A stretch of 64,000 nucleotides of DNA from Streptomyces sp. NBC_01445 (GTDB lineage: Bacteria; Actinomycetota; Actinomycetes; Streptomycetales; Streptomycetaceae), in the NCBI RefSeq assembly GCF_035918235.1, contig NZ_CP109485.1, positions 3,720,001-3,784,000 on the forward strand, written 5' to 3'. The stretch's first letter is position 1; every line of letters starts with the position of its first letter. This document shows, in pieces, positions 1-64,000 of this stretch. The notes beneath the pieces were generated by a model, which worked only from the letters and a program-made list of their open reading frames with translations, was not told the DNA's origin and ran no database searches. A program made the translations under genes and the position numbers.

Positions 1-941
1 CGCCCCTCATCCACACCGTCACCGACCCGCTCCCCGCGGCCGCCGTACGTGGCCCGGCCCTGGCCCACGAGCATCTGGTGCTCGACCTCGACCGGCGCGG
101 CGACGGCAGCGCGGTCCTCGACGCCGAGGCACACGGGCCGGCCGTCACGGCCGAACTGGCCGCCCTGCGCGAGGAGTTCGGCCTCGCCCTGGTGATCGAG
201 CTGACCTGCCGCGGCATGGGGCGCGACCCGCGCGCCCTGGCCCGGATCTCCCGGGACGCGCAGGTCGCCGTCGTCGCGGCCACCGGCTGGTACTACGAGC
301 CGTTCCACACGCCCGAGCTGGCCGGCGCGGAGGTCGGGCATCTGGCCGACACGCTGGTCCGCGAGATCGACGGCGGTCTCGGCGCAAGCGGCATCCGGCC
401 GGGCGTGCTCGGCGAGGTCGGCAGCCACGGTGACGTGCCCAGCGAGCCGGAGTCGCGTGCGCTGCGGGCGGCGGCGCGGGCCGCCGTCGCCACCGGCCTG
501 TCGGTCGCCACGCACGCGCAGCTCGGCCGCGGCGGGCTCGCCCAGCTGGAGCTGCTCACCGGCGAGGGCCTCGCCCCGCACCGGATCTCGGTCGGCCACC
601 AGGACCTCCTCGACGATCCGGCCGTGCACAAGGAGCTGGCCGCGAGCGGCGCGTACGTCGCGTTCGACACGGTCGGCAAGGAGAGCTACCAGAGCGACGA
701 CATCCGGCTGCGGCTGCTGCTCGCCCTCCTGGAGGCCGGCTACGCCGACCGTGTCCTGCTCAGCTGCGACATCTCGCGCCACGGCTATCTGGAGCGCGAG
801 GGCGGTCAGGGTTACGGGCATCTGTTCCGGTCGTTCCTGCCCCGCGCCCGTGCCGCGGGCGTGGACGACGGCCTGATGGACCTGATGACGCGCCGCAATC
901 CGCTGCGCTTCCTGACCGGCGCGAGCGTGGAGGAGATCTGA
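1..941 (+). CDS. php: Phosphotriesterase-homology protein (Php/YhfV-like), 5' end outside window
   Basis: Binuclear-metal amidohydrolase of the phosphotriesterase superfamily. The frame stays open to the left edge, so the gene begins before the window; the GTG at 78 is internal. The first metal motif H-E-H is encoded at 66-74, upstream of that GTG. Further ligands are a Glu in GEVG (the position held by carboxylated Lys in true phosphotriesterases and by Glu in E. coli Php), His in ATHAQ, His in VGHQD and Asp in SCDIS. The C-terminal half reads like E. coli Php throughout. The substrate is unknown for this subfamily. An RBS-like aggag sits in its 3' end, 2 nt before the next ATG, so it is the head or an internal gene of the operon that follows. 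Family assignment is strong; reaction not known. Confidence 0.85.
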   Translation, partial: PLIHTVTDPLPAAAVRGPALAHEHLVLDLDRRGDGSAVLDAEAHGPAVTAELAALREEFGLALVIELTCRGMGRDPRALARISRDAQVAVVAATGWYYEPFHTPELAGAEVGHLADTLVREIDGGLGASGIRPGVLGEVGSHGDVPSEPESRALRAAARAAVATGLSVATHAQLGRGGLAQLELLTGEGLAPHRISVGHQDLLDDPAVHKELAASGAYVAFDTVGKESYQSDDIRLRLLLALLEAGYADRVLLSCDISRHGYLEREGGQGYGHLFRSFLPRARAAGVDDGLMDLMTRRNPLRFLTGASVEEI

Positions 942-943
942 CG

Positions 944-2146
944 ATGACGCCCACACACTCGGCCGCACCCGCGCTCCCCGAGACCTTTCCGCTCGCCACG
1001 ATCCCGGTCGACGAGGCGATGGCCCGGCAGTTCCGGCTGATCGAGTGCACCGCCGCGCACTTCGCCGGCGAGGAGCTGTTCAGCGCCGACGCGGGCGTCG
1101 TGCCGGGGCTCGGCCGGCCCCGCACGACCGCCAAGGCCGAGGCGGTGCTCGCCGGCTTCTTCGGGGCCGAGGACGCCGCGTTCGTCCAGGGCGCGGGCAC
1201 CGGAGCGATCCGTGCCGCGCTGAACGCCGCGGTGAGCGCGGGTGACCCGCTGCTGATCCACCGGGCGCCGGTGTACCGGACCACCGAGGTCACGCTGCGC
1301 GGCATCGGCGTACGCACCGAAGAGGTCGACTTCAACGACCTGGGCGCGCTGCGCGAGGCCCTCGCGTCGGGGCGCTTCCGGTGGGCGTACGTCCAGCACA
1401 CCCGGCAGCGGCTCGGCGACTCGTACGACCCGGGCGAGGTGCTCGCCGCCTGCCGGGCGGCCGGAGTGCGCACCATCGTCGACGACAACTACGCCGTGCT
1501 GCGTGTGCCCGCGTCGGGCGTCGAACTCGGCGCGGACGCCTCCTGTTTCTCGCTGTTCAAACTGCACGGGCCCGAGGGCGTGGGCATCGTCGTCGGGGCG
1601 CGTGACCTTGTCGAGCGGGTCCGCGCGGACAACTACTCGGGCGGCGGTCAGGTCCAGGGTCATCAGGCGCTGGACGTGCTGCGCGCCCTGACGCACGTGC
1701 CGGTGATGTGGGCGGTGCAGTCGCGGGTGGGCGCCCAGGTCGCGGAGCGGCTCGCCGCCGGTGAGGTGCCCGGGGTCGCCGAGGTGCGGCTCGCGAACGC
1801 GCAGGACCGGTGCCTGCTGGTACGCCTGGACCGGCCCGTGGCGCGCCAACTCCCCGCTGTCGCCGCCCGGTTCGGCGCCGCGCCCTATCCCGTCGGCTCC
1901 AACTCCCGTTATGAGATCGCGCCGCTCTTCTACCGCATGTCCAGCTCGTCCCTCGACGACTCCCCCGGACTCGCGGACTGGACGGTGCGGATCAATCCGA
2001 TGCGGGCGGGCGCCGACCTCGTGATCGACATCCTGCGCCGCTCCCTGGACGCGGTGCACAGCCACGAACTCGACGCGGCACAGAGCCACGGACTCGACGC
2101 AGTACAGAACCACAACGCAGTGCAGAACCACGCAAAGGACGACTGA
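944..2146 (+). CDS. yhfS: PLP-dependent transferase, YhfS-like
   Basis: 400-residue fold-type I PLP enzyme resembling E. coli YhfS and cystathionine-lyase/aminotransferase families. Visible features: a cofactor-site Asp pair in IVDDNYAV (near 180) and the probable Schiff-base lysine in SLFKLHGPEG (Lys206), preceded by a glycine-rich QGAGTGAIR segment near 82-90. ATG lies 2 nt after the previous stop with an aggag ribosome site, so translation is coupled. The last about 30 residues are an imperfect repeat (LDAVHSHE, LDAAQSHG, LDAVQNHN, AVQNHA) that looks like a recent microexpansion and is unlikely to be catalytic. Substrate unknown; likely an amino acid or amino-phosphonate-type compound by context (inference). 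Confidence 0.8.
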   Translation: MTPTHSAAPALPETFPLATIPVDEAMARQFRLIECTAAHFAGEELFSADAGVVPGLGRPRTTAKAEAVLAGFFGAEDAAFVQGAGTGAIRAALNAAVSAGDPLLIHRAPVYRTTEVTLRGIGVRTEEVDFNDLGALREALASGRFRWAYVQHTRQRLGDSYDPGEVLAACRAAGVRTIVDDNYAVLRVPASGVELGADASCFSLFKLHGPEGVGIVVGARDLVERVRADNYSGGGQVQGHQALDVLRALTHVPVMWAVQSRVGAQVAERLAAGEVPGVAEVRLANAQDRCLLVRLDRPVARQLPAVAARFGAAPYPVGSNSRYEIAPLFYRMSSSSLDDSPGLADWTVRINPMRAGADLVIDILRRSLDAVHSHELDAAQSHGLDAVQNHNAVQNHAKDD

Positions 2147-2148
2147 CC

Positions 2149-3312
2149 GTGTTCCTCGACAGCCTGCTCACCCGCAACCCCGAGCTCGTCGACGCCGCGG
2201 CCGACCTCCACCGGCGGGGCGCGATCCCGCCCGACACGTACGTCATGGATCTCGACGCGATCGAGTCGAACGCCGCGCTGCTCGCCGCCGAGGCGGACCG
2301 GCTCGGGCTCACCCTCTGGTTCGTCGTGAAGCAGCTCGGCCGCAACCCCGAGCTGATCAGGGCGATCGCCCGGCACATCCCGAAGTACGCGGCCATCGAC
2401 GCGCAGGAGGCCCGCACCCTGCACGCGGCGGGCGCGCAGGCCGGAAACCTCGGCCACCTCGTGCAGATCCCGCGCCGCTCGCTCCCCGAGATGCTGGCCT
2501 GGCGCCCGGAGACCGTGACCGTCCTCGACATCGACAACGCCCGCGCGGTCTCGGACGCGGCGCGCGCGCAGGGCTTCGTCCAGGACGTCCTCGTACGCCT
2601 CGAAGGAGCGGAGGGTGCGGTCTATCCCGGGCAGGAGGGCGGCGTTCCGCTCGGCACGCTCGACGACTTCGCGGCGGCCGCCGAGGAGTTGCCCGGGGTG
2701 CGGATCGCGGGCGTCACCGCGTTCCCGTGCGTGCTGTGCGACCCGGCGACGGGCACGCCACGCCTCACCGACAACTTCGAACTGGCCTTCAAGGCAAGGG
2801 AGTTGCTCACCTCACGCGGGCACGAAGGCCTCAAGCTGAGCGCCCCGAGCGCCACCTCCATGGCCACCCTCCCGCTCCTCGCCGAGCACGGCGCGACCCA
2901 CGGCGAGCCGGGCCACTCACTCACCGGCACCACGCCCCTGCATGCCCGCGACGCCGGCCAGCCCGAGCGGCCGGCGTACGTCTACGTCACCGAGGTCGCC
3001 CACACCCTCGCCGACGGCCGGCCCGCCGTGTTCGGCGGCGGTTTCTACCCCCGCGCGCACATCGGGTCCGCGCTGCTGCCCCGCACGGGCCGACGCCTTG
3101 CGGTGCAGGACGCGCCCGCGGAGAACATCGACTACTACCGGCTGCTCGACGCGCCCGACCCCGGCCGCGCGCCCACGGCGGGCGACACGGCGCTGCTCGC
3201 GTTCCGTACGCAGATCTTCGTGACCCGGTCGACGGTCGCGGTGGTGGCGGGCCTGTCGTCCGGTTCGCCGCGCCTGACCGGCCTGTACGACGCGCAAGGA
3301 AGGGCCCTGTGA
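2149..3312 (+). CDS. yhfX: Alanine-racemase-fold PLP protein, YhfX-like
   Basis: 387-residue fold-type III PLP protein (alanine racemase N-terminal family) matching E. coli YhfX in length and layout. The beta-alpha barrel begins with YVMDLDAIESN. The PLP lysine is expected at Lys61 in FVVKQLGRNP. A phosphate-binding SAPSATSM stretch and a C-terminal beta region (FGGGFYPRAH) follow. GTG start 2 nt after the yhfS-like stop; its TGA overlaps the next ATG by one base (TGATG). Probably racemises or epimerises an amino acid-like intermediate of the cluster (inference from fold and from the neighbouring PLP enzyme); no substrate can be read from the sequence. Confidence 0.8.
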   Translation: MFLDSLLTRNPELVDAAADLHRRGAIPPDTYVMDLDAIESNAALLAAEADRLGLTLWFVVKQLGRNPELIRAIARHIPKYAAIDAQEARTLHAAGAQAGNLGHLVQIPRRSLPEMLAWRPETVTVLDIDNARAVSDAARAQGFVQDVLVRLEGAEGAVYPGQEGGVPLGTLDDFAAAAEELPGVRIAGVTAFPCVLCDPATGTPRLTDNFELAFKARELLTSRGHEGLKLSAPSATSMATLPLLAEHGATHGEPGHSLTGTTPLHARDAGQPERPAYVYVTEVAHTLADGRPAVFGGGFYPRAHIGSALLPRTGRRLAVQDAPAENIDYYRLLDAPDPGRAPTAGDTALLAFRTQIFVTRSTVAVVAGLSSGSPRLTGLYDAQGRAL

Positions 3313-4547
3313 TGAGCAAGACCGTCATCGTCGTCGTCGACGGATTCGGTGTCGGCGCCATGCCGGACGCGGGGGCCCTGCGCCCCGGCGACCTGGCGGC
3401 GGACACCTGCGGGCATGTGCTCGACCGGTGCCGCGAGGCGTTCGGTCGCCCGCTGCGGCTGCCCGCGCTCGGTGCGCTCGGGCTCGGCCTGGTCCATCCG
3501 CACCCGGACCTCGCGCGGCGCGCCCAGCTGCCGGTCGCGGCGGGCCGGGCCGGGCTCGGCTACCCCGGCGCGGACACGTACGCGGGTCACCAGACGATGA
3601 TGGGCGCCGACTTCAGCCGGGTGACGGTGGCCCGGCTCGGCGACCACCTCGACGAGGTGACGGCGGCCCTGGAGGCCGCGGGACACCGGGTCGAACTCCT
3701 CGGCGACAGACCCCTGTTGGTGGTCGACGGGGTTGTTCTCGTGCACGACAACCTGGAGGCCGACCCGGGTATCAACTGGAACGCCTCGGCCCGCCTCGAC
3801 GATCTGGGCTTCGACGGGATCCTCTCCGTCGCGCGTACGGTGCGCGCGGTGGCGCCCGTCGCGCGGGTGATCGCGGTGGGCGGCCACGCGAGCGGACCGC
3901 TGCCCGATTTCGTACGCGAAGGGGACGGCGGAACGGTCGGCCTGGACACCCCGGCGAGCGGCTTCTACCGCAACGGTGGCCTTGAGGTGCGGCATCTCGG
4001 CGCGGGCCTCGACCACACGCGGCAACTCCCGGACCTGGCGGCGCGGGCCGGGATTCCCGTCACGCTCGTCGGGAAGGCCGCGGACATCCTGGCCTGCGAC
4101 GACGCGGTGCGGCGCCCGGCGGTGCCGACCGCGGACGTGCTCGCGCACACGCTGGAAGCCGTCCGTGCGGGGGGCGACGCACTGGTCGTGGCCAATGTGC
4201 AGGAGAGCGATCTGGCCGGGCACCAGCAGGACGTGGAGCGTTACGGGCACGTCCTGGAGCAGGTCGACGCGGGGCTCGCGGCGCTCGTCTCCCTGCTCGA
4301 CGCGGACGGCGACCGGCTGATCGTGACCGGCGACCACGGCAACGACCCGACGATCGGCCACGCTTTCCACACCCGGGAGTTCGTGCCGGTGCTCGTCCAC
4401 CGCCCGGGTGCGGCAGGTGTCGAGCTGCTGCCGGACGCGGGCAGCCTGGCGGACGTGGGCGCGACGGCCGCGGCGGCGCTCGGCCTCGATCCGGCGGGGC
4501 TCGCGAACGGCACGGAGGTCAGTCGGACGGCGGCGCGGGCGGCCTGA
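3312..4547 (+). CDS. yhfW: Phosphopentomutase-like metalloenzyme, YhfW-like
   Basis: 411-residue alkaline-phosphatase-superfamily enzyme related to phosphopentomutase (DeoB) and to E. coli YhfW. N-terminal metal motif VVDGFGVGAMPDA; the phosphoacceptor threonine lies in GADTYAGHQTMMG; a second metal set is in ESDLAGHQQD and TGDHGNDPTIGHAFHTRE, as in DeoB. The ATG at 3312 is chosen because it overlaps the upstream stop and starts exactly at the family N terminus; the open frame reaches much further upstream but that part is a shadow. Housekeeping DeoB normally sits with nucleoside genes; here it is last in a php/yhfS/yhfX group, so a mutase or phosphotransfer step on a cluster-specific phospho-compound is likelier (inference). 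Confidence 0.82.
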   Translation: MSKTVIVVVDGFGVGAMPDAGALRPGDLAADTCGHVLDRCREAFGRPLRLPALGALGLGLVHPHPDLARRAQLPVAAGRAGLGYPGADTYAGHQTMMGADFSRVTVARLGDHLDEVTAALEAAGHRVELLGDRPLLVVDGVVLVHDNLEADPGINWNASARLDDLGFDGILSVARTVRAVAPVARVIAVGGHASGPLPDFVREGDGGTVGLDTPASGFYRNGGLEVRHLGAGLDHTRQLPDLAARAGIPVTLVGKAADILACDDAVRRPAVPTADVLAHTLEAVRAGGDALVVANVQESDLAGHQQDVERYGHVLEQVDAGLAALVSLLDADGDRLIVTGDHGNDPTIGHAFHTREFVPVLVHRPGAAGVELLPDAGSLADVGATAAAALGLDPAGLANGTEVSRTAARAA

Positions 4548-4554
4548 CCCGCCC

Positions 4555-4596
4555 ATGCGTAAGGGGCGCCCGCAATGGCGGGCGCCCCTTACGCAT
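4555..4596. terminator. Perfect 19-bp inverted repeat between convergent operons
   Basis: Arms 4555-4573 and 4578-4596 are perfect reverse complements around the loop AATG. It lies between the end of the yhf-like operon (+) and the end of ffh (-), so it can stop transcription from both sides. No T-run follows, as is usual for Streptomyces hairpin terminators. Confidence 0.8.
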
Positions 4597-4613
4597 GTCT
4601 ACGAAGTGGCCGG

Positions 4614-6167
4614 TCAGCCCATGAACTTCTTGAACTCGTCGGGCAGTTCGAAGTTCTTGTCCTGCTCCCCGGCGGGCAGGCCGAACGCGTTCCCGCTCTG
4701 GCCGGCGGCCTCGCGGCGCGCGGCCTCTTCCTCTTCCTGCTGCTTGCGCTTCATCGGGTTGCCGGAGCGCTGCTTGCCCTTGGCCTGCTTCTGCTTCTTC
4801 TTCTGCCGGCCGGGGCCGCCGCCCATGCCCGGCATCCCGGGCATCCCCGGCATGCCGCCGCCCTGGGCCATGCGGGACATCATCTTGCGGGCCTCGAAGA
4901 ACCGCTCGACGAGGTTCTTCACCGCGCTGACCTCGACGCCCGAACCACGGGCGATACGGGCACGGCGCGAGCCGTTGATGATCGTGGCGTCCGCGCGCTC
5001 GGCCGGGGTCATCGACTTGATGATGGCGGCCGTGCGGTCGACGTCGCGCTCGTCGAGGTTGTTGATCTGGTCCTTCATCTGCGCCATGCCGGGCAGCATC
5101 CCGAGCAGCTTGGAGATGGAGCCCATCTTCCTGACCTGCTCCATCTGGGCCAGGAAGTCGTCGAGCGTGAAGTCCTGGCCCTTCTTGGAGGCCAGCTTGG
5201 AGGCCATCTTCTCGGCCTCCTGCTGCGAGAAGGTCTGCTCGGCCTTCTCGATCAGCGTGAGCATGTCGCCCATGCCGAGGATGCGGGACGCCATGCGGTC
5301 CGGGTGGAACGCGTCGAAGTCGTCCAGCTTCTCGCCGTTCGAGGCGAACATGACCTGGCGGCCGGTGACGTGCGCGATCGACAGGGCGGCACCACCACGG
5401 GCGTCACCGTCGAGCTTGGAGAGCACCACGCCGTCGAAGCCGACGCCGTCACGGAAGGCCTCGGCGGTGTTGACCGCGTCCTGACCGATCATGGCGTCGA
5501 CGACGAAGAGGACCTCGTCGGGCGAGACGGCGTCGCGGATGTCCGCGGCCTGCTGCATCAGCTCCTGGTCGATACCCAGGCGGCCGGCGGTGTCGACGAT
5601 GACGACGTCGTACTGCTTCTGCCGGGCGAACTCGACGGAGTCCTTGGCGACCTGAACCGGGTCGCCCACGCCGTTGCCCGGCTCGGGGGCGTAGATGCCG
5701 ACGCCGGCGCGCTCGGCGACGACGGACAGCTGGTTCACGGCGTTGGGGCGCTGGAGGTCACAGGCGACGAGCAGCGGCGCGTGGCCCTGCCCCTTCAGCC
5801 AGTGGCCGAGCTTTCCGGCGAGGGTCGTCTTACCGGCACCCTGGAGACCCGCGAGCATGATCACCGTGGGCGGGTTCTTGGCGAACCGCAGGCGCCGGGT
5901 CTCGCCGCCGAGGATGCCGATGAGCTCCTCGTTGACGATCTTGATGACCTGCTGGGCGGGGTTCAGCGCCTGGGAGACCTCCGCGCCGGCCGCACGCTCC
6001 TTGACCTGCTTGATGAAGGCGCGGACGACGGGCAGGGCCACGTCCGCTTCGAGCAGGGCGATACGGATCTCGCGCGCCGTGGCGTCGATGTCCGCCTCGC
6101 TGAGGCGCCCCTTGCCGCGGAGGTTCTTGAATGTCGCTGCGAGGCGGTCGGAAAGAGTGTCGAACAC
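4614..6167 (-). CDS. ffh: Signal recognition particle GTPase Ffh
   Basis: 517-residue SRP54. It binds signal peptides and 4.5S RNA and pairs with FtsY (encoded at 13.8-15.0 kb) to deliver ribosomes to the membrane. N domain at about 1-95; P-loop GLQGAGKTT at 107-115; DTAGRL and SKLDGDARGG in the G domain; Met-rich M domain with a MPGMPGMPGM run, then a Lys/Gln-rich tail. GTG at 6167 is chosen because the family starts (M)FDTLSDRL there; the longer open frame to 6308 has no family match. A weak GAGGA lies 12 nt upstream. It follows glnD on the same strand, with 168 bp and a hairpin between. Confidence 0.97.
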   Translation of the reverse strand: MFDTLSDRLAATFKNLRGKGRLSEADIDATAREIRIALLEADVALPVVRAFIKQVKERAAGAEVSQALNPAQQVIKIVNEELIGILGGETRRLRFAKNPPTVIMLAGLQGAGKTTLAGKLGHWLKGQGHAPLLVACDLQRPNAVNQLSVVAERAGVGIYAPEPGNGVGDPVQVAKDSVEFARQKQYDVVIVDTAGRLGIDQELMQQAADIRDAVSPDEVLFVVDAMIGQDAVNTAEAFRDGVGFDGVVLSKLDGDARGGAALSIAHVTGRQVMFASNGEKLDDFDAFHPDRMASRILGMGDMLTLIEKAEQTFSQQEAEKMASKLASKKGQDFTLDDFLAQMEQVRKMGSISKLLGMLPGMAQMKDQINNLDERDVDRTAAIIKSMTPAERADATIINGSRRARIARGSGVEVSAVKNLVERFFEARKMMSRMAQGGGMPGMPGMPGMGGGPGRQKKKQKQAKGKQRSGNPMKRKQQEEEEAARREAAGQSGNAFGLPAGEQDKNFELPDEFKKFMG

Positions 6168-6255
6168 GGCGGTCGCGAATCCTCGGGTTGAAGGGCGGGC
6201 GGACAGGTCGTCCTCCAGGGTATCCGGAGGTGTCCAGTGGGGTCTCCACCCCATT

Positions 6256-6287
6256 CGTACGAAGCGCTCCCGAGGCCGTACGAAGCG
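6256..6287 (-). promoter_or_regulatory. 11-bp direct repeat upstream of ffh
   Basis: CGTACGAAGCG occurs twice, at 6256-6266 and 6277-6287, start-to-start distance 21 bp (two helical turns), about 90-120 bp before the ffh GTG. The spacing fits a dimeric regulator or activator site; the regulator is unknown. Confidence 0.35.
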
Positions 6288-6294
6288 CCCCGGA

Positions 6295-6322
6295 GAGACC
6301 GGCGCCACAAAAAGCCGGTCTC
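6295..6322 (-). terminator. Hairpin after glnD
   Basis: GAGACCGGC (6295-6303) pairs with GCCGGTCTC (6314-6322) across a 10-nt loop, 14 bp beyond the glnD stop; read on the minus strand it would end or attenuate the amtB-glnB-glnD transcript before ffh. Confidence 0.5.
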
Positions 6323-6335
6323 CCCGCAGGCCCCG

Positions 6336-8825
6336 CTACCCCCGCAGCGCCCCTTCCAGCGCGCCCGCCACAGCGGCCGCGTCCGCCGCGGGGAGCGGCG
6401 TTCCCTCGGCGCCCGTGACATAGAACGCGTCGACCGCGTTCGCCCCGAGGGTCGACACATGCGCGGAACGCACCCGTACGTCCGCCGTCTCGAGCGCCCG
6501 GCCGATGCGGTGCAGCAGGCCCGGTGCGTCCTGTGCCCGCACCTCGATCACCGTCGCGTGCCGCGAGGCGGCGGGGGCGACCGTCACCCGGGGCGGCGGC
6601 GCGACGGTGCCGCGCCGTCGCGGATAGGCGGCGTCCCGCTCGGCGAGCCGGGCGGCGATGTCCAGGGAGCCGTCGAGGGCCCGTACGAGATCCGCGCGCA
6701 GCCGTGCGGCCTGGGGCAGGGACCCGTACTCGGCGGCGACCCGCCAGTCGAGGAGCAGGACCGAGCCCGGCATCTGGGCGGGCAGGTCGAGGGCGCGCAG
6801 CTCCGCCGTGCGGACCGCGAGCCGGTGCATGGCGAGCACCCCGGCGACGGCGGGCAGCACACCGGGCTGGTCGGGGACGGCGATCAGCAGTTCGACGCCG
6901 AGGGGCTCCGGATCGGCGGGCGCGGCCTCGGTGCCCTCCGCGTCCCGGTCGGCGGGGGCCTCGGTCTGCGCGCGCAGGGACAGCACCGGGCCGCCCGTGC
7001 GGAAGGCCTCGACGGCCAGCCGCTCCTGTTCGGCGGTCGGCTCGGCCGCGGCGGGGCCGTCGCCGTCGTCGGGGTCCTCCCCCGCGAGGACGGCGGCGAC
7101 CCGCTTGACCAGGTCGGTGACGAGCGACCCGCGCCACGCGGACCAGGCCGCGGGCCCGGTGGCGAGCGCATCCGCCTCCGTCAGGGCATGCAGCAGTTCG
7201 AGCGTCCCCACGGACCCGACCGCGTCCGCGACGGCCCGCACCGTCGCCGGGTCGTCCAGATCGCGCCGCGTCGCCGACTCGATGAGCAGCAGATGGTGGC
7301 GTACGAGGGTGGCGACGACGGCGACGTCCGCGCGGTCGAAGCCGATGCGCGCGGCCACGTCCTTCGCGATGATCTCGCCGGCCACGGAGTGGTCGCCGGG
7401 CCAGCCCTTGCCGATGTCGTGCAGGAGCGCGGCGACGAGCAGCAGGTCGGGGCGGCCGACGCGGCGCGTGAGTTCGGCGGCGCGCACGGCGGTCTCGACG
7501 AGGTGCCGGTCGACCGTCCAGGTGTGCACGGCGTTGCGCTGGGGCCTGCACCGCACCCGCTCCCAGTCGGGCAGCAGCCGCGTGATCAGGCCCTCGGCCT
7601 CCAGCGCCTCCCAGACCTCGACGGTCGGCCGGCCCGCGCCGAGCAGCGTCACGAGCTGCTCGCGGGCCTCGGCGGGCCACGGCGTGGGCAGCGGGCGCGC
7701 GGCGGCGGCCATCCTGCGGACGGCGTGCAGGGACAGCGGCAGGCCGGCCTGGGCGGCGGCCGCGGCGGCGCGCAGCGGCAGCACGGGGTCCCGCTCGGGC
7801 CTGGCCGCGCGGGCGAGGACCGCCTCGCCCTCCTGCTCGACGACGCCCTCGGCGAGCGGCGACCGCTCGGTGGCGGGCTTGCTCCCGCCGCCCAGCATGG
7901 CGCGCAGCCGCGGCCGCACGGCCCGCGACCTGAGCACGCGCCCCACCTCGCGCCAGGTGACGTCACTGGCGTACGACACGGTGCGCGCGGCCTCGTAGAC
8001 CTGGCGGAGCAAGGTGTCGGCGTCGAGGAGGCCGAGTCCGGCGGCGACCTGGTCCTGTTCCTGGAGGGCGAGGCGGTCGGTGGCGCGGCCGGTGGCCAGG
8101 TGCAGGGCGTCCCGTACGTCGAGGAGTCTGCGCCGCGCGTCGGCGAGGCCCTCCCTTGGGGCGTCGGCGAGCCATGACGCGGCGACGGCGCGCAGCGCGG
8201 TGGCGTCCCTGAGGCCGCCCCTGGCCTCCTTGAGGTCGGGTTCGAGCAGGTACTGCAACTCGCCCTGGCGTTCGGCCCGTTCGTCGCACAGGTCGCGCAG
8301 TTCGGGCAGGCGTTTGGGCGCCTGGTTGCGCCAGTCGGCGAGGACGGCGGTGCGCATGCCCGCCGTCAGGCCGAGGTCGCCGGCGATGTGCCGGGCGTCG
8401 AGGAGTCCGAGCTGCACCTTGAGGTCCTCGCCCGCCGTCTTACGCGCCTCCGCCGGAGTACGGACGGAGTGGTCGAGGGCGAGCCCCAGGTCCCATACGG
8501 GGTACCAGACGCGGTCCGCGAGGGAGGCGATGGCGCCGGGGCCGGCGCTGCCGTCGTGCAGGAGCAGCAGGTCGAGGTCGCTGCGCGGGGAGAGCTCCCC
8601 GCGCCCGTAGCCGCCGACGGCGACGAGTGACACCCCTGTCAGCTCGCGCGCCCCGGCGGTGAACAGCTCGGCGAGCCAGTCGTCGGTCAGCCCGGCGAGG
8701 GCCGAACGGCGCGGCGGCCCGGACTGCGCCTCGTCCTGGAGGAGGCGCAGCCGGGCCGCCGCATAGCCGCTGGGTGCTGAATCGTTGTCGTCCGCTTTTC
8801 CGGTCTGCGCATCCACACTCGTCAC
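6336..8825 (-). CDS. glnD: PII nucleotidylyltransferase GlnD
   Basis: 829-residue bifunctional PII-modifying enzyme. Nucleotidyltransferase motif GGYGRGELSPRSDLDLL at 71-87, a central HD hydrolase motif (ALLHDIGKG...GDHS), and two C-terminal ACT-like glutamine-sensing regions (LIAVPDQPGVLPAV; IEVRAQDAPGLLHRI). In Streptomyces the characterised enzyme adenylylates, rather than uridylylates, Tyr51 of the PII protein under nitrogen limitation (established knowledge). GTG start with GAGGAG 7 nt upstream; 21 nt after the glnB stop, so one operon with amtB and glnB. Confidence 0.96.
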   Translation of the reverse strand: MTSVDAQTGKADDNDSAPSGYAAARLRLLQDEAQSGPPRRSALAGLTDDWLAELFTAGARELTGVSLVAVGGYGRGELSPRSDLDLLLLHDGSAGPGAIASLADRVWYPVWDLGLALDHSVRTPAEARKTAGEDLKVQLGLLDARHIAGDLGLTAGMRTAVLADWRNQAPKRLPELRDLCDERAERQGELQYLLEPDLKEARGGLRDATALRAVAASWLADAPREGLADARRRLLDVRDALHLATGRATDRLALQEQDQVAAGLGLLDADTLLRQVYEAARTVSYASDVTWREVGRVLRSRAVRPRLRAMLGGGSKPATERSPLAEGVVEQEGEAVLARAARPERDPVLPLRAAAAAAQAGLPLSLHAVRRMAAAARPLPTPWPAEAREQLVTLLGAGRPTVEVWEALEAEGLITRLLPDWERVRCRPQRNAVHTWTVDRHLVETAVRAAELTRRVGRPDLLLVAALLHDIGKGWPGDHSVAGEIIAKDVAARIGFDRADVAVVATLVRHHLLLIESATRRDLDDPATVRAVADAVGSVGTLELLHALTEADALATGPAAWSAWRGSLVTDLVKRVAAVLAGEDPDDGDGPAAAEPTAEQERLAVEAFRTGGPVLSLRAQTEAPADRDAEGTEAAPADPEPLGVELLIAVPDQPGVLPAVAGVLAMHRLAVRTAELRALDLPAQMPGSVLLLDWRVAAEYGSLPQAARLRADLVRALDGSLDIAARLAERDAAYPRRRGTVAPPPRVTVAPAASRHATVIEVRAQDAPGLLHRIGRALETADVRVRSAHVSTLGANAVDAFYVTGAEGTPLPAADAAAVAGALEGALRG

Positions 8826-8846
8826 CCAGCGACTCCTCTGTTGCGT

Positions 8847-10700
<1,854 letters not shown>

Positions 10701-10846
10701 TCAATGAACTGCCTGATACGGGGTGAGGCGATCGTTATCGTGACGCAACCAACAAAGACCGGCCGCGGCGGCCATCCGGTTGACCTGGCAATGGGGGAGC
10801 CGAGTCGGGCAGTCCGGGAGGGCCGGCCGCGGCCGGGGACAAGGGT

Positions 10847-12319
10847 TCAGACCGCTTCGACGGTCTCCGGAAGATGGATCGCGAGCTGGTCGGTGAGGTG
10901 CGCGACCTCGGCGACGTCCCCGAACTCACGGACCGCGGTGTCCACGGTCTTGCGGATACGGGTGTTGACCCGCTCGGAGCGCACCTTCTTGGCGATGATC
11001 ATGGCCTGCTCGGCGAGCACCGTGGACTGCTCGGGCTCGCGCTGGAGCAGATGCACCGTGGCCATCCCGATGAGGTTCAGCGCGTACGACCGCTGGTGCT
11101 CGGAGTCCTTCTCGAAGAGCTCGACGGCGCGCCGCATGACGGGCTCGGACATGGAGGCGTACGTGGGGCTGCGGCCCGCCACATAGGCGAGGTCGCGGTA
11201 CGAGTGGGAGTTCTCCCCGTGCAGCTCGGCCTCGGAGAAGAAGCGGATCCAGTCGGGGTCCGGGTCGTCCCAGTCGTCGGCGTCGTGGAAGGTCTCCTCG
11301 GCCATCCGGACGGCCCGCTTGCACTTGCCGGGCTGCCCGATATTCGCGTACGCGCGGGCCTCCATCGCATACAGCATGGCCTGCGTGCGCGGACTGGCGC
11401 AGTCGCGGCTGCCGTACTGCGCGAGATGGACGAGTTCCAGCGCGTCGTCGGGCCGGCCGAGGTGGATCATCTGCCGGCTCATGCTGGACAGGACGTACGA
11501 GCCGAGCGGCTTGTCGCCGGCCTCCTTGGCCGCGTGCAGGGCGAGGACGAAGTACTTCTGGGCGGTGGGCTGGAGGCCCACGTCGTAGCTCATCCAGCCC
11601 GCCAGCTCGGCCAGCTCGGCCGCGACTTTGAAGAGACGCTTCGTCGTGGCCGCCGGCTGGGGCTCCTGGAGCAGGTCGGTCACCTCGTGCAGCTGGCCGA
11701 CGACGGCCTTGCGGCGCAGCCCGCCGCCGCACTGCGCGTCCCACTGCCGGAACATGACCGTCGTCGACTCCAGGAGGTCCAGCTCCGGCTTCGAGAGCCG
11801 GTTCCCGCGGCGCAGGGCCGCCGGGTCGGGCTCCACCGCCGGCGTCCCGGGCGTGGGCACGAGCCAGCGCTGCATGGGCTCGATGAGCGCGGGGCCCGCG
11901 GAGAGCGCGAGGGCGCTGCCGAGGAATCCGCGGCGCGCCAGCATCAGGTCGCTGCGGGAGAACTCACCGATCAGCGCCACCGTCTGCGGACCCGTCCATG
12001 GCAGGTCGACGCCGGACACGGAGGGCGACTGGTGCGCGGCGCGCAGGCCGAGGTCCTCGACCGCGACGACGCAGCCGAAGCGCTCGGAGAACAGCTCGGA
12101 CAGGATCCGCGGGATCGGCTCGCGCGGGTTCTCGCCGTCGAGCCAGCGACGCACGCGCGAGGTGTCCGTGGAGATGTGATTGGCGCCCAACTGCCGCGCC
12201 CGGCGGTTCACTTGGCGCGCCAGCTCGCCCTTCGACCAGCCGCTGCGCAGGAACCACGAGCTCAGCAGCTCATTGGGGCGCTTCTCAGCGTTCGTCACGC
12301 TTCCGTCGCTGCCGCCCAC
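10847..12319 (-). CDS. nsdA: NsdA-type negative regulator of differentiation
   Basis: 490-residue cytoplasmic protein that matches NsdA of Streptomyces coelicolor in gene position (next to amtB) and size. N-terminal DNA-binding-like region (SKGELARQVNRRARQLG...RRWLDGENP) resembles an HTH; the rest is helical TPR-like repeats (TAQKYFVLALHAAKEAG; SYALNLIGMATVHL). In S. coelicolor loss of nsdA increases sporulation and antibiotic production (established). GTG start at 12319; an 8-bp hairpin (12354-12373) lies in its leader. Divergent from the primase-like gene. Confidence 0.78.
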   Translation of the reverse strand: MGGSDGSVTNAEKRPNELLSSWFLRSGWSKGELARQVNRRARQLGANHISTDTSRVRRWLDGENPREPIPRILSELFSERFGCVVAVEDLGLRAAHQSPSVSGVDLPWTGPQTVALIGEFSRSDLMLARRGFLGSALALSAGPALIEPMQRWLVPTPGTPAVEPDPAALRRGNRLSKPELDLLESTTVMFRQWDAQCGGGLRRKAVVGQLHEVTDLLQEPQPAATTKRLFKVAAELAELAGWMSYDVGLQPTAQKYFVLALHAAKEAGDKPLGSYVLSSMSRQMIHLGRPDDALELVHLAQYGSRDCASPRTQAMLYAMEARAYANIGQPGKCKRAVRMAEETFHDADDWDDPDPDWIRFFSEAELHGENSHSYRDLAYVAGRSPTYASMSEPVMRRAVELFEKDSEHQRSYALNLIGMATVHLLQREPEQSTVLAEQAMIIAKKVRSERVNTRIRKTVDTAVREFGDVAEVAHLTDQLAIHLPETVEAV

Positions 12320-12787
12320 TGGAACGCCCCCATCCCTGAAGCCACCTCTTCGCCACCCCGCTGCTGCGGGGTGCGATGTGCGTCAAGCCCTACCAGCATG
12401 CCGTCAACTGCGGCCGCCCGTCCGGTGGTTGTCACTCCTCGAACAGGAAACCGACTTGCCTCCGGCATACCCAAGAGTGCTCGCATCCCAGGGGCTTGTG
12501 TACTGAAAGTAATCCTACGATCACCCCTCCGGCCATGGCGAACCCGGAAACGCCACCATTCGCCACCCCTTCGAATGAACTAGGGGAGCGCGGCACACGA
12601 TTCACTTGACATAGGACGGCCGAAAGTGGGCGGAGCGGTGTACGCCAGGGCGTGCGACACCGGGCGCACCACCCCCGAAGCTACCGAACGCCGCCCCGAG
12701 CCGGCGGTTCACGGCCCCACGGAAGCAGAGGGTCACGATCCGATTCCGTCTCGTAACCACCGGTGCGCAGGACCCGTTGGAGGGGGC
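12320..12787. other. Divergent intergenic region nsdA / primase-like gene
   Basis: 468 bp without a supported gene. It holds a hairpin CACCCCGC-TGCT-GCGGGGTG at 12354-12373 close to the nsdA start and an AT-richer stretch at about 12500-12610 that probably carries the promoters. The frame of the right-hand gene is open through part of it, but the ribosome site places that start at 12788. Confidence 0.5.
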
Positions 12788-13465
12788 ATGGGCTTCACGA
12801 TCGGCGGCAGCCGCGGGATTCTCGACATCCGGTCCGGTGCCCGGCGCCGCGGCCGCACTTCAGGCCGCGCGTCGGACTGCACCTCGGTGGCCGAGTTCAC
12901 CGGGCTCTGGGGCTGGGACGCGGTGCCGGGGGCACGCGCCTCGGGCGGCGCCTGCTCGTGCGGCAAGGCGAACTGCATCCAACCCGGCGCCCACCCCATC
13001 GACCACGCGCCGATCGTCCCGGCGGGGGCCACGCTCGACGAAGTGACCGAGACCTGGGAGCAGTTCCCCGGTGCCGCGGTGATGCTGCCCGTCGGCCGCG
13101 CGTTCGACATCATCGACGTACCCGAGGCGGCCGGCCGTCGCGCACTCGCCCGCCTGGAGCGGATGGGCCTGCCGCTCGGCCCCGTGACGGCGACGCCCGA
13201 GGGACGCGCCCACTTCTTCGTCGCACCGGGCTCCGCCGCCGAACTCGGCTCGCTGCTCTACCGGATGGGCTGGGACGACGCGGCCCTCGACCTGCACGCG
13301 CTCGGCCCCGGCACCCACATCACCGCCCCGCCCTCCGACCGCGGCGGCCTCGGCCCGGTCCGGTGGCTGCGCGCCCCCGGACTCGACTCGGCGACCCAGC
13401 CCCCGCAGGCCCGCCTCGTCCTCGGCACCCTGGCGTACGTGGCCCATCGCTCCCCGGCGTCCTAG
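12788..13465 (+). CDS. Short bifunctional DNA primase/polymerase-type protein
   Basis: 225-residue protein of the actinobacterial prim-pol N-terminal family, often annotated as bifunctional DNA primase/polymerase. Visible parts: a Cys cluster (CSCGKANC) followed by PGAHP, a WEQFPGAAVMLPVG segment, FDIIDVPE with acidic residues that could bind metal, and GPGTHITAPPSDRGGLGPVRWL near the end. No helicase domain, so shorter than replicative prim-pols. ATG 12788 follows a strong GGAGGG. The role is not established; conserved beside nsdA and ftsY in Streptomyces from memory. Confidence 0.65.
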   Translation: MGFTIGGSRGILDIRSGARRRGRTSGRASDCTSVAEFTGLWGWDAVPGARASGGACSCGKANCIQPGAHPIDHAPIVPAGATLDEVTETWEQFPGAAVMLPVGRAFDIIDVPEAAGRRALARLERMGLPLGPVTATPEGRAHFFVAPGSAAELGSLLYRMGWDDAALDLHALGPGTHITAPPSDRGGLGPVRWLRAPGLDSATQPPQARLVLGTLAYVAHRSPAS

Positions 13466-13566
13466 GGCCGGCCGTCAGATTCCCGTCGCCCGCACTGAGG
13501 GCGAGCCCGGCGGCGTCTGGTGCGTGCGATCGCAAGGCGCCGGAGAGTCCTCGATCAGGGTCTGCC

Positions 13567-13677
13567 CTGCCCGAGCGAAGCCGAGAGCTTGGCGAAGGAG
13601 CTGCCAGGGCTTTTCGGCAACACCGCATGGGGATCCCCCTGCTCGAGTGAAGCCGAGACCATGGGGGAGCACCTGCC
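13567..13677. repeat. Two copies of a Streptomyces-type intergenic repeat
   Basis: The unit, roughly CTGC-(T)CGAG(C/T)GAAGCCGAGA, then about 10 variable bases and GGAGC-(A/C)-CTGCC, occurs at 13567-13605 and 13638-13677, separated by GCATGGGGATCCCC. Such GAAGCCGAGA-containing elements recur between genes in Streptomyces genomes (from memory). The surrounding 13466-13732 carries no supported gene. Confidence 0.55.
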
Positions 13678-13732
13678 GGACGCCGCCGGGCAGGCGGGAA
13701 TGTGACGACAGGCCCCAGCGGCGGCCCACACA

Positions 13733-13772
13733 CATGGAAGCGCCCGCTCCTCAAGGAGCGGGCGCTTCCATG
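13733..13772. terminator. Perfect 18-bp hairpin downstream of ftsY
   Basis: Arms 13733-13750 and 13755-13772 pair perfectly around TCAA, 20 bp beyond the ftsY stop; it can also close the + strand transcript from the primase-like gene. Confidence 0.8.
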
Positions 13773-13792
13773 TGCGAAGAGACGTCGTACGG

Positions 13793-15007
13793 CTACTCGC
13801 CGATCAGCGCGTCCACGAACGCCTCCGGCTCGAAGGGAGCCAGGTCGTCGGGGCCCTCGCCCAGGCCGATCAGCTTCACCGGCACGCCCAGCTCGCGCTG
13901 CACGGCGATGACGATGCCGCCCTTGGCCGTGCCGTCGAGCTTGGTGAGCACGATGCCGGTGATGTCCACCACCTCGGCGAAGACGCGGGCCTGGACCAGG
14001 CCGTTCTGCCCGGTCGTCGCGTCGAGGACGAGCAGGATCTCGTCGAGCGGGGCGTGCTTCTCGACGACGCGCTTGACCTTGCCGAGCTCGTCCATGAGGC
14101 CGGTCTTGGTGTGCAGGCGGCCCGCGGTGTCGATGAGGACGACGTCGGCGCCCTCCTCGATGCCCTCCTTGACGGCGTCGAACGCGATGGACGCGGGGTC
14201 GCCGCCCTCGGGGCCGCGCACGGTGCGGGCACCGACCCGCTCGCCCCAGGTCTGGAGCTGGTCGGCGGCGGCGGCGCGGAAGGTGTCGGCAGCACCGAGC
14301 ACCACGTTCCTGCCGTCGGCCACCAGGACGCGGGCGAGCTTGCCGGTGGTGGTGGTCTTGCCGGTGCCGTTGACCCCGACGACCATCACGATGCCCGGGG
14401 TGTCGAGGTTCGAGTCGGTCTTGACCGAGCGGTCGAACTCCGGGACGAGGAGCTGGACCAGCTCCTCGCGCAGCAGCGCGCGCAGCTCGTCGGGCGTGCG
14501 GGTGCCGAGCACCTTGACGCGCTCGCGCAGCCGGTCGACGAGCTCCTGCGTGGGCTGCACACCGACGTCGGCGGTGAGCAGGGTGTCCTCGATCTCCTCC
14601 CAGGTGTCCTCGTCCAGGTGCTCGCGCGAGAGGAGCGTGAGCAGCCCCTTGCCGAGCGCGTTCTGCGAGCGGGAGAGCCGGGAGCGCAGACGCACGAGAC
14701 GCCCCGCGGTCGGCTCCGGAACCTCGATCTCGGGCGCGGCCGGAGCCGGGGGCTCCTCCACCGCGATGGGCGCGGACGGCTCCGGCTCGACGAGCGGGAG
14801 GTCGACCTCCTCGATCGTGCGGCGAGGTCCGTCGCGCGGCGTCTCGGCCTCTTCGCCGACGTGCGGCTCGGCCGGAGGGGCGGTGATGTCGGGCACGGAG
14901 GGGGGCGGCGGGGGCAGCTGCTTCCTCCTGCGGCTGCCGACCACGAGCCCGCCGAGTGCGCCGATCACGACCACGGCGATGACTACAGCAAGGATGACGA
15001 TTTCCAT
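13793..15007 (-). CDS. ftsY: SRP receptor GTPase FtsY
   Basis: 404-residue SRP receptor. A hydrophobic N terminus (MEIVILAVVIAVVVIGALGG) gives direct membrane attachment, followed by a Pro/Glu-rich linker (about 31-105), N domain, and a G domain with P-loop GVNGTGKTTT at 211-220, DTAGRLHTK and LTKLDGTAKGG. Partner of Ffh. ATG 15007 fits the family; an in-frame ATG at 15028 (adding MADTGRV) sits 15 nt behind an AAGGAGG and cannot be excluded. Convergent with the primase-like gene. Confidence 0.95.
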   Translation of the reverse strand: MEIVILAVVIAVVVIGALGGLVVGSRRRKQLPPPPPSVPDITAPPAEPHVGEEAETPRDGPRRTIEEVDLPLVEPEPSAPIAVEEPPAPAAPEIEVPEPTAGRLVRLRSRLSRSQNALGKGLLTLLSREHLDEDTWEEIEDTLLTADVGVQPTQELVDRLRERVKVLGTRTPDELRALLREELVQLLVPEFDRSVKTDSNLDTPGIVMVVGVNGTGKTTTTGKLARVLVADGRNVVLGAADTFRAAAADQLQTWGERVGARTVRGPEGGDPASIAFDAVKEGIEEGADVVLIDTAGRLHTKTGLMDELGKVKRVVEKHAPLDEILLVLDATTGQNGLVQARVFAEVVDITGIVLTKLDGTAKGGIVIAVQRELGVPVKLIGLGEGPDDLAPFEPEAFVDALIGE

Positions 15008-15220
15008 AACCCGTCCAGTATCAGCCATGGGCACCGGGGGCACCCTCCTTGTGGCTTCCTCCAAAGAACATAAGCCACTTGAGTGGATTACTCGGACTAA
15101 AGTACGATGGAAGAGGATGATGCAACGCGCGTAGAGTCCACAGCGTCCCCTCCCCACACCCCCCACCGGCTCCCCCACCAACACCCACGGAGCCGAGCGA
15201 GAGGCACGGAACCCCACCGC

Positions 15221-16669
15221 ATGAGCAAGACCGCCGAATCCGAAGGCGCACTCGAGACCCGCGGCATCGAGCCCGTCCCCGAGTCCGAGCGCACCGCCAG
15301 GACCCGTGAGCTGTTCCCCACCTGGGTCGCCGCCAACATCAGTGTGCTGCTGCTCACGATGGGCGCGAGTCTGGTCGTCTCGTACAAGCTCAACTTCTGG
15401 CAGGCACTCGTCGTCGCGATCGCCGCCCCCATTGTCTCGTACGGCCTCGTCGGCCTGATCGGCATCGCCGGCAAGCGCGGCGGCGCCCCGGGCATGGCCC
15501 TGTCGCGCGCGGTCTTCGGCCAGCGCGGCAACCTGCTGCCGGGCTCGCTCATCTGGGTCGCCCGCTGGGGCTGGGAGACGATCAACGCGGTGACCGGCGC
15601 CTACGCCGTGCTCACCGTCCTGGACATCCTCTTCGGCGTGAAGAGCAACAACGTCCTGGTGATCGTCACGCTGCTGCTCTTCGTCGTCACGACGTTCGTG
15701 ATCTCCGGCCTCGGGATCAACGCCGTGCAGAAGTGCAACAAGTACGCGACGTACCTCTTCGGTCTCTTCTCGGTCCTCGTGCTGGCCTACCTGATCGCCA
15801 ACACCGACTGGACCCGCGTCTTCGACCAGCCCGCGGGCAAGATGTCGCTGATGGTCGCCGGTATCGGCCTGATCGCCGCGGGCGGCGTCAGCTGGATCCC
15901 CTCGTCGCCTGACTTCACGCGCTACCTGCCGCGCACGGCCTCGTCGGTCGCGATCGTGCGCAACTCGGTCGGCGGCGCCGGCATCGTCGTCCTGCCGATG
16001 GTCCTGATGGGCGCCGTCATGGCGGTCTCCACGCCCGACCTGGCCTCGGCCGCCGACCCGGTCTCCTTCCTCGGCGAGATCCTGCCGCTGTGGATCGCTG
16101 TCCCGTACCTCCTGATCGCCCTGGTCGGCATGCTGCTGATCAACTCGATGTCGATGTACTCGGCGGGCTTCACCGCCCAGACCCTCGGCTTCAAGGTCCC
16201 GCGCCACTGGGCCGTCTCGATCAACGCGCTGATCTCGCTGATCTTCGGCGGCATCCTGATGCTCGTCGCAACCAGCTTCATGGGCTCGTTCATCGCCTTC
16301 CTCTCGCTGCTCGCGGTGGCGTTCTCGGCCTGGGTCGGCGTCTTCGGCGCCGACATGCTGCGGCGCAAGGAGTACGACGCCGAGGCCCTCGTCGACACCA
16401 CGCGCACCAGCGCCTACTGGTACACGGGCGGCTTCAGCCCGGCAGCCGTCGCCTCCTGGGCGATCGGCCTGCTCGGGGGCCTGATGTTCACCACGTCCGA
16501 CTGGTTCACCGGCCCCCTCGCCGCCAACAACCCGATCGGCGAGTACGGCCTCGGCTGGGTCGCCACGATCGTGATCTCCGGCCTGCTGTACGTGGTCCTG
16601 CCGAAGCCCGCCGTCGCCGCCACCTCCGAGATCTCCGCCGAAGAGGAGCGCGAGACTCTGGCTGTCTGA
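15221..16669 (+). CDS. NCS1-family permease, cytosine permease-like (CodB type)
   Basis: 482-residue integral membrane protein with about 12 hydrophobic segments. The N-terminal motif TWVAANISVLLLTMGASLV and the GLIGIAGKRGGAPGMALSRA-type segment, where a substrate-contacting loop precedes RAVFGQRG, are typical of NCS1 nucleobase/allantoin symporters. Substrate likely cytosine or a related purine/pyrimidine base; not resolvable by eye. ATG 15221 matches the family start; gagagg about 16 nt upstream. Divergent from ftsY. A 12-bp hairpin 16 bp after the stop separates it from the luciferase-like gene. Confidence 0.8.
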   Translation: MSKTAESEGALETRGIEPVPESERTARTRELFPTWVAANISVLLLTMGASLVVSYKLNFWQALVVAIAAPIVSYGLVGLIGIAGKRGGAPGMALSRAVFGQRGNLLPGSLIWVARWGWETINAVTGAYAVLTVLDILFGVKSNNVLVIVTLLLFVVTTFVISGLGINAVQKCNKYATYLFGLFSVLVLAYLIANTDWTRVFDQPAGKMSLMVAGIGLIAAGGVSWIPSSPDFTRYLPRTASSVAIVRNSVGGAGIVVLPMVLMGAVMAVSTPDLASAADPVSFLGEILPLWIAVPYLLIALVGMLLINSMSMYSAGFTAQTLGFKVPRHWAVSINALISLIFGGILMLVATSFMGSFIAFLSLLAVAFSAWVGVFGADMLRRKEYDAEALVDTTRTSAYWYTGGFSPAAVASWAIGLLGGLMFTTSDWFTGPLAANNPIGEYGLGWVATIVISGLLYVVLPKPAVAATSEISAEEERETLAV

Positions 16670-16685
16670 CGCCCCGTCAGCTACC

Positions 16686-16729
16686 GTCCCCCTTCACCAG
16701 CGGCCCAACTCCGCCCTGTGAAGGGGGAC
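16686..16729 (+). promoter_or_regulatory. 12-bp inverted repeat covering the next gene's ribosome site
   Basis: GTCCCCCTTCAC (16686-16697) and GTGAAGGGGGAC (16718-16729) are perfect complements. The right arm contains the AAGGGGGA Shine-Dalgarno 6 nt before ATG 16735, so the hairpin would both terminate the permease message and hide the ribosome site in readthrough RNA. Confidence 0.65.
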
Positions 16730-16734
16730 TTCTC

Positions 16735-17715
16735 ATGCCCGTCACGGTCGTGCGCTTCAACCTCGTGGACCCTGCGGCGACGCCCGAATCGCTGAGCGCC
16801 CGCTACCGGGCGGCCGTCGAGATGGCGGCGTACGCCGACGACCGCGGCATCTCCACCGTCCAGACCGAGGAGCACCACGGCGTCGCCAACAACTGGCTGC
16901 CGTCCCCCTTCACCTTCGCGGGCGCCGTCTTCGGCGCGACCCGGCGCATCGCCGTCACGGTCTCCGCGATCATCGGCCCGCTGCACGATCCGCTGCGCCT
17001 CGCGGAGGACATCGCCGTACTCGATCTGCTCAGCGGCGGCCGGCTCGTCACCGTCGCCGGAATCGGCTACCGGCCCGAGGAGTACGGCCAGTTCGACGTC
17101 GAGTGGAAGCGGCGGGGCAAGCTCCAGGACGAGCTTCTCGACACCCTGCTCAAGGCGTGGACGGGCGAGGAGTTCGACTTCCGCGGCCGCACGGTCCGCG
17201 TCACTCCGCGCCCGTTCACCCAGCCCCACCCGCTGCTCCTGGTCGGCGGTTCCTCGCGGGCGGCGGCGCGGCGGGCGGCCCGCCTCGGCCTGCCGTTCTT
17301 CCCGAGCGCGCATCTGCCCGAACTCGAGGCGTACTACAAGGAACAGCTCGTCGAGCACGGCACCGAGGGCTGGACCATGATGCCCGCGGCGGTCACCCCG
17401 CTGCTGCACGTCGCCGAGGACCCCGACCGCGTCTGGGCCGAGCACGGCGAGCACTTCCTGCACGAGGCACGGACGTACGCGTCCTGGCAGTCCGGCGACA
17501 TCAAGTCGGCGGTGAAGTCCGGCGCTACGACAGTCGACGAGCTGCGCGCCGAGGGCGTCTACCGGATCCTCACGCCCGACGAGTGCGTGGAGCAGGCCCT
17601 CGACAGCTATGTGCTGCACCCGTTGTCGGGCGGTATGCCGGTCGACGAGGGCTGGCGCAGCCTGCATCTGTTCTGCGAAAACGTACTGCCCCGGCTCGAA
17701 GACCGTGCGGTCTGA
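16735..17715 (+). CDS. Luciferase-like flavin-dependent monooxygenase (LLM class)
   Basis: 326-residue TIM-barrel LLM oxidoreductase using reduced FMN or F420. Seen: QTEEHHGVANNWLPSP near the N terminus, VSAIIGPLHDPLRLAEDIAVLDLLSGGR (typical family core), GYRPEEYGQFDV, and GGSSRAAARRAARLGLPFF. Residues distinguishing FMN from F420 dependence cannot be decided by eye; note the F420 gene cofC at 45.4 kb. ATG 16735 has an AAGGGGGA ribosome site within a hairpin. Substrate unknown. Convergent with glcP. Confidence 0.85.
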   Translation: MPVTVVRFNLVDPAATPESLSARYRAAVEMAAYADDRGISTVQTEEHHGVANNWLPSPFTFAGAVFGATRRIAVTVSAIIGPLHDPLRLAEDIAVLDLLSGGRLVTVAGIGYRPEEYGQFDVEWKRRGKLQDELLDTLLKAWTGEEFDFRGRTVRVTPRPFTQPHPLLLVGGSSRAAARRAARLGLPFFPSAHLPELEAYYKEQLVEHGTEGWTMMPAAVTPLLHVAEDPDRVWAEHGEHFLHEARTYASWQSGDIKSAVKSGATTVDELRAEGVYRILTPDECVEQALDSYVLHPLSGGMPVDEGWRSLHLFCENVLPRLEDRAV

Positions 17716-17726
17716 GCCGGGGCAGT
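17685..17726. terminator. Hairpin spanning the stop codon of the LLM gene
   Basis: ACTGCCCCGGCTC (17685-17697) pairs with GAGCCGGGGCAGT (17714-17726), extended inward by AGACC/GGTCT after a 2-nt bulge. It includes the TGA of the oxidoreductase and precedes the convergent glcP end by 30 bp. Confidence 0.65.
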
Positions 17727-17755
17727 GACGAGGGTGAGGAGATGGCAGCGGGGAC

Positions 17756-19180
17756 TTAACCCATCTCCTCCAACGCCTTGCCCTTGGTCTCCTTCACGAA
17801 CTTGAGTACGAAGGGGATCGAGAGCGCGGCGAAGATTGTGTAAATGATGTACGTCCCGGAGAGGTTCCAGTCGGCCAGCGACGGGAAGCTCGCGGTGATG
17901 GCCCAGTTGGCGATCCACTGCGCGGACGCGGCCACGCCGAGCGCCGCGGCGCGGATCTTGTTCGGGAACATCTCGCCGAGGAAGACCCAGACGACGACAC
18001 CCCAGGACAGGGCGAAGAACAGGACGAAGAAGTGGGCGGCGATCAGGGCGACCCAGCCCTGCGTGGCCGGCAGCTTGCCGTCCACCAGGTCGTACGAGAA
18101 CGCCCAGGCCTCCAGTGCGAGACCGATGACCATGCCGACGGAACCGACCAGGGCCAGCGGCTTACGGCCGACGCGGTCCACCAGGAGCATCGCGATCACG
18201 GTGCCGATGATGTTGATGATCGACGTGGTGAACGAGTAGAAGAACGAGTCCGTCGGGTTCACGCCGACCGACTGCCACAGCGTCGAGGAGTAGTAGAACG
18301 CGACGTTGATGCCGACGAACTGCTGGAAGACCGAGAGGCCGATACCGATCCAGACGATCGGCTTGAAGTAGAGGCCGCCGTTGCCCTTGCCGGAGAGCAG
18401 GTCCTTGAACGTGGACTTGTGCTCGCTCTTCATCGCGTGCTCGATCTCGGCGACGCGGACGTCCAGGTCGATCTTCGTGCCCTCGACCTCGGCGAGGATC
18501 TCCTTGGCCTTGGCCTCGCGGCCGACCGAGATGAGGAAGCGCGGCGACTCGGGGATCGCGAAGGACAGCATGCCGTAGAGGACGGCGGGGATGACCATCA
18601 CGCCGAGCATGACCTGCCAGGCCTCGAGGCCCAGGACTTCACCGCGCTGGTCGCCGCCGGCGGCCTGCAGGATGCCGTAGTTGACGAGCTGCGAGATGGC
18701 GATGCCGACGACGATCGCGGCCTGCTGGAAGGAGCCGAGGCGGCCGCGGTACGCGGGCGGCGAGACCTCGGCGATGTAGGCCGGGCCGATGACGGAGGCC
18801 ATGCCGATGCCGAAGCCGCCGACGATCCGCCAGAAGGCCAGGTCCCAGAGGGCGAAGGGCAGTGCGGAGCCGACGGCGCTGATCGTGAAGAGGACGGCCG
18901 CGATCTGCATGCAGCGGATACGGCCGATGCGGTCCGCGATCCGGCCGGCGGTGGCCGCGCCGATCGCACAGCCGATCAGGGCGATGGCGATGACCTGGGC
19001 GAGCGTTCCGGAGCCGATGTCGTACCGGTCGCGGATGGCCTCGACGGCTCCGTTGATCACGGAACTGTCGTAGCCGAAGAGAAAGCCGCCCATCGCGGCC
19101 GCCGCCGTGATGAAGATGACGTGACCGAGATGGTCGGGGTGAGCCTCTCGGGCGCTTGGCGGCTTCGCTGTGCTGGTCAC
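17756..19180 (-). CDS. glcP: Glucose/proton symporter GlcP (MFS sugar porter)
   Basis: 474-residue, 12-helix sugar porter. Family motifs: GYDSSVINGAVEAI, GRIADRIGRIRCMQ (loop 2-3), PESPRFLI after helix 6, QQFVGINVAFYYSS in helix 7, VDRVGRKPLAL, and the late GEMFPNKIRAAALG. In S. coelicolor GlcP is the main glucose permease needed for glucose uptake and carbon repression (established). GTG start with GAGGAG upstream. Alone on its transcript; a good sigma-70-type promoter with a palindrome at the start point lies upstream. Confidence 0.9.
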   Translation of the reverse strand: MTSTAKPPSAREAHPDHLGHVIFITAAAAMGGFLFGYDSSVINGAVEAIRDRYDIGSGTLAQVIAIALIGCAIGAATAGRIADRIGRIRCMQIAAVLFTISAVGSALPFALWDLAFWRIVGGFGIGMASVIGPAYIAEVSPPAYRGRLGSFQQAAIVVGIAISQLVNYGILQAAGGDQRGEVLGLEAWQVMLGVMVIPAVLYGMLSFAIPESPRFLISVGREAKAKEILAEVEGTKIDLDVRVAEIEHAMKSEHKSTFKDLLSGKGNGGLYFKPIVWIGIGLSVFQQFVGINVAFYYSSTLWQSVGVNPTDSFFYSFTTSIINIIGTVIAMLLVDRVGRKPLALVGSVGMVIGLALEAWAFSYDLVDGKLPATQGWVALIAAHFFVLFFALSWGVVVWVFLGEMFPNKIRAAALGVAASAQWIANWAITASFPSLADWNLSGTYIIYTIFAALSIPFVLKFVKETKGKALEEMG

Positions 19181-19278
19181 GGTTTACTCCTCGGGCCACC
19201 GGCAACGGTGCCGGGGGTGGGGGTGAGAGCCCTTCCAGTGGCGCACAACTTCACGCCGCCCACCACCTGAAGGTAAAA

Positions 19279-19318
19279 GCAACGTTGCAGAGACTATGCC
19301 TTCAAGTTTCGAAGTCAA
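19279..19318 (-). promoter_or_regulatory. glcP promoter with palindrome at the transcription start
   Basis: On the minus strand, TTGACT (19318-19313), 16 nt, then TAGTCT (19296-19291) form a -35/-10 pair. The predicted start falls inside the perfect palindrome GCAACGTTGC (19279-19288), a likely repressor site. The remaining part of 19181-19493 (between smc and glcP) shows no gene. Confidence 0.55.
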
Positions 19319-19493
19319 GAGGGGGGTAACTGTAATTTTGAGACGCCCTGGTCACAGGCATCATTCAACTCTTGAACGATCGCTTGTGAGTGATCTTGTG
19401 GCTGATCTCGCGGCCGACGCCGCGGCTGATGCCGTACCGGTGAACGAGGTACGGGCGGGCCGGTGACCGATGTCCGGGCGGCCCGGCGTGCGG

Positions 19494-22400
19494 TCAGCGC
19501 AGCCGCTGACTGATCACCTTCGACACCCCGTCGCCCTGCATCGACACCCCGTAGAGCGCGTCGGCGACCTCCATCGTGCGCTTCTGGTGCGTGATCACGA
19601 TGAGCTGGGAGGCCTCCTGGAGCTCCTGCATGATGCGGATGAGGCGCTGGAGGTTGGTGTCGTCGAGTGCGGCCTCGACCTCGTCCATCACATAGAAGGG
19701 GCTGGGCCGCGCCTTGAAGATCGAGACGAGCAGCGCCACGGCGGTCAGGGAGCGCTCGCCGCCGGAGAGCAGCGAGAGCCGCTTGACCTTCTTGCCCGGA
19801 GGGCGGGCCTCCACGTCGACGCCCGTGGTGAGCATGTTGTCGGGATCGGTCAGGATCAGCCGTCCGTCGCCGCCGGGGAAGAGCCGGCTGAAGACACCCT
19901 CGAACTCTCGGGCCGTGTCCCGGTACGCCTCGGTGAAGACCTGCTCGACGCGCTCGTCGACCTCCTTCACCACCTGAAGGAGATCGCTCCTCGTCTTCTT
20001 CAGGTCCTCGAGCTGCTCGCTGAGGAACTTGTGGCGCTCCTCCAGCGCGGCAAACTCTTCCAGAGCCAGCGGATTCACTTTTCCCAGCTGCTGATACGCC
20101 CGTTCGGCTGACTTGAGCCGCTTCTCCTGCTCCCCGCGCACGAACGGCCGCGGCTGATTGCGCGGGTGCTCGGGGTCGTCGGGCAGCTCCTCGCCCTCGG
20201 CCGGAAGCGAGGGCGGTACGGGCTGCTGCGGCCCGTACTCCGCTACGAGTCCCGCCGGTTCGACGCCGAGTTCCTCCAGTGCCTTGGCCTCCAGCTGCTC
20301 GATCCGCAGCCGCTTCTCGGCGCCGAGCACCTCGCCCCGGTGCACCGAGTCCGTCAGCTTGTCGAGCTCCGCCTTCAGGTCCCGGCCGCGGGCCCGCTCG
20401 GCGACGAGCTCCCGCTCCCGCTCGCCCTTGGCGCTCTCGGCGGACGCCCGCTCCTGCTCGGCCCGTCCCACGGATACCTCGACGTGGGCGAGCAACTGCC
20501 GGGCGCCGGAGGCCACCGCCTCGGCCACGGCCGCTTCGTGGCGCAGCCTGGAGCGCTGCCGCTCCGCACGCGCGCGTGCCTCGCGCTCCGCGCGGGCCGC
20601 CCGGTCCAGCGAATCGGCGCGTCCGGCAAGGCCCTTCACGCGCTCCTCGTGCGTACGCGCCTGGAGCCGGGCCTCCATCTCGGTCTGGCGGGCGTTGGCC
20701 CCGTCGGCGGCAAGCCGGTCGCGTACCGCGGTGTCCGGCTCCTCGTCGGCCGGCATCTCCTCGGCGACGGCGAGCCGTTCCGCCAGCTCCTCGGCGTCCA
20801 TTACGGCCTTCTCCAGCGCGTCCTGCGCCTTGGCGGCCGCGGCGGCGCTGCGCTCGGCCTCCCCGGCCGCGCCTCGCGCCTGTCCGGACAGACGGCCGAG
20901 CTGCTGCGCCACGGACGACTTCTCGCGGTCGGCGGCCCGGCGCCGCTCCCCCAGCTCCTCCACCAGAGCGGCGGCGTCAGCGCGCCGGGCGACCGCGGCG
21001 CGCTGCGCCTCGGCCAGCTCCTCGCACCGCACCCCGAGCTCGGCCAGCTCGCCCGCGGCCTCGTCGACGGAGGCCTGCACCTCGAGAAGACTGGGCGCAC
21101 CGGCGGAACCGCCCTGCGCGAAGTGCGCCCCGAGCAGGTCCCCTTCAGCGGTGACTGCGGTCAGCTCGGGCCGCGCGTAGACAAGATCCTCGGCATCCTC
21201 GAGCGTCCCGACGACCACGATCCCCCGCAGCAGCCGCCGCACGGCAGGCATCAACTCGGAGGGCCCGCGCACGAAATCGGCCACGGGCGGCGGCCCGTCC
21301 CCACCCCGCGCGGCCCGTCCCGGGTACGCACGTCCCAAGCCACCGAGCCCCTCGCCGACATCGCCCGCCCCGGTCGCCGACGCGGCACTCTCCGGATGGG
21401 AGCCACCACGGTGTACGTCACCAGTGCCGTCACCACCACCCGCGGCCCCGCCACCAGGGGAACCTCCGGCCGAGGCGGACATGCCGCCGGCCGCCGCCAC
21501 GGAAACGCCACCGTCACCACCAGCCACAGGCCCACCGTCCGCAGACCCACCACCGGCCGACCCCCCGGCCGACGACGCGCCCCCACCCCCGGCCCAAGCG
21601 GAATCGTCCCCGGCCAGCAGCAGCGCCGCGCGCCCCGCGTCCTGTTTGCGCAGGAGGCGGATCGCTTCCGCGGCGGAGGCGGGGGTCGTCACGGCGATGG
21701 CGTCGGCCGCGGCGCCGAACGCCGCGGCGACCGGGACCTCGAAGCCTGGGGTGACGGAGAGCAGTTCGGCCGCGGGGCCGAGGACTCCGGCCAGTCGGTC
21801 GCGGGCCCCGAGCAACGCGCCGGTGCCGTCCTTGCGGCGCAGTCCGAGCGCGAGGGCGTCATGCCTGGCGGAGACAGCGGCCCGTTTGCGTTCCGCGGAC
21901 GTCAGGGCTTCCCTGGCCGCCGTCAGCGCGGACTCCGCGTCGGCGAGGGCGGCCCTGGCCGCGTCGTGCCGGTCCCCGAGCTCCGCGTCCCCGGCGTCGA
22001 GGCCGTCCACCTCGGCCTTGAGCTGCTCGTACTCCTCCTGCGCCGCGACGGCCCGCTCCCGCGCCTCGTCCCGCGCGGCGGCCAGCCGGTCGATCTCGGC
22101 CTGCGCCGCGGCGGCCCGCGAACGGGCGGCGTTGACCTGCCCGTTCAGCCGCGCAAGCCCCTCGCGCCGGTCGGCGATGGCCCGGGCTGCGTCCTTGAGC
22201 CGACGCTCCTCGGCCGCCAACTCCCGTTCCAGGTCGGCCCGGTGGGCCACCGTGTCGTCGAGAGCGCGCTCGGCCGCTTCGAGCGCGGCCTCCAGTTCGG
22301 CCTCCTGCTCGCGGATCCGGGCGGCCTCGCGCTCCATGTCCTCGGGGTCACGCCCGCGCCGCTCCTCCGCGGGGGCTGACGTCGCGCTCTTGACCCGCGC

Positions 22401-23324
22401 GTCGGCCAGCGAGACGGTGCCGCGCACCCGCTCGGCCAGTTGCGACAGCTCGTACCAGGTCTGCTGGGCGCGCTGGAGCCGCGGCGTGAGCTGCCTGACC
22501 TCGGCCTCCAGGAGCGCCTCACGCTGGAGTGCCTTCTTCAGCTCGGCCTCGGCGGCGTCCTTGCGTTCCTTGAGCGCCGCCTCGTCCTCGACCTCGGCGC
22601 GCAGCGCACCCCGCATCCGTACGAGGTCGTCGGCGAGGAGGCGCAGCCGCGCGTCGCGGAGGTCGGCCTGGATGACGGCGGCGCGGCGCGCGACGGCGGC
22701 CTGGCGCCCGAGCGGCTTCAACTGTCGCCGCAACTCGTCGTTAAGGTCCTGCACGCGCGCGAGGTTGGCCTTCATCGCGTCCAGTTTCCGCAGCGCCTTC
22801 TCCTTGCGCTTGCGGTGCTTGAGGACACCGGCGGCCTCCTCGATGAACGCCCTGCGCCCCATCGGGTCGGCGTGGAGCACGGAGTCGAGCTGGCCCTGCC
22901 CGACGATGACATGCATCTCGCGCCCGATACCGGAGTCGGATAGCAACTCCTGGATATCGAGCAGCCTGCACGTGTCGCCGTTGATCTGGTATTCGCTGCC
23001 GCCGTTGCGGAACATGATCCGCGTAATGGTGACCTCGGCGTACTCGATGGGCAGCGCGCCGTCGGAGTTGTCGATGGTCAGCGACACCTCGGCGCGGCCG
23101 AGCGGCGGGCGCCCGGTCGTGCCGGCGAAGATGACGTCCTCCATCTTGCCGCCGCGCAGCGACTTCGCACCCTGCTCGCCCATGACCCAGCTGAGGGCGT
23201 CCACGACATTGGACTTGCCCGAGCCATTGGGGCCGACGACGCAGGTGATGCCCGGCTCGAACCGCAGTGTGGTGGCCGAGGCGAACGATTTGAACCCGCG
23301 CAGGGTCAGGGCCTTGAGGTGCAC
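19494..23324 (-). CDS. smc: Chromosome segregation ATPase Smc
   Basis: 1276-residue SMC: N-terminal ATPase half with GPNGSGKSN at 31-39, long coiled coil, hinge near 510-760, second coiled coil, and the C-terminal half with LSGGERSLTAVALL and VMDEVEAALDD. It compacts and segregates chromosomes with ScpAB, important in Streptomyces sporulation. About 90-100 residues longer than usual because of a Gly/Ser/Ala-rich insertion inside the hinge (about residues 574-679; nt 21290-21605). GTG 23324 is used because the family starts (M)HLKALTLRGFKSF there. No strong ribosome site. Confidence 0.95.
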   Translation of the reverse strand: MHLKALTLRGFKSFASATTLRFEPGITCVVGPNGSGKSNVVDALSWVMGEQGAKSLRGGKMEDVIFAGTTGRPPLGRAEVSLTIDNSDGALPIEYAEVTITRIMFRNGGSEYQINGDTCRLLDIQELLSDSGIGREMHVIVGQGQLDSVLHADPMGRRAFIEEAAGVLKHRKRKEKALRKLDAMKANLARVQDLNDELRRQLKPLGRQAAVARRAAVIQADLRDARLRLLADDLVRMRGALRAEVEDEAALKERKDAAEAELKKALQREALLEAEVRQLTPRLQRAQQTWYELSQLAERVRGTVSLADARVKSATSAPAEERRGRDPEDMEREAARIREQEAELEAALEAAERALDDTVAHRADLERELAAEERRLKDAARAIADRREGLARLNGQVNAARSRAAAAQAEIDRLAAARDEARERAVAAQEEYEQLKAEVDGLDAGDAELGDRHDAARAALADAESALTAAREALTSAERKRAAVSARHDALALGLRRKDGTGALLGARDRLAGVLGPAAELLSVTPGFEVPVAAAFGAAADAIAVTTPASAAEAIRLLRKQDAGRAALLLAGDDSAWAGGGGASSAGGSAGGGSADGGPVAGGDGGVSVAAAGGMSASAGGSPGGGAAGGGDGTGDVHRGGSHPESAASATGAGDVGEGLGGLGRAYPGRAARGGDGPPPVADFVRGPSELMPAVRRLLRGIVVVGTLEDAEDLVYARPELTAVTAEGDLLGAHFAQGGSAGAPSLLEVQASVDEAAGELAELGVRCEELAEAQRAAVARRADAAALVEELGERRRAADREKSSVAQQLGRLSGQARGAAGEAERSAAAAAKAQDALEKAVMDAEELAERLAVAEEMPADEEPDTAVRDRLAADGANARQTEMEARLQARTHEERVKGLAGRADSLDRAARAEREARARAERQRSRLRHEAAVAEAVASGARQLLAHVEVSVGRAEQERASAESAKGERERELVAERARGRDLKAELDKLTDSVHRGEVLGAEKRLRIEQLEAKALEELGVEPAGLVAEYGPQQPVPPSLPAEGEELPDDPEHPRNQPRPFVRGEQEKRLKSAERAYQQLGKVNPLALEEFAALEERHKFLSEQLEDLKKTRSDLLQVVKEVDERVEQVFTEAYRDTAREFEGVFSRLFPGGDGRLILTDPDNMLTTGVDVEARPPGKKVKRLSLLSGGERSLTAVALLVSIFKARPSPFYVMDEVEAALDDTNLQRLIRIMQELQEASQLIVITHQKRTMEVADALYGVSMQGDGVSKVISQRLR

Positions 23325-23495
23325 GCCGCCGGACTCTACCCGCCGCGCGTGTCTCACTCCATGAACCCGCGGTTTCGCCCAGGAAAGTGCAGGGCACATC
23401 AGACGTTAAAGAAAGACGTCGACGCGCGGAGCATCGGCGGGGCATTCGAGGGGGCGCGACACGGGGCGGCTCACGGGGAGCGGAAAGTCAGAAAG

Positions 23496-23518
23496 AAGGG
23501 ACGCGAAAAGCGTCCCTT
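23496..23518 (-). terminator. Hairpin between the small coiled-coil gene and smc
   Basis: AAGGGACGC (23496-23504) and GCGTCCCTT (23510-23518) flank GAAAA; on the minus strand it is followed by CTTTCT. It lies downstream of the 67-residue gene and upstream of smc. Confidence 0.6.
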
Positions 23519-23592
23519 GTAGATCTGAGCAATCTGATCAAGCGGCTTGACGAAAGGGCTGCCTGACCACTGGTGTCGTGTGCGGGATGTGG

Positions 23593-23796
23593 TCAGGTGA
23601 GCGCAGGCTCCGCCTGGGGTACGTCGATGCTCTCGAGGAGCGAGTCGTGAGAAGCGGCAGCCGCGAGCGCGTCGTTCTCGGACTGGATCCGAACGAGTTC
23701 GGACTCAAGGTCCTGGACGCGCTGCTGGAGCCGTCGCATCTCGGCGAGGAGTCGCGGGTCGGAACCGCCGACGTAACCGAGAAGCGCCTTTGCCAT
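23593..23796 (-). CDS. Small coiled-coil protein of unknown function
   Basis: 67 residues starting MAKALLGYVGGSDPRLLAEM, then a heptad-patterned segment (RRLQQRVQDLESELVRIQSE, about 21-40) and an acidic tail. The ATG at 23796 follows GGAGG at 10 nt. Conserved in position between smc and acyP in Streptomyces from memory; no known function. The coiled coil beside smc is suggestive but no evidence links them functionally. Confidence 0.75.
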   Translation of the reverse strand: MAKALLGYVGGSDPRLLAEMRRLQQRVQDLESELVRIQSENDALAAAASHDSLLESIDVPQAEPALT

Positions 23797-24177
23797 GATG
23801 GATGGTCCTCCACAATGAGTGACCGACCGAAGCGGTGTGGGTCGTGAGGGAATCGCACCCGCGGTGCCTGGCACTCGTTGTCTTGCTGCCGTTCATACAT
23901 GCCAAACAGCTAAGGTGCGCGGGGCTTCCAGAGTCTCACCAAAAAGTTTGACGGTCAACACGATCACACCCCGTATCGACGGGTGAGCCCGGGGGCGCGG
24001 CACCGTGAAAACTTCGGCGCGGCCTCACTTCGGGCCCCTGGGGGCGCGGAGATCATCCTTACTTCGCGAGCCTGCCACGACGAGCGCTTATTGGCAACCA
24101 CCAGGTCATTCATGCCCCACGCAGTTGCCCTGAGCATGCCATCAACACCTGTTGAGGCCCTGGCCTGCGCGTCCTTC
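23797..24177. other. 381-bp intergenic region
   Basis: No supported gene. It contains TTGACGGTCAA (23948-23958), an 11-bp palindrome whose minus-strand reading TTGACC could serve as the -35 of the small coiled-coil gene, and a run of A residues at 23940-23945. No convincing -10 was found. Confidence 0.35.
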
Positions 24178-24459
24178 TCAGCGAATGGCGAAGTCGGCGT
24201 ATCCGCCGCGCGGGGCGTCCCAGATCTCGGTGACTCCGTCGACCCTCCCGGGTGTGTCGCCGTCGCGGAGCCAGTCGAGAAGGCCCTGACAGCTCGCGCG
24301 TGAGCCCTCCGCGACGACCTGGACCCGGCCGTCGTCCAAATTGAGAGCAAAGCCACTCAGGCCGCCGATCTCAAGAGCCTTCGCCCGGGTGAACCAGCGA
24401 AAACCCACACGCTGGACGCGTCCGCGCACCCAGGCGGTGATGCGTACGTCTTCGTTCAT
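24178..24459 (-). CDS. acyP: Acylphosphatase
   Basis: 93-residue acylphosphatase, full length. The active-site signature [16 protein letters not shown] carries the catalytic Arg (GFRW), and the catalytic Asn lies in [11 protein letters not shown]. Hydrolyses acyl phosphates such as carbamoyl or acetyl phosphate. ATG 24459 fits the family start ([10 protein letters not shown] a few residues on); upstream ribosome site is weak. Divergent from the CAP-domain gene across a 32-bp palindrome. Confidence 0.92.
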
Positions 24460-24532
24460 AAGGGGCACGCTAACCGGCCAATTGCACTCGGAGCACTTCG
24501 CCCCCTTCCGCCTTGCGGTACCGTCCCGGACC

Positions 24533-24564
24533 AATGCGACTCACTCGAACGGGTGAGTCGCATT
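24533..24564. promoter_or_regulatory. 32-bp inverted repeat between acyP and the CAP gene
   Basis: AATGCGACTCAC (24533-24544) and GTGAGTCGCATT (24553-24564) are perfect 12-bp arms around TCGAACGG. Centred 46 bp before the CAP-gene ATG and 90 bp before the acyP ATG, so either an operator or a leader hairpin. Confidence 0.55.
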
Positions 24565-24594
24565 ACCCACAGCGAGGACGAGGAAGGCCACAAG

Positions 24595-25713
24595 ATGGGA
24601 CGCCACCGACGCACCGACGCCGGCCGCGCCGCCACGGGTCGCGCCACGGACAGCACGGCCGGTTCGTATGCCGGGCACGGCGGTACGTACAAGGCCGGGT
24701 ACAACGGCGCGTACGGCGCGCACGCGGAGACGTACACACCCGACGGATTCACCTCCCCGTACAACGCAAGCCCGCACGCCACGGCGAACGGCGACCTGGG
24801 CTGGGGGTTCGACGACGTCTACCCGGGCGAGCCCGAAGCCGCGTACGCGCCCTCCGGGAGCCCGGGCGGCTCGCACCGCCACAGGAAGCGCGTCGCCAGG
24901 CCGGTGCGGACGGGGCTCCTCGGAGTCTCCGCCGCCGTGGCGATGGGCGCCGTCGCGGTGGCCTCCGGGGTGGTCCCCGGCATGGACAACTACTCGCTGG
25001 GCGGCGGCAACGGCGCCGACAAGGTGCGCGCCGCCGACTCCCCTTCGGGGCTCGAGACGCAGGGCGGTACGGACGGCAGCGCCGACCGCGCCCCGTCCTC
25101 CGCGAGCCGCAGCGCCGAGCGCTCGGACTCTCCTTCCGCTTCACCTTCGCAGTCTTCGTCGAAGCCGTCTTCGAACCCGTCAAAGACGGCTTCGTCGAGC
25201 AAGTCCTCCAGTTCCGCTTCGCATTCCGGTTCCGGCGGTGCGGCGACCTCGCCGAAGACCGCGACCCCGTCCAAGACCGCCACCACGAAGCCGAAGCCCC
25301 CGGCTGCGGCGCCGAGCCTGAAGGCCCCGTCCGGCGAGGCGTCGGCCGAGGCCCAGGTGCTCGCGCTGGTCAACACGGAGCGGGCCAAGGCCGGCTGCAG
25401 GCCGGTGACCGCGGACGGCGGCCTCGCCGCCCTCGCCGGGAACTTCAGCGAGGACATGGCGGCGCGGGGCTTCTTCGACCACACGGATCCGGATGGCGCG
25501 ACGCCCTGGGACCGCGCGAAGGAGGCCGGCATAACGGACCTGGGCGGCGAGAACATAGCCCGGGGCCAGGCCAACGCCCAGTCCGTGATGGACTCCTGGA
25601 TGAACAGCCCCGGCCACCGCGCGAACATCCTCAACTGCGACTACAAGACGCTGGGTGTCGGCGTGCACTTCGGGTCGGGCGGCCCGTGGTGGACGCAGGA
25701 CTTCGGCTTCTGA
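24595..25713 (+). CDS. Exported CAP-domain (SCP/PR-1-like) protein
   Basis: 372 residues. N-terminal cytoplasmic region (about 1-100) rich in Tyr/Gly/Thr, then a membrane anchor VRTGLLGVSAAVAMGAVAVA preceded by HRHRKR, a Ser/Lys/Pro-rich linker (about 150-250), and a C-terminal CAP domain with the conserved His/Glu set: NTERAKAGC, FFDHTDPDG, GGENIARG, SPGHRANIL, WWTQDFGF. Likely surface-anchored; the function of bacterial CAP proteins is mostly unknown. ATG 24595 has GAGGA 10 nt upstream; an in-frame GTG at 24553 lies inside the palindrome and is less likely. Confidence 0.85.
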   Translation: MGRHRRTDAGRAATGRATDSTAGSYAGHGGTYKAGYNGAYGAHAETYTPDGFTSPYNASPHATANGDLGWGFDDVYPGEPEAAYAPSGSPGGSHRHRKRVARPVRTGLLGVSAAVAMGAVAVASGVVPGMDNYSLGGGNGADKVRAADSPSGLETQGGTDGSADRAPSSASRSAERSDSPSASPSQSSSKPSSNPSKTASSSKSSSSASHSGSGGAATSPKTATPSKTATTKPKPPAAAPSLKAPSGEASAEAQVLALVNTERAKAGCRPVTADGGLAALAGNFSEDMAARGFFDHTDPDGATPWDRAKEAGITDLGGENIARGQANAQSVMDSWMNSPGHRANILNCDYKTLGVGVHFGSGGPWWTQDFGF

Positions 25714-25738
25714 CCGCACCGGCCGGCCCCAGGCCCCC

Positions 25739-25759
25739 GCGCTAACCGATGGTTAGCGC
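25739..25759 (+). promoter_or_regulatory. Palindrome upstream of the HxlR gene
   Basis: GCGCTAACC (25739-25747) and GGTTAGCGC (25751-25759) flank GAT, 40 bp before the regulator's ATG. Position and symmetry suit an autoregulatory HxlR operator; it could also act as a terminator for the CAP gene 25 bp upstream. Confidence 0.5.
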
Positions 25760-25798
25760 ACCCCAGAGGCTCGCGCTGCGCCGGAGTACGCTTGCCGC

Positions 25799-26191
25799 AT
25801 GGAATCGAGCGGCAGCGACCTCGCGTACGACGTGTTCTCCCGTCAGTGCCCGTCCCGCGGCACCCTCGAGCACGTGACGGGCCGCTGGGGAGCGCTCACG
25901 CTCGGGGCGCTGCACGAGGGCAGCTTCCGCTTCAACGAACTGCGGCGCCGCGTGGACGGCGTGAGCGAGAAAATGCTGTCGCAGACCCTGCACGCGCTGG
26001 AGCGCGACGGCCTGGTGCACCGCGAGGCGCAGCCGACCAACCCGCCGCGCGTGGACTACGAGCTGACACCGCTCGGGCGCGAGGTCTCCGAACGGCTCCT
26101 GGCCCTCATCCAGTTCGTCGAGGGCCGGATGGACGACGTGCTCGCGTCGCGCGCCCGTTACGACGCGGACGGGGCGCGCGGCGGCCGCTGA
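25799..26191 (+). CDS. HxlR-family transcriptional regulator
   Basis: 130-residue winged-helix regulator. The family start is plain: a single Cys in [24 protein letters not shown], then [32 protein letters not shown] (helix-turn-helix plus wing) and [12 protein letters not shown]. In HxlR proteins the N-terminal Cys often senses electrophiles or quinones. No obvious target gene is adjacent apart from itself. Its 3' end overlaps the convergent mutM by 34 bp. Confidence 0.88.
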
Positions 26192-27024
26192 CAGCGCGGG
26201 CAGAAGTAGCTGGAGCGGTTCATCCAGGGGCGTCGGCGAATGATCGTGCCGCAGCGCCGGCAGGGCTCACCCTCGCGCCCGTAGGCGTCGAGCGAGCGGT
26301 CGAAGTAGCCGGACTCGCCGTTCACATTCACGTAGAGGCTGTCGAAGCTGGTGCCGCCGACGGCGAGGGCCGCGTTCATCACGTCCCGTACGTGGCCGAG
26401 GAGTTCGGCGGTGCGCGGGCGCGTGAATCCGGTGGTCGGCCGCTCGTAGTGGAGCTTTGCGCGCCACAGCGCCTCGTCCGCGTAGATGTTGCCGACGCCG
26501 CTGATCAGCGACTGATCGAGCAGGGCCCGCTTGATGGTCGTACGGCGCCTGCGCAGCGCCTCGTGGAACGCGGCGTCGTCGAACTTCGGGTCCAGCGGGT
26601 CGCGCGCGATGTGCGCGATGACGTCCGGCAGCCCGTCGGGGCCGGTCTCGTGCAGCGAGAGGCCGCCGAAGGTGCGCTGGTCGATGAAGCGCAGCTCCGT
26701 ACCCAGTTCGTCGGCGAAGCGGACGCGGATGCGCAGATGCTTCTCGTCCGGCGCCTCGGCCGGCTGCACCAGGAGCTGTCCGCTCATCCCGAGGTGCGCG
26801 AGGACGGCGCCGCCCGTCGGCTCCAGCGGCAGCCACAGATACTTACCGCGCCGCTCGGGTACCCCGATGCGCTGGTCCTTCAGCCGGTTCGCGAAGTCCT
26901 CGCCGCCCCCGATGTGGCGGCGCACGGCGCGCGGGTGCAGGACCTCGGCGTCGGCGACGGTGCGGTGGGCGACCCAGCGCTCGAGTCCGCGCCGTACGAC
27001 CTCGACCTCGGGCAGCTCGGGCAC
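26158..27024 (-). CDS. mutM: Formamidopyrimidine-DNA glycosylase MutM
   Basis: 288-residue Fpg/MutM removing 8-oxoguanine. N terminus PELPEVE supplies catalytic Pro and Glu; KYLWLPLE and [10 protein letters not shown] follow; helix-two-turn-helix [17 protein letters not shown]-terminal zinc finger [24 protein letters not shown] complete. GTG start with AAGGAGA six nt upstream. Downstream of rnc on the same strand, with a 12-bp hairpin between. The last 34 bp overlap the HxlR gene on the other strand. Confidence 0.96.
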
Positions 27025-27059
27025 GGTGTCTCCTTGTGAGGGCTCAGATACGAAACGAA

Positions 27060-27093
27060 CGGTGCCGACCGCCCCTCAGGACGGTCGGCACCG
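27060..27093 (-). terminator. 12-bp hairpin between rnc and mutM
   Basis: CGGTGCCGACCG (27060-27071) and CGGTCGGCACCG (27082-27093) are perfect complements around a 10-nt loop, 20 bp past the rnc stop. Probably a terminator or attenuator for the rpmF-rnc message before mutM. Confidence 0.6.
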
Positions 27094-27112
27094 GACAGTT
27101 CGGATGCGGGCG

Positions 27113-27913
27113 TCAGGCCGACGCCGAGGAGGAGTCGGCGTTCCCCTCGGCTGCCACGGTGGCCTCGACGGCGTCAGCCGTCTTCGCCGCCTCGGCGCGC
27201 TCGTCGGCAGCCGCGCGGATCGCGCGCCATGCCGATTCAGCGGCCTGCTGCTCCGCTTCCTTCTTGCTGCGGCCGGTGCCGGTGCCGTACGAGACGCCTC
27301 CGACGCGGGCGGCAGCAGTAAAGGTCTTCTCGTGGTCGGGGCCGGTCTCCGAGACCAGGTACTCGGGAACGCCGAGCCCCTCGGTCGCGGTGAGCTCCTG
27401 GAGACTGGTCTTCCAGTCCAGGCCCGCACCCAGATTCGAGGACTTCTCGATCAGGGGGTCGAAGAGACGGTGGACGAGTTCGCCCGCCGCGTCCAGCCCC
27501 TGGTCGAGATAGACGGCGCCGATCACCGCTTCGAGCGTGTCGGCGAGGATGGACGCCTTGTCCCGGCCGCCCGTGCCCTCTTCACCCCGGCCGAGCCGGA
27601 TGAAGGAACCCAGGTCGAGCCCACGGCTGACCTCCGCAAGTGCACGCGAATTGACCACCGCGGCCCGCAACTTGGCCAGCTGGCCTTCGGGCAGGTCGGG
27701 GTGGGTGGTGTACAGCGTGTCCGTGACGACGAGGCCGAGCACGGAGTCCCCGAGGAACTCGAGCCGCTCGTTCGTCGGCAGACCGCCGTTCTCGTACGCG
27801 TACGAGCGGTGGGTCAGTGCACGCACCAGAAGGGCGGACTCGAGCTTGTACCCGAGCCGCCCTTCCAGAAGCGTGTGGGACGAGGCATTGTCCGTCTTGT
27901 TCGACTCAGACAT
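27113..27913 (-). CDS. rnc: Ribonuclease III
   Basis: 266-residue RNase III. Endonuclease signature NERLEFLGD at 48-56 with metal-binding Glu/Asp, second acidic set [15 protein letters not shown], and a C-terminal double-stranded-RNA-binding domain ([15 protein letters not shown]...[15 protein letters not shown]) followed by an Ala/Glu tail. In Streptomyces RNase III (AbsB) processes rRNA and global mRNAs and controls antibiotic production. ATG 27913. Follows rpmF by 19 bp in the yceD-rpmF-rnc group. Confidence 0.96.
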
Positions 27914-27932
27914 TGCGCCTCTCACCAGCCGC

Positions 27933-28106
27933 TCAGACCTCGAGGACCTGGCGCTTGTTGTAAGTGCCGCAAGCGGGGCACGCGATGTGCTGCAGCTTGG
28001 GCTCCTGGCAACGCTCACACGAAACCAGGGTGGGGACCGCAGCCTTCCACTGCGACCGGCGGTGGCGCGTGTTGCTGCGCGACATCTTCCGCTTCGGAAC
28101 AGCCAC
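27933..28106 (-). CDS. rpmF: 50S ribosomal protein L32, zinc-binding form
   Basis: 57-residue L32 starting (M)[16 protein letters not shown]. Four cysteines in CERC and CPAC make a zinc ribbon, so this is the Cys-containing paralogue. GTG start with AGGAGA; 2 nt after the yceD stop, the classic yceD-rpmF pair. Confidence 0.95.
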
Positions 28107-28108
28107 GG

Positions 28109-28711
28109 CTACTTCTCCTGCTTCTCGTCGACGCCAGGTTCGGCGCCGCTCATCTCGTCCTTCTCGCCGTCCTGGATGGTCCCGGCGAGTCCCTGCAGTG
28201 CCGCCCAACGGATGTCGACGGCGTCGTGGTGGTGGTCCGGATCGTCTGCGAGCCGAGCTCCACACTGGGAGCACAGACCCGGGCAGTCGTCCTGGCACAC
28301 CGGCTGCATCGGCAGTGCGAGCACCACCGCATCACGCAGCACAGGCTCGAGGTCGAACATGCCGTCCTCGAGAAAGAGCCTGTCCTCGTCTTCCTCGGCG
28401 TCGTCGGCCGGTTCCGCGGTGCGGCCCCGGTCGTCGGCGTCAGGGTACGAGAACATCTCCTGGAAATCCGCGTCGACCTCAAGGCCGAGCGGCTCCAGAC
28501 ACCTTACGCACTCCCCCTGAGCCGATGCACGGGCGGTGCCTGTGACAAGCACCCCTTCCATGACCGACTCGAGACGGACCTCGAGCTCCATCGGCGCGCC
28601 TTCCGGCACTCCGACGACCCCTTCGATACCGAAGTCCTTGGGGGCGTCGACCGTGCGGGTCAGTCGCTGCTGCGCACCAGGACGCCGTCCCAGCTCGTGC
28701 GTATCGAACAC
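28109..28711 (-). CDS. yceD: YceD/DUF177 family protein (23S rRNA accumulation)
   Basis: 200-residue DUF177 protein with the conserved CVRCL motif and a C-terminal CPGLCSQCG cluster (four Cys in two CxxC pairs); acidic middle region. Implicated in 23S rRNA accumulation and coupled to rpmF. The listed GTG (28711) is the first canonical start, but an in-frame CTG at 28744 preceded by GGCAGGA would add LSTHLDHRNPL, a segment that looks like the usual N terminus of relatives; the true start may be that CTG (211 residues). Confidence 0.88.
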
Positions 28712-28897
28712 GAGAGGGTTGCGGTGGTCGAGGTGCGTACTCAGGGCTGGTCCTGCCTTCGGTCTTCGATGCTCAAGTTGTTCAAGCTGCTCAAGGGGAT
28801 CGCTGTCCCGAATGAACCCGGGCAGCTGTGATCGCGGACGTACGCGCGACCGAAGAACCAGGATACTGGACCTTTCGCTCTCGGCCCAATCCGTCAG

Positions 28898-29989
28898 TCA
28901 GCGCCCCTGTTCGTACTGCCTCAGCTGCTCCGTGCTGATCATGCTCGTGTCGAAGAGGCTGGTCTCGTCGAGCGCCGTCGGCTCGTGCGCCACCTGCGGC
29001 TGCGCGTAGCCGGCCTGACCCTGGTCGTAGCCCTGCTGCTGGTGCTGCTGATAGGCGTACGGATCCTGCTGCTGGTACGCGTACGGGTCCTGCTGGTACA
29101 CCGCGTACGGATCCTGCTGGCCATACGGCTGCTGCTGGTGCTGCTGGTACCCGTACAGGTCCTGCTGCGGGTCATGCTGCTGCGTTGCGTACACCGGCTG
29201 CTGGGCCGGGATCTGCGGGGTCTGGATCTGCGGGGCCTGGGGGATCTCCCGGTCCGGCTCCGCGGGGGCGTTGCCGATCTCCGCGAGTCCGGCGAGGTAG
29301 TCGGCGTCGCTCGTATGCTGGCCGCCCGTGCCGTCCGCGCCGAGGGTGCCCAGCTCGTCGCTGGCGACCCGGCCCTGGAGCGTGTGCCGGCCACGGCCGA
29401 CCGCCTCGAGGGTCTTGGCGAGCACCGCCTCGAAGGCACCGAGCTTCACGTCCACGTACGAGTCGGCGTCGCGGCGCAGGGTCTCGGGGTCGTGGCTGCG
29501 CTCGGGGGCGTCCTCGTCCTCGTAGCCCTGGGCGTCGACGCCGGGGCCGGTGCCGAGGAGCTTCTCGCGGCCGCGGCCCACGGAGCCGAGGGTCTTGGTG
29601 AGGACGACCTCGAAGTTGGCGAGCTTGGAGTCGACGTAGTCGTCGGCCTCCGCGCGGATCTCCTCGGCCTCCTTGCGGGCCTCGGTGAGGATCCGCTCCC
29701 CTTCGTCCTGGGAGCGGCGGGCGACCTCGGTGTCGGAGATCAGCGAACCGCGCTCGGCGTGCGCCGCCTCGATGATCCGGTCGGCCTCCTGACGGGCCTG
29801 CTCGACCATCTGCTCGCGCCCGCCGATCAGCTCCTCGGCCTGCGCGAGGGAGCCGGGCAGTGCCTGGCGCACCTCTTCGAGCATCGCGAGCAGGTCGGCG
29901 CGGTTGACCACGCACGAGGCCGACATGGGCATGGACCGGGCATTGCCGACCGCGGCGACGATCTCGTCGAGCTTCTTCTGCACGTCCAC
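28898..29989 (-). CDS. DivIVA-like coiled-coil protein with Gln/Tyr-rich tail
   Basis: 363 residues. N-terminal VQKKLDEIVAAVG and CVVNRADLLAMLEEVRQALP, then long coiled coil (QARQEADRIIEAAHAERGSL...RILTEARKEAEEIRAEADDY) resembling DivIVA and ATP-synthase b. Two related segments, DDYVDSKLANFEVVLTKTL and DSYVDVKLGAFEAVLAKTL, show an internal duplication. The tail is Gln/Tyr/Pro-rich with QQDPYAY repeats. Usually annotated as a cell-division initiation protein in Streptomyces; role unproven. Start: GTG 29989 preferred by family; a TTG at 30031 is possible. Confidence 0.75.
   Translation of the reverse strand: MDVQKKLDEIVAAVGNARSMPMSASCVVNRADLLAMLEEVRQALPGSLAQAEELIGGREQMVEQARQEADRIIEAAHAERGSLISDTEVARRSQDEGERILTEARKEAEEIRAEADDYVDSKLANFEVVLTKTLGSVGRGREKLLGTGPGVDAQGYEDEDAPERSHDPETLRRDADSYVDVKLGAFEAVLAKTLEAVGRGRHTLQGRVASDELGTLGADGTGGQHTSDADYLAGLAEIGNAPAEPDREIPQAPQIQTPQIPAQQPVYATQQHDPQQDLYGYQQHQQQPYGQQDPYAVYQQDPYAYQQQDPYAYQQHQQQGYDQGQAGYAQPQVAHEPTALDETSLFDTSMISTEQLRQYEQGR
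29020..29170 (-). repeat. In-frame tandem repeat coding Gln/Tyr-rich units
   Basis: Degenerate 18-24 bp units of the type GGATCCTGCTGGTACGCGTA recur from about 29040 to 29165, encoding QQDPYAY, QQDPYAVY and YQQHQQQ blocks. Unit number probably varies between strains. Confidence 0.6.
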
Positions 29990-30062
29990 CGTGTGCTCGC
30001 CACTCTCTACAGGGGTGTTGGAGACGGACAAGGCGACTGTACGGCCAACTGGCGCCCCGATG

Positions 30063-30542
30063 TCACTTCTTGGGGAGGCGCTGGGTGAGGGCCTCGAAGA
30101 CCACCGGCGGCACCAGGTGGGAAACGTCGCCGCCCCAGGCCGCGACCTCCTTGACCAGGGACGAGGACAGGAAGCTGTACGTCGGGTTGGTGGGGACGAA
30201 GAGGGTCTCCACGCCCGTGAGGCCGTTGTTCATCTGGGCCATCTGCAACTCGTAGTCGAAGTCGCTGACGGCGCGCAGGCCCTTCACGATGGCCGGGATG
30301 TCGCGCTGCTTGCAGAAGTCGACGAGCAGTCCGTGGAAGGACTCGACCTCGACGTTGCCGAACTCGGCGGTGACCTCGCGGATCAGCTCGATCCGCTCCT
30401 CGATCTCGAAGAGGCCCTTCTTCGACTGGTTGATCATCACCGCGACGTGCACGACGTCGTAGAGCTTGGAAGCTCGGCCGATGATGTCGAGGTGGCCATT
30501 GGTGATGGGGTCGAACGACCCCGGACAGACGGCGCGGCGCAA
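30063..30542 (-). CDS. coaD: Phosphopantetheine adenylyltransferase
   Basis: 159-residue CoaD, penultimate step of coenzyme A synthesis. Nucleotidyltransferase motif [16 protein letters not shown] and the ISSTxV-type motif as [30 protein letters not shown] is the substrate-binding loop. TTG 30542 is chosen: it gives the usual [11 protein letters not shown] start and has GAGGGA six nt upstream; longer in-frame starts have no match. 26 bp after rsmD. Confidence 0.94.
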
Positions 30543-30568
30543 CGTGAGTCCCTCGCTCTCCGGTCCGG

Positions 30569-31171
30569 TCACGGTGCGTCCTCGCACGTGACGGTGCTCT
30601 TCAGGGCGGCGCGACCGTACCAAAACGTTCCCTCGCCGTAGCGACGGGACCTCAGTGCCTCAAATCCGTCCGGCCACGGGAAAACACCGCCCCTGGTGCT
30701 TCGCTCCACGGTGACGAGCGCTTCGTCCGCGAGCCAGCCCCCCGAGGCGAGTGTGAGCAGAATCTCCCGAAGATCGTCGTCCGGGACGACATAGGGAGGG
30801 TCGAGAAAGACCAGGTCGTACGGGGTGGCGGGGGCCGGACCGTGAACGATCTGTTCCGCTTTGCCCGCTCTGACCTCGGCGCCGGGGAGGCCGAGGGACT
30901 TCACGTTCTCGCGGATCGTGCGGACCGCGCGGGCGTCGGCCTCCACCAGGAGCGCGTGTCCCGCGCCGCGTGACAACGCCTCCAGGCCCACGGCGCCCGA
31001 GCCGCCGTACAGGTCGAGCACGCGCTCGCCGTCCAGGGGGTCGCCGCCGAGCAGCGACTGCCAGGTGGAGAAGAGGGCTTCGCGCGCCCGGTCGGACGTG
31101 GGGCGGGTGCCGTTGCCCGGCGGGACGGACAGGCGACGTCCGCCGGCCCGGCCGGCGATCACGCGGGTCAT
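30569..31171 (-). CDS. rsmD: 16S rRNA (guanine966-N2)-methyltransferase RsmD
   Basis: 200-residue RsmD. Start [14 protein letters not shown], Rossmann motif [20 protein letters not shown] and catalytic DPPY ([10 protein letters not shown]) are all present. Conserved partner of coaD. Part of recG-rsmD-coaD on the minus strand. Confidence 0.93.
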
Positions 31172-31223
31172 CTGAGTCCTAGTGGAGAAGGGGTCGAGGG
31201 GACGTGCGGGGACCTCCAGTTTG

Positions 31224-33443
31224 TCAGCCCTTGTCGAGGTACTGCTCGCGCTCCTCGTCCAGGAGCGCGTCCAGGGCCGTGCGCAGGCCCGGCAGGTGTT
31301 CCAGATCCGGGTCGGCGGCGACGACTTCCGTGGCCTCCTGGCGGGCCTCGGCGATGATCTCCTCGTCCTCGATGACGGCGAGCATGCGCAGGGACGAGCG
31401 CACCCCGGACTGGGCCTGGCCGAGGACGTCGCCCTCGCGGCGCTGCTCCAGGTCGATACGGGAGAGCTCGAACCCGTCGAGCGTGGCGGCCACGGCGCCG
31501 AGGCGGGCGCGGGCCGGGCTGGCCTCCGGCATCTCGCTGACGAGGAGGCACAGGCCCGCCGCCGAGCCACGGCCGACGCGGCCGCGCAGCTGATGGAGCT
31601 GGGAGACGCCGAAGCGGTCGGCGTCCATGATCACCATGGCTGTGGCGTTCGGCACGTTCACCCCGACCTCGATGACGGTGGTCGCGACCAGGACATCCGT
31701 CTCGCCCGCGGCGAAGCGGCGCATCACTGCGTCCTTGTCGTCGGGCTGCATCCTGCCGTGCAGAACCTCCACCTTCAGCCCGCGCAGGGCGCCGTGGGCC
31801 AGCTCCTCGGCCACGTCCAGAACGGCGAGCGGAGGCCGCTTCTCGGCCGCGTCCTCGGCGGACTCCTTCTTGGCCCCCTTGCCCTTCTTCCCGCCCTGCT
31901 CCTCCTCGTCGCCGATGCGCGGGCAGACGACGTACGCCTGATGCCCGTTCTCCACCTCCTCGCGTACGCGCTCCCAGGCGCGCGCGAGGAAGTGCGGCTT
32001 GTCGGCGGCGGGCACGACATGGGTGGCGATCGGCGAGCGCCCCGCGGGCAGCTGGTCGAGGACGGACGTCTCCAGGTCACCGAAGACCGTCATCGCGACC
32101 GTACGGGGAATGGGGGTGGCCGTCATGACCAGCAGGTGCGGGGGCTGCTTGCCCTTGCCGCGCAGGGCGTCGCGCTGCTCGACGCCGAAGCGGTGCTGCT
32201 CGTCGACGACGACCAGACCCAGGTCGTGGAACTGGACCTTGTCCTCGATCAGGGCGTGCGTCCCGATGACGATGCCCGCGTCGCCCGTGACGAGGTCGAG
32301 AAGGGCCTGACGGCGGGCCGCGACGCCCATGGAACCGGTGAGCAGAACCACCTTGGTGGAGTGCTCGGCGCCCCCGAGCATCCCGCCCTCGGCGAGCTCG
32401 CCCATCATCTCGGTGATGGAGCGGTCGTGCTGCTGGGCGAGGACCTCGGTCGGCGCGAGCATCGCGGCCTGCCCGCCCGCGTCGACGACGGCGAGCATGG
32501 CGCGCAGGGCGACCATGGTCTTCCCGGAACCGACCTCTCCCTGGAGCAGGCGGTGCATCGGGTGTTCGGTGGCGAGGCCGTCGAAGATTTCCTTGGAGAC
32601 CTTCTGCTGGCCGTCGGTGAGGGTGAAGGGGAGCTTCGCGTCGAACGCCGTGAGCAGGCCGTCCGGGCGGGGGACGCGGGCCACGGCTGGCAGCTGCGCG
32701 TCGGCGAACCGCCGCCTGGCGAGGGCGACTTGGAGGACGAACGCCTCGTCCCACTTGAGGCGGGCGCGGGCGTCGGCGATGTCCGCCTTCGTGTGGGGCC
32801 GGTGGACCTTCAGGAGGGCCTCGGGCAGCGGGACGAGACCGCGGCCCTCGCGCAGGGAGTCCGGCAGGGGGTCGAGGGCCTCCTGGGCGCTGGGCAGCAC
32901 CATGTCGACGGCCTTGGCGATCTTCCAGGACTCCAGCTTGGCGGTGGCCGGGTAGATCGGGAGGAGGGCGCCGGCCCAGGAGCCGATCGCCTCGTCGGCC
33001 TCGCCCGCGTCCAGGGCGTCGGCCCGCAGCAGCTCGTACGCCGGGTGCGCGAGCTGCATCTTGCGGTTGAAGACGGAGGCCTTGCCCGCGAACATCGCGC
33101 GCGTGCCGGGCAGGAGGTCCTTGTGCGGCTTGTGGATGCCGCGGCCGAAGAAGACCAGCTGGAGCTGGCCGCTGCCGTCCGTGATGGTCACTTCGAGGCG
33201 CTGGCCCGCGCCACCGTTGAACCTCAGGATGCGGGCGCTCGCCACCTGGGCGACCACGGTGACGTGCTCGTCGAGGGGCAGGTCGGCGAGGCGGGTGAGC
33301 TCGCCGCGCTCCGCGTATCTGCGCGGATAGTGGTGGAGCAGGTCACCGACCGTGTGCAGGCCTAGGTGCTCGGCCATCACCTTGGCGGTGGCGGGACCGA
33401 GCGCTTTCTTCAGCGGTTCTTCGAGCGCGGGCACGGAATTCAT
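31224..33443 (-). CDS. recG: ATP-dependent DNA helicase RecG
   Basis: 739-residue branch-migrating helicase. N-terminal wedge/OB domain (LLHHYPRRYAERGELT; ITDGSGQLQLVFFGR), Walker A LLQGEVGSGKTMVALRA near 295-310, DEQHRFG (DExH box), MTATPIPRT, and late [18 protein letters not shown] Lys/Glu-rich insertion (GGKKGKGAKKESAEDAAEK) sits in the helicase C-terminal half and is common in actinobacteria. ATG 33443 chosen; an ATG 21 nt upstream is also possible. Confidence 0.95.
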   Translation of the reverse strand: MNSVPALEEPLKKALGPATAKVMAEHLGLHTVGDLLHHYPRRYAERGELTRLADLPLDEHVTVVAQVASARILRFNGGAGQRLEVTITDGSGQLQLVFFGRGIHKPHKDLLPGTRAMFAGKASVFNRKMQLAHPAYELLRADALDAGEADEAIGSWAGALLPIYPATAKLESWKIAKAVDMVLPSAQEALDPLPDSLREGRGLVPLPEALLKVHRPHTKADIADARARLKWDEAFVLQVALARRRFADAQLPAVARVPRPDGLLTAFDAKLPFTLTDGQQKVSKEIFDGLATEHPMHRLLQGEVGSGKTMVALRAMLAVVDAGGQAAMLAPTEVLAQQHDRSITEMMGELAEGGMLGGAEHSTKVVLLTGSMGVAARRQALLDLVTGDAGIVIGTHALIEDKVQFHDLGLVVVDEQHRFGVEQRDALRGKGKQPPHLLVMTATPIPRTVAMTVFGDLETSVLDQLPAGRSPIATHVVPAADKPHFLARAWERVREEVENGHQAYVVCPRIGDEEEQGGKKGKGAKKESAEDAAEKRPPLAVLDVAEELAHGALRGLKVEVLHGRMQPDDKDAVMRRFAAGETDVLVATTVIEVGVNVPNATAMVIMDADRFGVSQLHQLRGRVGRGSAAGLCLLVSEMPEASPARARLGAVAATLDGFELSRIDLEQRREGDVLGQAQSGVRSSLRMLAVIEDEEIIAEARQEATEVVAADPDLEHLPGLRTALDALLDEEREQYLDKG

Positions 33444-33665
33444 TTCACACCATGGCTCTGACATCGGTGGCTCGCGAACCCATGAACCGCGGCTCCGAAC
33501 GTCGGCAAAGCACGGGAGTCGCGGCGCGCCTTTCGGGCACCGGGCAGGGCTTGTCCGTCATGCATCCGCATCAGCGGACGAGTGGTGAGCCATCGCGTCT
33601 ACGCAACGGCCGAGTCACTGCACGCCACGCCACTGATTCTCGGACTCATCGACAAGGAGACGCTC

Positions 33666-35336
33666 TCACTCGACACCGATGAGCATGAGCGCGGAGTTCC
33701 GCCCGCCCCGGTAGACCACGGTGTCGACGGCCAGGTACGTCTCGCGTACATGCCGTTCGAGCCGCTCGGCGACCTCGTCCGGCACGTCGTCGCCGAGGAC
33801 GAGGGTGACCATCTCGCCGCCCGCGGCCAGCATCCGGTCGAGGGTCGTACGCGCCGTCCGCGTGACGTCTTCGCCGATCACGGCGACGTCCCCGTCGATG
33901 AGGCCGAGGAAGTCCCCGGCCTGGCAGATGCCGGCCATCGTCCACGACTGCCGCTCGGCGACGGCCAGTTCGGCGTAGCGGGTCGCGCCGGCCGCCGACG
34001 TCATCGCGACGACGTCCTCGTCGAAGCGCCGCTCCTTCTCGTGGACGGCGAGCGCGGCGATGCCCTGGATCGCGGACCGGGTGGGGATCAGGGCGACCCG
34101 CACGCCTTCGGTGCGGGCCTGCTCGGCCGCGGCGGCGGCGGTGTGGCGCAGCTCGGCGTCGTTCGGCAGGAGCACCACTTCGCGCGCGTGCGCCCGCCGG
34201 ATCGCCTCGACCAGTTCCCCGCTGCCGGGCGCCTCGCCGGGCCGCTCGGGTACCACGGTGGCGCCCGCCTCGCAGTACAGGCCGGCGAGCCCGTCTCCCG
34301 GGACCACGGCGACGATCGCGCGCTGGGCGGGTTCCCCGGCGGGCGCGGAGCCGGTGGTGGGGTGCGTCATATGGGCGTCGCCCACGGCGAAGTGCGTGAT
34401 GCGGATGCGGTACGGCCGGCCGGCCTCGACGCCCGCCTCGACGGCGGCGCCCGCGTCGTCGACGTGCACATGGACGTTCCACAGTCCGTCGCCGCCGACG
34501 ACGACGAGGGAGTCGCCGAGGCCGTCGAGCCGGGTCCGCAGCCGCGCCACGGCCTGGTCGTCGGCCTCCAGGAGGTAGATGACCTCGAAGGCGGGCCCTT
34601 CGCCGTCCGCACACTCCAGCGGCTGGTCGGCGGCCACGCGCGCGTGGTGCACGCCACGGGCACGCGGAGGTGCCACCGGATCGCCCGACAGCGCCTCGGT
34701 CAGCGCACCGAGAACGGCCACGAGCCCGCGCCCGCCCGCGTCCACGACACCCGCGCGCCCCAGGACCGCCAGCTGCCCCGGCGTCGCGTCGAGCGCCGCG
34801 CGGGCACCGTCGTACGCGGCACGGGCCACGTCACGGCAGTCGCCGCCCGGCCCGCCGGAGATGTCGGCGGCGTCCGCAGCAGCGGCGGCCACCGTCAGGA
34901 CCGTGCCCTCCACGGGGTGCGCGACCGCCTCCCGGGCGGACTCGGCGGCCCGGCGCAGTGCGCGGCGCAGGCCGTGCCCGTCGGCCCTTTCGCAGTGATC
35001 CGCCTCACCGTCGATGTCGCCCGCGAGCACCTGGGCCATGCCGCGGAGAAGCTGAGCGAGGATCGTTCCGGAGTTTCCGCGGGCCCCGATCAGGGCTCCG
35101 TGGGCCATCGCGTGGACGACTTCGGGAAGCGCGGGCGGTGCGGGTTCGAGACCCGTGAAGACGGCTTCCACGGCCTGTACGGCGGACTCGACGGTCAGGT
35201 ACAGATTGGTGCCTGTGTCCCCGTCCGCGACGGGATAGACGTTGATCGCGTCGATCTCCTCGCGGTCCCGCCCGAGCGCCTCCAGGGCCAGTGCGCACCA
35301 GGCGCGCACCGCGTGGACGTCGAGCACCTGCGGCAC
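33666..35336 (-). CDS. DAK2-domain fatty acid kinase-like protein (FakA/YloV family)
   Basis: 556 residues. N-terminal DAK2 (dihydroxyacetone kinase-type) nucleotide domain with NVYPVADGDTGTNLYLT and HGALIGARGNSGTILAQ, a middle domain, and a C-terminal FakA-type region (IFQAGDFLGLIDGDVAVIG-like stretch; GGEMVTLVLGDDV). Relatives phosphorylate FakB-bound fatty acids for phospholipid synthesis. GTG start with GGAGG six nt upstream. Same strand as recG, 222 bp apart; divergent from rpmB, as in many actinobacteria. Confidence 0.85.
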   Translation of the reverse strand: MPQVLDVHAVRAWCALALEALGRDREEIDAINVYPVADGDTGTNLYLTVESAVQAVEAVFTGLEPAPPALPEVVHAMAHGALIGARGNSGTILAQLLRGMAQVLAGDIDGEADHCERADGHGLRRALRRAAESAREAVAHPVEGTVLTVAAAAADAADISGGPGGDCRDVARAAYDGARAALDATPGQLAVLGRAGVVDAGGRGLVAVLGALTEALSGDPVAPPRARGVHHARVAADQPLECADGEGPAFEVIYLLEADDQAVARLRTRLDGLGDSLVVVGGDGLWNVHVHVDDAGAAVEAGVEAGRPYRIRITHFAVGDAHMTHPTTGSAPAGEPAQRAIVAVVPGDGLAGLYCEAGATVVPERPGEAPGSGELVEAIRRAHAREVVLLPNDAELRHTAAAAAEQARTEGVRVALIPTRSAIQGIAALAVHEKERRFDEDVVAMTSAAGATRYAELAVAERQSWTMAGICQAGDFLGLIDGDVAVIGEDVTRTARTTLDRMLAAGGEMVTLVLGDDVPDEVAERLERHVRETYLAVDTVVYRGGRNSALMLIGVE

Positions 35337-35583
35337 CTGCGCCTCCTAGAGCAGCCGAACTGGCATCGCAGCGTAGACCCCGGAGGGGGTTCCTCCGGAA
35401 GAGGGCCCGGGACGGCAACCGGGTCAGCCATGGTAGTTTCGTTCTACCGAAGCAGCCGTTGTATGCTGCTCCGGTTGCCCGATATCCATCGGGCCTTCCC
35501 CTGGCACCGCCACTCAGATCCTCCGATCCGATCCCGGCATGCCGGGATCAACCGTAAGTGCATCTGAAGTCTTGGAGTGACCC

Positions 35584-35769
35584 GTGGCTGCCAACTGCGA
35601 CGTCTGCGGCAAGGGGCCGAGCTTCGGCAACAACATTTCGCACTCGCACCGCCGTACGTCCCGTCGCTGGAACCCGAACATCCAGCGTGTGCGTGCAGTG
35701 GTCGGGCGGACGCCGAAGCGGCTCAACGTCTGCACCTCGTGCATCAAGGCCGGCAAGGTCTCGCGCTGA
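35584..35769 (+). CDS. rpmB: 50S ribosomal protein L28, zinc-binding form
   Basis: 61-residue L28 beginning (M)[24 protein letters not shown] and CTSC pairs form the zinc site, so it is the Cys-containing paralogue. GTG start preceded by TTGGAG. Monocistronic with its own terminator. Confidence 0.96.
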
Positions 35770-35805
35770 CGTAACGCGTAGCGCGGCCACCTAGCTGGTT
35801 GCTTG

Positions 35806-35839
35806 AAGGACCGGTCCCCTCGGGGACCGGTCCTTTTTT
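35806..35839 (+). terminator. Rho-independent terminator of rpmB
   Basis: AAGGACCGGTCCCC (35806-35819) pairs with GGGGACCGGTCCTT (35822-35835) and runs straight into six T residues (35834-35839), the only textbook stem plus T-run seen in the window. Confidence 0.9.
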
Positions 35840-35910
35840 ATGCCGTGAAGAGTCCCGGCTCTTTATGCCGTGAAGAGTCCGGCTCTTCATGTCGGGAAGA
35901 GTCCCGGCTG
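35840..35910. repeat. Three tandem 22-25 bp hairpin-forming repeats
   Basis: ATG(C/T)CG(T/G)GAAGAGTCCCGGCT(CTT) is repeated at 35840-35864, 35865-35888 and 35889-35910. Each contains GAAGAG...CTCTT self-complementarity. They end 14 bp before the AfsR-like ATG, so they form its leader. Confidence 0.7.
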
Positions 35911-35924
35911 CCACAATCTGCCCA

Positions 35925-38900
35925 ATGCGCTTCGGCATCCTCGGCCCCCTCGACGTACGCGCCCCCGACGGCACCCCGCTGGACCCCGGCGGTCCGCGTC
36001 CGCGCGCACTGCTGACGCTGCTGCTCCTGGAGGCGGGCCGGACCGTTTCCGCCGAGCGCCTGATCGACGGTCTGTACGGGGACGAGCCCCCGGCCGGCGC
36101 CGCGAACGCGCTCCAGTCCCAGGTCTCACGGCTGCGCAAGCGGCTCTCCCTCGATATCGAGGCGACCCCGGCGGGCTACCGGCTGGCCGTCGGCCCGGAC
36201 GACGTGGACGTGCACCGCTTCGAGCGGCTGGCCGCCGAGGGCGAGCGGTCGCTCTCGTCCGGGGACCCTTCCCTGGCGTCCGCACTCCTCGGGGAGGCGC
36301 TCGGGCTCTGGCGCGGACCCGCGCTCGCCGATCTCCCCGCCGCCTTCGGCAGCCGTCTCGACGAGATCAGGTTCACCGCCGCCCAGACCCGTATCGAGGC
36401 GGAACTCGCGCTCGGCTCGGGTGGCGGTCTCGTCCCTGAGCTGCGGGAACTGATCGCCGCACACCCCCTCAGCGAGCGCCTCTACGGTCAGTTGATGCGC
36501 TCCCTCCACGCGGACGGGCGGCCGGCAGAGGCGCTCGCCGTGTACGAGGAGGTGCGCCGCGTCCTCGCCGACGAGCTGGGCGCCGATCCGTCGGCGGAGC
36601 TCTCGGCGCTGCATCTGGAACTTCTTCGGGGGCGGGAACCCGCGCGCGGGCGGGGCGTTCCCGCGCAGCTGACCCGATTCGTCGGGCGGACGGAAGAACT
36701 CTCCCGGATCGACTCGCTGCTCGCGGGGTCCCGGCTCGTGACGCTGACGGGTCCGGGCGGGGCGGGCAAGACCAGGCTCGCGGCCGAGGCCGCGCGGGAC
36801 AGAGCCGACGTGTGCTGGGCCGAGTTGGCGCCCCTCGCTGACGGGGAGCAGATGCCGTACGCGCTGCTCGCGGCGCTCGGGGTGCGTGAGGGGTTCCGGG
36901 GGCCTCAGGGGGATCCGGTCGCGCGGCTGATCGACGCGCTGGAGGGGCGCGACGTGCTGCTCGTGCTCGACAACTGCGAGCATCTCGTCGACGACGCGGC
37001 CCGCACGGCGGTCGTGCTGCTCGGCGCGTGCCCCGGGCTGCGGATCCTCGCCACGAGCCGGGAGGCGCTCGGCATCACCGGTGAGGCACTGTGCCCGGTG
37101 CCGCCGCTCGCGGCCGGTCCCGCCGCGCGCCTTTTCATGGACCGGGCGGCCGCTGTACGGCCCGATGCCGACCTGCACGCGCGCGTGGAGGCCGTTCACG
37201 GGATCTGCGAGGCCCTCGACGGACTGCCGCTGGCGATCGAACTCGCCGCGGCCAGGCTGCGGACGCTCACCGTCGACGAACTCGCGGCCCGCCTCGGTGA
37301 CCGCTTCCGGCTGCTGTCCCGCGGCGACCGGACCAAGGCGCCCCGGCATCGCACGCTGCGCGCGGTCGTCGAGTGGAGCTGGGAGCTGCTCGACGGGGAG
37401 GAGCGGGATCTCGCACGGCGGATGGCCGTGTTCGCCGGAGGGTCGTCCGGGGGCGCCACGCTCGCCGCGGTCGAGGCCGTGTGCGGGGTGCCGTACCCGG
37501 AGGACCTGCTGGCCTCGCTCACGGAGAAGTCCTTCCTGGAGGCGGCCGGCGGGCGCTACCGGATGCTTCAGACCATCCGCGCGTTCTGCGCGGAGCACCT
37601 GGCCGACGAGGGGGAGTTGTCGCGGCTGCGGGACGCGCACGCAGCGTACTTCCAGGGACTGGCGGCGCAGGCGGAGCCGTATCTGCGCGGCGGCGGTCAG
37701 CTGCCGCGGCTGGCCGCGCTCGGGGCCGAGCAGGACAACCTGTCGGCGGCCCTGCGCCATCTCGTGCGCGCGGACCCGCATGCGGCGCTGCGGCTGATGG
37801 CGGACCTGTCCTGGTTCTGGCGGCTGCGCGGGCTGCACGGCGCGCATGTGCCGCTGGCGCGCGAACTGCTCGCGGCGCTCGGGGACGAGCCGCCGGAGGA
37901 CCTTGCCGAGGAGTACGTCCTGTGCGTGATCAACACGGTCACGGGCGAGGGCAACGACCCGCGTGAAACGGAGCGCCTGGCGCGCGCGGAGGCCGTGCTC
38001 GCATCCCGGGACCACGCGCTGCGGCGGCCGTTCGTGGTGGTCCTGTGGTCGGTGACGTACGGGCCGCAGCACGCCGTGCAGGAGCGGGTGCGCCGGCAGG
38101 TCGGTGAGGCGCCCTGGGGGCTCGCGCTGCTCGATGTCGGCCTGGGCTTCCAGGAGTGGTTCGCGGGGCGCCCCGTCACGTCGGAGGAGCATTTCGAGCG
38201 GGCACTCGACGGCTTCCGGGCGACCGGGGACCGGTGGGGCATGGCCAACTGCCTTGATCCGTTGGGCATGTTCGCGGACTGGCGCGGCGACCGGGAGCGG
38301 GCCCTGGCGCTCCTCGACGAGGGTCTCGCGCACGTGGCCGCGCTCGAAGCCCCTGAGGAGACCGCCGATCTGCTCCACCGGCGCGCATACGTCCTGCTCC
38401 ATCAGGGCCAACTCCGGGACGCCGCCGACCACTTCACGCGCTCCGCCGCGATGGCGCGTACGGCGGCCGTCCCCGACAAGGTGGCGAGCGCGCGGCGCGG
38501 GCTCGGCGATGTGGCGCGGATCAGCGGGGAGACGGAGCACGCGCGCGTGCACTACGAGGCGGCTCTCGAACTGTGCGCCGCGAACTGGTTCAGCGTCGGC
38601 GAGACCGTGCGGACCCTCATCGGTCTGGGCCGCGCCGCCCTCGCCGCGTCCCGGCCCGACGAGGCCCGCGACTGGTTCGAGCAGGGCCTCGCGCTCTGCG
38701 ACGGTCCCACGCGTGCACTCGAACTCGCCGATGCGGCCGAGGCGTTGGCCTCCGTGGCGCAGGATCCGCGCGAGGCCGCGGTGCTGCTCGGGGCCGGTGC
38801 GGGCCTGCGCGGCCGCACGCTCGCCGGGGACCCGGACGTCACCCCCGTAGAGGCGCGGGTCCGTGCGGCCCTCACTACGGAGACGTACGAGAAGGCGTTC

Positions 38901-38945
38901 GAAGAGGGCCGGGCGATGCGGTCAGCGGCGGTCAGCCGACCGTAA
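35925..38945 (+). CDS. AfsR/SARP-type transcriptional regulator with NB-ARC and TPR domains
   Basis: 1006 residues. OmpR-type winged helix (about 1-90: GILGPLDVRAPDG...LLLLEAGRTVSAERLIDGLYG), bacterial transcriptional activation domain (about 95-240), AAA/NB-ARC ATPase with GPGGAGKTRLAAE near 276 and LLVLDNCEHLVDD, ATSREALGITGE, then helical TPR-like C terminus (HYEAALELCAANW). Such proteins activate nearby or pathway genes by binding heptamer direct repeats near -35. ATG 35925 gives the family start; the frame upstream runs through repeats. Followed after 35 bp by a FAD monooxygenase that is probably its target and co-transcribed (inference). Confidence 0.88.
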   Translation: MRFGILGPLDVRAPDGTPLDPGGPRPRALLTLLLLEAGRTVSAERLIDGLYGDEPPAGAANALQSQVSRLRKRLSLDIEATPAGYRLAVGPDDVDVHRFERLAAEGERSLSSGDPSLASALLGEALGLWRGPALADLPAAFGSRLDEIRFTAAQTRIEAELALGSGGGLVPELRELIAAHPLSERLYGQLMRSLHADGRPAEALAVYEEVRRVLADELGADPSAELSALHLELLRGREPARGRGVPAQLTRFVGRTEELSRIDSLLAGSRLVTLTGPGGAGKTRLAAEAARDRADVCWAELAPLADGEQMPYALLAALGVREGFRGPQGDPVARLIDALEGRDVLLVLDNCEHLVDDAARTAVVLLGACPGLRILATSREALGITGEALCPVPPLAAGPAARLFMDRAAAVRPDADLHARVEAVHGICEALDGLPLAIELAAARLRTLTVDELAARLGDRFRLLSRGDRTKAPRHRTLRAVVEWSWELLDGEERDLARRMAVFAGGSSGGATLAAVEAVCGVPYPEDLLASLTEKSFLEAAGGRYRMLQTIRAFCAEHLADEGELSRLRDAHAAYFQGLAAQAEPYLRGGGQLPRLAALGAEQDNLSAALRHLVRADPHAALRLMADLSWFWRLRGLHGAHVPLARELLAALGDEPPEDLAEEYVLCVINTVTGEGNDPRETERLARAEAVLASRDHALRRPFVVVLWSVTYGPQHAVQERVRRQVGEAPWGLALLDVGLGFQEWFAGRPVTSEEHFERALDGFRATGDRWGMANCLDPLGMFADWRGDRERALALLDEGLAHVAALEAPEETADLLHRRAYVLLHQGQLRDAADHFTRSAAMARTAAVPDKVASARRGLGDVARISGETEHARVHYEAALELCAANWFSVGETVRTLIGLGRAALAASRPDEARDWFEQGLALCDGPTRALELADAAEALASVAQDPREAAVLLGAGAGLRGRTLAGDPDVTPVEARVRAALTTETYEKAFEEGRAMRSAAVSRP

Positions 38946-38980
38946 GCGGGCGGTCAGGGGCGCCCGCGACGCTCGGGGAC

Positions 38981-40237
38981 ATGAAGACCACACACACCGC
39001 GTACGCATCGACCCGACTGTCCCACCTCGACGTCCTGGTCTCCGGCGCCAGCGTCGCCGGTCCCGCCGTCGCCCTCGCCCTGTCCCTGCACGGAGCCCGC
39101 GTCACCGTCGTCGAGAAGGCCCCCGCCCTGCGCGAGGGCGGATTCGCGGTCGACTTCCGCGGCTGGGTGCACCGCACCGTCCTGACCGCGCTCGGCATTC
39201 ACGACGACATCCACGCGCACCAGACCCACATGGGCCGCCAGACGGTCGTCGACGCCGACGGCACCCCGCGCCTCGATCTGCCGGCGGAACTGATGAGCGG
39301 CGACGTGGAGATCTTCCGCGGCGACCTCTCCCGCATCTTGCACGAGCACAGCAAGGACTCTGTGGAGTACGTCTTCGGTGACTCGATCGCCACGCTGACC
39401 CAGGACGACAACGGGGTCGACGTCACCTTCGAGCGCGCGGCGCCCCGCCGCTTCGACCTCGTCGTGGCGGCCGACGGACTGCACTCCCCCACCCGCCGCC
39501 TCGTGTTCGGCGACGAGTCGCGGTACCTGCGCTTCCTCGACCACTACGTGGCCGGCTTCGGCATCCCCAACCACCTGGGCCTCGACCGTACCGGCCGGCT
39601 GTACAGCGACCCGGGCCGGGCGGTCTGTGTCAGCAACTACGACGGTGACCCGGACCGCGCGGGCGCGCTCCTGGTGTTCCGCTCCGAGCCCCTCGACCAC
39701 GACCGCAGGGACGTGGACCAGCAGAAGCGGATCCTCGCGGAGCGGTTCGCGGGGATGGGCTGGGAGGCGCCGCGGGTCCTCAAGGCGCTGGAGGACGCGG
39801 ACGACCTGTACTTCGACGCCATCGCGCAGATCCACGTCGACCGGCTCACCAAGGGCCGCGTGGTCCTGCTCGGCGACGCCGGGTACGGCGCCACGATGGG
39901 CGGCATGGGCACCGGCGTCGCGATCGTCGGCGCGTACGTCCTGGCCGGTGAACTGGCCCTGGCCGGCGGCGATCACCGCACCGCGTTCGCCGCCTACGAG
40001 GCGCAGATCGGGGACTTCGCGAAGGGCTGCCAGAAGATCTCGGGCAACGCGGGCCCCTTCTTCGCCCCGCCCACCGAGCGGAAGATCCGCAGCCGCGACC
40101 GTATGTACCGGCTGCTCGGCTCCCGCCTGATGGCCGGGTTCTTCAAGCGCCTGACGGAGAAGGCCGCGACCGCGCTCGACCTGAAGGACTACCCGGCCCT
40201 GCTGGACGCACCGGCCGCCGTCGTGCGCGGCCGGTGA
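38981..40237 (+). CDS. FAD-dependent monooxygenase (PHBH/aromatic hydroxylase type)
   Basis: 418-residue class A flavin monooxygenase. FAD motif VLVSGASVAGPAVALAL with the terminal VVEKAPALREGGFAVD, the DG motif VAADGLHSPTRR, and the GD motif LLGDAGYGATMGGMGTGVAI. Hydroxylates an unknown aromatic or polyketide-like substrate. ATG 38981 after CGGGGAC; in the longer open frame no motif precedes it. Adjacent to an AfsR-like regulator; ends 5 bp before the convergent thiL. Confidence 0.85.
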   Translation: MKTTHTAYASTRLSHLDVLVSGASVAGPAVALALSLHGARVTVVEKAPALREGGFAVDFRGWVHRTVLTALGIHDDIHAHQTHMGRQTVVDADGTPRLDLPAELMSGDVEIFRGDLSRILHEHSKDSVEYVFGDSIATLTQDDNGVDVTFERAAPRRFDLVVAADGLHSPTRRLVFGDESRYLRFLDHYVAGFGIPNHLGLDRTGRLYSDPGRAVCVSNYDGDPDRAGALLVFRSEPLDHDRRDVDQQKRILAERFAGMGWEAPRVLKALEDADDLYFDAIAQIHVDRLTKGRVVLLGDAGYGATMGGMGTGVAIVGAYVLAGELALAGGDHRTAFAAYEAQIGDFAKGCQKISGNAGPFFAPPTERKIRSRDRMYRLLGSRLMAGFFKRLTEKAATALDLKDYPALLDAPAAVVRGR

Positions 40238-40242
40238 GCCCG

Positions 40243-41208
40243 TCAGGACTCGATGTCCCCGAAGTGGTCCCAGCCGCCCTTGTTCGTCCAGGGCGCGCCG
40301 TCGACCGTCACCTGGGGCAGCGCCGACGGGTTGAGGACCTCGCCGATCACCTTCCAGCGGGCGGGCAGCTTCACGTCCGGCGGGAAGGTGGCCACGATCG
40401 CGTGGTCCTCTCCCCCGGTGAGCACCCACTGGATGGGGTCGACACCGACGGCCTGCCCGATGTCGTTCATCTGCGAAGGCACGTCGACCTTGCCGGACTT
40501 GATGTCGATACGGACCTTGCTGGCCTCCGCGATGTGCCCCAGGTCGGCGATGAGGCCGTCGCTGACGTCGCACATGGCGGTGGCGCCGAGCCCGGCGGCC
40601 GCGGGGCCCGCGTGGTACGGCGGTTCGGGCCTGCGGTGGGCCTCGACGAAGGCGCGGGGCGAGCGGAAGCCGCGCGAGAGGACCGCGTGCCCGGCCGCGG
40701 ACCAGCCGAGCCAGCCGGTCACCGCGACGACGTCGCCGGGTTGTGCGCCGGCGCGCGTGACCGGCTCGTGGTTGCGCATGTCGCCGAGCGCGGTGATCGC
40801 GACGGTGATGGTGTCACCGCGAACGACATCGCCTCCGACGACGGCGGCGCCCGCGACCTGGCACTCGTCGCGCAGGCCGTCCATCAGCTCGTTCGGCCAG
40901 CTGGCGGGGAGTTCGGCGGGGACCACGAGGCCGAGCAGGAGCGCGGTCGGGACGGCGCCCATGGCGGCGATGTCCGCGAGGTTCTGCGCGGCGGCCTTGC
41001 GCCCGACGTCGTAGGCCGTGGACCAGTCGCGGCGGAAGTGCCGCCCTTCGAGGAGGATGTCCGTGCTCACGACGACCCTGCGGTCCGGCGCGGCCACCAC
41101 GGCCGCGTCGTCGCCCGGGCCGAGTCGTACGGCCGGGGTGGTGGTGAGCCGGGAGGTGAGCTCTCGGATGAGCCCGAACTCGCCCAGCTCGCCGACGGTG
41201 CCCTTCAT
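40243..41208 (-). CDS. thiL: Thiamine-monophosphate kinase
   Basis: 321-residue ThiL, last step to thiamine diphosphate. Start MKGTVGELGEFGLIREL; GPGDDAAVV and STDILLEGRHFRRDW (metal/ATP), MGAVPTALLLGL, GGDVVRGD, CDVSDGLIADLGH, and LTGGEDHAIVATF are the standard motifs in order. ATG 41208 matches the family; AAGGGG lies upstream. Divergent from the AsnC-like gene. Confidence 0.95.
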   Translation of the reverse strand: MKGTVGELGEFGLIRELTSRLTTTPAVRLGPGDDAAVVAAPDRRVVVSTDILLEGRHFRRDWSTAYDVGRKAAAQNLADIAAMGAVPTALLLGLVVPAELPASWPNELMDGLRDECQVAGAAVVGGDVVRGDTITVAITALGDMRNHEPVTRAGAQPGDVVAVTGWLGWSAAGHAVLSRGFRSPRAFVEAHRRPEPPYHAGPAAAGLGATAMCDVSDGLIADLGHIAEASKVRIDIKSGKVDVPSQMNDIGQAVGVDPIQWVLTGGEDHAIVATFPPDVKLPARWKVIGEVLNPSALPQVTVDGAPWTNKGGWDHFGDIES

Positions 41209-41432
41209 GCGCGTACTGCCCCTTCTGCCCCGGTCCGCTTGCGGTCGCGAGCCGTCTCTGTCATCGGTACGGTCATTGTCGTGGGCGGGACCGTCCCGTT
41301 GACCGGTGCCCGCCGTCCGTAAGTCGCAGTGTGTACGCCACAGCCACCGCGGGTCTCCCCGCGGCGAGCGGCGACGCGATACCGTGGCGTCCCTTCTCCC
41401 CACATGATCCTCGTGGCCGCCCTGGAGGTTCC

Positions 41433-41666
41433 GTGGTACAGGCGTACATCCTGATTCAGACCGAAGTCGGCAAGGCGTCGACCGTAGCCGAGCTGATCGG
41501 CAAGATCCCGGGGGTGATCCAGGCCGAGGACGTGACAGGTCCCTACGACGTCATCGTGCGCGCGCAGGCCGACACAGTCGATGAGCTGGGCCGCATGGTG
41601 GTCGCCAAGGTCCAGCAAGTGGACGGCATCACCCGCACCCTGACCTGCCCGGTCGTGCACTTGTAG
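41433..41666 (+). CDS. Stand-alone Lrp/AsnC ligand-binding (RAM) domain protein
   Basis: 77 residues, (M)VQAYILIQTEVGKASTVAEL then IPGVIQAEDVTGPYDVIVRAQ and the end VDGITRTLTCPVVHL. This is the effector/oligomerisation half of an Lrp/AsnC regulator without the helix-turn-helix; such proteins may bind amino acids or modulate full-length Lrp partners. GTG 41433 behind CTGGAGG. 20 bp before the lipoprotein gene. Confidence 0.9.
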   Translation: MVQAYILIQTEVGKASTVAELIGKIPGVIQAEDVTGPYDVIVRAQADTVDELGRMVVAKVQQVDGITRTLTCPVVHL

Positions 41667-41686
41667 CCCCCGTCTAACCTTGGCCG

Positions 41687-42178
41687 GTGAACTTCTTCCG
41701 TCACCGGCCCCGTCTTGCCACCGGGCTCCCCGCCCTGGCCCTGCTGCTCGCCGTCTCGGGCTGCTCCTCAGCAGACGACTCGGCGCACGCAGCGGTTCCC
41801 ACCCCTGACGCCAAGGTCACCGGCCTGTGCCGCAACCTGCACAAAAGGCTTCCGGACACGGTGGACGGGCACGGAAGGAACGACCCCTCTCCGCGGTCCG
41901 AGCTGACCGCGGGGTGGGGAGATCCGGCGATCATACTGCGCTGCGGTGTCGAACGGCCCGCGCTGATGGACGACCCCCAGGCCCTGCCGGTGAAGGTGAA
42001 CGGCGTGGGCTGGGCGTACGAGAAGCGCGACGACGGCACACAGGTGCTCACGACGACGCTGCGGGTCGCCTACGTGGAGGTCACCCTGCCCAAGGAGCTG
42101 GCCGCCGAGGGGGCCTCGCCCCTGGTCGACTTCGCCGATCCCGTCAAGAAGGCGATCCCCGAAGGGATCGCCGACTGA
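41687..42178 (+). CDS. DUF3515 lipoprotein
   Basis: 163 residues with an N-terminal lipoprotein signal (PALALLLAVSGCSS; acylated Cys about 26) and a DUF3515 domain containing CRNLHKRLPDTVDG, GDPAIILRCGVERP, and GVGWAYEKRDDG. Function unknown; conserved beside thiL/ddl in Streptomyces. GTG start. Ends 21 bp before the convergent ddl. Confidence 0.88.
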   Translation: MNFFRHRPRLATGLPALALLLAVSGCSSADDSAHAAVPTPDAKVTGLCRNLHKRLPDTVDGHGRNDPSPRSELTAGWGDPAIILRCGVERPALMDDPQALPVKVNGVGWAYEKRDDGTQVLTTTLRVAYVEVTLPKELAAEGASPLVDFADPVKKAIPEGIAD

Positions 42179-42199
42179 CGCGCGTGCTTCGCTACGGGG

Positions 42200-43357
42200 C
42201 TAGCGCAGTCCCGTAGAGCGGTTCAGTGCCGCCTGGATGAGGCGGTCCACCAGCTCCGGGTAGCTCACGCCGCTCTCCTGCCACATGCGCGGGTACATGG
42301 AGATCGGGGTGAAGCCGGGCAGCGTGTTGATCTCGTTGATCACGAACTCGCCGTCCTCGGTGAGGAAGAAGTCGGCGCGCACGAGGCCCTCGCAGGACGC
42401 CGCGTCGAACGCCTCGACCGCGAGCCGCTGCACCTCGGCCGTCTGCTCGTCGGTGAGCGGCGCGGGCACGATGCCGGACGCCGAGTCGATGTACTTGGCC
42501 TCGAAGTCGTAGAAGTCGTGGGCCTGGACCGGCGGGATCTCGGCCGGCACGCTCGCGCGCGGCCCGTCCTCGAACTCCAGGACTCCGCACTCGATCTCGC
42601 GGCCGACGAGCGCCGCCTCCACGATGATCTTCGGGTCGTGGCTGCGGGCCTCCTCGATCGCCTCGTCGAGGCCCTCGAAGGAGTCGACCTTGGTGATGCC
42701 GATCGACGAACCCGCGCGCGCGGGCTTGATGAACAGCGGCCAGCCCTGCTCGCCGACGAAGTCCGCGACGCGGCGCCGCGCGCCTTCGCGGTCCTGCTCC
42801 CACTCGCGCGGCCGGATCACCAGGTAGGGGCCGACCTTCAGCCCGAACGAGGTGAACACGCGCTTCATGTAGTCCTTGTCCTGGCCGACGGCCGAGGACA
42901 GGACGCCACAGCCGACGTACGGCGTCCCGGACAGGTCGAGCAGGCCCTGGATGGTGCCGTCCTCGCCGTACGGGCCGTGCAGGACGGGGAACACGACGTC
43001 GACGTCGCCGAGGGCCTTGGGCACGGAGCCGGGCTCCGTGTAGACGACCTCACGGCTCGACGGGTCGACGGGCAGCACGACCCCGCCCTCGGCGGACTCG
43101 GCGAGCTCGGCGACGTCCGGCACCTTGCGGTCGGCGATGGCCATCCGCTCGGGATCGTCGGCGGTCAGCGCCCAACGCCCCTCTCGCGTGATGCCGATCG
43201 GCAGCACGTCGTACTTGGTGCGGTCGATGGCCCGCAGTACGGCGCCTGCGGTGACGACGGAAACGCCGTGCTCGGAGCTGCGACCGCCGAAGACGACGGC
43301 CACACGGGGCTTCTGGCCCGACGGGCGGCTGCTCTGGGGAAGGTTCTCGCTGCTCAT
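42200..43357 (-). CDS. ddl: D-alanine--D-alanine ligase
   Basis: 385-residue ATP-grasp ligase making the D-Ala-D-Ala peptidoglycan dipeptide. VVFGGRSSEHGVSV, VFPVLHGPYGEDGTIQGLL, FIKPARAGSSIGITKV, and FVINEINTLPGFTPISMYPRMW are present in order. The Tyr-type residue pattern FYDFEAKY in the omega loop points to D-Ala (Y) specificity rather than D-Lac (F). ATG 43357. Downstream of plsC-gpsA, gap of 56 bp. Confidence 0.95.
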   Translation of the reverse strand: MSSENLPQSSRPSGQKPRVAVVFGGRSSEHGVSVVTAGAVLRAIDRTKYDVLPIGITREGRWALTADDPERMAIADRKVPDVAELAESAEGGVVLPVDPSSREVVYTEPGSVPKALGDVDVVFPVLHGPYGEDGTIQGLLDLSGTPYVGCGVLSSAVGQDKDYMKRVFTSFGLKVGPYLVIRPREWEQDREGARRRVADFVGEQGWPLFIKPARAGSSIGITKVDSFEGLDEAIEEARSHDPKIIVEAALVGREIECGVLEFEDGPRASVPAEIPPVQAHDFYDFEAKYIDSASGIVPAPLTDEQTAEVQRLAVEAFDAASCEGLVRADFFLTEDGEFVINEINTLPGFTPISMYPRMWQESGVSYPELVDRLIQAALNRSTGLR

Positions 43358-43413
43358 ATCGCGTTGAGCGTACCTGCTGGTAGCAGCGGAGTCAGCGTCC
43401 GGCGAGGCCCGCG

Positions 43414-44424
43414 TCAGCGCCGTTCGGGCTTGGCGCTGCGCGACATCATCTCCTTCAGGGCGACGACCGGGGACTTCCCCTCGTGCACGATGCCGACGAC
43501 GGTTTCGGTGATCGGCATGTCGACGCCGTGCCGGCGCGCCAGGTCGAGCACCGACTCGCAGGACTTGACGCCCTCGGCGGTCTGCTTGGTGACCTCGATG
43601 GTCTCCTGGAGGGTCATTCCCTTGCCCAGGTTGGTGCCGAAGGTGTGGTTGCGCGACAGGGGCGACGAGCAGGTGGCGACGAGGTCGCCGAGGCCCGCGA
43701 GCCCGGAGAAGGTGAGCGGGTCGGCGCCCATGGCGAGGCCGAGCCGGGTGGTCTCGGCGAGGCCGCGCGTGATGAGCGAGCCCTTCGCGTTGTCGCCGAG
43801 GCCCATGCCGTCGGCGATGCCGACCGCGAGCCCGATGACGTTCTTCACCGCACCGCCGAGCTCGCAGCCGATCACGTCGGTGTTCGTGTACGGCCGGAAG
43901 TACGGCGTGTGGCAGGCGGTCTGGAGGCGTTGCGCAACCGATTCGTCGCTGCAGGCGACGACGGCGGCGGCGGGCATCCTGGCGGCGATCTCGCGGGCGA
44001 GGTTGGGGCCGGTGACGATGGCGATGCGGTCCTCGCCGACCTTGGTGACGTCCTCGATGACCTCGCTCATCCGCATGGCGGAGCCGAGTTCGACGCCCTT
44101 CATGAGGGAGACGAGGACCGTGCCGGGCGCGAGCAGCGGTGTCCACTCGGCGAGGTTGGCGCGCAGCGTCTGCGAGGGCACGGCGAGCACCGTGAACTCG
44201 GCGCCGTCCGCGGCCTCGGCGGCGTCGGTGGTCGCCCTGATGTTGCCGGGGAGTTCGATGCCGGGGAGGTAATCGGGGTTCGTACGCGTGGAGTTGACCG
44301 CTTCGGCCAGTTCGGGCCTGCGCGCCCACAGGGTGACGTCGCACCCCGCGTCGGCGAGCACCATGGCGAAGGCCGTACCCCAGGAGCCGGTTCCGAAGAC
44401 GGCCGCCTTGACGGGTGGGGTCAC
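43414..44424 (-). CDS. gpsA: Glycerol-3-phosphate dehydrogenase [NAD(P)+]
   Basis: 336-residue GpsA producing glycerol 3-phosphate for phospholipids. NAD motif VFGTGSWGTAFAMVLADAG, SLMKGVE, GPNLAREIA, catalytic Lys in GAVKNVIGLAVGIADG, and SRNHTFG. GTG overlaps the plsC stop (GTGA), so it is coupled to the acyltransferase that uses its product. Confidence 0.96.
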   Translation of the reverse strand: MTPPVKAAVFGTGSWGTAFAMVLADAGCDVTLWARRPELAEAVNSTRTNPDYLPGIELPGNIRATTDAAEAADGAEFTVLAVPSQTLRANLAEWTPLLAPGTVLVSLMKGVELGSAMRMSEVIEDVTKVGEDRIAIVTGPNLAREIAARMPAAAVVACSDESVAQRLQTACHTPYFRPYTNTDVIGCELGGAVKNVIGLAVGIADGMGLGDNAKGSLITRGLAETTRLGLAMGADPLTFSGLAGLGDLVATCSSPLSRNHTFGTNLGKGMTLQETIEVTKQTAEGVKSCESVLDLARRHGVDMPITETVVGIVHEGKSPVVALKEMMSRSAKPERR

Positions 44425-45221
44425 TTGCTCTCCTCAGGACTTCCGTGCTCGATGGCGGGCGAACCGGCCTGTTCCGTAAGGGTGTTGGTCCCGGCGGCCT
44501 TGCGGCGCTGCGCGATGCGCGCCTCACGGGGGTCGTAACGCCGCTGCGGGGGCTGCTCGCCGCGCAGTTCACCGAGCAGTCCGGTGATCGCCGTCATGAT
44601 GACCTCGGTGGCCTCCTTGAGGAGTTCCGGGGTCATCTCCTTGTCGTAGAAGCGCTCCAGGTCGACGGGCGGTCCGGCGAGGACGTGGTGCGTCTTGCGC
44701 GGCAGCAGGTCGGGCTTCTTCGCGTACGGCGCGAGCACGAGGTTGGCGCCCCACTGGGCGACGGGAATCACGGGGCACTTGGTCTGCAGTGCCACGCGCG
44801 CGACGCCCGTCTTCGCGGCCATGGGCCACAGGTCCGGATCACGGGTGAGGGTGCCCTCGGGGTAGAAGGCGACGCACTCCCCGCGCTCGACGGCGTCGAT
44901 GGCGGCACGGAACGCGCTGAGCGCATTCGTGGTCTCGCGGTATACGGGGATCTGTCCGGTGCCGCGCATGATGGCGCCGATGAACCCCTTCTTGAAGAGG
45001 CCGTGCTTGGCCAGGAATCGCGGAACGCGTCCGGTGTTGTACTGGAAGTGCGCGTACGCGAACGGGTCCAGATGCGAATTGTGGTTCACCGCGGTGATAA
45101 AGCCGCCGTCGGCCGGAATGTTCTCCATTCCGCGCCAGTCCCGCTTGATCAGAACCACGAGCGGCGGTTTAGCGATGACCGCCGCCAGGCGGTACCAGAA
45201 GCCGATTCTGCGGCGGGACAC
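44421..45221 (-). CDS. plsC: 1-acyl-sn-glycerol-3-phosphate acyltransferase
   Basis: 266 residues. Acyltransferase motif I NHNSHLDPF (HX4D), motif III-type FYPEGTLTRDPDLWPM, and a C-terminal PLDLERFYDKE-type segment reading PPVDLERFY. Makes phosphatidic acid. GTG 45221 with GAGGAAGG seven nt upstream; the frame is open further up but without match. First gene of plsC-gpsA(-ddl); divergent from cofC by about 165 bp. Confidence 0.92.
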   Translation of the reverse strand: MSRRRIGFWYRLAAVIAKPPLVVLIKRDWRGMENIPADGGFITAVNHNSHLDPFAYAHFQYNTGRVPRFLAKHGLFKKGFIGAIMRGTGQIPVYRETTNALSAFRAAIDAVERGECVAFYPEGTLTRDPDLWPMAAKTGVARVALQTKCPVIPVAQWGANLVLAPYAKKPDLLPRKTHHVLAGPPVDLERFYDKEMTPELLKEATEVIMTAITGLLGELRGEQPPQRRYDPREARIAQRRKAAGTNTLTEQAGSPAIEHGSPEESK

Positions 45222-45386
45222 TCGGACACCTTCCTCTATGGACCCTTGAAGGCCCTCTCGGACCTGGTCAGCCGCACAAGTGTCGCCCCAGGCCGCCGGT
45301 CTGTCGAGAACACCGTACGCCCGCGCGTTTATGCCCACCTCACGCGCCGGGCCACAATGAGCGCGACCCGAAGGGACGGACCTCAC

Positions 45387-46022
45387 GTGCAGTGGACCCT
45401 GGTGATCCCGCTGAAACCCCTGGTGCGGGCCAAGAGCAGGCTGGCGCCCACGGCGGGGGACGGGGTGCGTCCCGGACTCGCGCTGGCGTTCGCGCAGGAC
45501 ACCGTGGCCGCCGCGACCGCCTCGGCCGGGGTGCGGGATGTGGTGGTAGTCACGGACGACGAGCTCGCCGGGAGGGAGCTGGCCGCCCTGGGTGCCCTGA
45601 TCGTCCCCGATACCCCTGGAGCGGGCCTGAACGCCGCCCTGGCGCACGGTGCGGCGGCGGCGCGGGCCCGGCGCCCGGATGCGGCCGTCGCGGCGCTCAA
45701 CGCCGATCTGCCGGCTCTGCGGTCGGCGGAATTGTCCCGGGTTCTTGCAGAGGCCGCGCTATTTCCCCGCGCATTTCTCCCCGATACGGCGGGAATCGGG
45801 ACGACTCTTCTCAGTGCGGGTCCCGGCAATGAATTGCGCCCCGCATTCGGCACCGCGTCCCGAGCCCGTCATGCCGCGTCGGGAGCAATGGAACTCCCGC
45901 TGACGGGCGTCGACTCCGTTCGCCAGGACGTGGACACCGGCGAGGACCTGCGGGCGGCACTGTCGCTCGGCGTCGGCCCGCGCACGGCGGGGGCGGCCGC
46001 CGGGCTGCTGATCCCGGACTGA
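45387..46022 (+). CDS. cofC: 2-phospho-L-lactate/phosphoenolpyruvate guanylyltransferase (F420 synthesis)
   Basis: 211-residue CofC/FbiD. (M)QWTLVIPLKPLVRAKSRLAP, VVVVTDDELAGRELAALGA, ALNADLPALRSAEL and DTAGIGTTLLSAGPGNELRPAFGTASR-type segments mark the family. It supplies the guanylated intermediate for coenzyme F420. GTG 45387 chosen for family N terminus and AAGGGACGG upstream; an ATG at 45357 would add ten residues. Directly followed by a small OB-like gene. Confidence 0.92.
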   Translation: MQWTLVIPLKPLVRAKSRLAPTAGDGVRPGLALAFAQDTVAAATASAGVRDVVVVTDDELAGRELAALGALIVPDTPGAGLNAALAHGAAAARARRPDAAVAALNADLPALRSAELSRVLAEAALFPRAFLPDTAGIGTTLLSAGPGNELRPAFGTASRARHAASGAMELPLTGVDSVRQDVDTGEDLRAALSLGVGPRTAGAAAGLLIPD

Positions 46023-46035
46023 GTACGCTGCCTGC

Positions 46036-46239
46036 ATGCAGGCCACCGCGTACACATACGACTCCGACACCCGCTCCGGCAGCGTGCTGCTCGACGACGG
46101 CACCCCCGTGTCCTTCGACGCCCCGGCGTTCGACGCGGGCGGCCTCCGGCTGCTGCGCCCCGGGCAGCGGGTCCGCATCGAGGTCGAGGGTGAGGGCGAG
46201 GCGCGGCGCATCACTCTGGTGACGCTGCAGACGCTCTGA
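46036..46239 (+). CDS. Small cold-shock-like (OB-fold) protein
   Basis: 67 residues: TYDSDTRSGSVLLDDGTPV, SFDAPAFDAGGLRLLRPGQR, VRIEVEGEGEARRITLVTL. The strand pattern and FD..A...L..GQRV match the C-terminal part of cold-shock domains but the RNP1 motif is not evident. 13 bp after cofC, probably co-transcribed. Function unknown. Confidence 0.7.
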   Translation: MQATAYTYDSDTRSGSVLLDDGTPVSFDAPAFDAGGLRLLRPGQRVRIEVEGEGEARRITLVTLQTL

Positions 46240-46289
46240 GCCCCTTCTGAACTGGGCTTCCGCATGAACCGGGCTTTCGTGAAACACCG

Positions 46290-46321
46290 CGGGCCGGGCT
46301 CCCCGAGGGGAGCCCGGCCCG
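46290..46321. terminator. Bidirectional hairpin between the OB-like gene and hupS
   Basis: CGGGCCGGGCTCCCC (46290-46304) and GGGGAGCCCGGCCCG (46307-46321) are perfect complements with a CGAG tip; 30 bp from the hupS stop and 50 bp after the + strand gene. Confidence 0.8.
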
Positions 46322-46351
46322 GCGCGTGAGGGGCCCTTGAGGCCGTCGCCC

Positions 46352-47017
46352 TTACTTCTTGCGGGCGGTGGTCTTCTTGGCGGTCGTCTTGCGCGCAGTG
46401 GACTTCTTGGCGGGCGCCTTCTTGGCCGTGGCCTTCTTGGCGGGCGCCGTCTTCTTCGCGGTGGCCTTCTTCGCGGCGGTCTTCGCCGGGGCGGCCTTCT
46501 TGGCGGTGGCCTTCTTCGCCGTGGCGGTGGCCTTCTTGGCGGTGGTCTTCTTCGCCGTCGCCGTGGTCTTCTTCGCCGTCGCCTTCTTGGCCGTGGCCTT
46601 CTTGGCGGTGGTCTTCTTGGCCGCCGCCTTCTTGGCGGTCGTGGCCTTCTTGGCCGCGGCCTTCTTGACCGTCGCCGAAGCACCGCCGGTCAGGCTGCCC
46701 TTGGGCGCCTTCTTCACGGCCACGTCGTTCTTCGGGAGCTTCTTCGAGCCCGCGACGAGGTCCTTGAAGCCCTGACCGGCACGGAAACGCGGAACGGAGG
46801 TCTTCTTGACCCGTACGCGCTCACCCGTCTGCGGGTTACGGGCGTAGCGAGCCGGGCGGTCGACCTTCTCGAACGAGCCGAAGCCGGTGACCGAGACCCG
46901 GTCCCCGCTGACGACGGCACGGACGATGGCGTCCAGGACCGCGTCGACGGCGTCCGCGGCCTGCTGACGGCCGCCGACCTTGTCGGCAATCGCTTCTACG
47001 AGCTGCGCCTTGTTCAC
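46352..47017 (-). CDS. hupS: HU nucleoid protein with Lys/Ala-rich histone H1-like tail (HupS)
   Basis: 221 residues. Residues about 1-95 are a standard HU domain ([49 protein letters not shown]). The rest is about 120 residues of [12 protein letters not shown] repeats like eukaryotic H1. In Streptomyces HupS compacts spore chromosomes and is upregulated at sporulation (established). GTG start. Strong promoter upstream. Confidence 0.95.
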
Positions 47018-47061
47018 GTCTTCCCCTTCGGAGACATTGCCGGAACGTATCCGGTCCGGCT

Positions 47062-47097
47062 TTTTCGCACGTTAGGCAGATATATACCGCAAATCAA
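47062..47097 (-). promoter_or_regulatory. hupS promoter
   Basis: On the minus strand TTGATT (47097-47092), 17 nt, then TAACGT (47074-47069); the predicted start about 47062 leaves a 45-nt leader. The leader contains CCGGA-ACGTA-TCCGG (47040-47054), a possible operator. Confidence 0.5.
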
Positions 47098-47155
47098 ACA
47101 CGAAACGGGCTAATCACCCTTGTGCCGCAACGGACTCGGGCTGTCTCGAAGTTCT

Positions 47156-47386
47156 TCAGTGGCCCTCTTGTGGGAATCGACCCTCGTCGAGGTCCACCAT
47201 GAATCGGTCCAGTCGCCTTGCCGCACCGGCGAGATCGTGCTTGGCCGCGGCCGTAATGACCAGCAGCTTCCGGGTCAGCGCCATCCGTACGCCCTCCGGG
47301 ACTTGCAGTGCGCGCACCCTGGAGTGCGCTTCCTTGAGTTGGTCCGCGACCGCCGCATAGAGCTGGAGTTGGCCGTCGTGTTCCAT
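47156..47386 (-). CDS. Conserved small helical protein, unknown function
   Basis: 76 residues, MEHDGQLQLYAAVADQLKEA, then HSRVRALQVPEGVRMALTRK, KLLVITAAAKHDLAGAARRL, ending DRFMVDLDEGRFPQEGH; predicted mostly alpha-helical with no signal peptide or cysteines. ATG 47386 inside a longer open frame is the first plausible start; upstream GATGGCACAATCTGTGC shows no strong ribosome site. Located between leuCD and hupS on the same strand. Not recognised beyond being Streptomyces-conserved (memory). Confidence 0.6.
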   Translation of the reverse strand: MEHDGQLQLYAAVADQLKEAHSRVRALQVPEGVRMALTRKLLVITAAAKHDLAGAARRLDRFMVDLDEGRFPQEGH

Positions 47387-47584
47387 GCACAGATTGTGCC
47401 ATCTGGGGCGAGTTGTCGCCTCCGCAGGGGGTAACTGCCGTCCCTGGCGGGGCTCCTGGGCCCCTTCGCGGGGCGTGCGCGCACGAGCGTCGCGAGGCTC
47501 GCGTACCTCTCGAACACCCTTGAAAACGCGGGGAGTTGAGACCTCCGCAACGGCACTTGGCGAGCGGTCGGAGGCCGGACACAG

Positions 47585-47618
47585 CTGTACCCCCAACCGT
47601 CCACGATTGGGGGTACAG
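47585..47618 (-). terminator. 12-bp hairpin downstream of leuCD
   Basis: CTGTACCCCCAA (47585-47596) and TTGGGGGTACAG (47607-47618) are perfect complements, about 40 bp after the leuD stop. Confidence 0.75.
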
Positions 47619-47655
47619 ATGCTTGTTGCGATGGCCGGAATCAGCCTTGCAGAGT

Positions 47656-48249
47656 TCAGATCTGCACGGTCTGCGGCTTGAACGACGGACGCTTGGACTC
47701 GTAGTCCGCGATGTCGCCCTCGTTCTGGAGCGTGATGCTGATGTCGTCCAGGCCGTTCAGCAGCCGCCAGCGCGCGTTCTCGTCGAGTTCGAAGGCGGCG
47801 GTGACGCCCTCGGCCCGTACTTCACGCGCCTCCAGGTCGACCGTGATCTCGGCCTGGGGGTCGTTCTCCACGAGAACCTGCAGCGCGTCCACGACCTTCT
47901 GGTCGAGCACCACCGTGAGCAGGCCGTTCTTGAGCGAGTTGCCGCGGAAGATGTCGGCGAAGCGCGAGGAGATGACGGCCTTGAAGCCGTAGTTCTGCAG
48001 CGCCCACACCGCGTGCTCGCGGGAGGATCCGGTGCCGAAGTCGGGACCTGCCACCAGGACCGTGGCGCCCTCGCGTTCGGCCTTGTTCAGCACGAACTCG
48101 GGGTCCTTGCGCCAGGCCTCGAAGAGCCCGTCCTCAAAACCGTCCCTGGTGACCTTCTTGAGCCAGTGGGCGGGGATGATCTGGTCGGTGTCGACGTTGC
48201 TGCGGCGCAGCGGGACGGCCCGGCCGGTGTGCGTGGTGAATGCTTCCAT
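47656..48249 (-). CDS. leuD: 3-isopropylmalate dehydratase small subunit
   Basis: 197-residue Leu[28 protein letters not shown] (start and TDQI motif), [14 protein letters not shown] (substrate loop). Acts with LeuC in leucine synthesis. ATG is 6 nt after leuC stop with GGAGT inside leuC. Confidence 0.96.
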
Positions 48250-48255
48250 GGCTGA

Positions 48256-49686
48256 TCAGACTCCAGCGGGCGTACGGGCGTCAGTGTCGGACAGGTCGGC
48301 CGGAGAGGCCAGGTGGCCGAGCACGGCGGTGGCGGCGGCGACCTGGGGCGAGACCAGGTGGGTACGGCCGCCCTTGCCCTGCCGGCCCTCGAAGTTGCGG
48401 TTCGAGGTGGACGCGGAGCGCTCGCCGGGGGCGAGTTGGTCGGGGTTCATGCCCAGACACATCGAGCAGCCCGCGTGCCGCCATTCGGCGCCGGCCTCCT
48501 TGAAGACCTTGTCCAGGCCCTCGGAGACGGCCTGCAGACCCACCCGCGCGGAGCCGGGAACGACCAGCATCCGTACGCCGTCGGCGACCTGGCGACCCCC
48601 GACGATCTCGGCGACGGCGCGCAGGTCCTCGATGCGGCCGTTGGTGCACGAACCTACGAAGACGGTGTCGACCTTGATGTCGCGCAGCGGCTGCCCAGCG
48701 GTCAACCCCATGTATTCCAGGGCCTTTTCGGCGGCGTGGCGCTCCGAAGCGTCCTCGTACGAAGCAGGGTCGGGGACGTGCGCCGACAGGGGCGAGCCCT
48801 GGCCGGGGTTGGTGCCCCAGGTGACGAACGGCGACAGCGCGGCGGCGTCGATGACGACCTCGGCGTCGAATTCCGCGTCGTCGTCCGACTTCAGCGTCTT
48901 CCAGTACGCAACCGCTGCGTCCCAGTCCTCGCCCTTGGGGGCGTGCGCACGGCCCTCGAGGTAGGCGAAGGTGATCTCGTCGGGGGCGATCATGCCCGCG
49001 CGGGCACCGGCCTCGATCGACATGTTGCAGATGGTCATGCGGGCTTCCATCGAGAGCTTCTCGATGGCGGAGCCGCGGTACTCCAGGATGTAGCCCTGGC
49101 CGCCGCCCGTACCGATCTTCGCGATGATCGCGAGGATCAGGTCCTTGGCCGTGACGCCCTCGGGCAGTTCGCCGTCGACCGTGATGGCCATCGTGCGGGG
49201 ACGGGCCAGCGGCAGCGTCTGGGTCGCCAGGACGTGCTCGACCTGGGAGGTGCCGATACCGAAGGCCAGCGCGCCGAACGCGCCGTGCGTGGACGTGTGG
49301 GAGTCGCCGCAGACGACCGTGGTGCCCGGCTGGGTCAGGCCCAGCTGGGGGCCGACGACGTGCACGACACCCTGCTCGACGTCACCCAGCGAGTGCAGGC
49401 GCACACCGAAGTCGGCACAGTTCTTGCGCAGCGTCTCCAGCTGGGCGCGCGAGACCGGGTCCGCGATCGGCTTGTCGATGTCGAGGGTCGGGGTGTTGTG
49501 ATCCTCGGTGGCGATGGTGAGGTCGAGGCGCCGCACCTGGCGACCGGTCTGGCGCAGGCCGTCGAAGGCCTGCGGGCTGGTCACCTCGTGCAGCAGGTGC
49601 AGATCGATGAAGAGGAGGTCGGGCTCGCCCTCGGCGCGCCGGACGACGTGGTCGTCCCAGACCTTCTCCGCGAGTGTCCTACCCAT
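48256..49686 (-). CDS. leuC: 3-isopropylmalate dehydratase large subunit
   Basis: 476-residue aconitase-family Leu[15 protein letters not shown] start, [20 protein letters not shown], and the 4Fe-4S cysteines in [13 protein letters not shown] and [13 protein letters not shown] 49686 with GGAGGG six nt upstream. Divergent from ndgR, whose homologue in S. coelicolor activates leuCD (established). Confidence 0.97.
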
Positions 49687-49814
49687 CGCTTTCCCTCCGG
49701 CCGGCATCGTGAGCCGGCCCAACTAGAGATCGTGGTCGCCGACGTCCGTACCCCTCGTACCGGACGTGAACGTCCCGGCCCGTTGGTCTGCGGGCCGCTG
49801 TAAGTACAGGGTGT

Positions 49815-49857
49815 CAAGTTTCACGGGAAATTGAACTTGCGTTTCACAGAGTGAGAC
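49815..49857. promoter_or_regulatory. Putative NdgR operator between leuC and ndgR
   Basis: Two symmetric elements: CAAGTT (49815-49820)...AACTTG (49834-49839), and GTTTCAC-AGA-GTGAGAC (49841-49857, one mismatch). The minus-strand TTGACA (49817-49812), a good -35 for leuC, overlaps the first. Position suits an IclR-type regulator controlling both directions. Confidence 0.5.
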
Positions 49858-49871
49858 GCGAGTATCGACGC

Positions 49872-50588
49872 ATGGACAACTCTAGCGGCGTCGGCGTTCT
49901 GGACAAGGCGGCCCTTGTTCTCAGCGCCCTGGAGTCCGGTCCGGCCACCCTCGCGGGGCTGGTCGCGGCGACCGGACTGGCAAGACCCACGGCTCACCGT
50001 CTCGCCGTGGCACTGGAACACCACCGCATGGTGGCGCGTGACATGCAGGGCCGTTTCATCCTCGGCCCGCGCATGGCCGAGCTGGCCGCGGCGGCGGGCG
50101 AGGACCGCCTGCTCGCGACGGCGGGCCCGGTGCTCACCCACCTACGCGACGTGACGGGCGAGAGCGCGCAGCTCTATCGCCGGCAGGGCGACATGCGTAT
50201 CTGTGTCGCGGCCGCCGAGCGCCTGTCGGGCCTCAGGGACACCGTCCCCGTGGGCTCCACACTCACGATGAAGGCGGGCTCGTCTGCGCAGATCCTGATG
50301 GCTTGGGAGGAGCCCGAGCGCCTCCACCGCGGCCTCCAGGGCGCCCGCTTCACGGCGACGGCCCTGTCGGGCGTACGGCGCCGTGGCTGGGCCCAGTCGA
50401 TCGGCGAGCGGGAGCCGGGCGTCGCGTCCGTCTCCGCGCCGGTGCGCGGTCCCTCGAACCGCGTCGTCGCGGCGGTCTCGGTCTCCGGACCGATCGAGCG
50501 CCTGACGCGCCACCCGGGCCGGATGCACGCACAGGCCGTCATCGACGCGGCGGGCCGCCTCTCCGAGGCCCTGCGCCGCACCGGCTGA
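49872..50588 (+). CDS. ndgR: IclR-family regulator NdgR
   Basis: 238-residue IclR protein. Winged helix GVGVLDKAALVLSALESGPA...GLARPTAHRLAVALEHH, effector domain to the end (VPVGSTLTMKAGSSAQILMAWEEP). Position beside leuC and exact size match NdgR of S. coelicolor, which regulates leucine and other amino-acid genes and influences antibiotic production. ATG 49872; the frame opens 21 nt earlier. Confidence 0.92.
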   Translation: MDNSSGVGVLDKAALVLSALESGPATLAGLVAATGLARPTAHRLAVALEHHRMVARDMQGRFILGPRMAELAAAAGEDRLLATAGPVLTHLRDVTGESAQLYRRQGDMRICVAAAERLSGLRDTVPVGSTLTMKAGSSAQILMAWEEPERLHRGLQGARFTATALSGVRRRGWAQSIGEREPGVASVSAPVRGPSNRVVAAVSVSGPIERLTRHPGRMHAQAVIDAAGRLSEALRRTG

Positions 50589-50612
50589 CCCTCCCCCACC
50601 ACACCGCTCCCC

Positions 50613-50652
50613 CTCGGGCCGGCCGCTTCAACGCCGCAGCGACCGGCCCGAG
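50613..50652 (+). terminator. Hairpin downstream of ndgR
   Basis: CTCGGGCCGG (50613-50622) pairs with CCGGCCCGAG (50643-50652), with four more inner pairs after one mismatch; 25 bp past the stop. Confidence 0.65.
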
Positions 50653-50699
50653 TTGAGACTTGGTGAGACCCTTTGCGCTCACGCGCTCCGGACAACGCG

Positions 50700-50731
50700 A
50701 AGAGACCCTCCCCTGCTGGGGAGGGCCTCTT
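50700..50731 (-). terminator. Hairpin at the 3' end of the tRNA cluster
   Basis: CCCTCCCC-TGCT-GGGGAGGG (50706-50725), extended by AAGAG/CTCTT after an A-C mismatch; immediately downstream (minus strand) of the last tRNA-Glu. Confidence 0.65.
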
Positions 50732-50740
50732 GCTGTCTTG

Positions 50741-50813
50741 TACCCCCGACCGGATTCGAACCGGCGCTACCGCCTTGAGAGGGCGGCGTGCTAGGCCGCT
50801 ACACAACGGGGGC
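50741..50813 (-). tRNA. tRNA-Glu (CTC)
   Basis: Minus-strand cloverleaf: acceptor GCCCCCG/CGGGGGT, anticodon stem-loop GCCGCCCTCTCAAGGCGG with anticodon CTC, T-arm GCCGGTTCGAATCCGGT. Reads GAG. Identical to the other two Glu copies. No CCA encoded. Confidence 0.95.
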
Positions 50814-50841
50814 AAGGATCTTGCGCTGTCGCGCGATCCAG

Positions 50842-50913
50842 CTGGGCTACCAGGACTCGAACCTAGAACAACGGAACCAGAAACCGTCGTGTTGCCAATT
50901 ACACCATAGCCCA
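50842..50913 (-). tRNA. tRNA-Gln (CTG)
   Basis: Acceptor TGGGCTA/TAGCCCA with G discriminator, anticodon loop TTTCTGGTT (CTG), T-arm CTAGGTTCGAGTCCTGG. In this group Gln-tRNA is formed from Glu-tRNA(Gln) by GatCAB. Confidence 0.95.
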
Positions 50914-50943
50914 ATGCGATCCAGGCCTGGATGGCCCGATCAG

Positions 50944-51016
50944 TACCCCCGACCGGATTCGAACCGGCGCTACCGCCTTGAGAGGGCGGCGTGCTAGGCC
51001 GCTACACAACGGGGGC
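50944..51016 (-). tRNA. tRNA-Glu (CTC), copy 2
   Basis: Same 73-nt sequence as the first copy, anticodon CTC. About 30 bp from tRNA-Gln copy 1. Confidence 0.95.
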
Positions 51017-51078
51017 CCTAGCGATCCTGCATGAAAAACAGCGGGTGCGACCCGGACTGTCCCCCTGGGAAGGATCTG

Positions 51079-51151
51079 TACCCCCGACCGGATTCGAACC
51101 GGCGCTACCGCCTTGAGAGGGCGGCGTGCTAGGCCGCTACACAACGGGGGC
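51079..51151 (-). tRNA. tRNA-Glu (CTC), copy 3
   Basis: Same 73-nt sequence as the other Glu copies, anticodon CTC. Confidence 0.95.
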
Positions 51152-51193
51152 TTTGCGGATCTGGAATCCGCGATGCAGATAAGCTCTGCGAGC

Positions 51194-51265
51194 TGGCCTA
51201 CCAGGACTCGAACCTAGACTAACGGAACCAGAAACCGTCGTGCTGCCAATTACACCATAGGCCAT
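51194..51265 (-). tRNA. tRNA-Gln (CTG), copy 2
   Basis: Acceptor TGGCCTA/TAGGCCA, a compensated G-C to C-G swap relative to copy 1, plus differences at the D-stem base and variable loop; same CTG anticodon. First tRNA of the minus-strand array. Confidence 0.95.
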
Positions 51266-51267
51266 CA

Positions 51268-51291
51268 AAAAGCAACCCCTTGCGAGGGTTC
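51268..51291 (-). terminator. Possible terminator of the gltX group
   Basis: On the minus strand AACCC...GGGTT (arms 51291-51287 and 51279-51275) is followed by CTTTTT (51273-51268). It lies between the HAD gene and the first tRNA. Confidence 0.45.
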
Positions 51292-51352
51292 TGTTTGATT
51301 TACGCTTCCGGATCCGGCCTTTCGGCCCGTTTCCCTTGGCGCAGGAAGAACA

Positions 51353-52087
51353 TTACCCGAAGGTGGACGGCGCTCCAAAACGGGTATCCGGGGCCAGCAG
51401 GGCGGGGAGCTGGTCGAGCGCCGTGATGCGCGTGAGTTCGGGACGGCCGCCGGTCCGCGCGCGGTCCAGCCAGATGCCGGTGAGCCCTGCCTCCTCGGCG
51501 CCGCGGGCGTCGGTGTCGGGCTGGTCGCCGACGTACGCGACCTCGTGCGGGGGCAGTTCCAGGGCCTCGCAGGCGGCGTGGAAGGCGGCGGCCTGCGGTT
51601 TGGCCACGCCGAGTTCGGCGGCGCAGACGACGGCCTCGAAGCGGTCCCTGACGCCGAGGACGCGCAGCTTGCGGTCCTGGTTGTGGAGCGAGGAGTTGGA
51701 CAGGACCGCGTGCCGGTAGCGGTCCGCGAGGAGGTCGAGCACAGGGACCGTGTCGGGGAACAGCGCCCAGGCGGCCTCGTAGTGGACGATGTAGCGCCCG
51801 AACCAGGCGTCGGCCTCGGCATCGTCCATGGTGCCGTCGGCGTCGCCGCGCCCCACGAAGGCCCGTACACGATCGCGGCGCTGGCCCTCCCAGTCGGTCT
51901 CGCCCGACTCGAAGCGCGCCCAGTGCTCCTGGGTGAGGGTGCGCCAACGGGCGAGGGCCTGGCCGACGGAGGTGAATCCGTCGGCCAGGCCCTCGGCCCG
52001 AAGGTGTTCCCGCATTCCCGCGCGGTCCGCGTTCGCGTAGTCGAAGATCGTGTCGTCTACGTCCCACAGGACCGCGCGGATCGGCAT
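51353..52087 (-). CDS. HAD-family hydrolase
   Basis: 244-residue HAD phosphatase. Motif I LWDVDDTIFDY, motif II LSNSSLHNQ, motif III lysine in LGVAKPQAAAFH, motif IV VGDQPDTDARGAEEAG; C1-type helical cap. Substrate unknown, perhaps a phosphorylated metabolite or nucleotide. ATG is 10 nt after the gltX stop, so it shares the gltX message. Confidence 0.88.
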   Translation of the reverse strand: MPIRAVLWDVDDTIFDYANADRAGMREHLRAEGLADGFTSVGQALARWRTLTQEHWARFESGETDWEGQRRDRVRAFVGRGDADGTMDDAEADAWFGRYIVHYEAAWALFPDTVPVLDLLADRYRHAVLSNSSLHNQDRKLRVLGVRDRFEAVVCAAELGVAKPQAAAFHAACEALELPPHEVAYVGDQPDTDARGAEEAGLTGIWLDRARTGGRPELTRITALDQLPALLAPDTRFGAPSTFG

Positions 52088-52097
52088 GTGACCGAGC

Positions 52098-53573
52098 TTA
52101 GGCCGTGAGCTTGGCCAGGGCTGCGTCGATGCGGGTCAGGGTCTTGTCCTTGCCCAGGATCTCCAGGGACTCGAAGAGGGGCAGGCCGACCGTGCGGCCG
52201 GTGACGGCGACGCGGACCGGGGCCTGCGCCTTGCCGAGCTTGAGGCCGTGCTCCTCGCCGGCGGCCAGGACGGCCTCCTTGAGGGCGTCGGCCGACGTCC
52301 AGTCGGCGGCCTCGAGCTTCGCGCGGGCCGTGGTCAGGAGGCCGGCCGGGTCGCCCTTCATGGCCTTGGTCCAGGACGCCTCGTCCTCCACCGGCTCCTT
52401 GAGGAACAGGAAGTCGACGTTGGCCGTGATGTCGGACAGGACCGTCACGCGGGTCTGCGCGTGGGGGGCGATGGCCTCCCAGGCCGCCTGGTCGAAGTCC
52501 TCGGGCGCCCAGTTGGCGAACGGGGCGCGCAGCCACGGCTCGCAGGCCGCCGCGAACGCCTTCACGTCCAGCATGCGGATGTGGTCGCCGTTGATCGACT
52601 CGGCCTTCTTGAGGTCGAAGCGGGCCGGGTTCGAGTTGACGTCCGCGAGGTCGAACTTCGCGACCATGTCCTCGATGGAGAAGACGTCCTGGTCGGCCGA
52701 GAAGGACCAGCCGAGCAGGGACAGGTAGTTGAGCAGTCCCTCGGGCAGGAAGCCGCGCTCGCGGTAGAGGTTGAGCGAGGCCTGCGGGTCGCGCTTCGAG
52801 AGCTTCTTGTTGCCCTCGCCCATGACGTACGGGAGGTGGCCGAAGGCGGGGGTGAGCTTCGCGATACCGAGCTCGGTGAGCGCCTTGTAGAGGGCGATCT
52901 GGCGGGGCGTGGAGGAGAGCAGGTCCTCGCCGCGCAGGACGTGGGTGATCTCCATCAGGGCGTCGTCGACCGGGTTGACCAGCGTGTACAGCGGGGCGCC
53001 GTTCGCGCGGACGATGCCGAAGTCCGGGACGTTCTCCGGCTGGTAGGTGATCTCGCCGCGGACCAGGTCCTCGAACGTGATCGCCTCGTCGGGCATGCGG
53101 AAGCGGACGATGGGCCGGCGGTCCTCGGCCTCGTACGCGGCGATCTGCTCGGCGCTCAGGTCGCGGCAGTGGCCGTCGTAACCGGAGGGCTTGCCGGCGG
53201 CGCGGGCGGCGTCGCGGCGGGCGTCGAGCTCCTCGGTGGAGCAGTAGCAGCGGTAGGCGTGGCCGGCGGCCAGGAGTTTCTCGGCGACGTCCTGGTAGAT
53301 GTCCATGCGCTGCGACTGGCGGTACGGCGCGTGGGGGCCGCCGACCTCGGGGCCCTCGTCCCAGTCGAAGCCCAGCCAGCGCATCGAGTCGAGGAGCTGC
53401 TCGTACGACTCCTCGGAGTCGCGGGCCGCGTCGGTGTCCTCGATGCGGAAGACCAGGACGCCCTGGTTGTGCCGGGCGTAGGCCCAGTTGAACAGGGCCG
53501 TGCGCACCAGGCCCACATGGGGGTTGCCGGTGGGAGAGGGACAGAAACGTACGCGGACGTTCGCGTTAGCCAC
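52098..53573 (-). CDS. gltX: Glutamyl-tRNA synthetase (expected non-discriminating)
   Basis: 491-residue class I synthetase. HIGH-type motif SPTGNPHVG at 13-21, zinc-region-like [17 protein letters not shown] near 255-260, anticodon-binding C terminus. Actinobacteria lacking GlnRS use it for both tRNA-Glu and tRNA-Gln. GTG start overlaps the end of the upstream FAH gene by 8 bp. Confidence 0.97.
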
Positions 53574-54342
53574 GCTTGATCACCTTGTTGGTGAGAGTGC
53601 CGATGCCTTCGATGGTGACGGCGACCTCGTCGCCGACGTTGAGCGGGCCGACCCCTTCCGGGGTGCCCGTGAGGATCACGTCGCCGGGGAGCAGCGTCAT
53701 GGCCTCGGAGATGTTGACGATCAGGTCCTCGATCGAGTGGATCATCTGGGACGTGCGGCCGAGCTGGCGCTGCTGTCCGTTGACCGTGCACTGGATCGTC
53801 AGGTCGCTGGGGTCGAGGTCCGTCTCCACCCAGGGGCCGAGCGGGCAGGAGGTGTCGAAGCCCTTGGCCCTGGCCCACTGCTTCTCGCGCTTCTGGACGT
53901 CACGCGCGGTGACGTCGTTCGCGCAGGTGTAGCCGAGGATGACGTCCTTGACGCGCTCGCGCGGGACCTCGCGGCACATGCGGCCGATGACGACGGCGAG
54001 CTCGGCCTCGTAGTGCAGTTCCTGCGAGAAGGAGGGGTACGCGATCTGGTCGCCGGGGCCGATCACCGAGGTGGACGGCTTGAAGAACGCGAAGGGGGCG
54101 TCCGGGACCTCGTTGCCCAGTTCCTTCGCGTGTTCCGCGTAGTTGCGGCCGAAGGCGACGACCTTGTTCGGGAGCACCGGCGGCAGAAGCCTGACCTTGC
54201 TCAGCGGGACCTTCGTGCCGGAGAGTTCGAAGTCCGCGAACGGGATGCCCTTGATGATGTCGAGGACAAGCTCGTCGGGCTTGTCGCCCTCGACCGCGCC
54301 GAAGGCGACATTGCCGTCGATGGAGAATCTGGCGATGCGCAC
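53566..54342 (-). CDS. Fumarylacetoacetate hydrolase-family protein
   Basis: 258-residue FAH-superfamily enzyme. Core [44 protein letters not shown] (metal Glu pair), [38 protein letters not shown]. Likely a hydrolase or decarboxylase of 2-oxo acids such as oxaloacetate; reaction not certain. GTG 54342 after CAAGG; the frame is open to 54504 without match. First gene of FAH-gltX-HAD. Confidence 0.9.
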
Positions 54343-54511
54343 GGGTGCCTTGCGCCCCTCTACTTCCGCTGGCTGGAGTCTGACGCCCCAGGCTAACGGC
54401 TCCTGCGGTCGAAGAGCCGCGATACCCCACCCTCCGCAGGAGGCCGCGGCCCGGACGCCGAGTCGCACGGGTGAGCCCCTGCGCCTCGGACCAGCCGAAG
54501 CCACCGGTGGC

Positions 54512-55417
54512 TCATGAGCCGGCAGTTATCCCCCTGGCGGCCTTTACCTTTTCCTCGTGCAGCCTGCCCAGCTTCTGCAGTTTCTTGAATTCCTCTTTTA
54601 TCAACCCCTTCTGAATGCCCGACTCCACACCGAACCAAGACTCGAGGAGGTTGGTCTGCTGCTTGCACGCTACGTCGGCCTCGGCGGTCCTTTTCTCGAC
54701 GCCCGTCACTTGTCCACTACTGAAAGACGGAGATCCCATGGCCTTTATGGGCGATGCATAGCTGAATCCCCTCTTCTTCATGCAGCCAGACCATTCCCGG
54801 AATGCAACCTTCACCCGCGCGGACTGCAGCGATTCCTGATAGCTCTGACTTGCTATCCGGCTGGCCGCATCGACTCCAGCCGGGTAGTCGTACTTCTCGC
54901 TCAGCTCATGAACAGATTTAGCCAGGCAGCCTTCTTCGGGTACTGTCTCGCCTCGATATTCGAGTTTACCTGTCTGCTTTTTCACGCCCCTCCCCCCGTA
55001 AAGGACAAGGCGTTCGTCCGCGGTCAGATGTGGATTGCTCTCCATTGACGACTGAGGCGGAAGCCGGTATCCGTAACGCATCGCTTCGCCCATGTCTGAC
55101 AGTCCATACCGACGATCGGAAGAAATAGGGGTGGAATCTTCAGCGGGCCGATAGGAGAGACCGAAGGCACTCATGCATTTCTTGGTGAGAACTTGCTCTG
55201 CCGCCTCGATCTCAGCGTATTCAGAATCGCTGTAGCTGTACGCCGCAATGGGTAGCCTGTACGTATAAGAGGCCTTCTTTTTTTGCGCCGACGCACTTAC
55301 TCCCGGCTCCGGACTGCGGTCGCCGCTATGACTCGAGGTGCCTTTCGCGTCTCGATCGGTTGAGCAGCCAAGCGGCAGCAACAGCGCAAGGACCGGGACC
55401 ACCAGACGGCGTCTCAT
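54512..55417 (-). CDS. Lipoprotein of unknown function, AT-richer
   Basis: 301 residues. Lipoprotein signal MRRRLVVPVLALLLPLGCS (Cys18), Ser-rich linker, then a domain with paired motifs KKCMSAFGLSY and SGCMKKRGFSY, plus EEGCLAKS and DVACKQQT, making four further cysteines likely in disulfides. The paired CMxxxGxSY motifs suggest an internal duplication. ATG has GAGGAGAAGG about seven nt upstream. Base composition is visibly AT-richer than flanking genes. Not recognised by function. Confidence 0.7.
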   Translation of the reverse strand: MRRRLVVPVLALLLPLGCSTDRDAKGTSSHSGDRSPEPGVSASAQKKKASYTYRLPIAAYSYSDSEYAEIEAAEQVLTKKCMSAFGLSYRPAEDSTPISSDRRYGLSDMGEAMRYGYRLPPQSSMESNPHLTADERLVLYGGRGVKKQTGKLEYRGETVPEEGCLAKSVHELSEKYDYPAGVDAASRIASQSYQESLQSARVKVAFREWSGCMKKRGFSYASPIKAMGSPSFSSGQVTGVEKRTAEADVACKQQTNLLESWFGVESGIQKGLIKEEFKKLQKLGRLHEEKVKAARGITAGS

Positions 55418-55468
55418 GTAGAAACCTTCTCCTCGTTGAGTACGGACAGGGCCGGGCCGTGAACCGGA

Positions 55469-55507
55469 AAGAGCCTCACGCCGACGACTGCGCGGCGTGA
55501 GGCTCTT
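55469..55507 (-). terminator. 15-bp hairpin downstream of the I36-like gene
   Basis: AAGAGCCTCACGCCG (55469-55483) and CGGCGTGAGGCTCTT (55493-55507) are perfect complements, 24 bp past the stop of the secreted protein gene. Confidence 0.75.
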
Positions 55508-55530
55508 AGGCCCGCATCACTAAAGGCCCA

Positions 55531-55968
55531 TCAGCTGAACTTGTAGCAGTTGACCCCGCTCTTCCCGAAACCCAGGGAAGCGTTCTCGTTGTACGTGTAG
55601 TGGAGACGGTCGGTCGCGGCGAACTTCGCGAACGTGTCGCAAGCCCCACCATAGCCGCTGCTGTAGAAAACAGTGGCTATCTGGTCGCTCGCATTATAGA
55701 ACGAGGCAGCGTTGTTCTTGACTGCCACTCCCTTACCCGCACCAGAAGTCAGGAAGGTGTACCCGGAGAGGTTGGACACGCTGCTACCTCTGAAGGCAGT
55801 GAATGACCCCTCCCGGCCACTGTTGTAGTAAAACACCCCACAGTTCGACTCCGAGTCCAGGCAGGACTGCCCTGCGTCGGCCTGCGCCTGGGGCGCCATC
55901 CCCAATACCGCAACCGCAACGGCGGGCACTGAAACCGCCAACGACACAATCTTCTGCGAAATGCGCAT
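55531..55968 (-). CDS. Secreted peptidase-inhibitor I36-like protein
   Basis: 145 residues. Sec signal 1-30 ending APQAQA, mature chain with Cys36, 43, 110 and 141, CGVFYYNSGREGSFTAFRGS and YNASDQIATVFYSSGYGGAC, which match the Streptomyces metalloprotease-inhibitor (I36, SMPI-like crystallin) pattern. ATG 55968 with GAAGGGG. Probably extracellular. AT-richer composition. Confidence 0.7.
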   Translation of the reverse strand: MRISQKIVSLAVSVPAVAVAVLGMAPQAQADAGQSCLDSESNCGVFYYNSGREGSFTAFRGSSVSNLSGYTFLTSGAGKGVAVKNNAASFYNASDQIATVFYSSGYGGACDTFAKFAATDRLHYTYNENASLGFGKSGVNCYKFS

Positions 55969-56152
55969 AAAAGACCCCTTCACCCTAGCGACCGTGCTTG
56001 CCAATTGGCGAAGATGATCATACTGGTACGGAGAGTTCACCACAAGAGCTTTCCATGCCGCGCACTTTTCAAAAGCAGACCATCCCCATTCAAGCCATTC
56101 AGACTCAAACTGAACACTCGAGGCATTGAACGGCGAGGTCACATCATGCGTA

Positions 56153-56350
56153 TTACTCCGCGGCGAAGGCCGCGACCGGGGCTTCCATCAGGATGGCGCG
56201 GCGCGGGTTGGCCGTCTGCGCGGGGAGCTCGACGGAGTACTCCGGGAGTTCCGGTGCCGTCTGCAGCTCGTCGGCGTCGTTGAGGTGCATCAGCGTCGTA
56301 CGCCGCGGGTTGGCGATGTTGCGGAACATCGCGGACTTCACAGTCTTCAT
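56153..56350 (-). CDS. 65-residue protein with duplicated NPRR motif
   Basis: MKTVKSAMFRNIANPRRTTL then MHLNDADELQTAPELPEYSV, ELPAQTANPRRAILMEAPVA and an Ala tail. Two copies of ANPRR(T/A)(T/I)LM at about 13-21 and 47-55, spaced by an acidic Pro-rich region. No Cys, no signal peptide. Divergent from cvnA. Ribosome site not obvious, so start is provisional. I recall similar small proteins in other Streptomyces but no name; precursor peptide or small regulator are possible. Confidence 0.6.
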   Translation of the reverse strand: MKTVKSAMFRNIANPRRTTLMHLNDADELQTAPELPEYSVELPAQTANPRRAILMEAPVAAFAAE

Positions 56351-56928
56351 GTGTCGCTCGTGACCTTGTCGGTGCGGGCGCCCCCAGGGCGCCGGTTGTC
56401 GGATTCGCCATCCCTGTAAAGCGTCAGGCTAAACATCTGATTCCCGTCGAAAGCGAGGGAGAGGCGATGTTCCTCATGTGAGTTTGCTCACCAGAGGGTG
56501 GACGAAAGCCTCAATTCGGACCCGAAGTGCGCCGTATCGAAACGGGCATTCCGCCACTGAAGCAACCATTCCGCTCCCGATCATGGCGACTGGGACACCC
56601 CCGGGGTGTAGGTGGAACGTCAGTAAAAGTCCGTTATCGACGAGATCACTTTCTACATCTCGTGACACACCCCTCACGCGGCGTCACAGTGTCCCCGCAC
56701 TGGCGCTCGGCCCTTGTTGGAGATCCTGCACTGTGCTGGAATTCGCGGGACCGCCGCGAGATCGAGCCGGCGCGCACGGGGCGCAACGCAGCGCCGAGTC
56801 GCGGCGGGAAGGGGGAGCAGCGCCGGTCACCGACGACCGAAGGGGGCGTGTCCGCTCGCCCCCGAACTACGCCGACACCGTCCCGTCCGCGCACGCGGGG
56901 GACGCCTGGTCCAGAGGTTGCGACGCTA
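56351..56928. other. Conservon promoter region
   Basis: 578 bp between the divergent NPRR-protein gene and cvnA. No supported gene: the frame open across it joins the cvnA reading frame but lacks motifs. Contains GTGAC...GTCAC (about 56659-56689) and other GC-rich symmetric sequences; promoter elements not resolved. Confidence 0.4.
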
Positions 56929-59900
56929 GTGCAGGGACGTAAGAACAGGGATGGCAGCGCTGCGGCGGAGCCGGAGCCGCGCGGCGGGACTGGCCCGATG
57001 ACAGGCAGTTCCTCACCCCAGCACGCCCAGAACCCGGGCCGGACCGCCTCCGTCGAGGGCAGTACTGCCTCCTCGGCCGCGCCCAAGGCCGCCGCGAAGC
57101 CGAAGAGCCCGAGCGGCCCCGGCTCGCGAATAGCGCTGCGCAACTGGCGTATCTCCACCCGCCTGGTGTCGCTGCTCGCCCTCCCCGTGGTCGCCGCGAC
57201 CTCCCTCGGCGCGCTGCGTATCGGCGAGTCGATGAGCGACATCCAGCAGCTCGACAACATGAAGCTGCTGACCGACATGACCAAGCAGGCCACCGAGCTC
57301 GCGTCCGCGCTCCAGGAGGAGCGCGACCAGTCGGCGGGCCCGCTGGCCAACGGCGGCAAGGCGACCGAGGACTACACCGTCAAGGGAGCGCGCGAGAAGA
57401 CCGACCGCGCGCGCAAGGCCTTCATGGAAGGCACGTACGAGATCACCGACGGGGCCAGCAACAGCGGTCTCGACGGTGTGCAGGACCACGTCACGCAGAT
57501 CGCCGGCCAGCTCAACAACCTCAAGGGCATCCGGCAGGACGCGTTCAAGGACCGCAGCACCTCGTCCCAGACGATCGACGCATACAGCCGCCTCGTCGAG
57601 CAGCTCCTGTCGCTGTCCACCGACATGGCGCAGGCGACCAGCAACCCCGAGATGATCAAGCGCACGCGCGCCCTGGCGTCGTTCTCCTCCGCCAAGGAGT
57701 ACGCGTCCGTGCAGCGCGCCGTCATCGCGGCCGCCCTGCCCCCGAACGACCGTGACTTCGGCAAGCTCTCCGAGACCGACCGCCGCTACGGCGAGTCCGC
57801 GCTGGAGAACCAGGAGTCCGACCTCAAGGGCTTCAGCTCCGTCTACGGAAACGTCGCCGCCACCGAGCTGATGAAGCCCATCGACTCGGGCAACGCGACG
57901 ATCAAGGCCGCCGACCAGTACGCCCGCCGCGCCCTCGACAGGGAGGGCGGCATCAAGAACCAGGACAAGCGGTCCTACAAGGACTGGGTCGACGCGGACA
58001 GCCAGCGTCTGCAGGAAATGTCCAAGATCGAGCTGACGCTGCTCAACCAGATGGAGCAGCAGGCCCGCGAGCTGCGCAACGAGTCCGAGCGCACGGCCAT
58101 CATCAACGGTGCGCTGATCCTACTCGTCCTCGGCGTCTCGCTCGTCGGTGCGTTCGTCGTGGCCCGCTCCATGATCCGCTCGCTGCGCCAGCTCCAGGAC
58201 ACCGCGACCAAGGTCGCCCAGGACCGCCTGCCCGAGCTGGTCAAGCAGCTGTCCGAGTCGGACCCGCAGGACGTCGACACCTCCGTCGAGTCCGTCGGTG
58301 TGCACTCGCGCGACGAGATCGGCCAGGTGGCCTCGGCCTTCGACGACGTGCACCGCGAGGCGGTCCGTCTGGCCGCCGAGCAGGCCCTCCTGCGAGGCAA
58401 CGTCAACGCGATGTTCACCAATCTCTCGCGCCGTTCGCAGGGTCTGATCCAGCGCCAGCTCTCGCTCATCTCCGAGCTGGAGTCGCGCGAGGCCGACCCC
58501 GACCAGCTGTCCTCGCTGTTCAAGCTCGACCACCTCGCGACCCGCATGCGCCGTAACGGTGAGAACCTCCTCGTTCTCGCCGGTGAGGAGCCCGGCCGCC
58601 GCTGGACCCGCCCGGTCCCGCTGGTCGACGTCCTGCGCGCCGCCGCCTCCGAGGTGGAGCAGTACGAGCGCATCGAGCTGGCCTCGGTCCCCACGACCGA
58701 GGTCGCCGGACGCGTCGTCAACGACCTCGTGCACCTGCTCGCCGAGCTGCTCGAGAACGCGACCTCGTTCTCCTCGCCGCAGACCAAGGTCAAGGTCACC
58801 GGTCACGCGCTGCCCGACGGCCGTGTGCTCATCGAGATCCACGACACCGGTATCGGCCTCTCCCCCGAGGACCTCGCCGCGATCAACGAGCGGCTCGCGT
58901 CGCCGCCCACCGTGGACGTGTCGGTCTCGCGCCGCATGGGTCTGTTCGTGGTCGGCCGTCTGTCGCAGCGTCACGGCATCCGTATCCAGCTCCGCCCGTC
59001 CGACTCCGGTGGTACGACGGCGCTCGTCATGCTGCCCGTCGACGTCGCCCAGGGCGGCAAGAAGGCTCCCGGCAAGCCCGGTCCCGGCGCCGCCTCCGGT
59101 GGCCCCGCCGCCGCGCAGGCCGCCGCCGGTGTGGCCGCCGCACGGCGTGGGGTCGGCGCGGGTGCGGGTCCGCAGGGCGGTCCCGGCGGTGCGGGCCGGC
59201 TCGGTGCCGGTCCCGGCGCGGCGCGTCCGCAGGTCGCGGGCTCCGGTCCGCGCGCGGCGCTGCCCAGCCGTGACGGCAACGGGCCGCAGGCCGGTGGCCC
59301 GCAGGCGCCTCAGTCTCCGCAGTCCCAGCAGCCCCCCCAGCAGGGTCGTCCGGCTCCGGCCGGCGTGTTCGGCGCGCAGGGCCTGCAGAGCGGTCCCGGC
59401 CAGGGTCAGGGCGGCCCGGGCCAGAACGGTCCCGTGCCGCCCCAGCAGCGTACGAACCAGGCGCCCGAGCAGGGCCGCAGGCCGGTCCTGCCGCCGCGTG
59501 GCGGTCCCCGTGCCGAGCTGCCCGGGGGCAACCCCCAGCCGCGCGTGCCGAGTTGGGGCAACGACGACGCGCAGCCGCCGGTGCCGCGCGCCTCGCTCGA
59601 CGCGCCGCGCGGGCACGAGGAGCCGGACTCCACGTCGCAGTTCCCGCGGGTGGACGACCGTCAGGGCCCCGGCTCGACGGCCGAGTTCCCCCGGCCCGAC
59701 TTCGACGGACCCCGTCCCGGCGCGCCCGCCCCGCACGACCACGGTCAGGGTCAGGACACGGGGGCGTTCGTCCGTAACGACGTCTTCGGCGGCCACCAGG
59801 GCCAGTCGCAGAACCCGAACCACCTCCAGCCGCAGGGTCAGCCGCAGAACCCGAACCACCAGACCGGCCAGTTCGCGGCGCCCGGCTTCGGTGACGGTCA

Positions 59901-60738
59901 GCGCCCCGGCGCTCAGGACCCGTCCACCACCGGCCAGTTCGCGGCCCCCGGTCAGAACAACGGCGGGCGTCCGCGCCAGGACGGCCAGTTCCCCGGCGGC
60001 GACGGCTTCGGGCAGCCGCAGCAGGGACAGGGCCAGGGTCAGCCGCAGGGCCGCCCCGGCGGTCCCGCGCGTGACCTGCCGCAGCTCGGCTCCCGGGACG
60101 CGGCGGACTTCTCGATGCCGCGCCCGCCCGTCCAGGGCGGTCAGGACCAGGGCTTCCCGGCGCAGCCGCAGGCCCCCGGCCGGCAGGACGACCTGCCGCC
60201 CGCCGGACCCGGCGACGGCCGCACGCCGCTCTTCGACACCCTTGAGACCAACTGGTTCCACGGCCAGCAGGCCCCGCAGCAGCAGGACCGGCCGCAGGCG
60301 CCCGCGCCTCAGCAGAACAACGGCCGGCCGGGCGGCCTGCCGCAGCGCTCGCCGCAGCAGCAGCCCCAGCCGCCCGCCGCCTCCCCCGCGCCCGCCCGCC
60401 CGGCGGCCGCCGCACCCGCGGCGCCCCAGCAGGCTCAGGCGCCCGCCAACTGGCGCCAGTCGCCCAACGACGAGCTCGGCCGCCAGGCCGAGCGGGTCCG
60501 CCAGCCCTCGGCCGGCGGAGTCACCGTCTCCGGGCTTCCGCGTCGCGTCCCGCGTGCGAACCTCGTCGCGGGTACGGCTCAGCAGCAACAGCACCAAACC
60601 GGTCCGCAGGTCTCGCGTTCGCCTGATGACGTTCGCGGCCGGCTGACCAATCTCCGTCGGGGCATCCAGCAGGGTCGCCAGGCCGGTACGGGCCAGACCG
60701 GCAGCTTCCCCAGCCCCACTCACCAGCAGGAGCGTTAG
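56929..60738 (+). CDS. cvnA: Sensor histidine kinase-like CvnA (conservon)
   Basis: About 1269 residues. Two membrane segments (VSLLALPVVAATSLGALRIG; the later GALILLVLGVSLVGAFVVA) enclose a nitrate/nitrite-sensing-type helical domain (LQEERDQSAGPLA), then HAMP-like helix, DHLATRMRRN (H-box-like), N-box VHLLAELLENATSFS, G1 HDTGIGLSPEDL, and a disordered Gly/Pro/Gln tail of about 400 residues. In S. coelicolor conservons work as G-protein-coupled-like complexes at the membrane. GTG 56929 preferred; ATG 56998 possible. Confidence 0.9.
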   Translation: MQGRKNRDGSAAAEPEPRGGTGPMTGSSSPQHAQNPGRTASVEGSTASSAAPKAAAKPKSPSGPGSRIALRNWRISTRLVSLLALPVVAATSLGALRIGESMSDIQQLDNMKLLTDMTKQATELASALQEERDQSAGPLANGGKATEDYTVKGAREKTDRARKAFMEGTYEITDGASNSGLDGVQDHVTQIAGQLNNLKGIRQDAFKDRSTSSQTIDAYSRLVEQLLSLSTDMAQATSNPEMIKRTRALASFSSAKEYASVQRAVIAAALPPNDRDFGKLSETDRRYGESALENQESDLKGFSSVYGNVAATELMKPIDSGNATIKAADQYARRALDREGGIKNQDKRSYKDWVDADSQRLQEMSKIELTLLNQMEQQARELRNESERTAIINGALILLVLGVSLVGAFVVARSMIRSLRQLQDTATKVAQDRLPELVKQLSESDPQDVDTSVESVGVHSRDEIGQVASAFDDVHREAVRLAAEQALLRGNVNAMFTNLSRRSQGLIQRQLSLISELESREADPDQLSSLFKLDHLATRMRRNGENLLVLAGEEPGRRWTRPVPLVDVLRAAASEVEQYERIELASVPTTEVAGRVVNDLVHLLAELLENATSFSSPQTKVKVTGHALPDGRVLIEIHDTGIGLSPEDLAAINERLASPPTVDVSVSRRMGLFVVGRLSQRHGIRIQLRPSDSGGTTALVMLPVDVAQGGKKAPGKPGPGAASGGPAAAQAAAGVAAARRGVGAGAGPQGGPGGAGRLGAGPGAARPQVAGSGPRAALPSRDGNGPQAGGPQAPQSPQSQQPPQQGRPAPAGVFGAQGLQSGPGQGQGGPGQNGPVPPQQRTNQAPEQGRRPVLPPRGGPRAELPGGNPQPRVPSWGNDDAQPPVPRASLDAPRGHEEPDSTSQFPRVDDRQGPGSTAEFPRPDFDGPRPGAPAPHDHGQGQDTGAFVRNDVFGGHQGQSQNPNHLQPQGQPQNPNHQTGQFAAPGFGDGQRPGAQDPSTTGQFAAPGQNNGGRPRQDGQFPGGDGFGQPQQGQGQGQPQGRPGGPARDLPQLGSRDAADFSMPRPPVQGGQDQGFPAQPQAPGRQDDLPPAGPGDGRTPLFDTLETNWFHGQQAPQQQDRPQAPAPQQNNGRPGGLPQRSPQQQPQPPAASPAPARPAAAAPAAPQQAQAPANWRQSPNDELGRQAERVRQPSAGGVTVSGLPRRVPRANLVAGTAQQQQHQTGPQVSRSPDDVRGRLTNLRRGIQQGRQAGTGQTGSFPSPTHQQER

Positions 60739-61161
60739 TTGACCCAGATGAGCCAGGCGGCACAGAACCTGAACTGGTTGATCACCAACTTCGTGGACAA
60801 CACGCCGGGGGTCTCCCACACCGTCGTCGTGTCCGCGGACGGCCTGCTGCTCGCCATGTCGGAGGGGTTCCCGCGTGACCGTGCCGACCAGCTGGCGGCC
60901 GTCGCTTCGGGCCTCACCTCGCTGACCGCGGGCGCGTCCCGGATCTTCGAGGGCGGCACGGTGGCCCAGACCGTGGTGGAGATGGAGCGTGGCTTCCTCT
61001 TCCTCATGTCGGTCTCGGACGGCTCGTCGCTCGCGGTGCTCGCGCACCCCGAGTGCGACATCGGCCTCGTCGGCTACGAGATGGCGCTGCTCGTGGACCG
61101 TGCGGGTTCCGTGCTCACCCCCGATCTGCGCGCCGAACTGCAGGGCAGCCTGCTGCACTAG
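60739..61161 (+). CDS. cvnB: Roadblock/LC7-domain protein CvnB
   Basis: 140 residues, LNWLITNFVDNTPGVSHTVV then VSADGLLLAMSEGFPRDRAD and YEMALLVDRAG near the end: Roadblock/LC7, the likely GTPase-activating or scaffold partner of CvnD. TTG start directly after cvnA's TAG with AGGAGC upstream; ATG 60748 is the alternative. Confidence 0.92.
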   Translation: MTQMSQAAQNLNWLITNFVDNTPGVSHTVVVSADGLLLAMSEGFPRDRADQLAAVASGLTSLTAGASRIFEGGTVAQTVVEMERGFLFLMSVSDGSSLAVLAHPECDIGLVGYEMALLVDRAGSVLTPDLRAELQGSLLH

Positions 61162-61270
61162 TCACGCCCTCCCCCACACGCACGTACGACCGCACCGTCA
61201 GGCCGTCACCGTCCCCCACCGGCCCCGTCAGACGGCACGCAGACCACCTGCTGTCCCGCCCGGAGGATCC

Positions 61271-61681
61271 ATGACCCCGCCCACCGCCTCTCACGACCCG
61301 TACGGCGTATCTCCGCACGCCTCGTACGGTCCTGAGGGCGACCAGCCGCTGGTGCGTCCTTATGCGATGACCGGTGGCCGGACACGGCCGCGCTACCAGC
61401 TCGCCATCGAGGCGCTCGTCAGCACGACCGCCGACCCGGCCCAGCTGATAGGGCTGCTCCCCGAGCACCAGCGCATCTGCCACCTGTGCCGCGAGGTCAA
61501 GTCGGTGGCGGAGGTGTCGGCCCTGCTGTCGATGCCTCTCGGTGTGGCCCGGATCCTCGTCGCGGACCTGGCGGAAGCGGGAATGGTGGCCATCCACCAG
61601 CCCGGCGGCGACGAGAACGCCGGCGGCCAGCCCGACGTGACACTGCTCGAAAGGGTGCTCAGTGGACTTCGCAAGCTCTAA
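61271..61681 (+). CDS. cvnC: DUF742 protein CvnC
   Basis: 136 residues. RPYAMTGGRTRPRYQLAIEA, CHLCREVKSVAEVSALLSMP and LGVARILVADLAEAGMVAIH (winged-helix-like) mark DUF742. ATG behind a perfect GGAGG. Overlaps cvnD by 20 bp. Confidence 0.92.
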   Translation: MTPPTASHDPYGVSPHASYGPEGDQPLVRPYAMTGGRTRPRYQLAIEALVSTTADPAQLIGLLPEHQRICHLCREVKSVAEVSALLSMPLGVARILVADLAEAGMVAIHQPGGDENAGGQPDVTLLERVLSGLRKL

Positions 61682-62243
61682 CGGCGGAGGCGGCCGTTCC
61701 ACCACGTCCGCGAAGATCGTGGTGGCAGGTGGCTTCGGCGTCGGCAAGACCACGTTCGTGGGCGCCGTCTCGGAGATCAACCCTCTGCGCACCGAGGCCG
61801 TCATGACGTCCGCGTCCGCGGGCATCGACGACCTCACCCACACCGGGGACAAGACCACCACCACGGTGGCAATGGACTTCGGCCGCATCACGCTCGACCA
61901 GGACCTGATCCTGTACCTCTTCGGTACACCCGGTCAGGACCGCTTCTGGTTCATGTGGGACGACCTCGTCCGCGGCGCGATCGGCGCGATCGTCCTCGTC
62001 GACACCCGCCGCCTCGCCGACTGCTTCCCGGCCGTCGACTACTTCGAGAACTCCGGGCTGCCCTTCGTCGTCGCCCTCAACGGCTTCGAGGGTCACCAGC
62101 CCTACACGCCCGACGAGGTGCGCGAGGCGCTGCAGATCGGACCGGACACCCCGATCATCACCACGGACGCCCGACACCGTGCGGATGCAAAGAGTGGCCT
62201 GATCACGCTGGTCGAGCACGCGCTGATGGCCCGCCTGAAGTAG
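61662..62243 (+). CDS. cvnD: Small GTPase CvnD
   Basis: 193-residue Ras/Rab-like GTPase. P-loop GGFGVGKTT at 23-31, T in switch I region, DFG then LFGTPGQDRFWFMWDD (G3). The NKxD G4 motif is replaced by VALNGFEG, a feature shared by conservon GTPases. GTG start inside cvnC, so coupled. Confidence 0.92.
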   Translation: MDFASSNGGGGRSTTSAKIVVAGGFGVGKTTFVGAVSEINPLRTEAVMTSASAGIDDLTHTGDKTTTTVAMDFGRITLDQDLILYLFGTPGQDRFWFMWDDLVRGAIGAIVLVDTRRLADCFPAVDYFENSGLPFVVALNGFEGHQPYTPDEVREALQIGPDTPIITTDARHRADAKSGLITLVEHALMARLK

Positions 62244-62419
62244 TTCTGCCGCCGAAAATCCGGCCACCAAGTAGCTAGATCCATACGGCAGTTGTCGTAG
62301 TGCGCCCGGAGGCCGCTGTGTCCTTTGACACGGTCGGCCTCCGTGTTCATAACGTTTCGACAGAGAATTCAGGTGCCGCCGACACAGGTCGCGCACACCC
62401 GGTTCCACTGCGCGCACAA

Positions 62420-62443
62420 GAGCCCCGCCTTTTGGCGGGGCTC
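62420..62443 (+). terminator. Terminator of the first conservon
   Basis: GAGCCCCGCC-TTTT-GGCGGGGCTC followed by GCTCTTT. The rest of 62244-62610 holds no gene and should contain the next conservon's promoter. Confidence 0.75.
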
Positions 62444-62610
62444 GCTCTTTATGACCGTTTTATCTGGGGCATGGGTCACTCGGAGGTTCCGGTTCCCAGT
62501 GTTTGGAAGAGAACCGCCTGACGTGCTGGAATGCGCTGAACTGCCCAGTAGGTAAGGGCCTGGAGACAGCGGCACAGCGTAGGTGCCGACGCCGAGAGGT
62601 TGTTGGTCGA

Positions 62611-64000
62611 GTGAGGCGAAGCAAGAACAGTCCCGAGCCGTCGTCGGCGCGGGGCAACTTCACCCCGCCGCCGCGTGCAGCGGCGCCGGCCGCGCATGTG
62701 CCACGGGCCGAGGAGCCCCCGGCGCCGTCCGGCGGCCGGATGTCGCCGCGCAACTGGCGCGTGCCCACCAAGCTGAACGCGATCCTGCTCATACCCGTAC
62801 TCGTGGGTCTGATCATGGGTGGCTTCCAGGTCAAGGGCTCGATCGACACCTGGAACGAGGCCGAGGACGCGGAGAACACCGCGCGTCTGGTGCAGGCGTC
62901 CCTGACGTACGCCAACAGCCTGATCGAGGAGCGCGACATCTCCGCGGCTCCTCTCCTGCTGGGCAAGAAGAACGACCCGGCGGTCGTCAAGGCCCGCGAG
63001 ACGACGAACGAGGCCGCCGACGCCTTCGACGCCGCCGCGAAGAACATGCCGGCCAAGGAAGGCCTGGAGCGCCGCCTCACGCAGTTCCGGCAGGTCGAGC
63101 CCGGCCTGGAGAAGCTGCGGGCCGACGCGTACACGAGCAAGCTCCCCGCCGTGCAGACCGAAGAGCACTACGTCGGGATCCAGCACCCGCTGATGGAGTT
63201 CGCCAACGAGCTCGGCCTCGGCACCGGAAACATCACGAGCTACGGCCGCACGGTCTACGCGATCTCGCTCTCCAAGGCCGCGCTCTCGCTGGAGCGGTCC
63301 ATCGGCATGCACCTGCTGGTCAAGCCGGGCCCGACCGCCGAGACCTTCGGCAAGCAGAAGATCGCGCTCTCCTCCTACGCGTACCTCGAGGGCATCGCCG
63401 TCGAGGAGTACAAGGGCGGCGGCACGCAGGCCGACGTCGACAAGCTCGACGCCGCCAAGAAGCAGCTGGCGATCGACGGCGAGAAGCAGGCCAAGCAGGC
63501 CGCCGCCGAAGCGAAGGCGAAGGGCCAGCCGTTCGTCGCGCCGCCGAGCGACCCCACTGAGATGGTGGCCTACATCTCGACGCTGCCCACCACGCAGCCG
63601 AGCGCCCGCCTCGCCATCGCGCAGAAGGGCGTCACCAAGGAGAGCTGGTGGGCGGTCAACACCGCCAAGTTCAACGCGTACCGCACCATCGAGTCCGACC
63701 TCGCCGACAAGGCGGTGAACGAGGCCGCCGGCATCGCCGACGACGCCAAGCAGTCCACGTTCGTCACCGGTGCGGTCGTCCTGGTCGCCCTGCTCGCCGC
63801 GTTCGCGCTGGCCGGGATGATGGCGCGCCAGATGAGCCGCTCGATGCGCCGACTGCGCACCGCCGCCTTCGACGTCGCCGAGCAGCGCCTGCCGATGCTC
63901 GTCGACCAGCTCTCGCGCACCGACCCGGGCCGTGTCGACACCCGTGTGCAGCCCATCCCGATCAACTCCACGGACGAGATCGGCGAGGTCGCCCGCGCCT
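62611..64000 (+). CDS. cvnA: Second CvnA-type sensor kinase, 3' end outside window
   Basis: At least 463 residues, open to the right edge. (M)RRSKNSPEPSSARGNFTPPP, first membrane segment NAILLIPVLVGLIMGGFQV, sensing domain with LIEERDISAAPLLLG, second segment near STFVTGAVVLVALLAAFALAG, then RRLRTAAFDVAEQRLPMLVD and a start of the HAMP region DEIGEVARA. GTG 62611 chosen with GAGAGG about 11 nt upstream. Same architecture as the first CvnA, indicating tandem conservons. Confidence 0.88.
   Translation, partial: MRRSKNSPEPSSARGNFTPPPRAAAPAAHVPRAEEPPAPSGGRMSPRNWRVPTKLNAILLIPVLVGLIMGGFQVKGSIDTWNEAEDAENTARLVQASLTYANSLIEERDISAAPLLLGKKNDPAVVKARETTNEAADAFDAAAKNMPAKEGLERRLTQFRQVEPGLEKLRADAYTSKLPAVQTEEHYVGIQHPLMEFANELGLGTGNITSYGRTVYAISLSKAALSLERSIGMHLLVKPGPTAETFGKQKIALSSYAYLEGIAVEEYKGGGTQADVDKLDAAKKQLAIDGEKQAKQAAAEAKAKGQPFVAPPSDPTEMVAYISTLPTTQPSARLAIAQKGVTKESWWAVNTAKFNAYRTIESDLADKAVNEAAGIADDAKQSTFVTGAVVLVALLAAFALAGMMARQMSRSMRRLRTAAFDVAEQRLPMLVDQLSRTDPGRVDTRVQPIPINSTDEIGEVARA

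Follow-up and report, generated by a model that had tools for sequence, protein, structure and literature searches.

A close known relative of the locus analyzed here is the yhf operon of E. coli K-12, an orphan even in that organism although the structures of three of its products (Php, YhfS, YhfX) have been solved; its eight families lie contiguously on one strand in the order Z-Y-X-W-php-U-T-S. A similar cluster on plasmid NZ_CP092520.1 of Cetobacterium somerae reads Z-Y-U-T-php-S-X-W, with one extra gene of amidase-family annotation (Pfam Amidase 21 bits, below the cut-off of 27) between yhfT and php, and Vibrio halioticoli carries Z-Y-php-U-T-X-W, with no match to yhfS within the 21 kb read. 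The SFCGS/DUF4310-4312 cluster of the EF_0829 type parallels the yhf set in coding for a PRD-like protein, membrane proteins, two enzymes (one of the amidohydrolase superfamily, the other a fold-I PLP enzyme) and an SFCGS protein that bears a Cys and is related to YhfU, but differs in that its membrane proteins are DUF4310/4311 and in the addition of DUF4312, a KDPG-type aldolase and an HPr domain. Among single proteins, RpiB/LacAB sugar-phosphate isomerases correspond to YhfU in its modelled fold and its Cys-loop, and the phosphopentomutase DeoB shares its fold family, nucleophilic Thr and metal ligands with YhfW. Among the titles listed by literature searches, with most subscription papers outside their reach, there was no functional study of the yhf operon under its gene names and none naming YhfT/YhfU or SFCGS as parts of the phosphotransferase system (PTS). 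The protein database names YhfT proteins from Fusobacteriaceae, Clostridium, Brachyspira and others, and Streptomyces copies already carry the YhfT-family annotation, so that the presence of the operon is not new in itself. The kind of operon is thus known but uncharacterised; what appears to be new is the putative PTS link through YhfY and YhfU.

The window, that is, the whole stretch of 64,000 nucleotides that was analyzed (contig C1, positions 3720001-3784000 of an 11.47-Mb Streptomyces genome, G000), begins inside such an operon. The first-pass annotation had recognized in it a yhf-like cluster of four enzyme genes and proposed that YhfT and YhfU might lie to its left. Both proposals were borne out: Pfam, NCBIfam and PDB searches assigned the four enzymes to the Php, YhfS, YhfX and YhfW families, and leftward extension into the flank L008 (C1:3706001-3725900; window position equals L008 position minus 14000) revealed yhfZ, yhfY, yhfU and yhfT, including the regulator that was to be looked for there. 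Because all four lie to the left, the whole operon is present, as eight contiguous genes on one strand in the order Z-Y-U-T-php-S-X-W, of which the co-directional, nearly abutting enzyme genes of the window form the right half (Table 1). The proteins did not fall into unrelated families without shared neighbours, nor did a known pathway occupy the left side. The php gene starts at L008 13991, its initial 10 nt, ATG included, falling to the left of the window edge. The yhfY start in Table 1 is the ATG downstream of the second operator, while residues of YhfY are numbered from an upstream TTG.

Table 1. Features of the yhf operon and its 3' boundary (bit scores against the named models)
Feature	Product or description	Position	Strand	Relation to window	Model and score
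yhfZ	regulator	L008 10765-11703	same as php	outside	NF041241, 344 bits (cut-off 260)
yhfY	PRD protein	L008 11808-12209	same as php	outside	PF00874, 28 bits (cut-off 23)
yhfU	DUF2620 protein	L008 12206-12562	same as php	outside	114 bits on a 90-aa piece
yhfT	membrane protein	L008 12603-13952	same as php	outside	PF10797, 513 bits
php	phosphotriesterase homology protein	window 1-941	+	inside	PTE PF02126, 188 bits
yhfS	fold-I PLP enzyme	window 944-2146	+	inside	YhfS-like_C PF22475, 145 bits
yhfX	fold-III PLP enzyme	window 2149-3312	+	inside	YhfX-like_C PF21279, 84 bits; Ala_racemase_N PF01168
yhfW	phosphopentomutase-like, alkaline phosphatase superfamily	window 3312-4547	+	inside	PRK12383 NF009049, 450.7 bits (cut-off 254)
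inverted repeat	between yhfW and ffh	window 4554-4597	.	inside	opposite-strand self-match, 95%

Compared with the E. coli K-12 operon, the order differs but the pairs Z-Y, U-T and X-W are kept, and seven of the proteins are 31-48% identical (Php 36%, YhfS 48%, YhfX 39%, YhfW 39%), whereas YhfY has no significant BLASTP match (E 0.8). Among solved structures, Php is matched best by its E. coli namesake (1bf6/4lef, 171 bits), YhfS by 4j8l (340 bits) and YhfX by 4kbx (271 bits). Catalytic residues were counted in alignments of proteins above set length limits, whose rows are mostly Streptomyces. Alignment A5 leaves out L067 (wrong frame) and the longer members P0206 and P0214. The Php metal ligands (HxH, Glu, His, His, Asp) are kept in 81 of 81 rows, and the Glu expected at the bridging position, located by motif, is among them. 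Lys206 of YhfS (80/80) and Lys61 of YhfX (75/75) are the putative PLP lysines, assigned from motif position. In YhfW, which was rightly seen as a phosphopentomutase relative, 65 rows have Thr as the nucleophile and one has Ser, and the metal ligands are kept in all 66. Curated equivalog cut-offs were reached by YhfZ and YhfW. Php, in contrast, is a PTE-family, Php-like protein outside the E. coli Php equivalog, since it scores 198 bits against NF007373 (cut-off 486), and YhfW missed both DeoB models (TIGR01696, 116.9 bits, cut-off 341.2; NF003766, 132.4 bits, cut-off 256), the second Arg of the DeoB motif GRVIARPF being Val or Phe in a hand alignment. Given that catalytic residues are retained while the DeoB cut-offs and this Arg are not, the enzymes look active but re-specialised.

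Of 295 Streptomyces genomes, 35 have a YhfT above cut-off (36 at E 0.001); across the class the figure is 11 of 296 genomes, from 4 of 114 genera. Among named genomes 197 loci were confirmed; of the best 80 of these 197 (77 Streptomyces and 3 Actinomadura), 57 show exactly Z-Y-U-T-php-S-X-W, and in several others the operon is interrupted by contig ends. Where at least 5 kb of sequence followed the final yhf gene, reduced operons were of two kinds. In seven, yhfW is absent, six of them reading Y-U-T-php-S-X (L103, L109, L116, L117, L122, L125) and one the same with Z (L118), and two stop after php (L119, Y-U-T-php; L123, Z-Y-U-T-php); L046, from G219, consists of Y-U-T-php only. No YhfX-like_C match turned up in the genomes that carry L119, L123 and L046 (0 of 3), and one each was present in the checked genomes of L103 and L116 and in the own genome, for which reason Y-U-T-php (the PRD protein, YhfU, YhfT and Php) is the minimal set seen in this natural deletion series. 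Adjacency of U and T is common to the own genome, E. coli K-12, Cetobacterium somerae and Vibrio halioticoli.

The modelled fold of YhfU is of the RpiB/LacAB type, with a CxTGxG loop, and Cys52 and Asp33 are kept in 88 of 88 rows. At 118 aa it is shorter than E. coli RpiB (149 aa), lacking the DH motif and the C-terminal tail; Pfam LacAB_rpiB is absent from the family list of the 64 YhfU members scanned and reaches 13.4 bits, under the gathering score of 24.7, on YhfU of G359, a genome of another actinobacterial family. YhfU is, as judged by hhalign (E 1.2e-5, probability 81% against the SFCGS protein of its own genome), a distant relative of the SFCGS family. YhfY keeps His63 in 84 of 84 rows and His126 in 81, most rows being Streptomyces, and aligns with the PRD-like protein of the own SFCGS cluster at E 2.2e-4 (probability 45%). 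In Cetobacterium, YhfY matches TIGR03582 at 8e-7, below cut-off, and YhfU matches TIGR03577 at E 0.22. YhfT, whose nearest named match is from Streptomyces sp. CB01635 (99% identity), gave no hhalign match to DUF4310 or DUF4311 and no clear fold match in the PDB, and PTS Pfam families were not found among 71 YhfT members. Pfam labels this membrane protein YhfT, not DUF4310, DUF4311 or DUF4312, and the operon accordingly falls outside the SFCGS system.

Components of the PTS itself occur near yhf genes in G359, where one contig combines yhfT, yhfU and two yhfS with a His-phosphatase-family gene, a Gfo/Idh gene and a class-III aminotransferase. This contig also encodes HPr (TIGR01003, 75.7 bits, cut-off 47.9), Enzyme I (TIGR01417, 433.7 bits, cut-off 341.7) and a PRD protein (48 bits; 47 with the YhfY model). 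In the regions read for E. coli and Cetobacterium, as in the own operon, no Enzyme I or HPr gene was seen. The own genome also holds, 2 Mb from the yhf operon, an SFCGS-DUF4312-DUF4311-DUF4310 cluster coding for a PRD-like protein (no Pfam match; TIGR03582 35.8 bits, below the cut-off of 69), an amidohydrolase, a KDPG-type aldolase and an HPr-fused enzyme of the DgaE family, which passed TIGR01437 (424.8 bits, cut-off 385.3) and, with its HPr part, the HPr model (64.9, cut-off 47.9) but missed the narrower D-glucosaminate-6-phosphate lyase model (384.5 against 600); YhfT, YhfX and YhfW were not seen in it. No kinase was found among the eight tested genes of this cluster, and Pfam and NCBIfam searches of the eight yhf genes likewise returned no kinase family. 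SFCGS is present in 4 of 246 Streptomyces, and all four clusters include HPr (model-tested in three genomes, by sequence in G161): fused to the DgaE-family enzyme in the own genome, G161 (same species) and G191, and as a separate gene directly 3' of a DgaE-like gene in G059. DgaE enzymes and KDPG aldolases act on 6-phosphorylated compounds, and phosphorylation at uptake is therefore the economical reading of a cluster without a kinase. HPr was present in 13 of 13 genomes checked (G113 with a sub-threshold YhfT match only) versus 53 of 118 in the class, a co-occurrence that adds little because the eight Streptomyces in the class list all have HPr.

Clues to the substrate come from relatives of YhfX. 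On alphaproteobacterial plasmids (four regions, L134-L137) these stand in operons with a ROK regulator, an M20 hydrolase, a substrate-binding protein, an ABC permease, YhfX and an ABC ATPase, followed in one by a SIS-domain gene; the Embleya copy neighbours a ROK-like regulator and a ROK-like kinase (both labelled by eye), an amino-acid permease and a SIS protein. Such neighbours point to an amino sugar or a sugar/amino-acid conjugate, and the yhf substrate, by inference, is probably an amino-sugar acid or a conjugate of this kind. The earlier suggestion of an unusual amino-acid or phosphorylated compound fits the operon, with the substrate putative. The PTE family includes phospho-furanose lactonases: Cetobacterium Php scores higher with the lactonase model (114 bits) than with the organophosphate hydrolase model (86), and the window Php the reverse (45 against 88), all four scores being far below cut-off.

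Direct observation covers the set of eight families, the gene order and the conservation of both; for the steps of regulation, uptake and degradation we infer the following scheme. YhfZ would respond to the substrate by repressing or activating two promoters through palindromic operators. A His of YhfY, the PRD protein, would receive phosphate from Enzyme I and HPr and hand it on to the invariant Cys of YhfU, an RpiB-fold protein acting as EIIB, from which it would finally reach the substrate on YhfT, so that YhfT and YhfU together would perform uptake. Php may then open a lactone, lactam or amide to give an alpha-amino (sugar) acid, on which YhfX and YhfS would act, while YhfW would move the phosphate. 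That the operon is a regulated catabolic unit with PTS-assisted uptake of a phosphorylated amino-sugar-type compound has, in our estimate, a chance only slightly short of even. The broader proposal, in which YhfY-YhfU-YhfT and SFCGS/DUF4310-4312 make up a so far unrecognised kind of PTS permease, with a stand-alone PRD protein relaying phosphate to an RpiB-fold Cys-EIIB (YhfU or SFCGS) and membrane subunits unlike known EIICs, is rated a little lower, as somewhat below even. If the PTS link is true, it would add a transport class to a bacterial uptake system that ranks among the most thoroughly studied; together with the operator and the natural deletion series, it offers a concrete route to the yhf substrate.

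The main point against the PTS link is that YhfT shows no clear resemblance to a known EIIC in sequence or fold. This lack of similarity, the mostly regulatory role of PRD domains, and YhfU with its RpiB-type modelled fold and CxTGxG loop would all suit an arrangement in which YhfT is an ordinary secondary transporter, YhfU a soluble RpiB-family sugar-phosphate isomerase, and YhfY a regulator responding only to the general PTS state. We consider this a substantial possibility, although a minority one: the shorter length of YhfU and its lack of the DH motif and tail, the Enzyme I and HPr genes beside yhfT in G359, the HPr in SFCGS clusters and the absence of a kinase family from the eight yhf genes speak against it.

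Compared with PTS-assisted catabolism, two further explanations fare worse. PLP enzymes are common in secondary-metabolite clusters and the host is a Streptomyces, yet a biosynthetic or secondary-metabolite role is improbable, as the same set occurs in E. coli, a fusobacterium and many Streptomyces, with most of it in a Vibrio, and the permease, PRD protein and GntR-like regulator are typical parts of uptake operons. Even less probable is nucleoside or pentose salvage, with YhfW as a true phosphopentomutase feeding ribose-5-phosphate; the NCBIfam model of YhfW does bear the name phosphopentomutase and its nucleophile and metal ligands are retained, but the DeoB shortfall and the replaced Arg described above, the lack of a nucleoside phosphorylase in the operon and the seven loci without yhfW, each with at least 5 kb past yhfX, argue against it.

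Upstream of yhfZ, the dyad TATCCAGAATCCTGGTTA (C1:3716736-3716753) overlaps a TTGCCA/TACTGT pair with 17 nt spacing; the GTG start follows so shortly downstream of this pair as to suggest a leaderless yhfZ message. A generic promoter scan returned no sigma-70 site. The dyad core is conserved at 85% or more across 68 regions, and a genome of another family (L045) carries the perfect palindrome TATCCAGAATTCTGGATA. Allowing at most one mismatch, the 11.47-Mb genome contains three sites, before yhfZ, just before yhfY (C1:3717754-3717771) and one elsewhere, a number not above that of a control with the pattern reversed (2 forward and 2 reverse matches versus 3 and 1); two of the three fall inside the yhf operon. 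The palindromes before yhfZ and yhfY are probably operators, the putative targets of YhfZ. At the other end, RNA folding of window positions 4540-4620 gives -62.3 kcal/mol (z -9.9), and the strong hairpin at the inverted repeat is a probable terminator shared by yhfW and the convergent ffh.

A PTS HPr domain, fused to the DgaE-family enzyme or encoded adjacent to it, was found in all four of the Streptomyces SFCGS/DUF4310-4312 clusters that were identified. The cluster in the genome under study carries the fused form, and it also encodes a KDPG-type aldolase.

Genes of the yhf set also occur with other partners. On a single contig of another actinobacterial family (G359:C82, loci L043 and L130), yhfT and yhfU stand with two copies of yhfS and a class-III aminotransferase gene; the PTS components Enzyme I and HPr are encoded there too, as is a PRD protein. 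The contig G542:C15 (L044/L131) carries a divergent yhfT, the only yhf match within the stretch read, with a gene for a sugar-type binding protein (Peripla_BP_4) about 1.7 kb upstream. Among regions L134-L138, the alphaproteobacterial relatives of YhfX lie in ROK/M20/ABC operons rather than yhf operons, and the Embleya relative, likewise outside a yhf operon, shares its cluster with ROK-like genes, a SIS gene and one for an amino-acid permease.

Two further features were recorded in the operon's surroundings (see table). ORFs resembling, by eye, the methyltransferase-like one also stand ahead of the yhf operons at loci L116, L118 and L119 of other genomes.

Features near the yhf operon and elsewhere in the same genome
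Feature	Coordinates	Remarks
SFCGS/DUF4310-4312 cluster	L141:7918-13974, G000:C1	own genome, ~2 Mb left of window
Methyltransferase-like ORF (assigned by eye)	L008:7783-8646 (left flank)	adjoins FtsH-like and proS genes
Very strong inverted repeat	window:4554-4597	lies where yhfW and ffh converge; folding z-score -9.9
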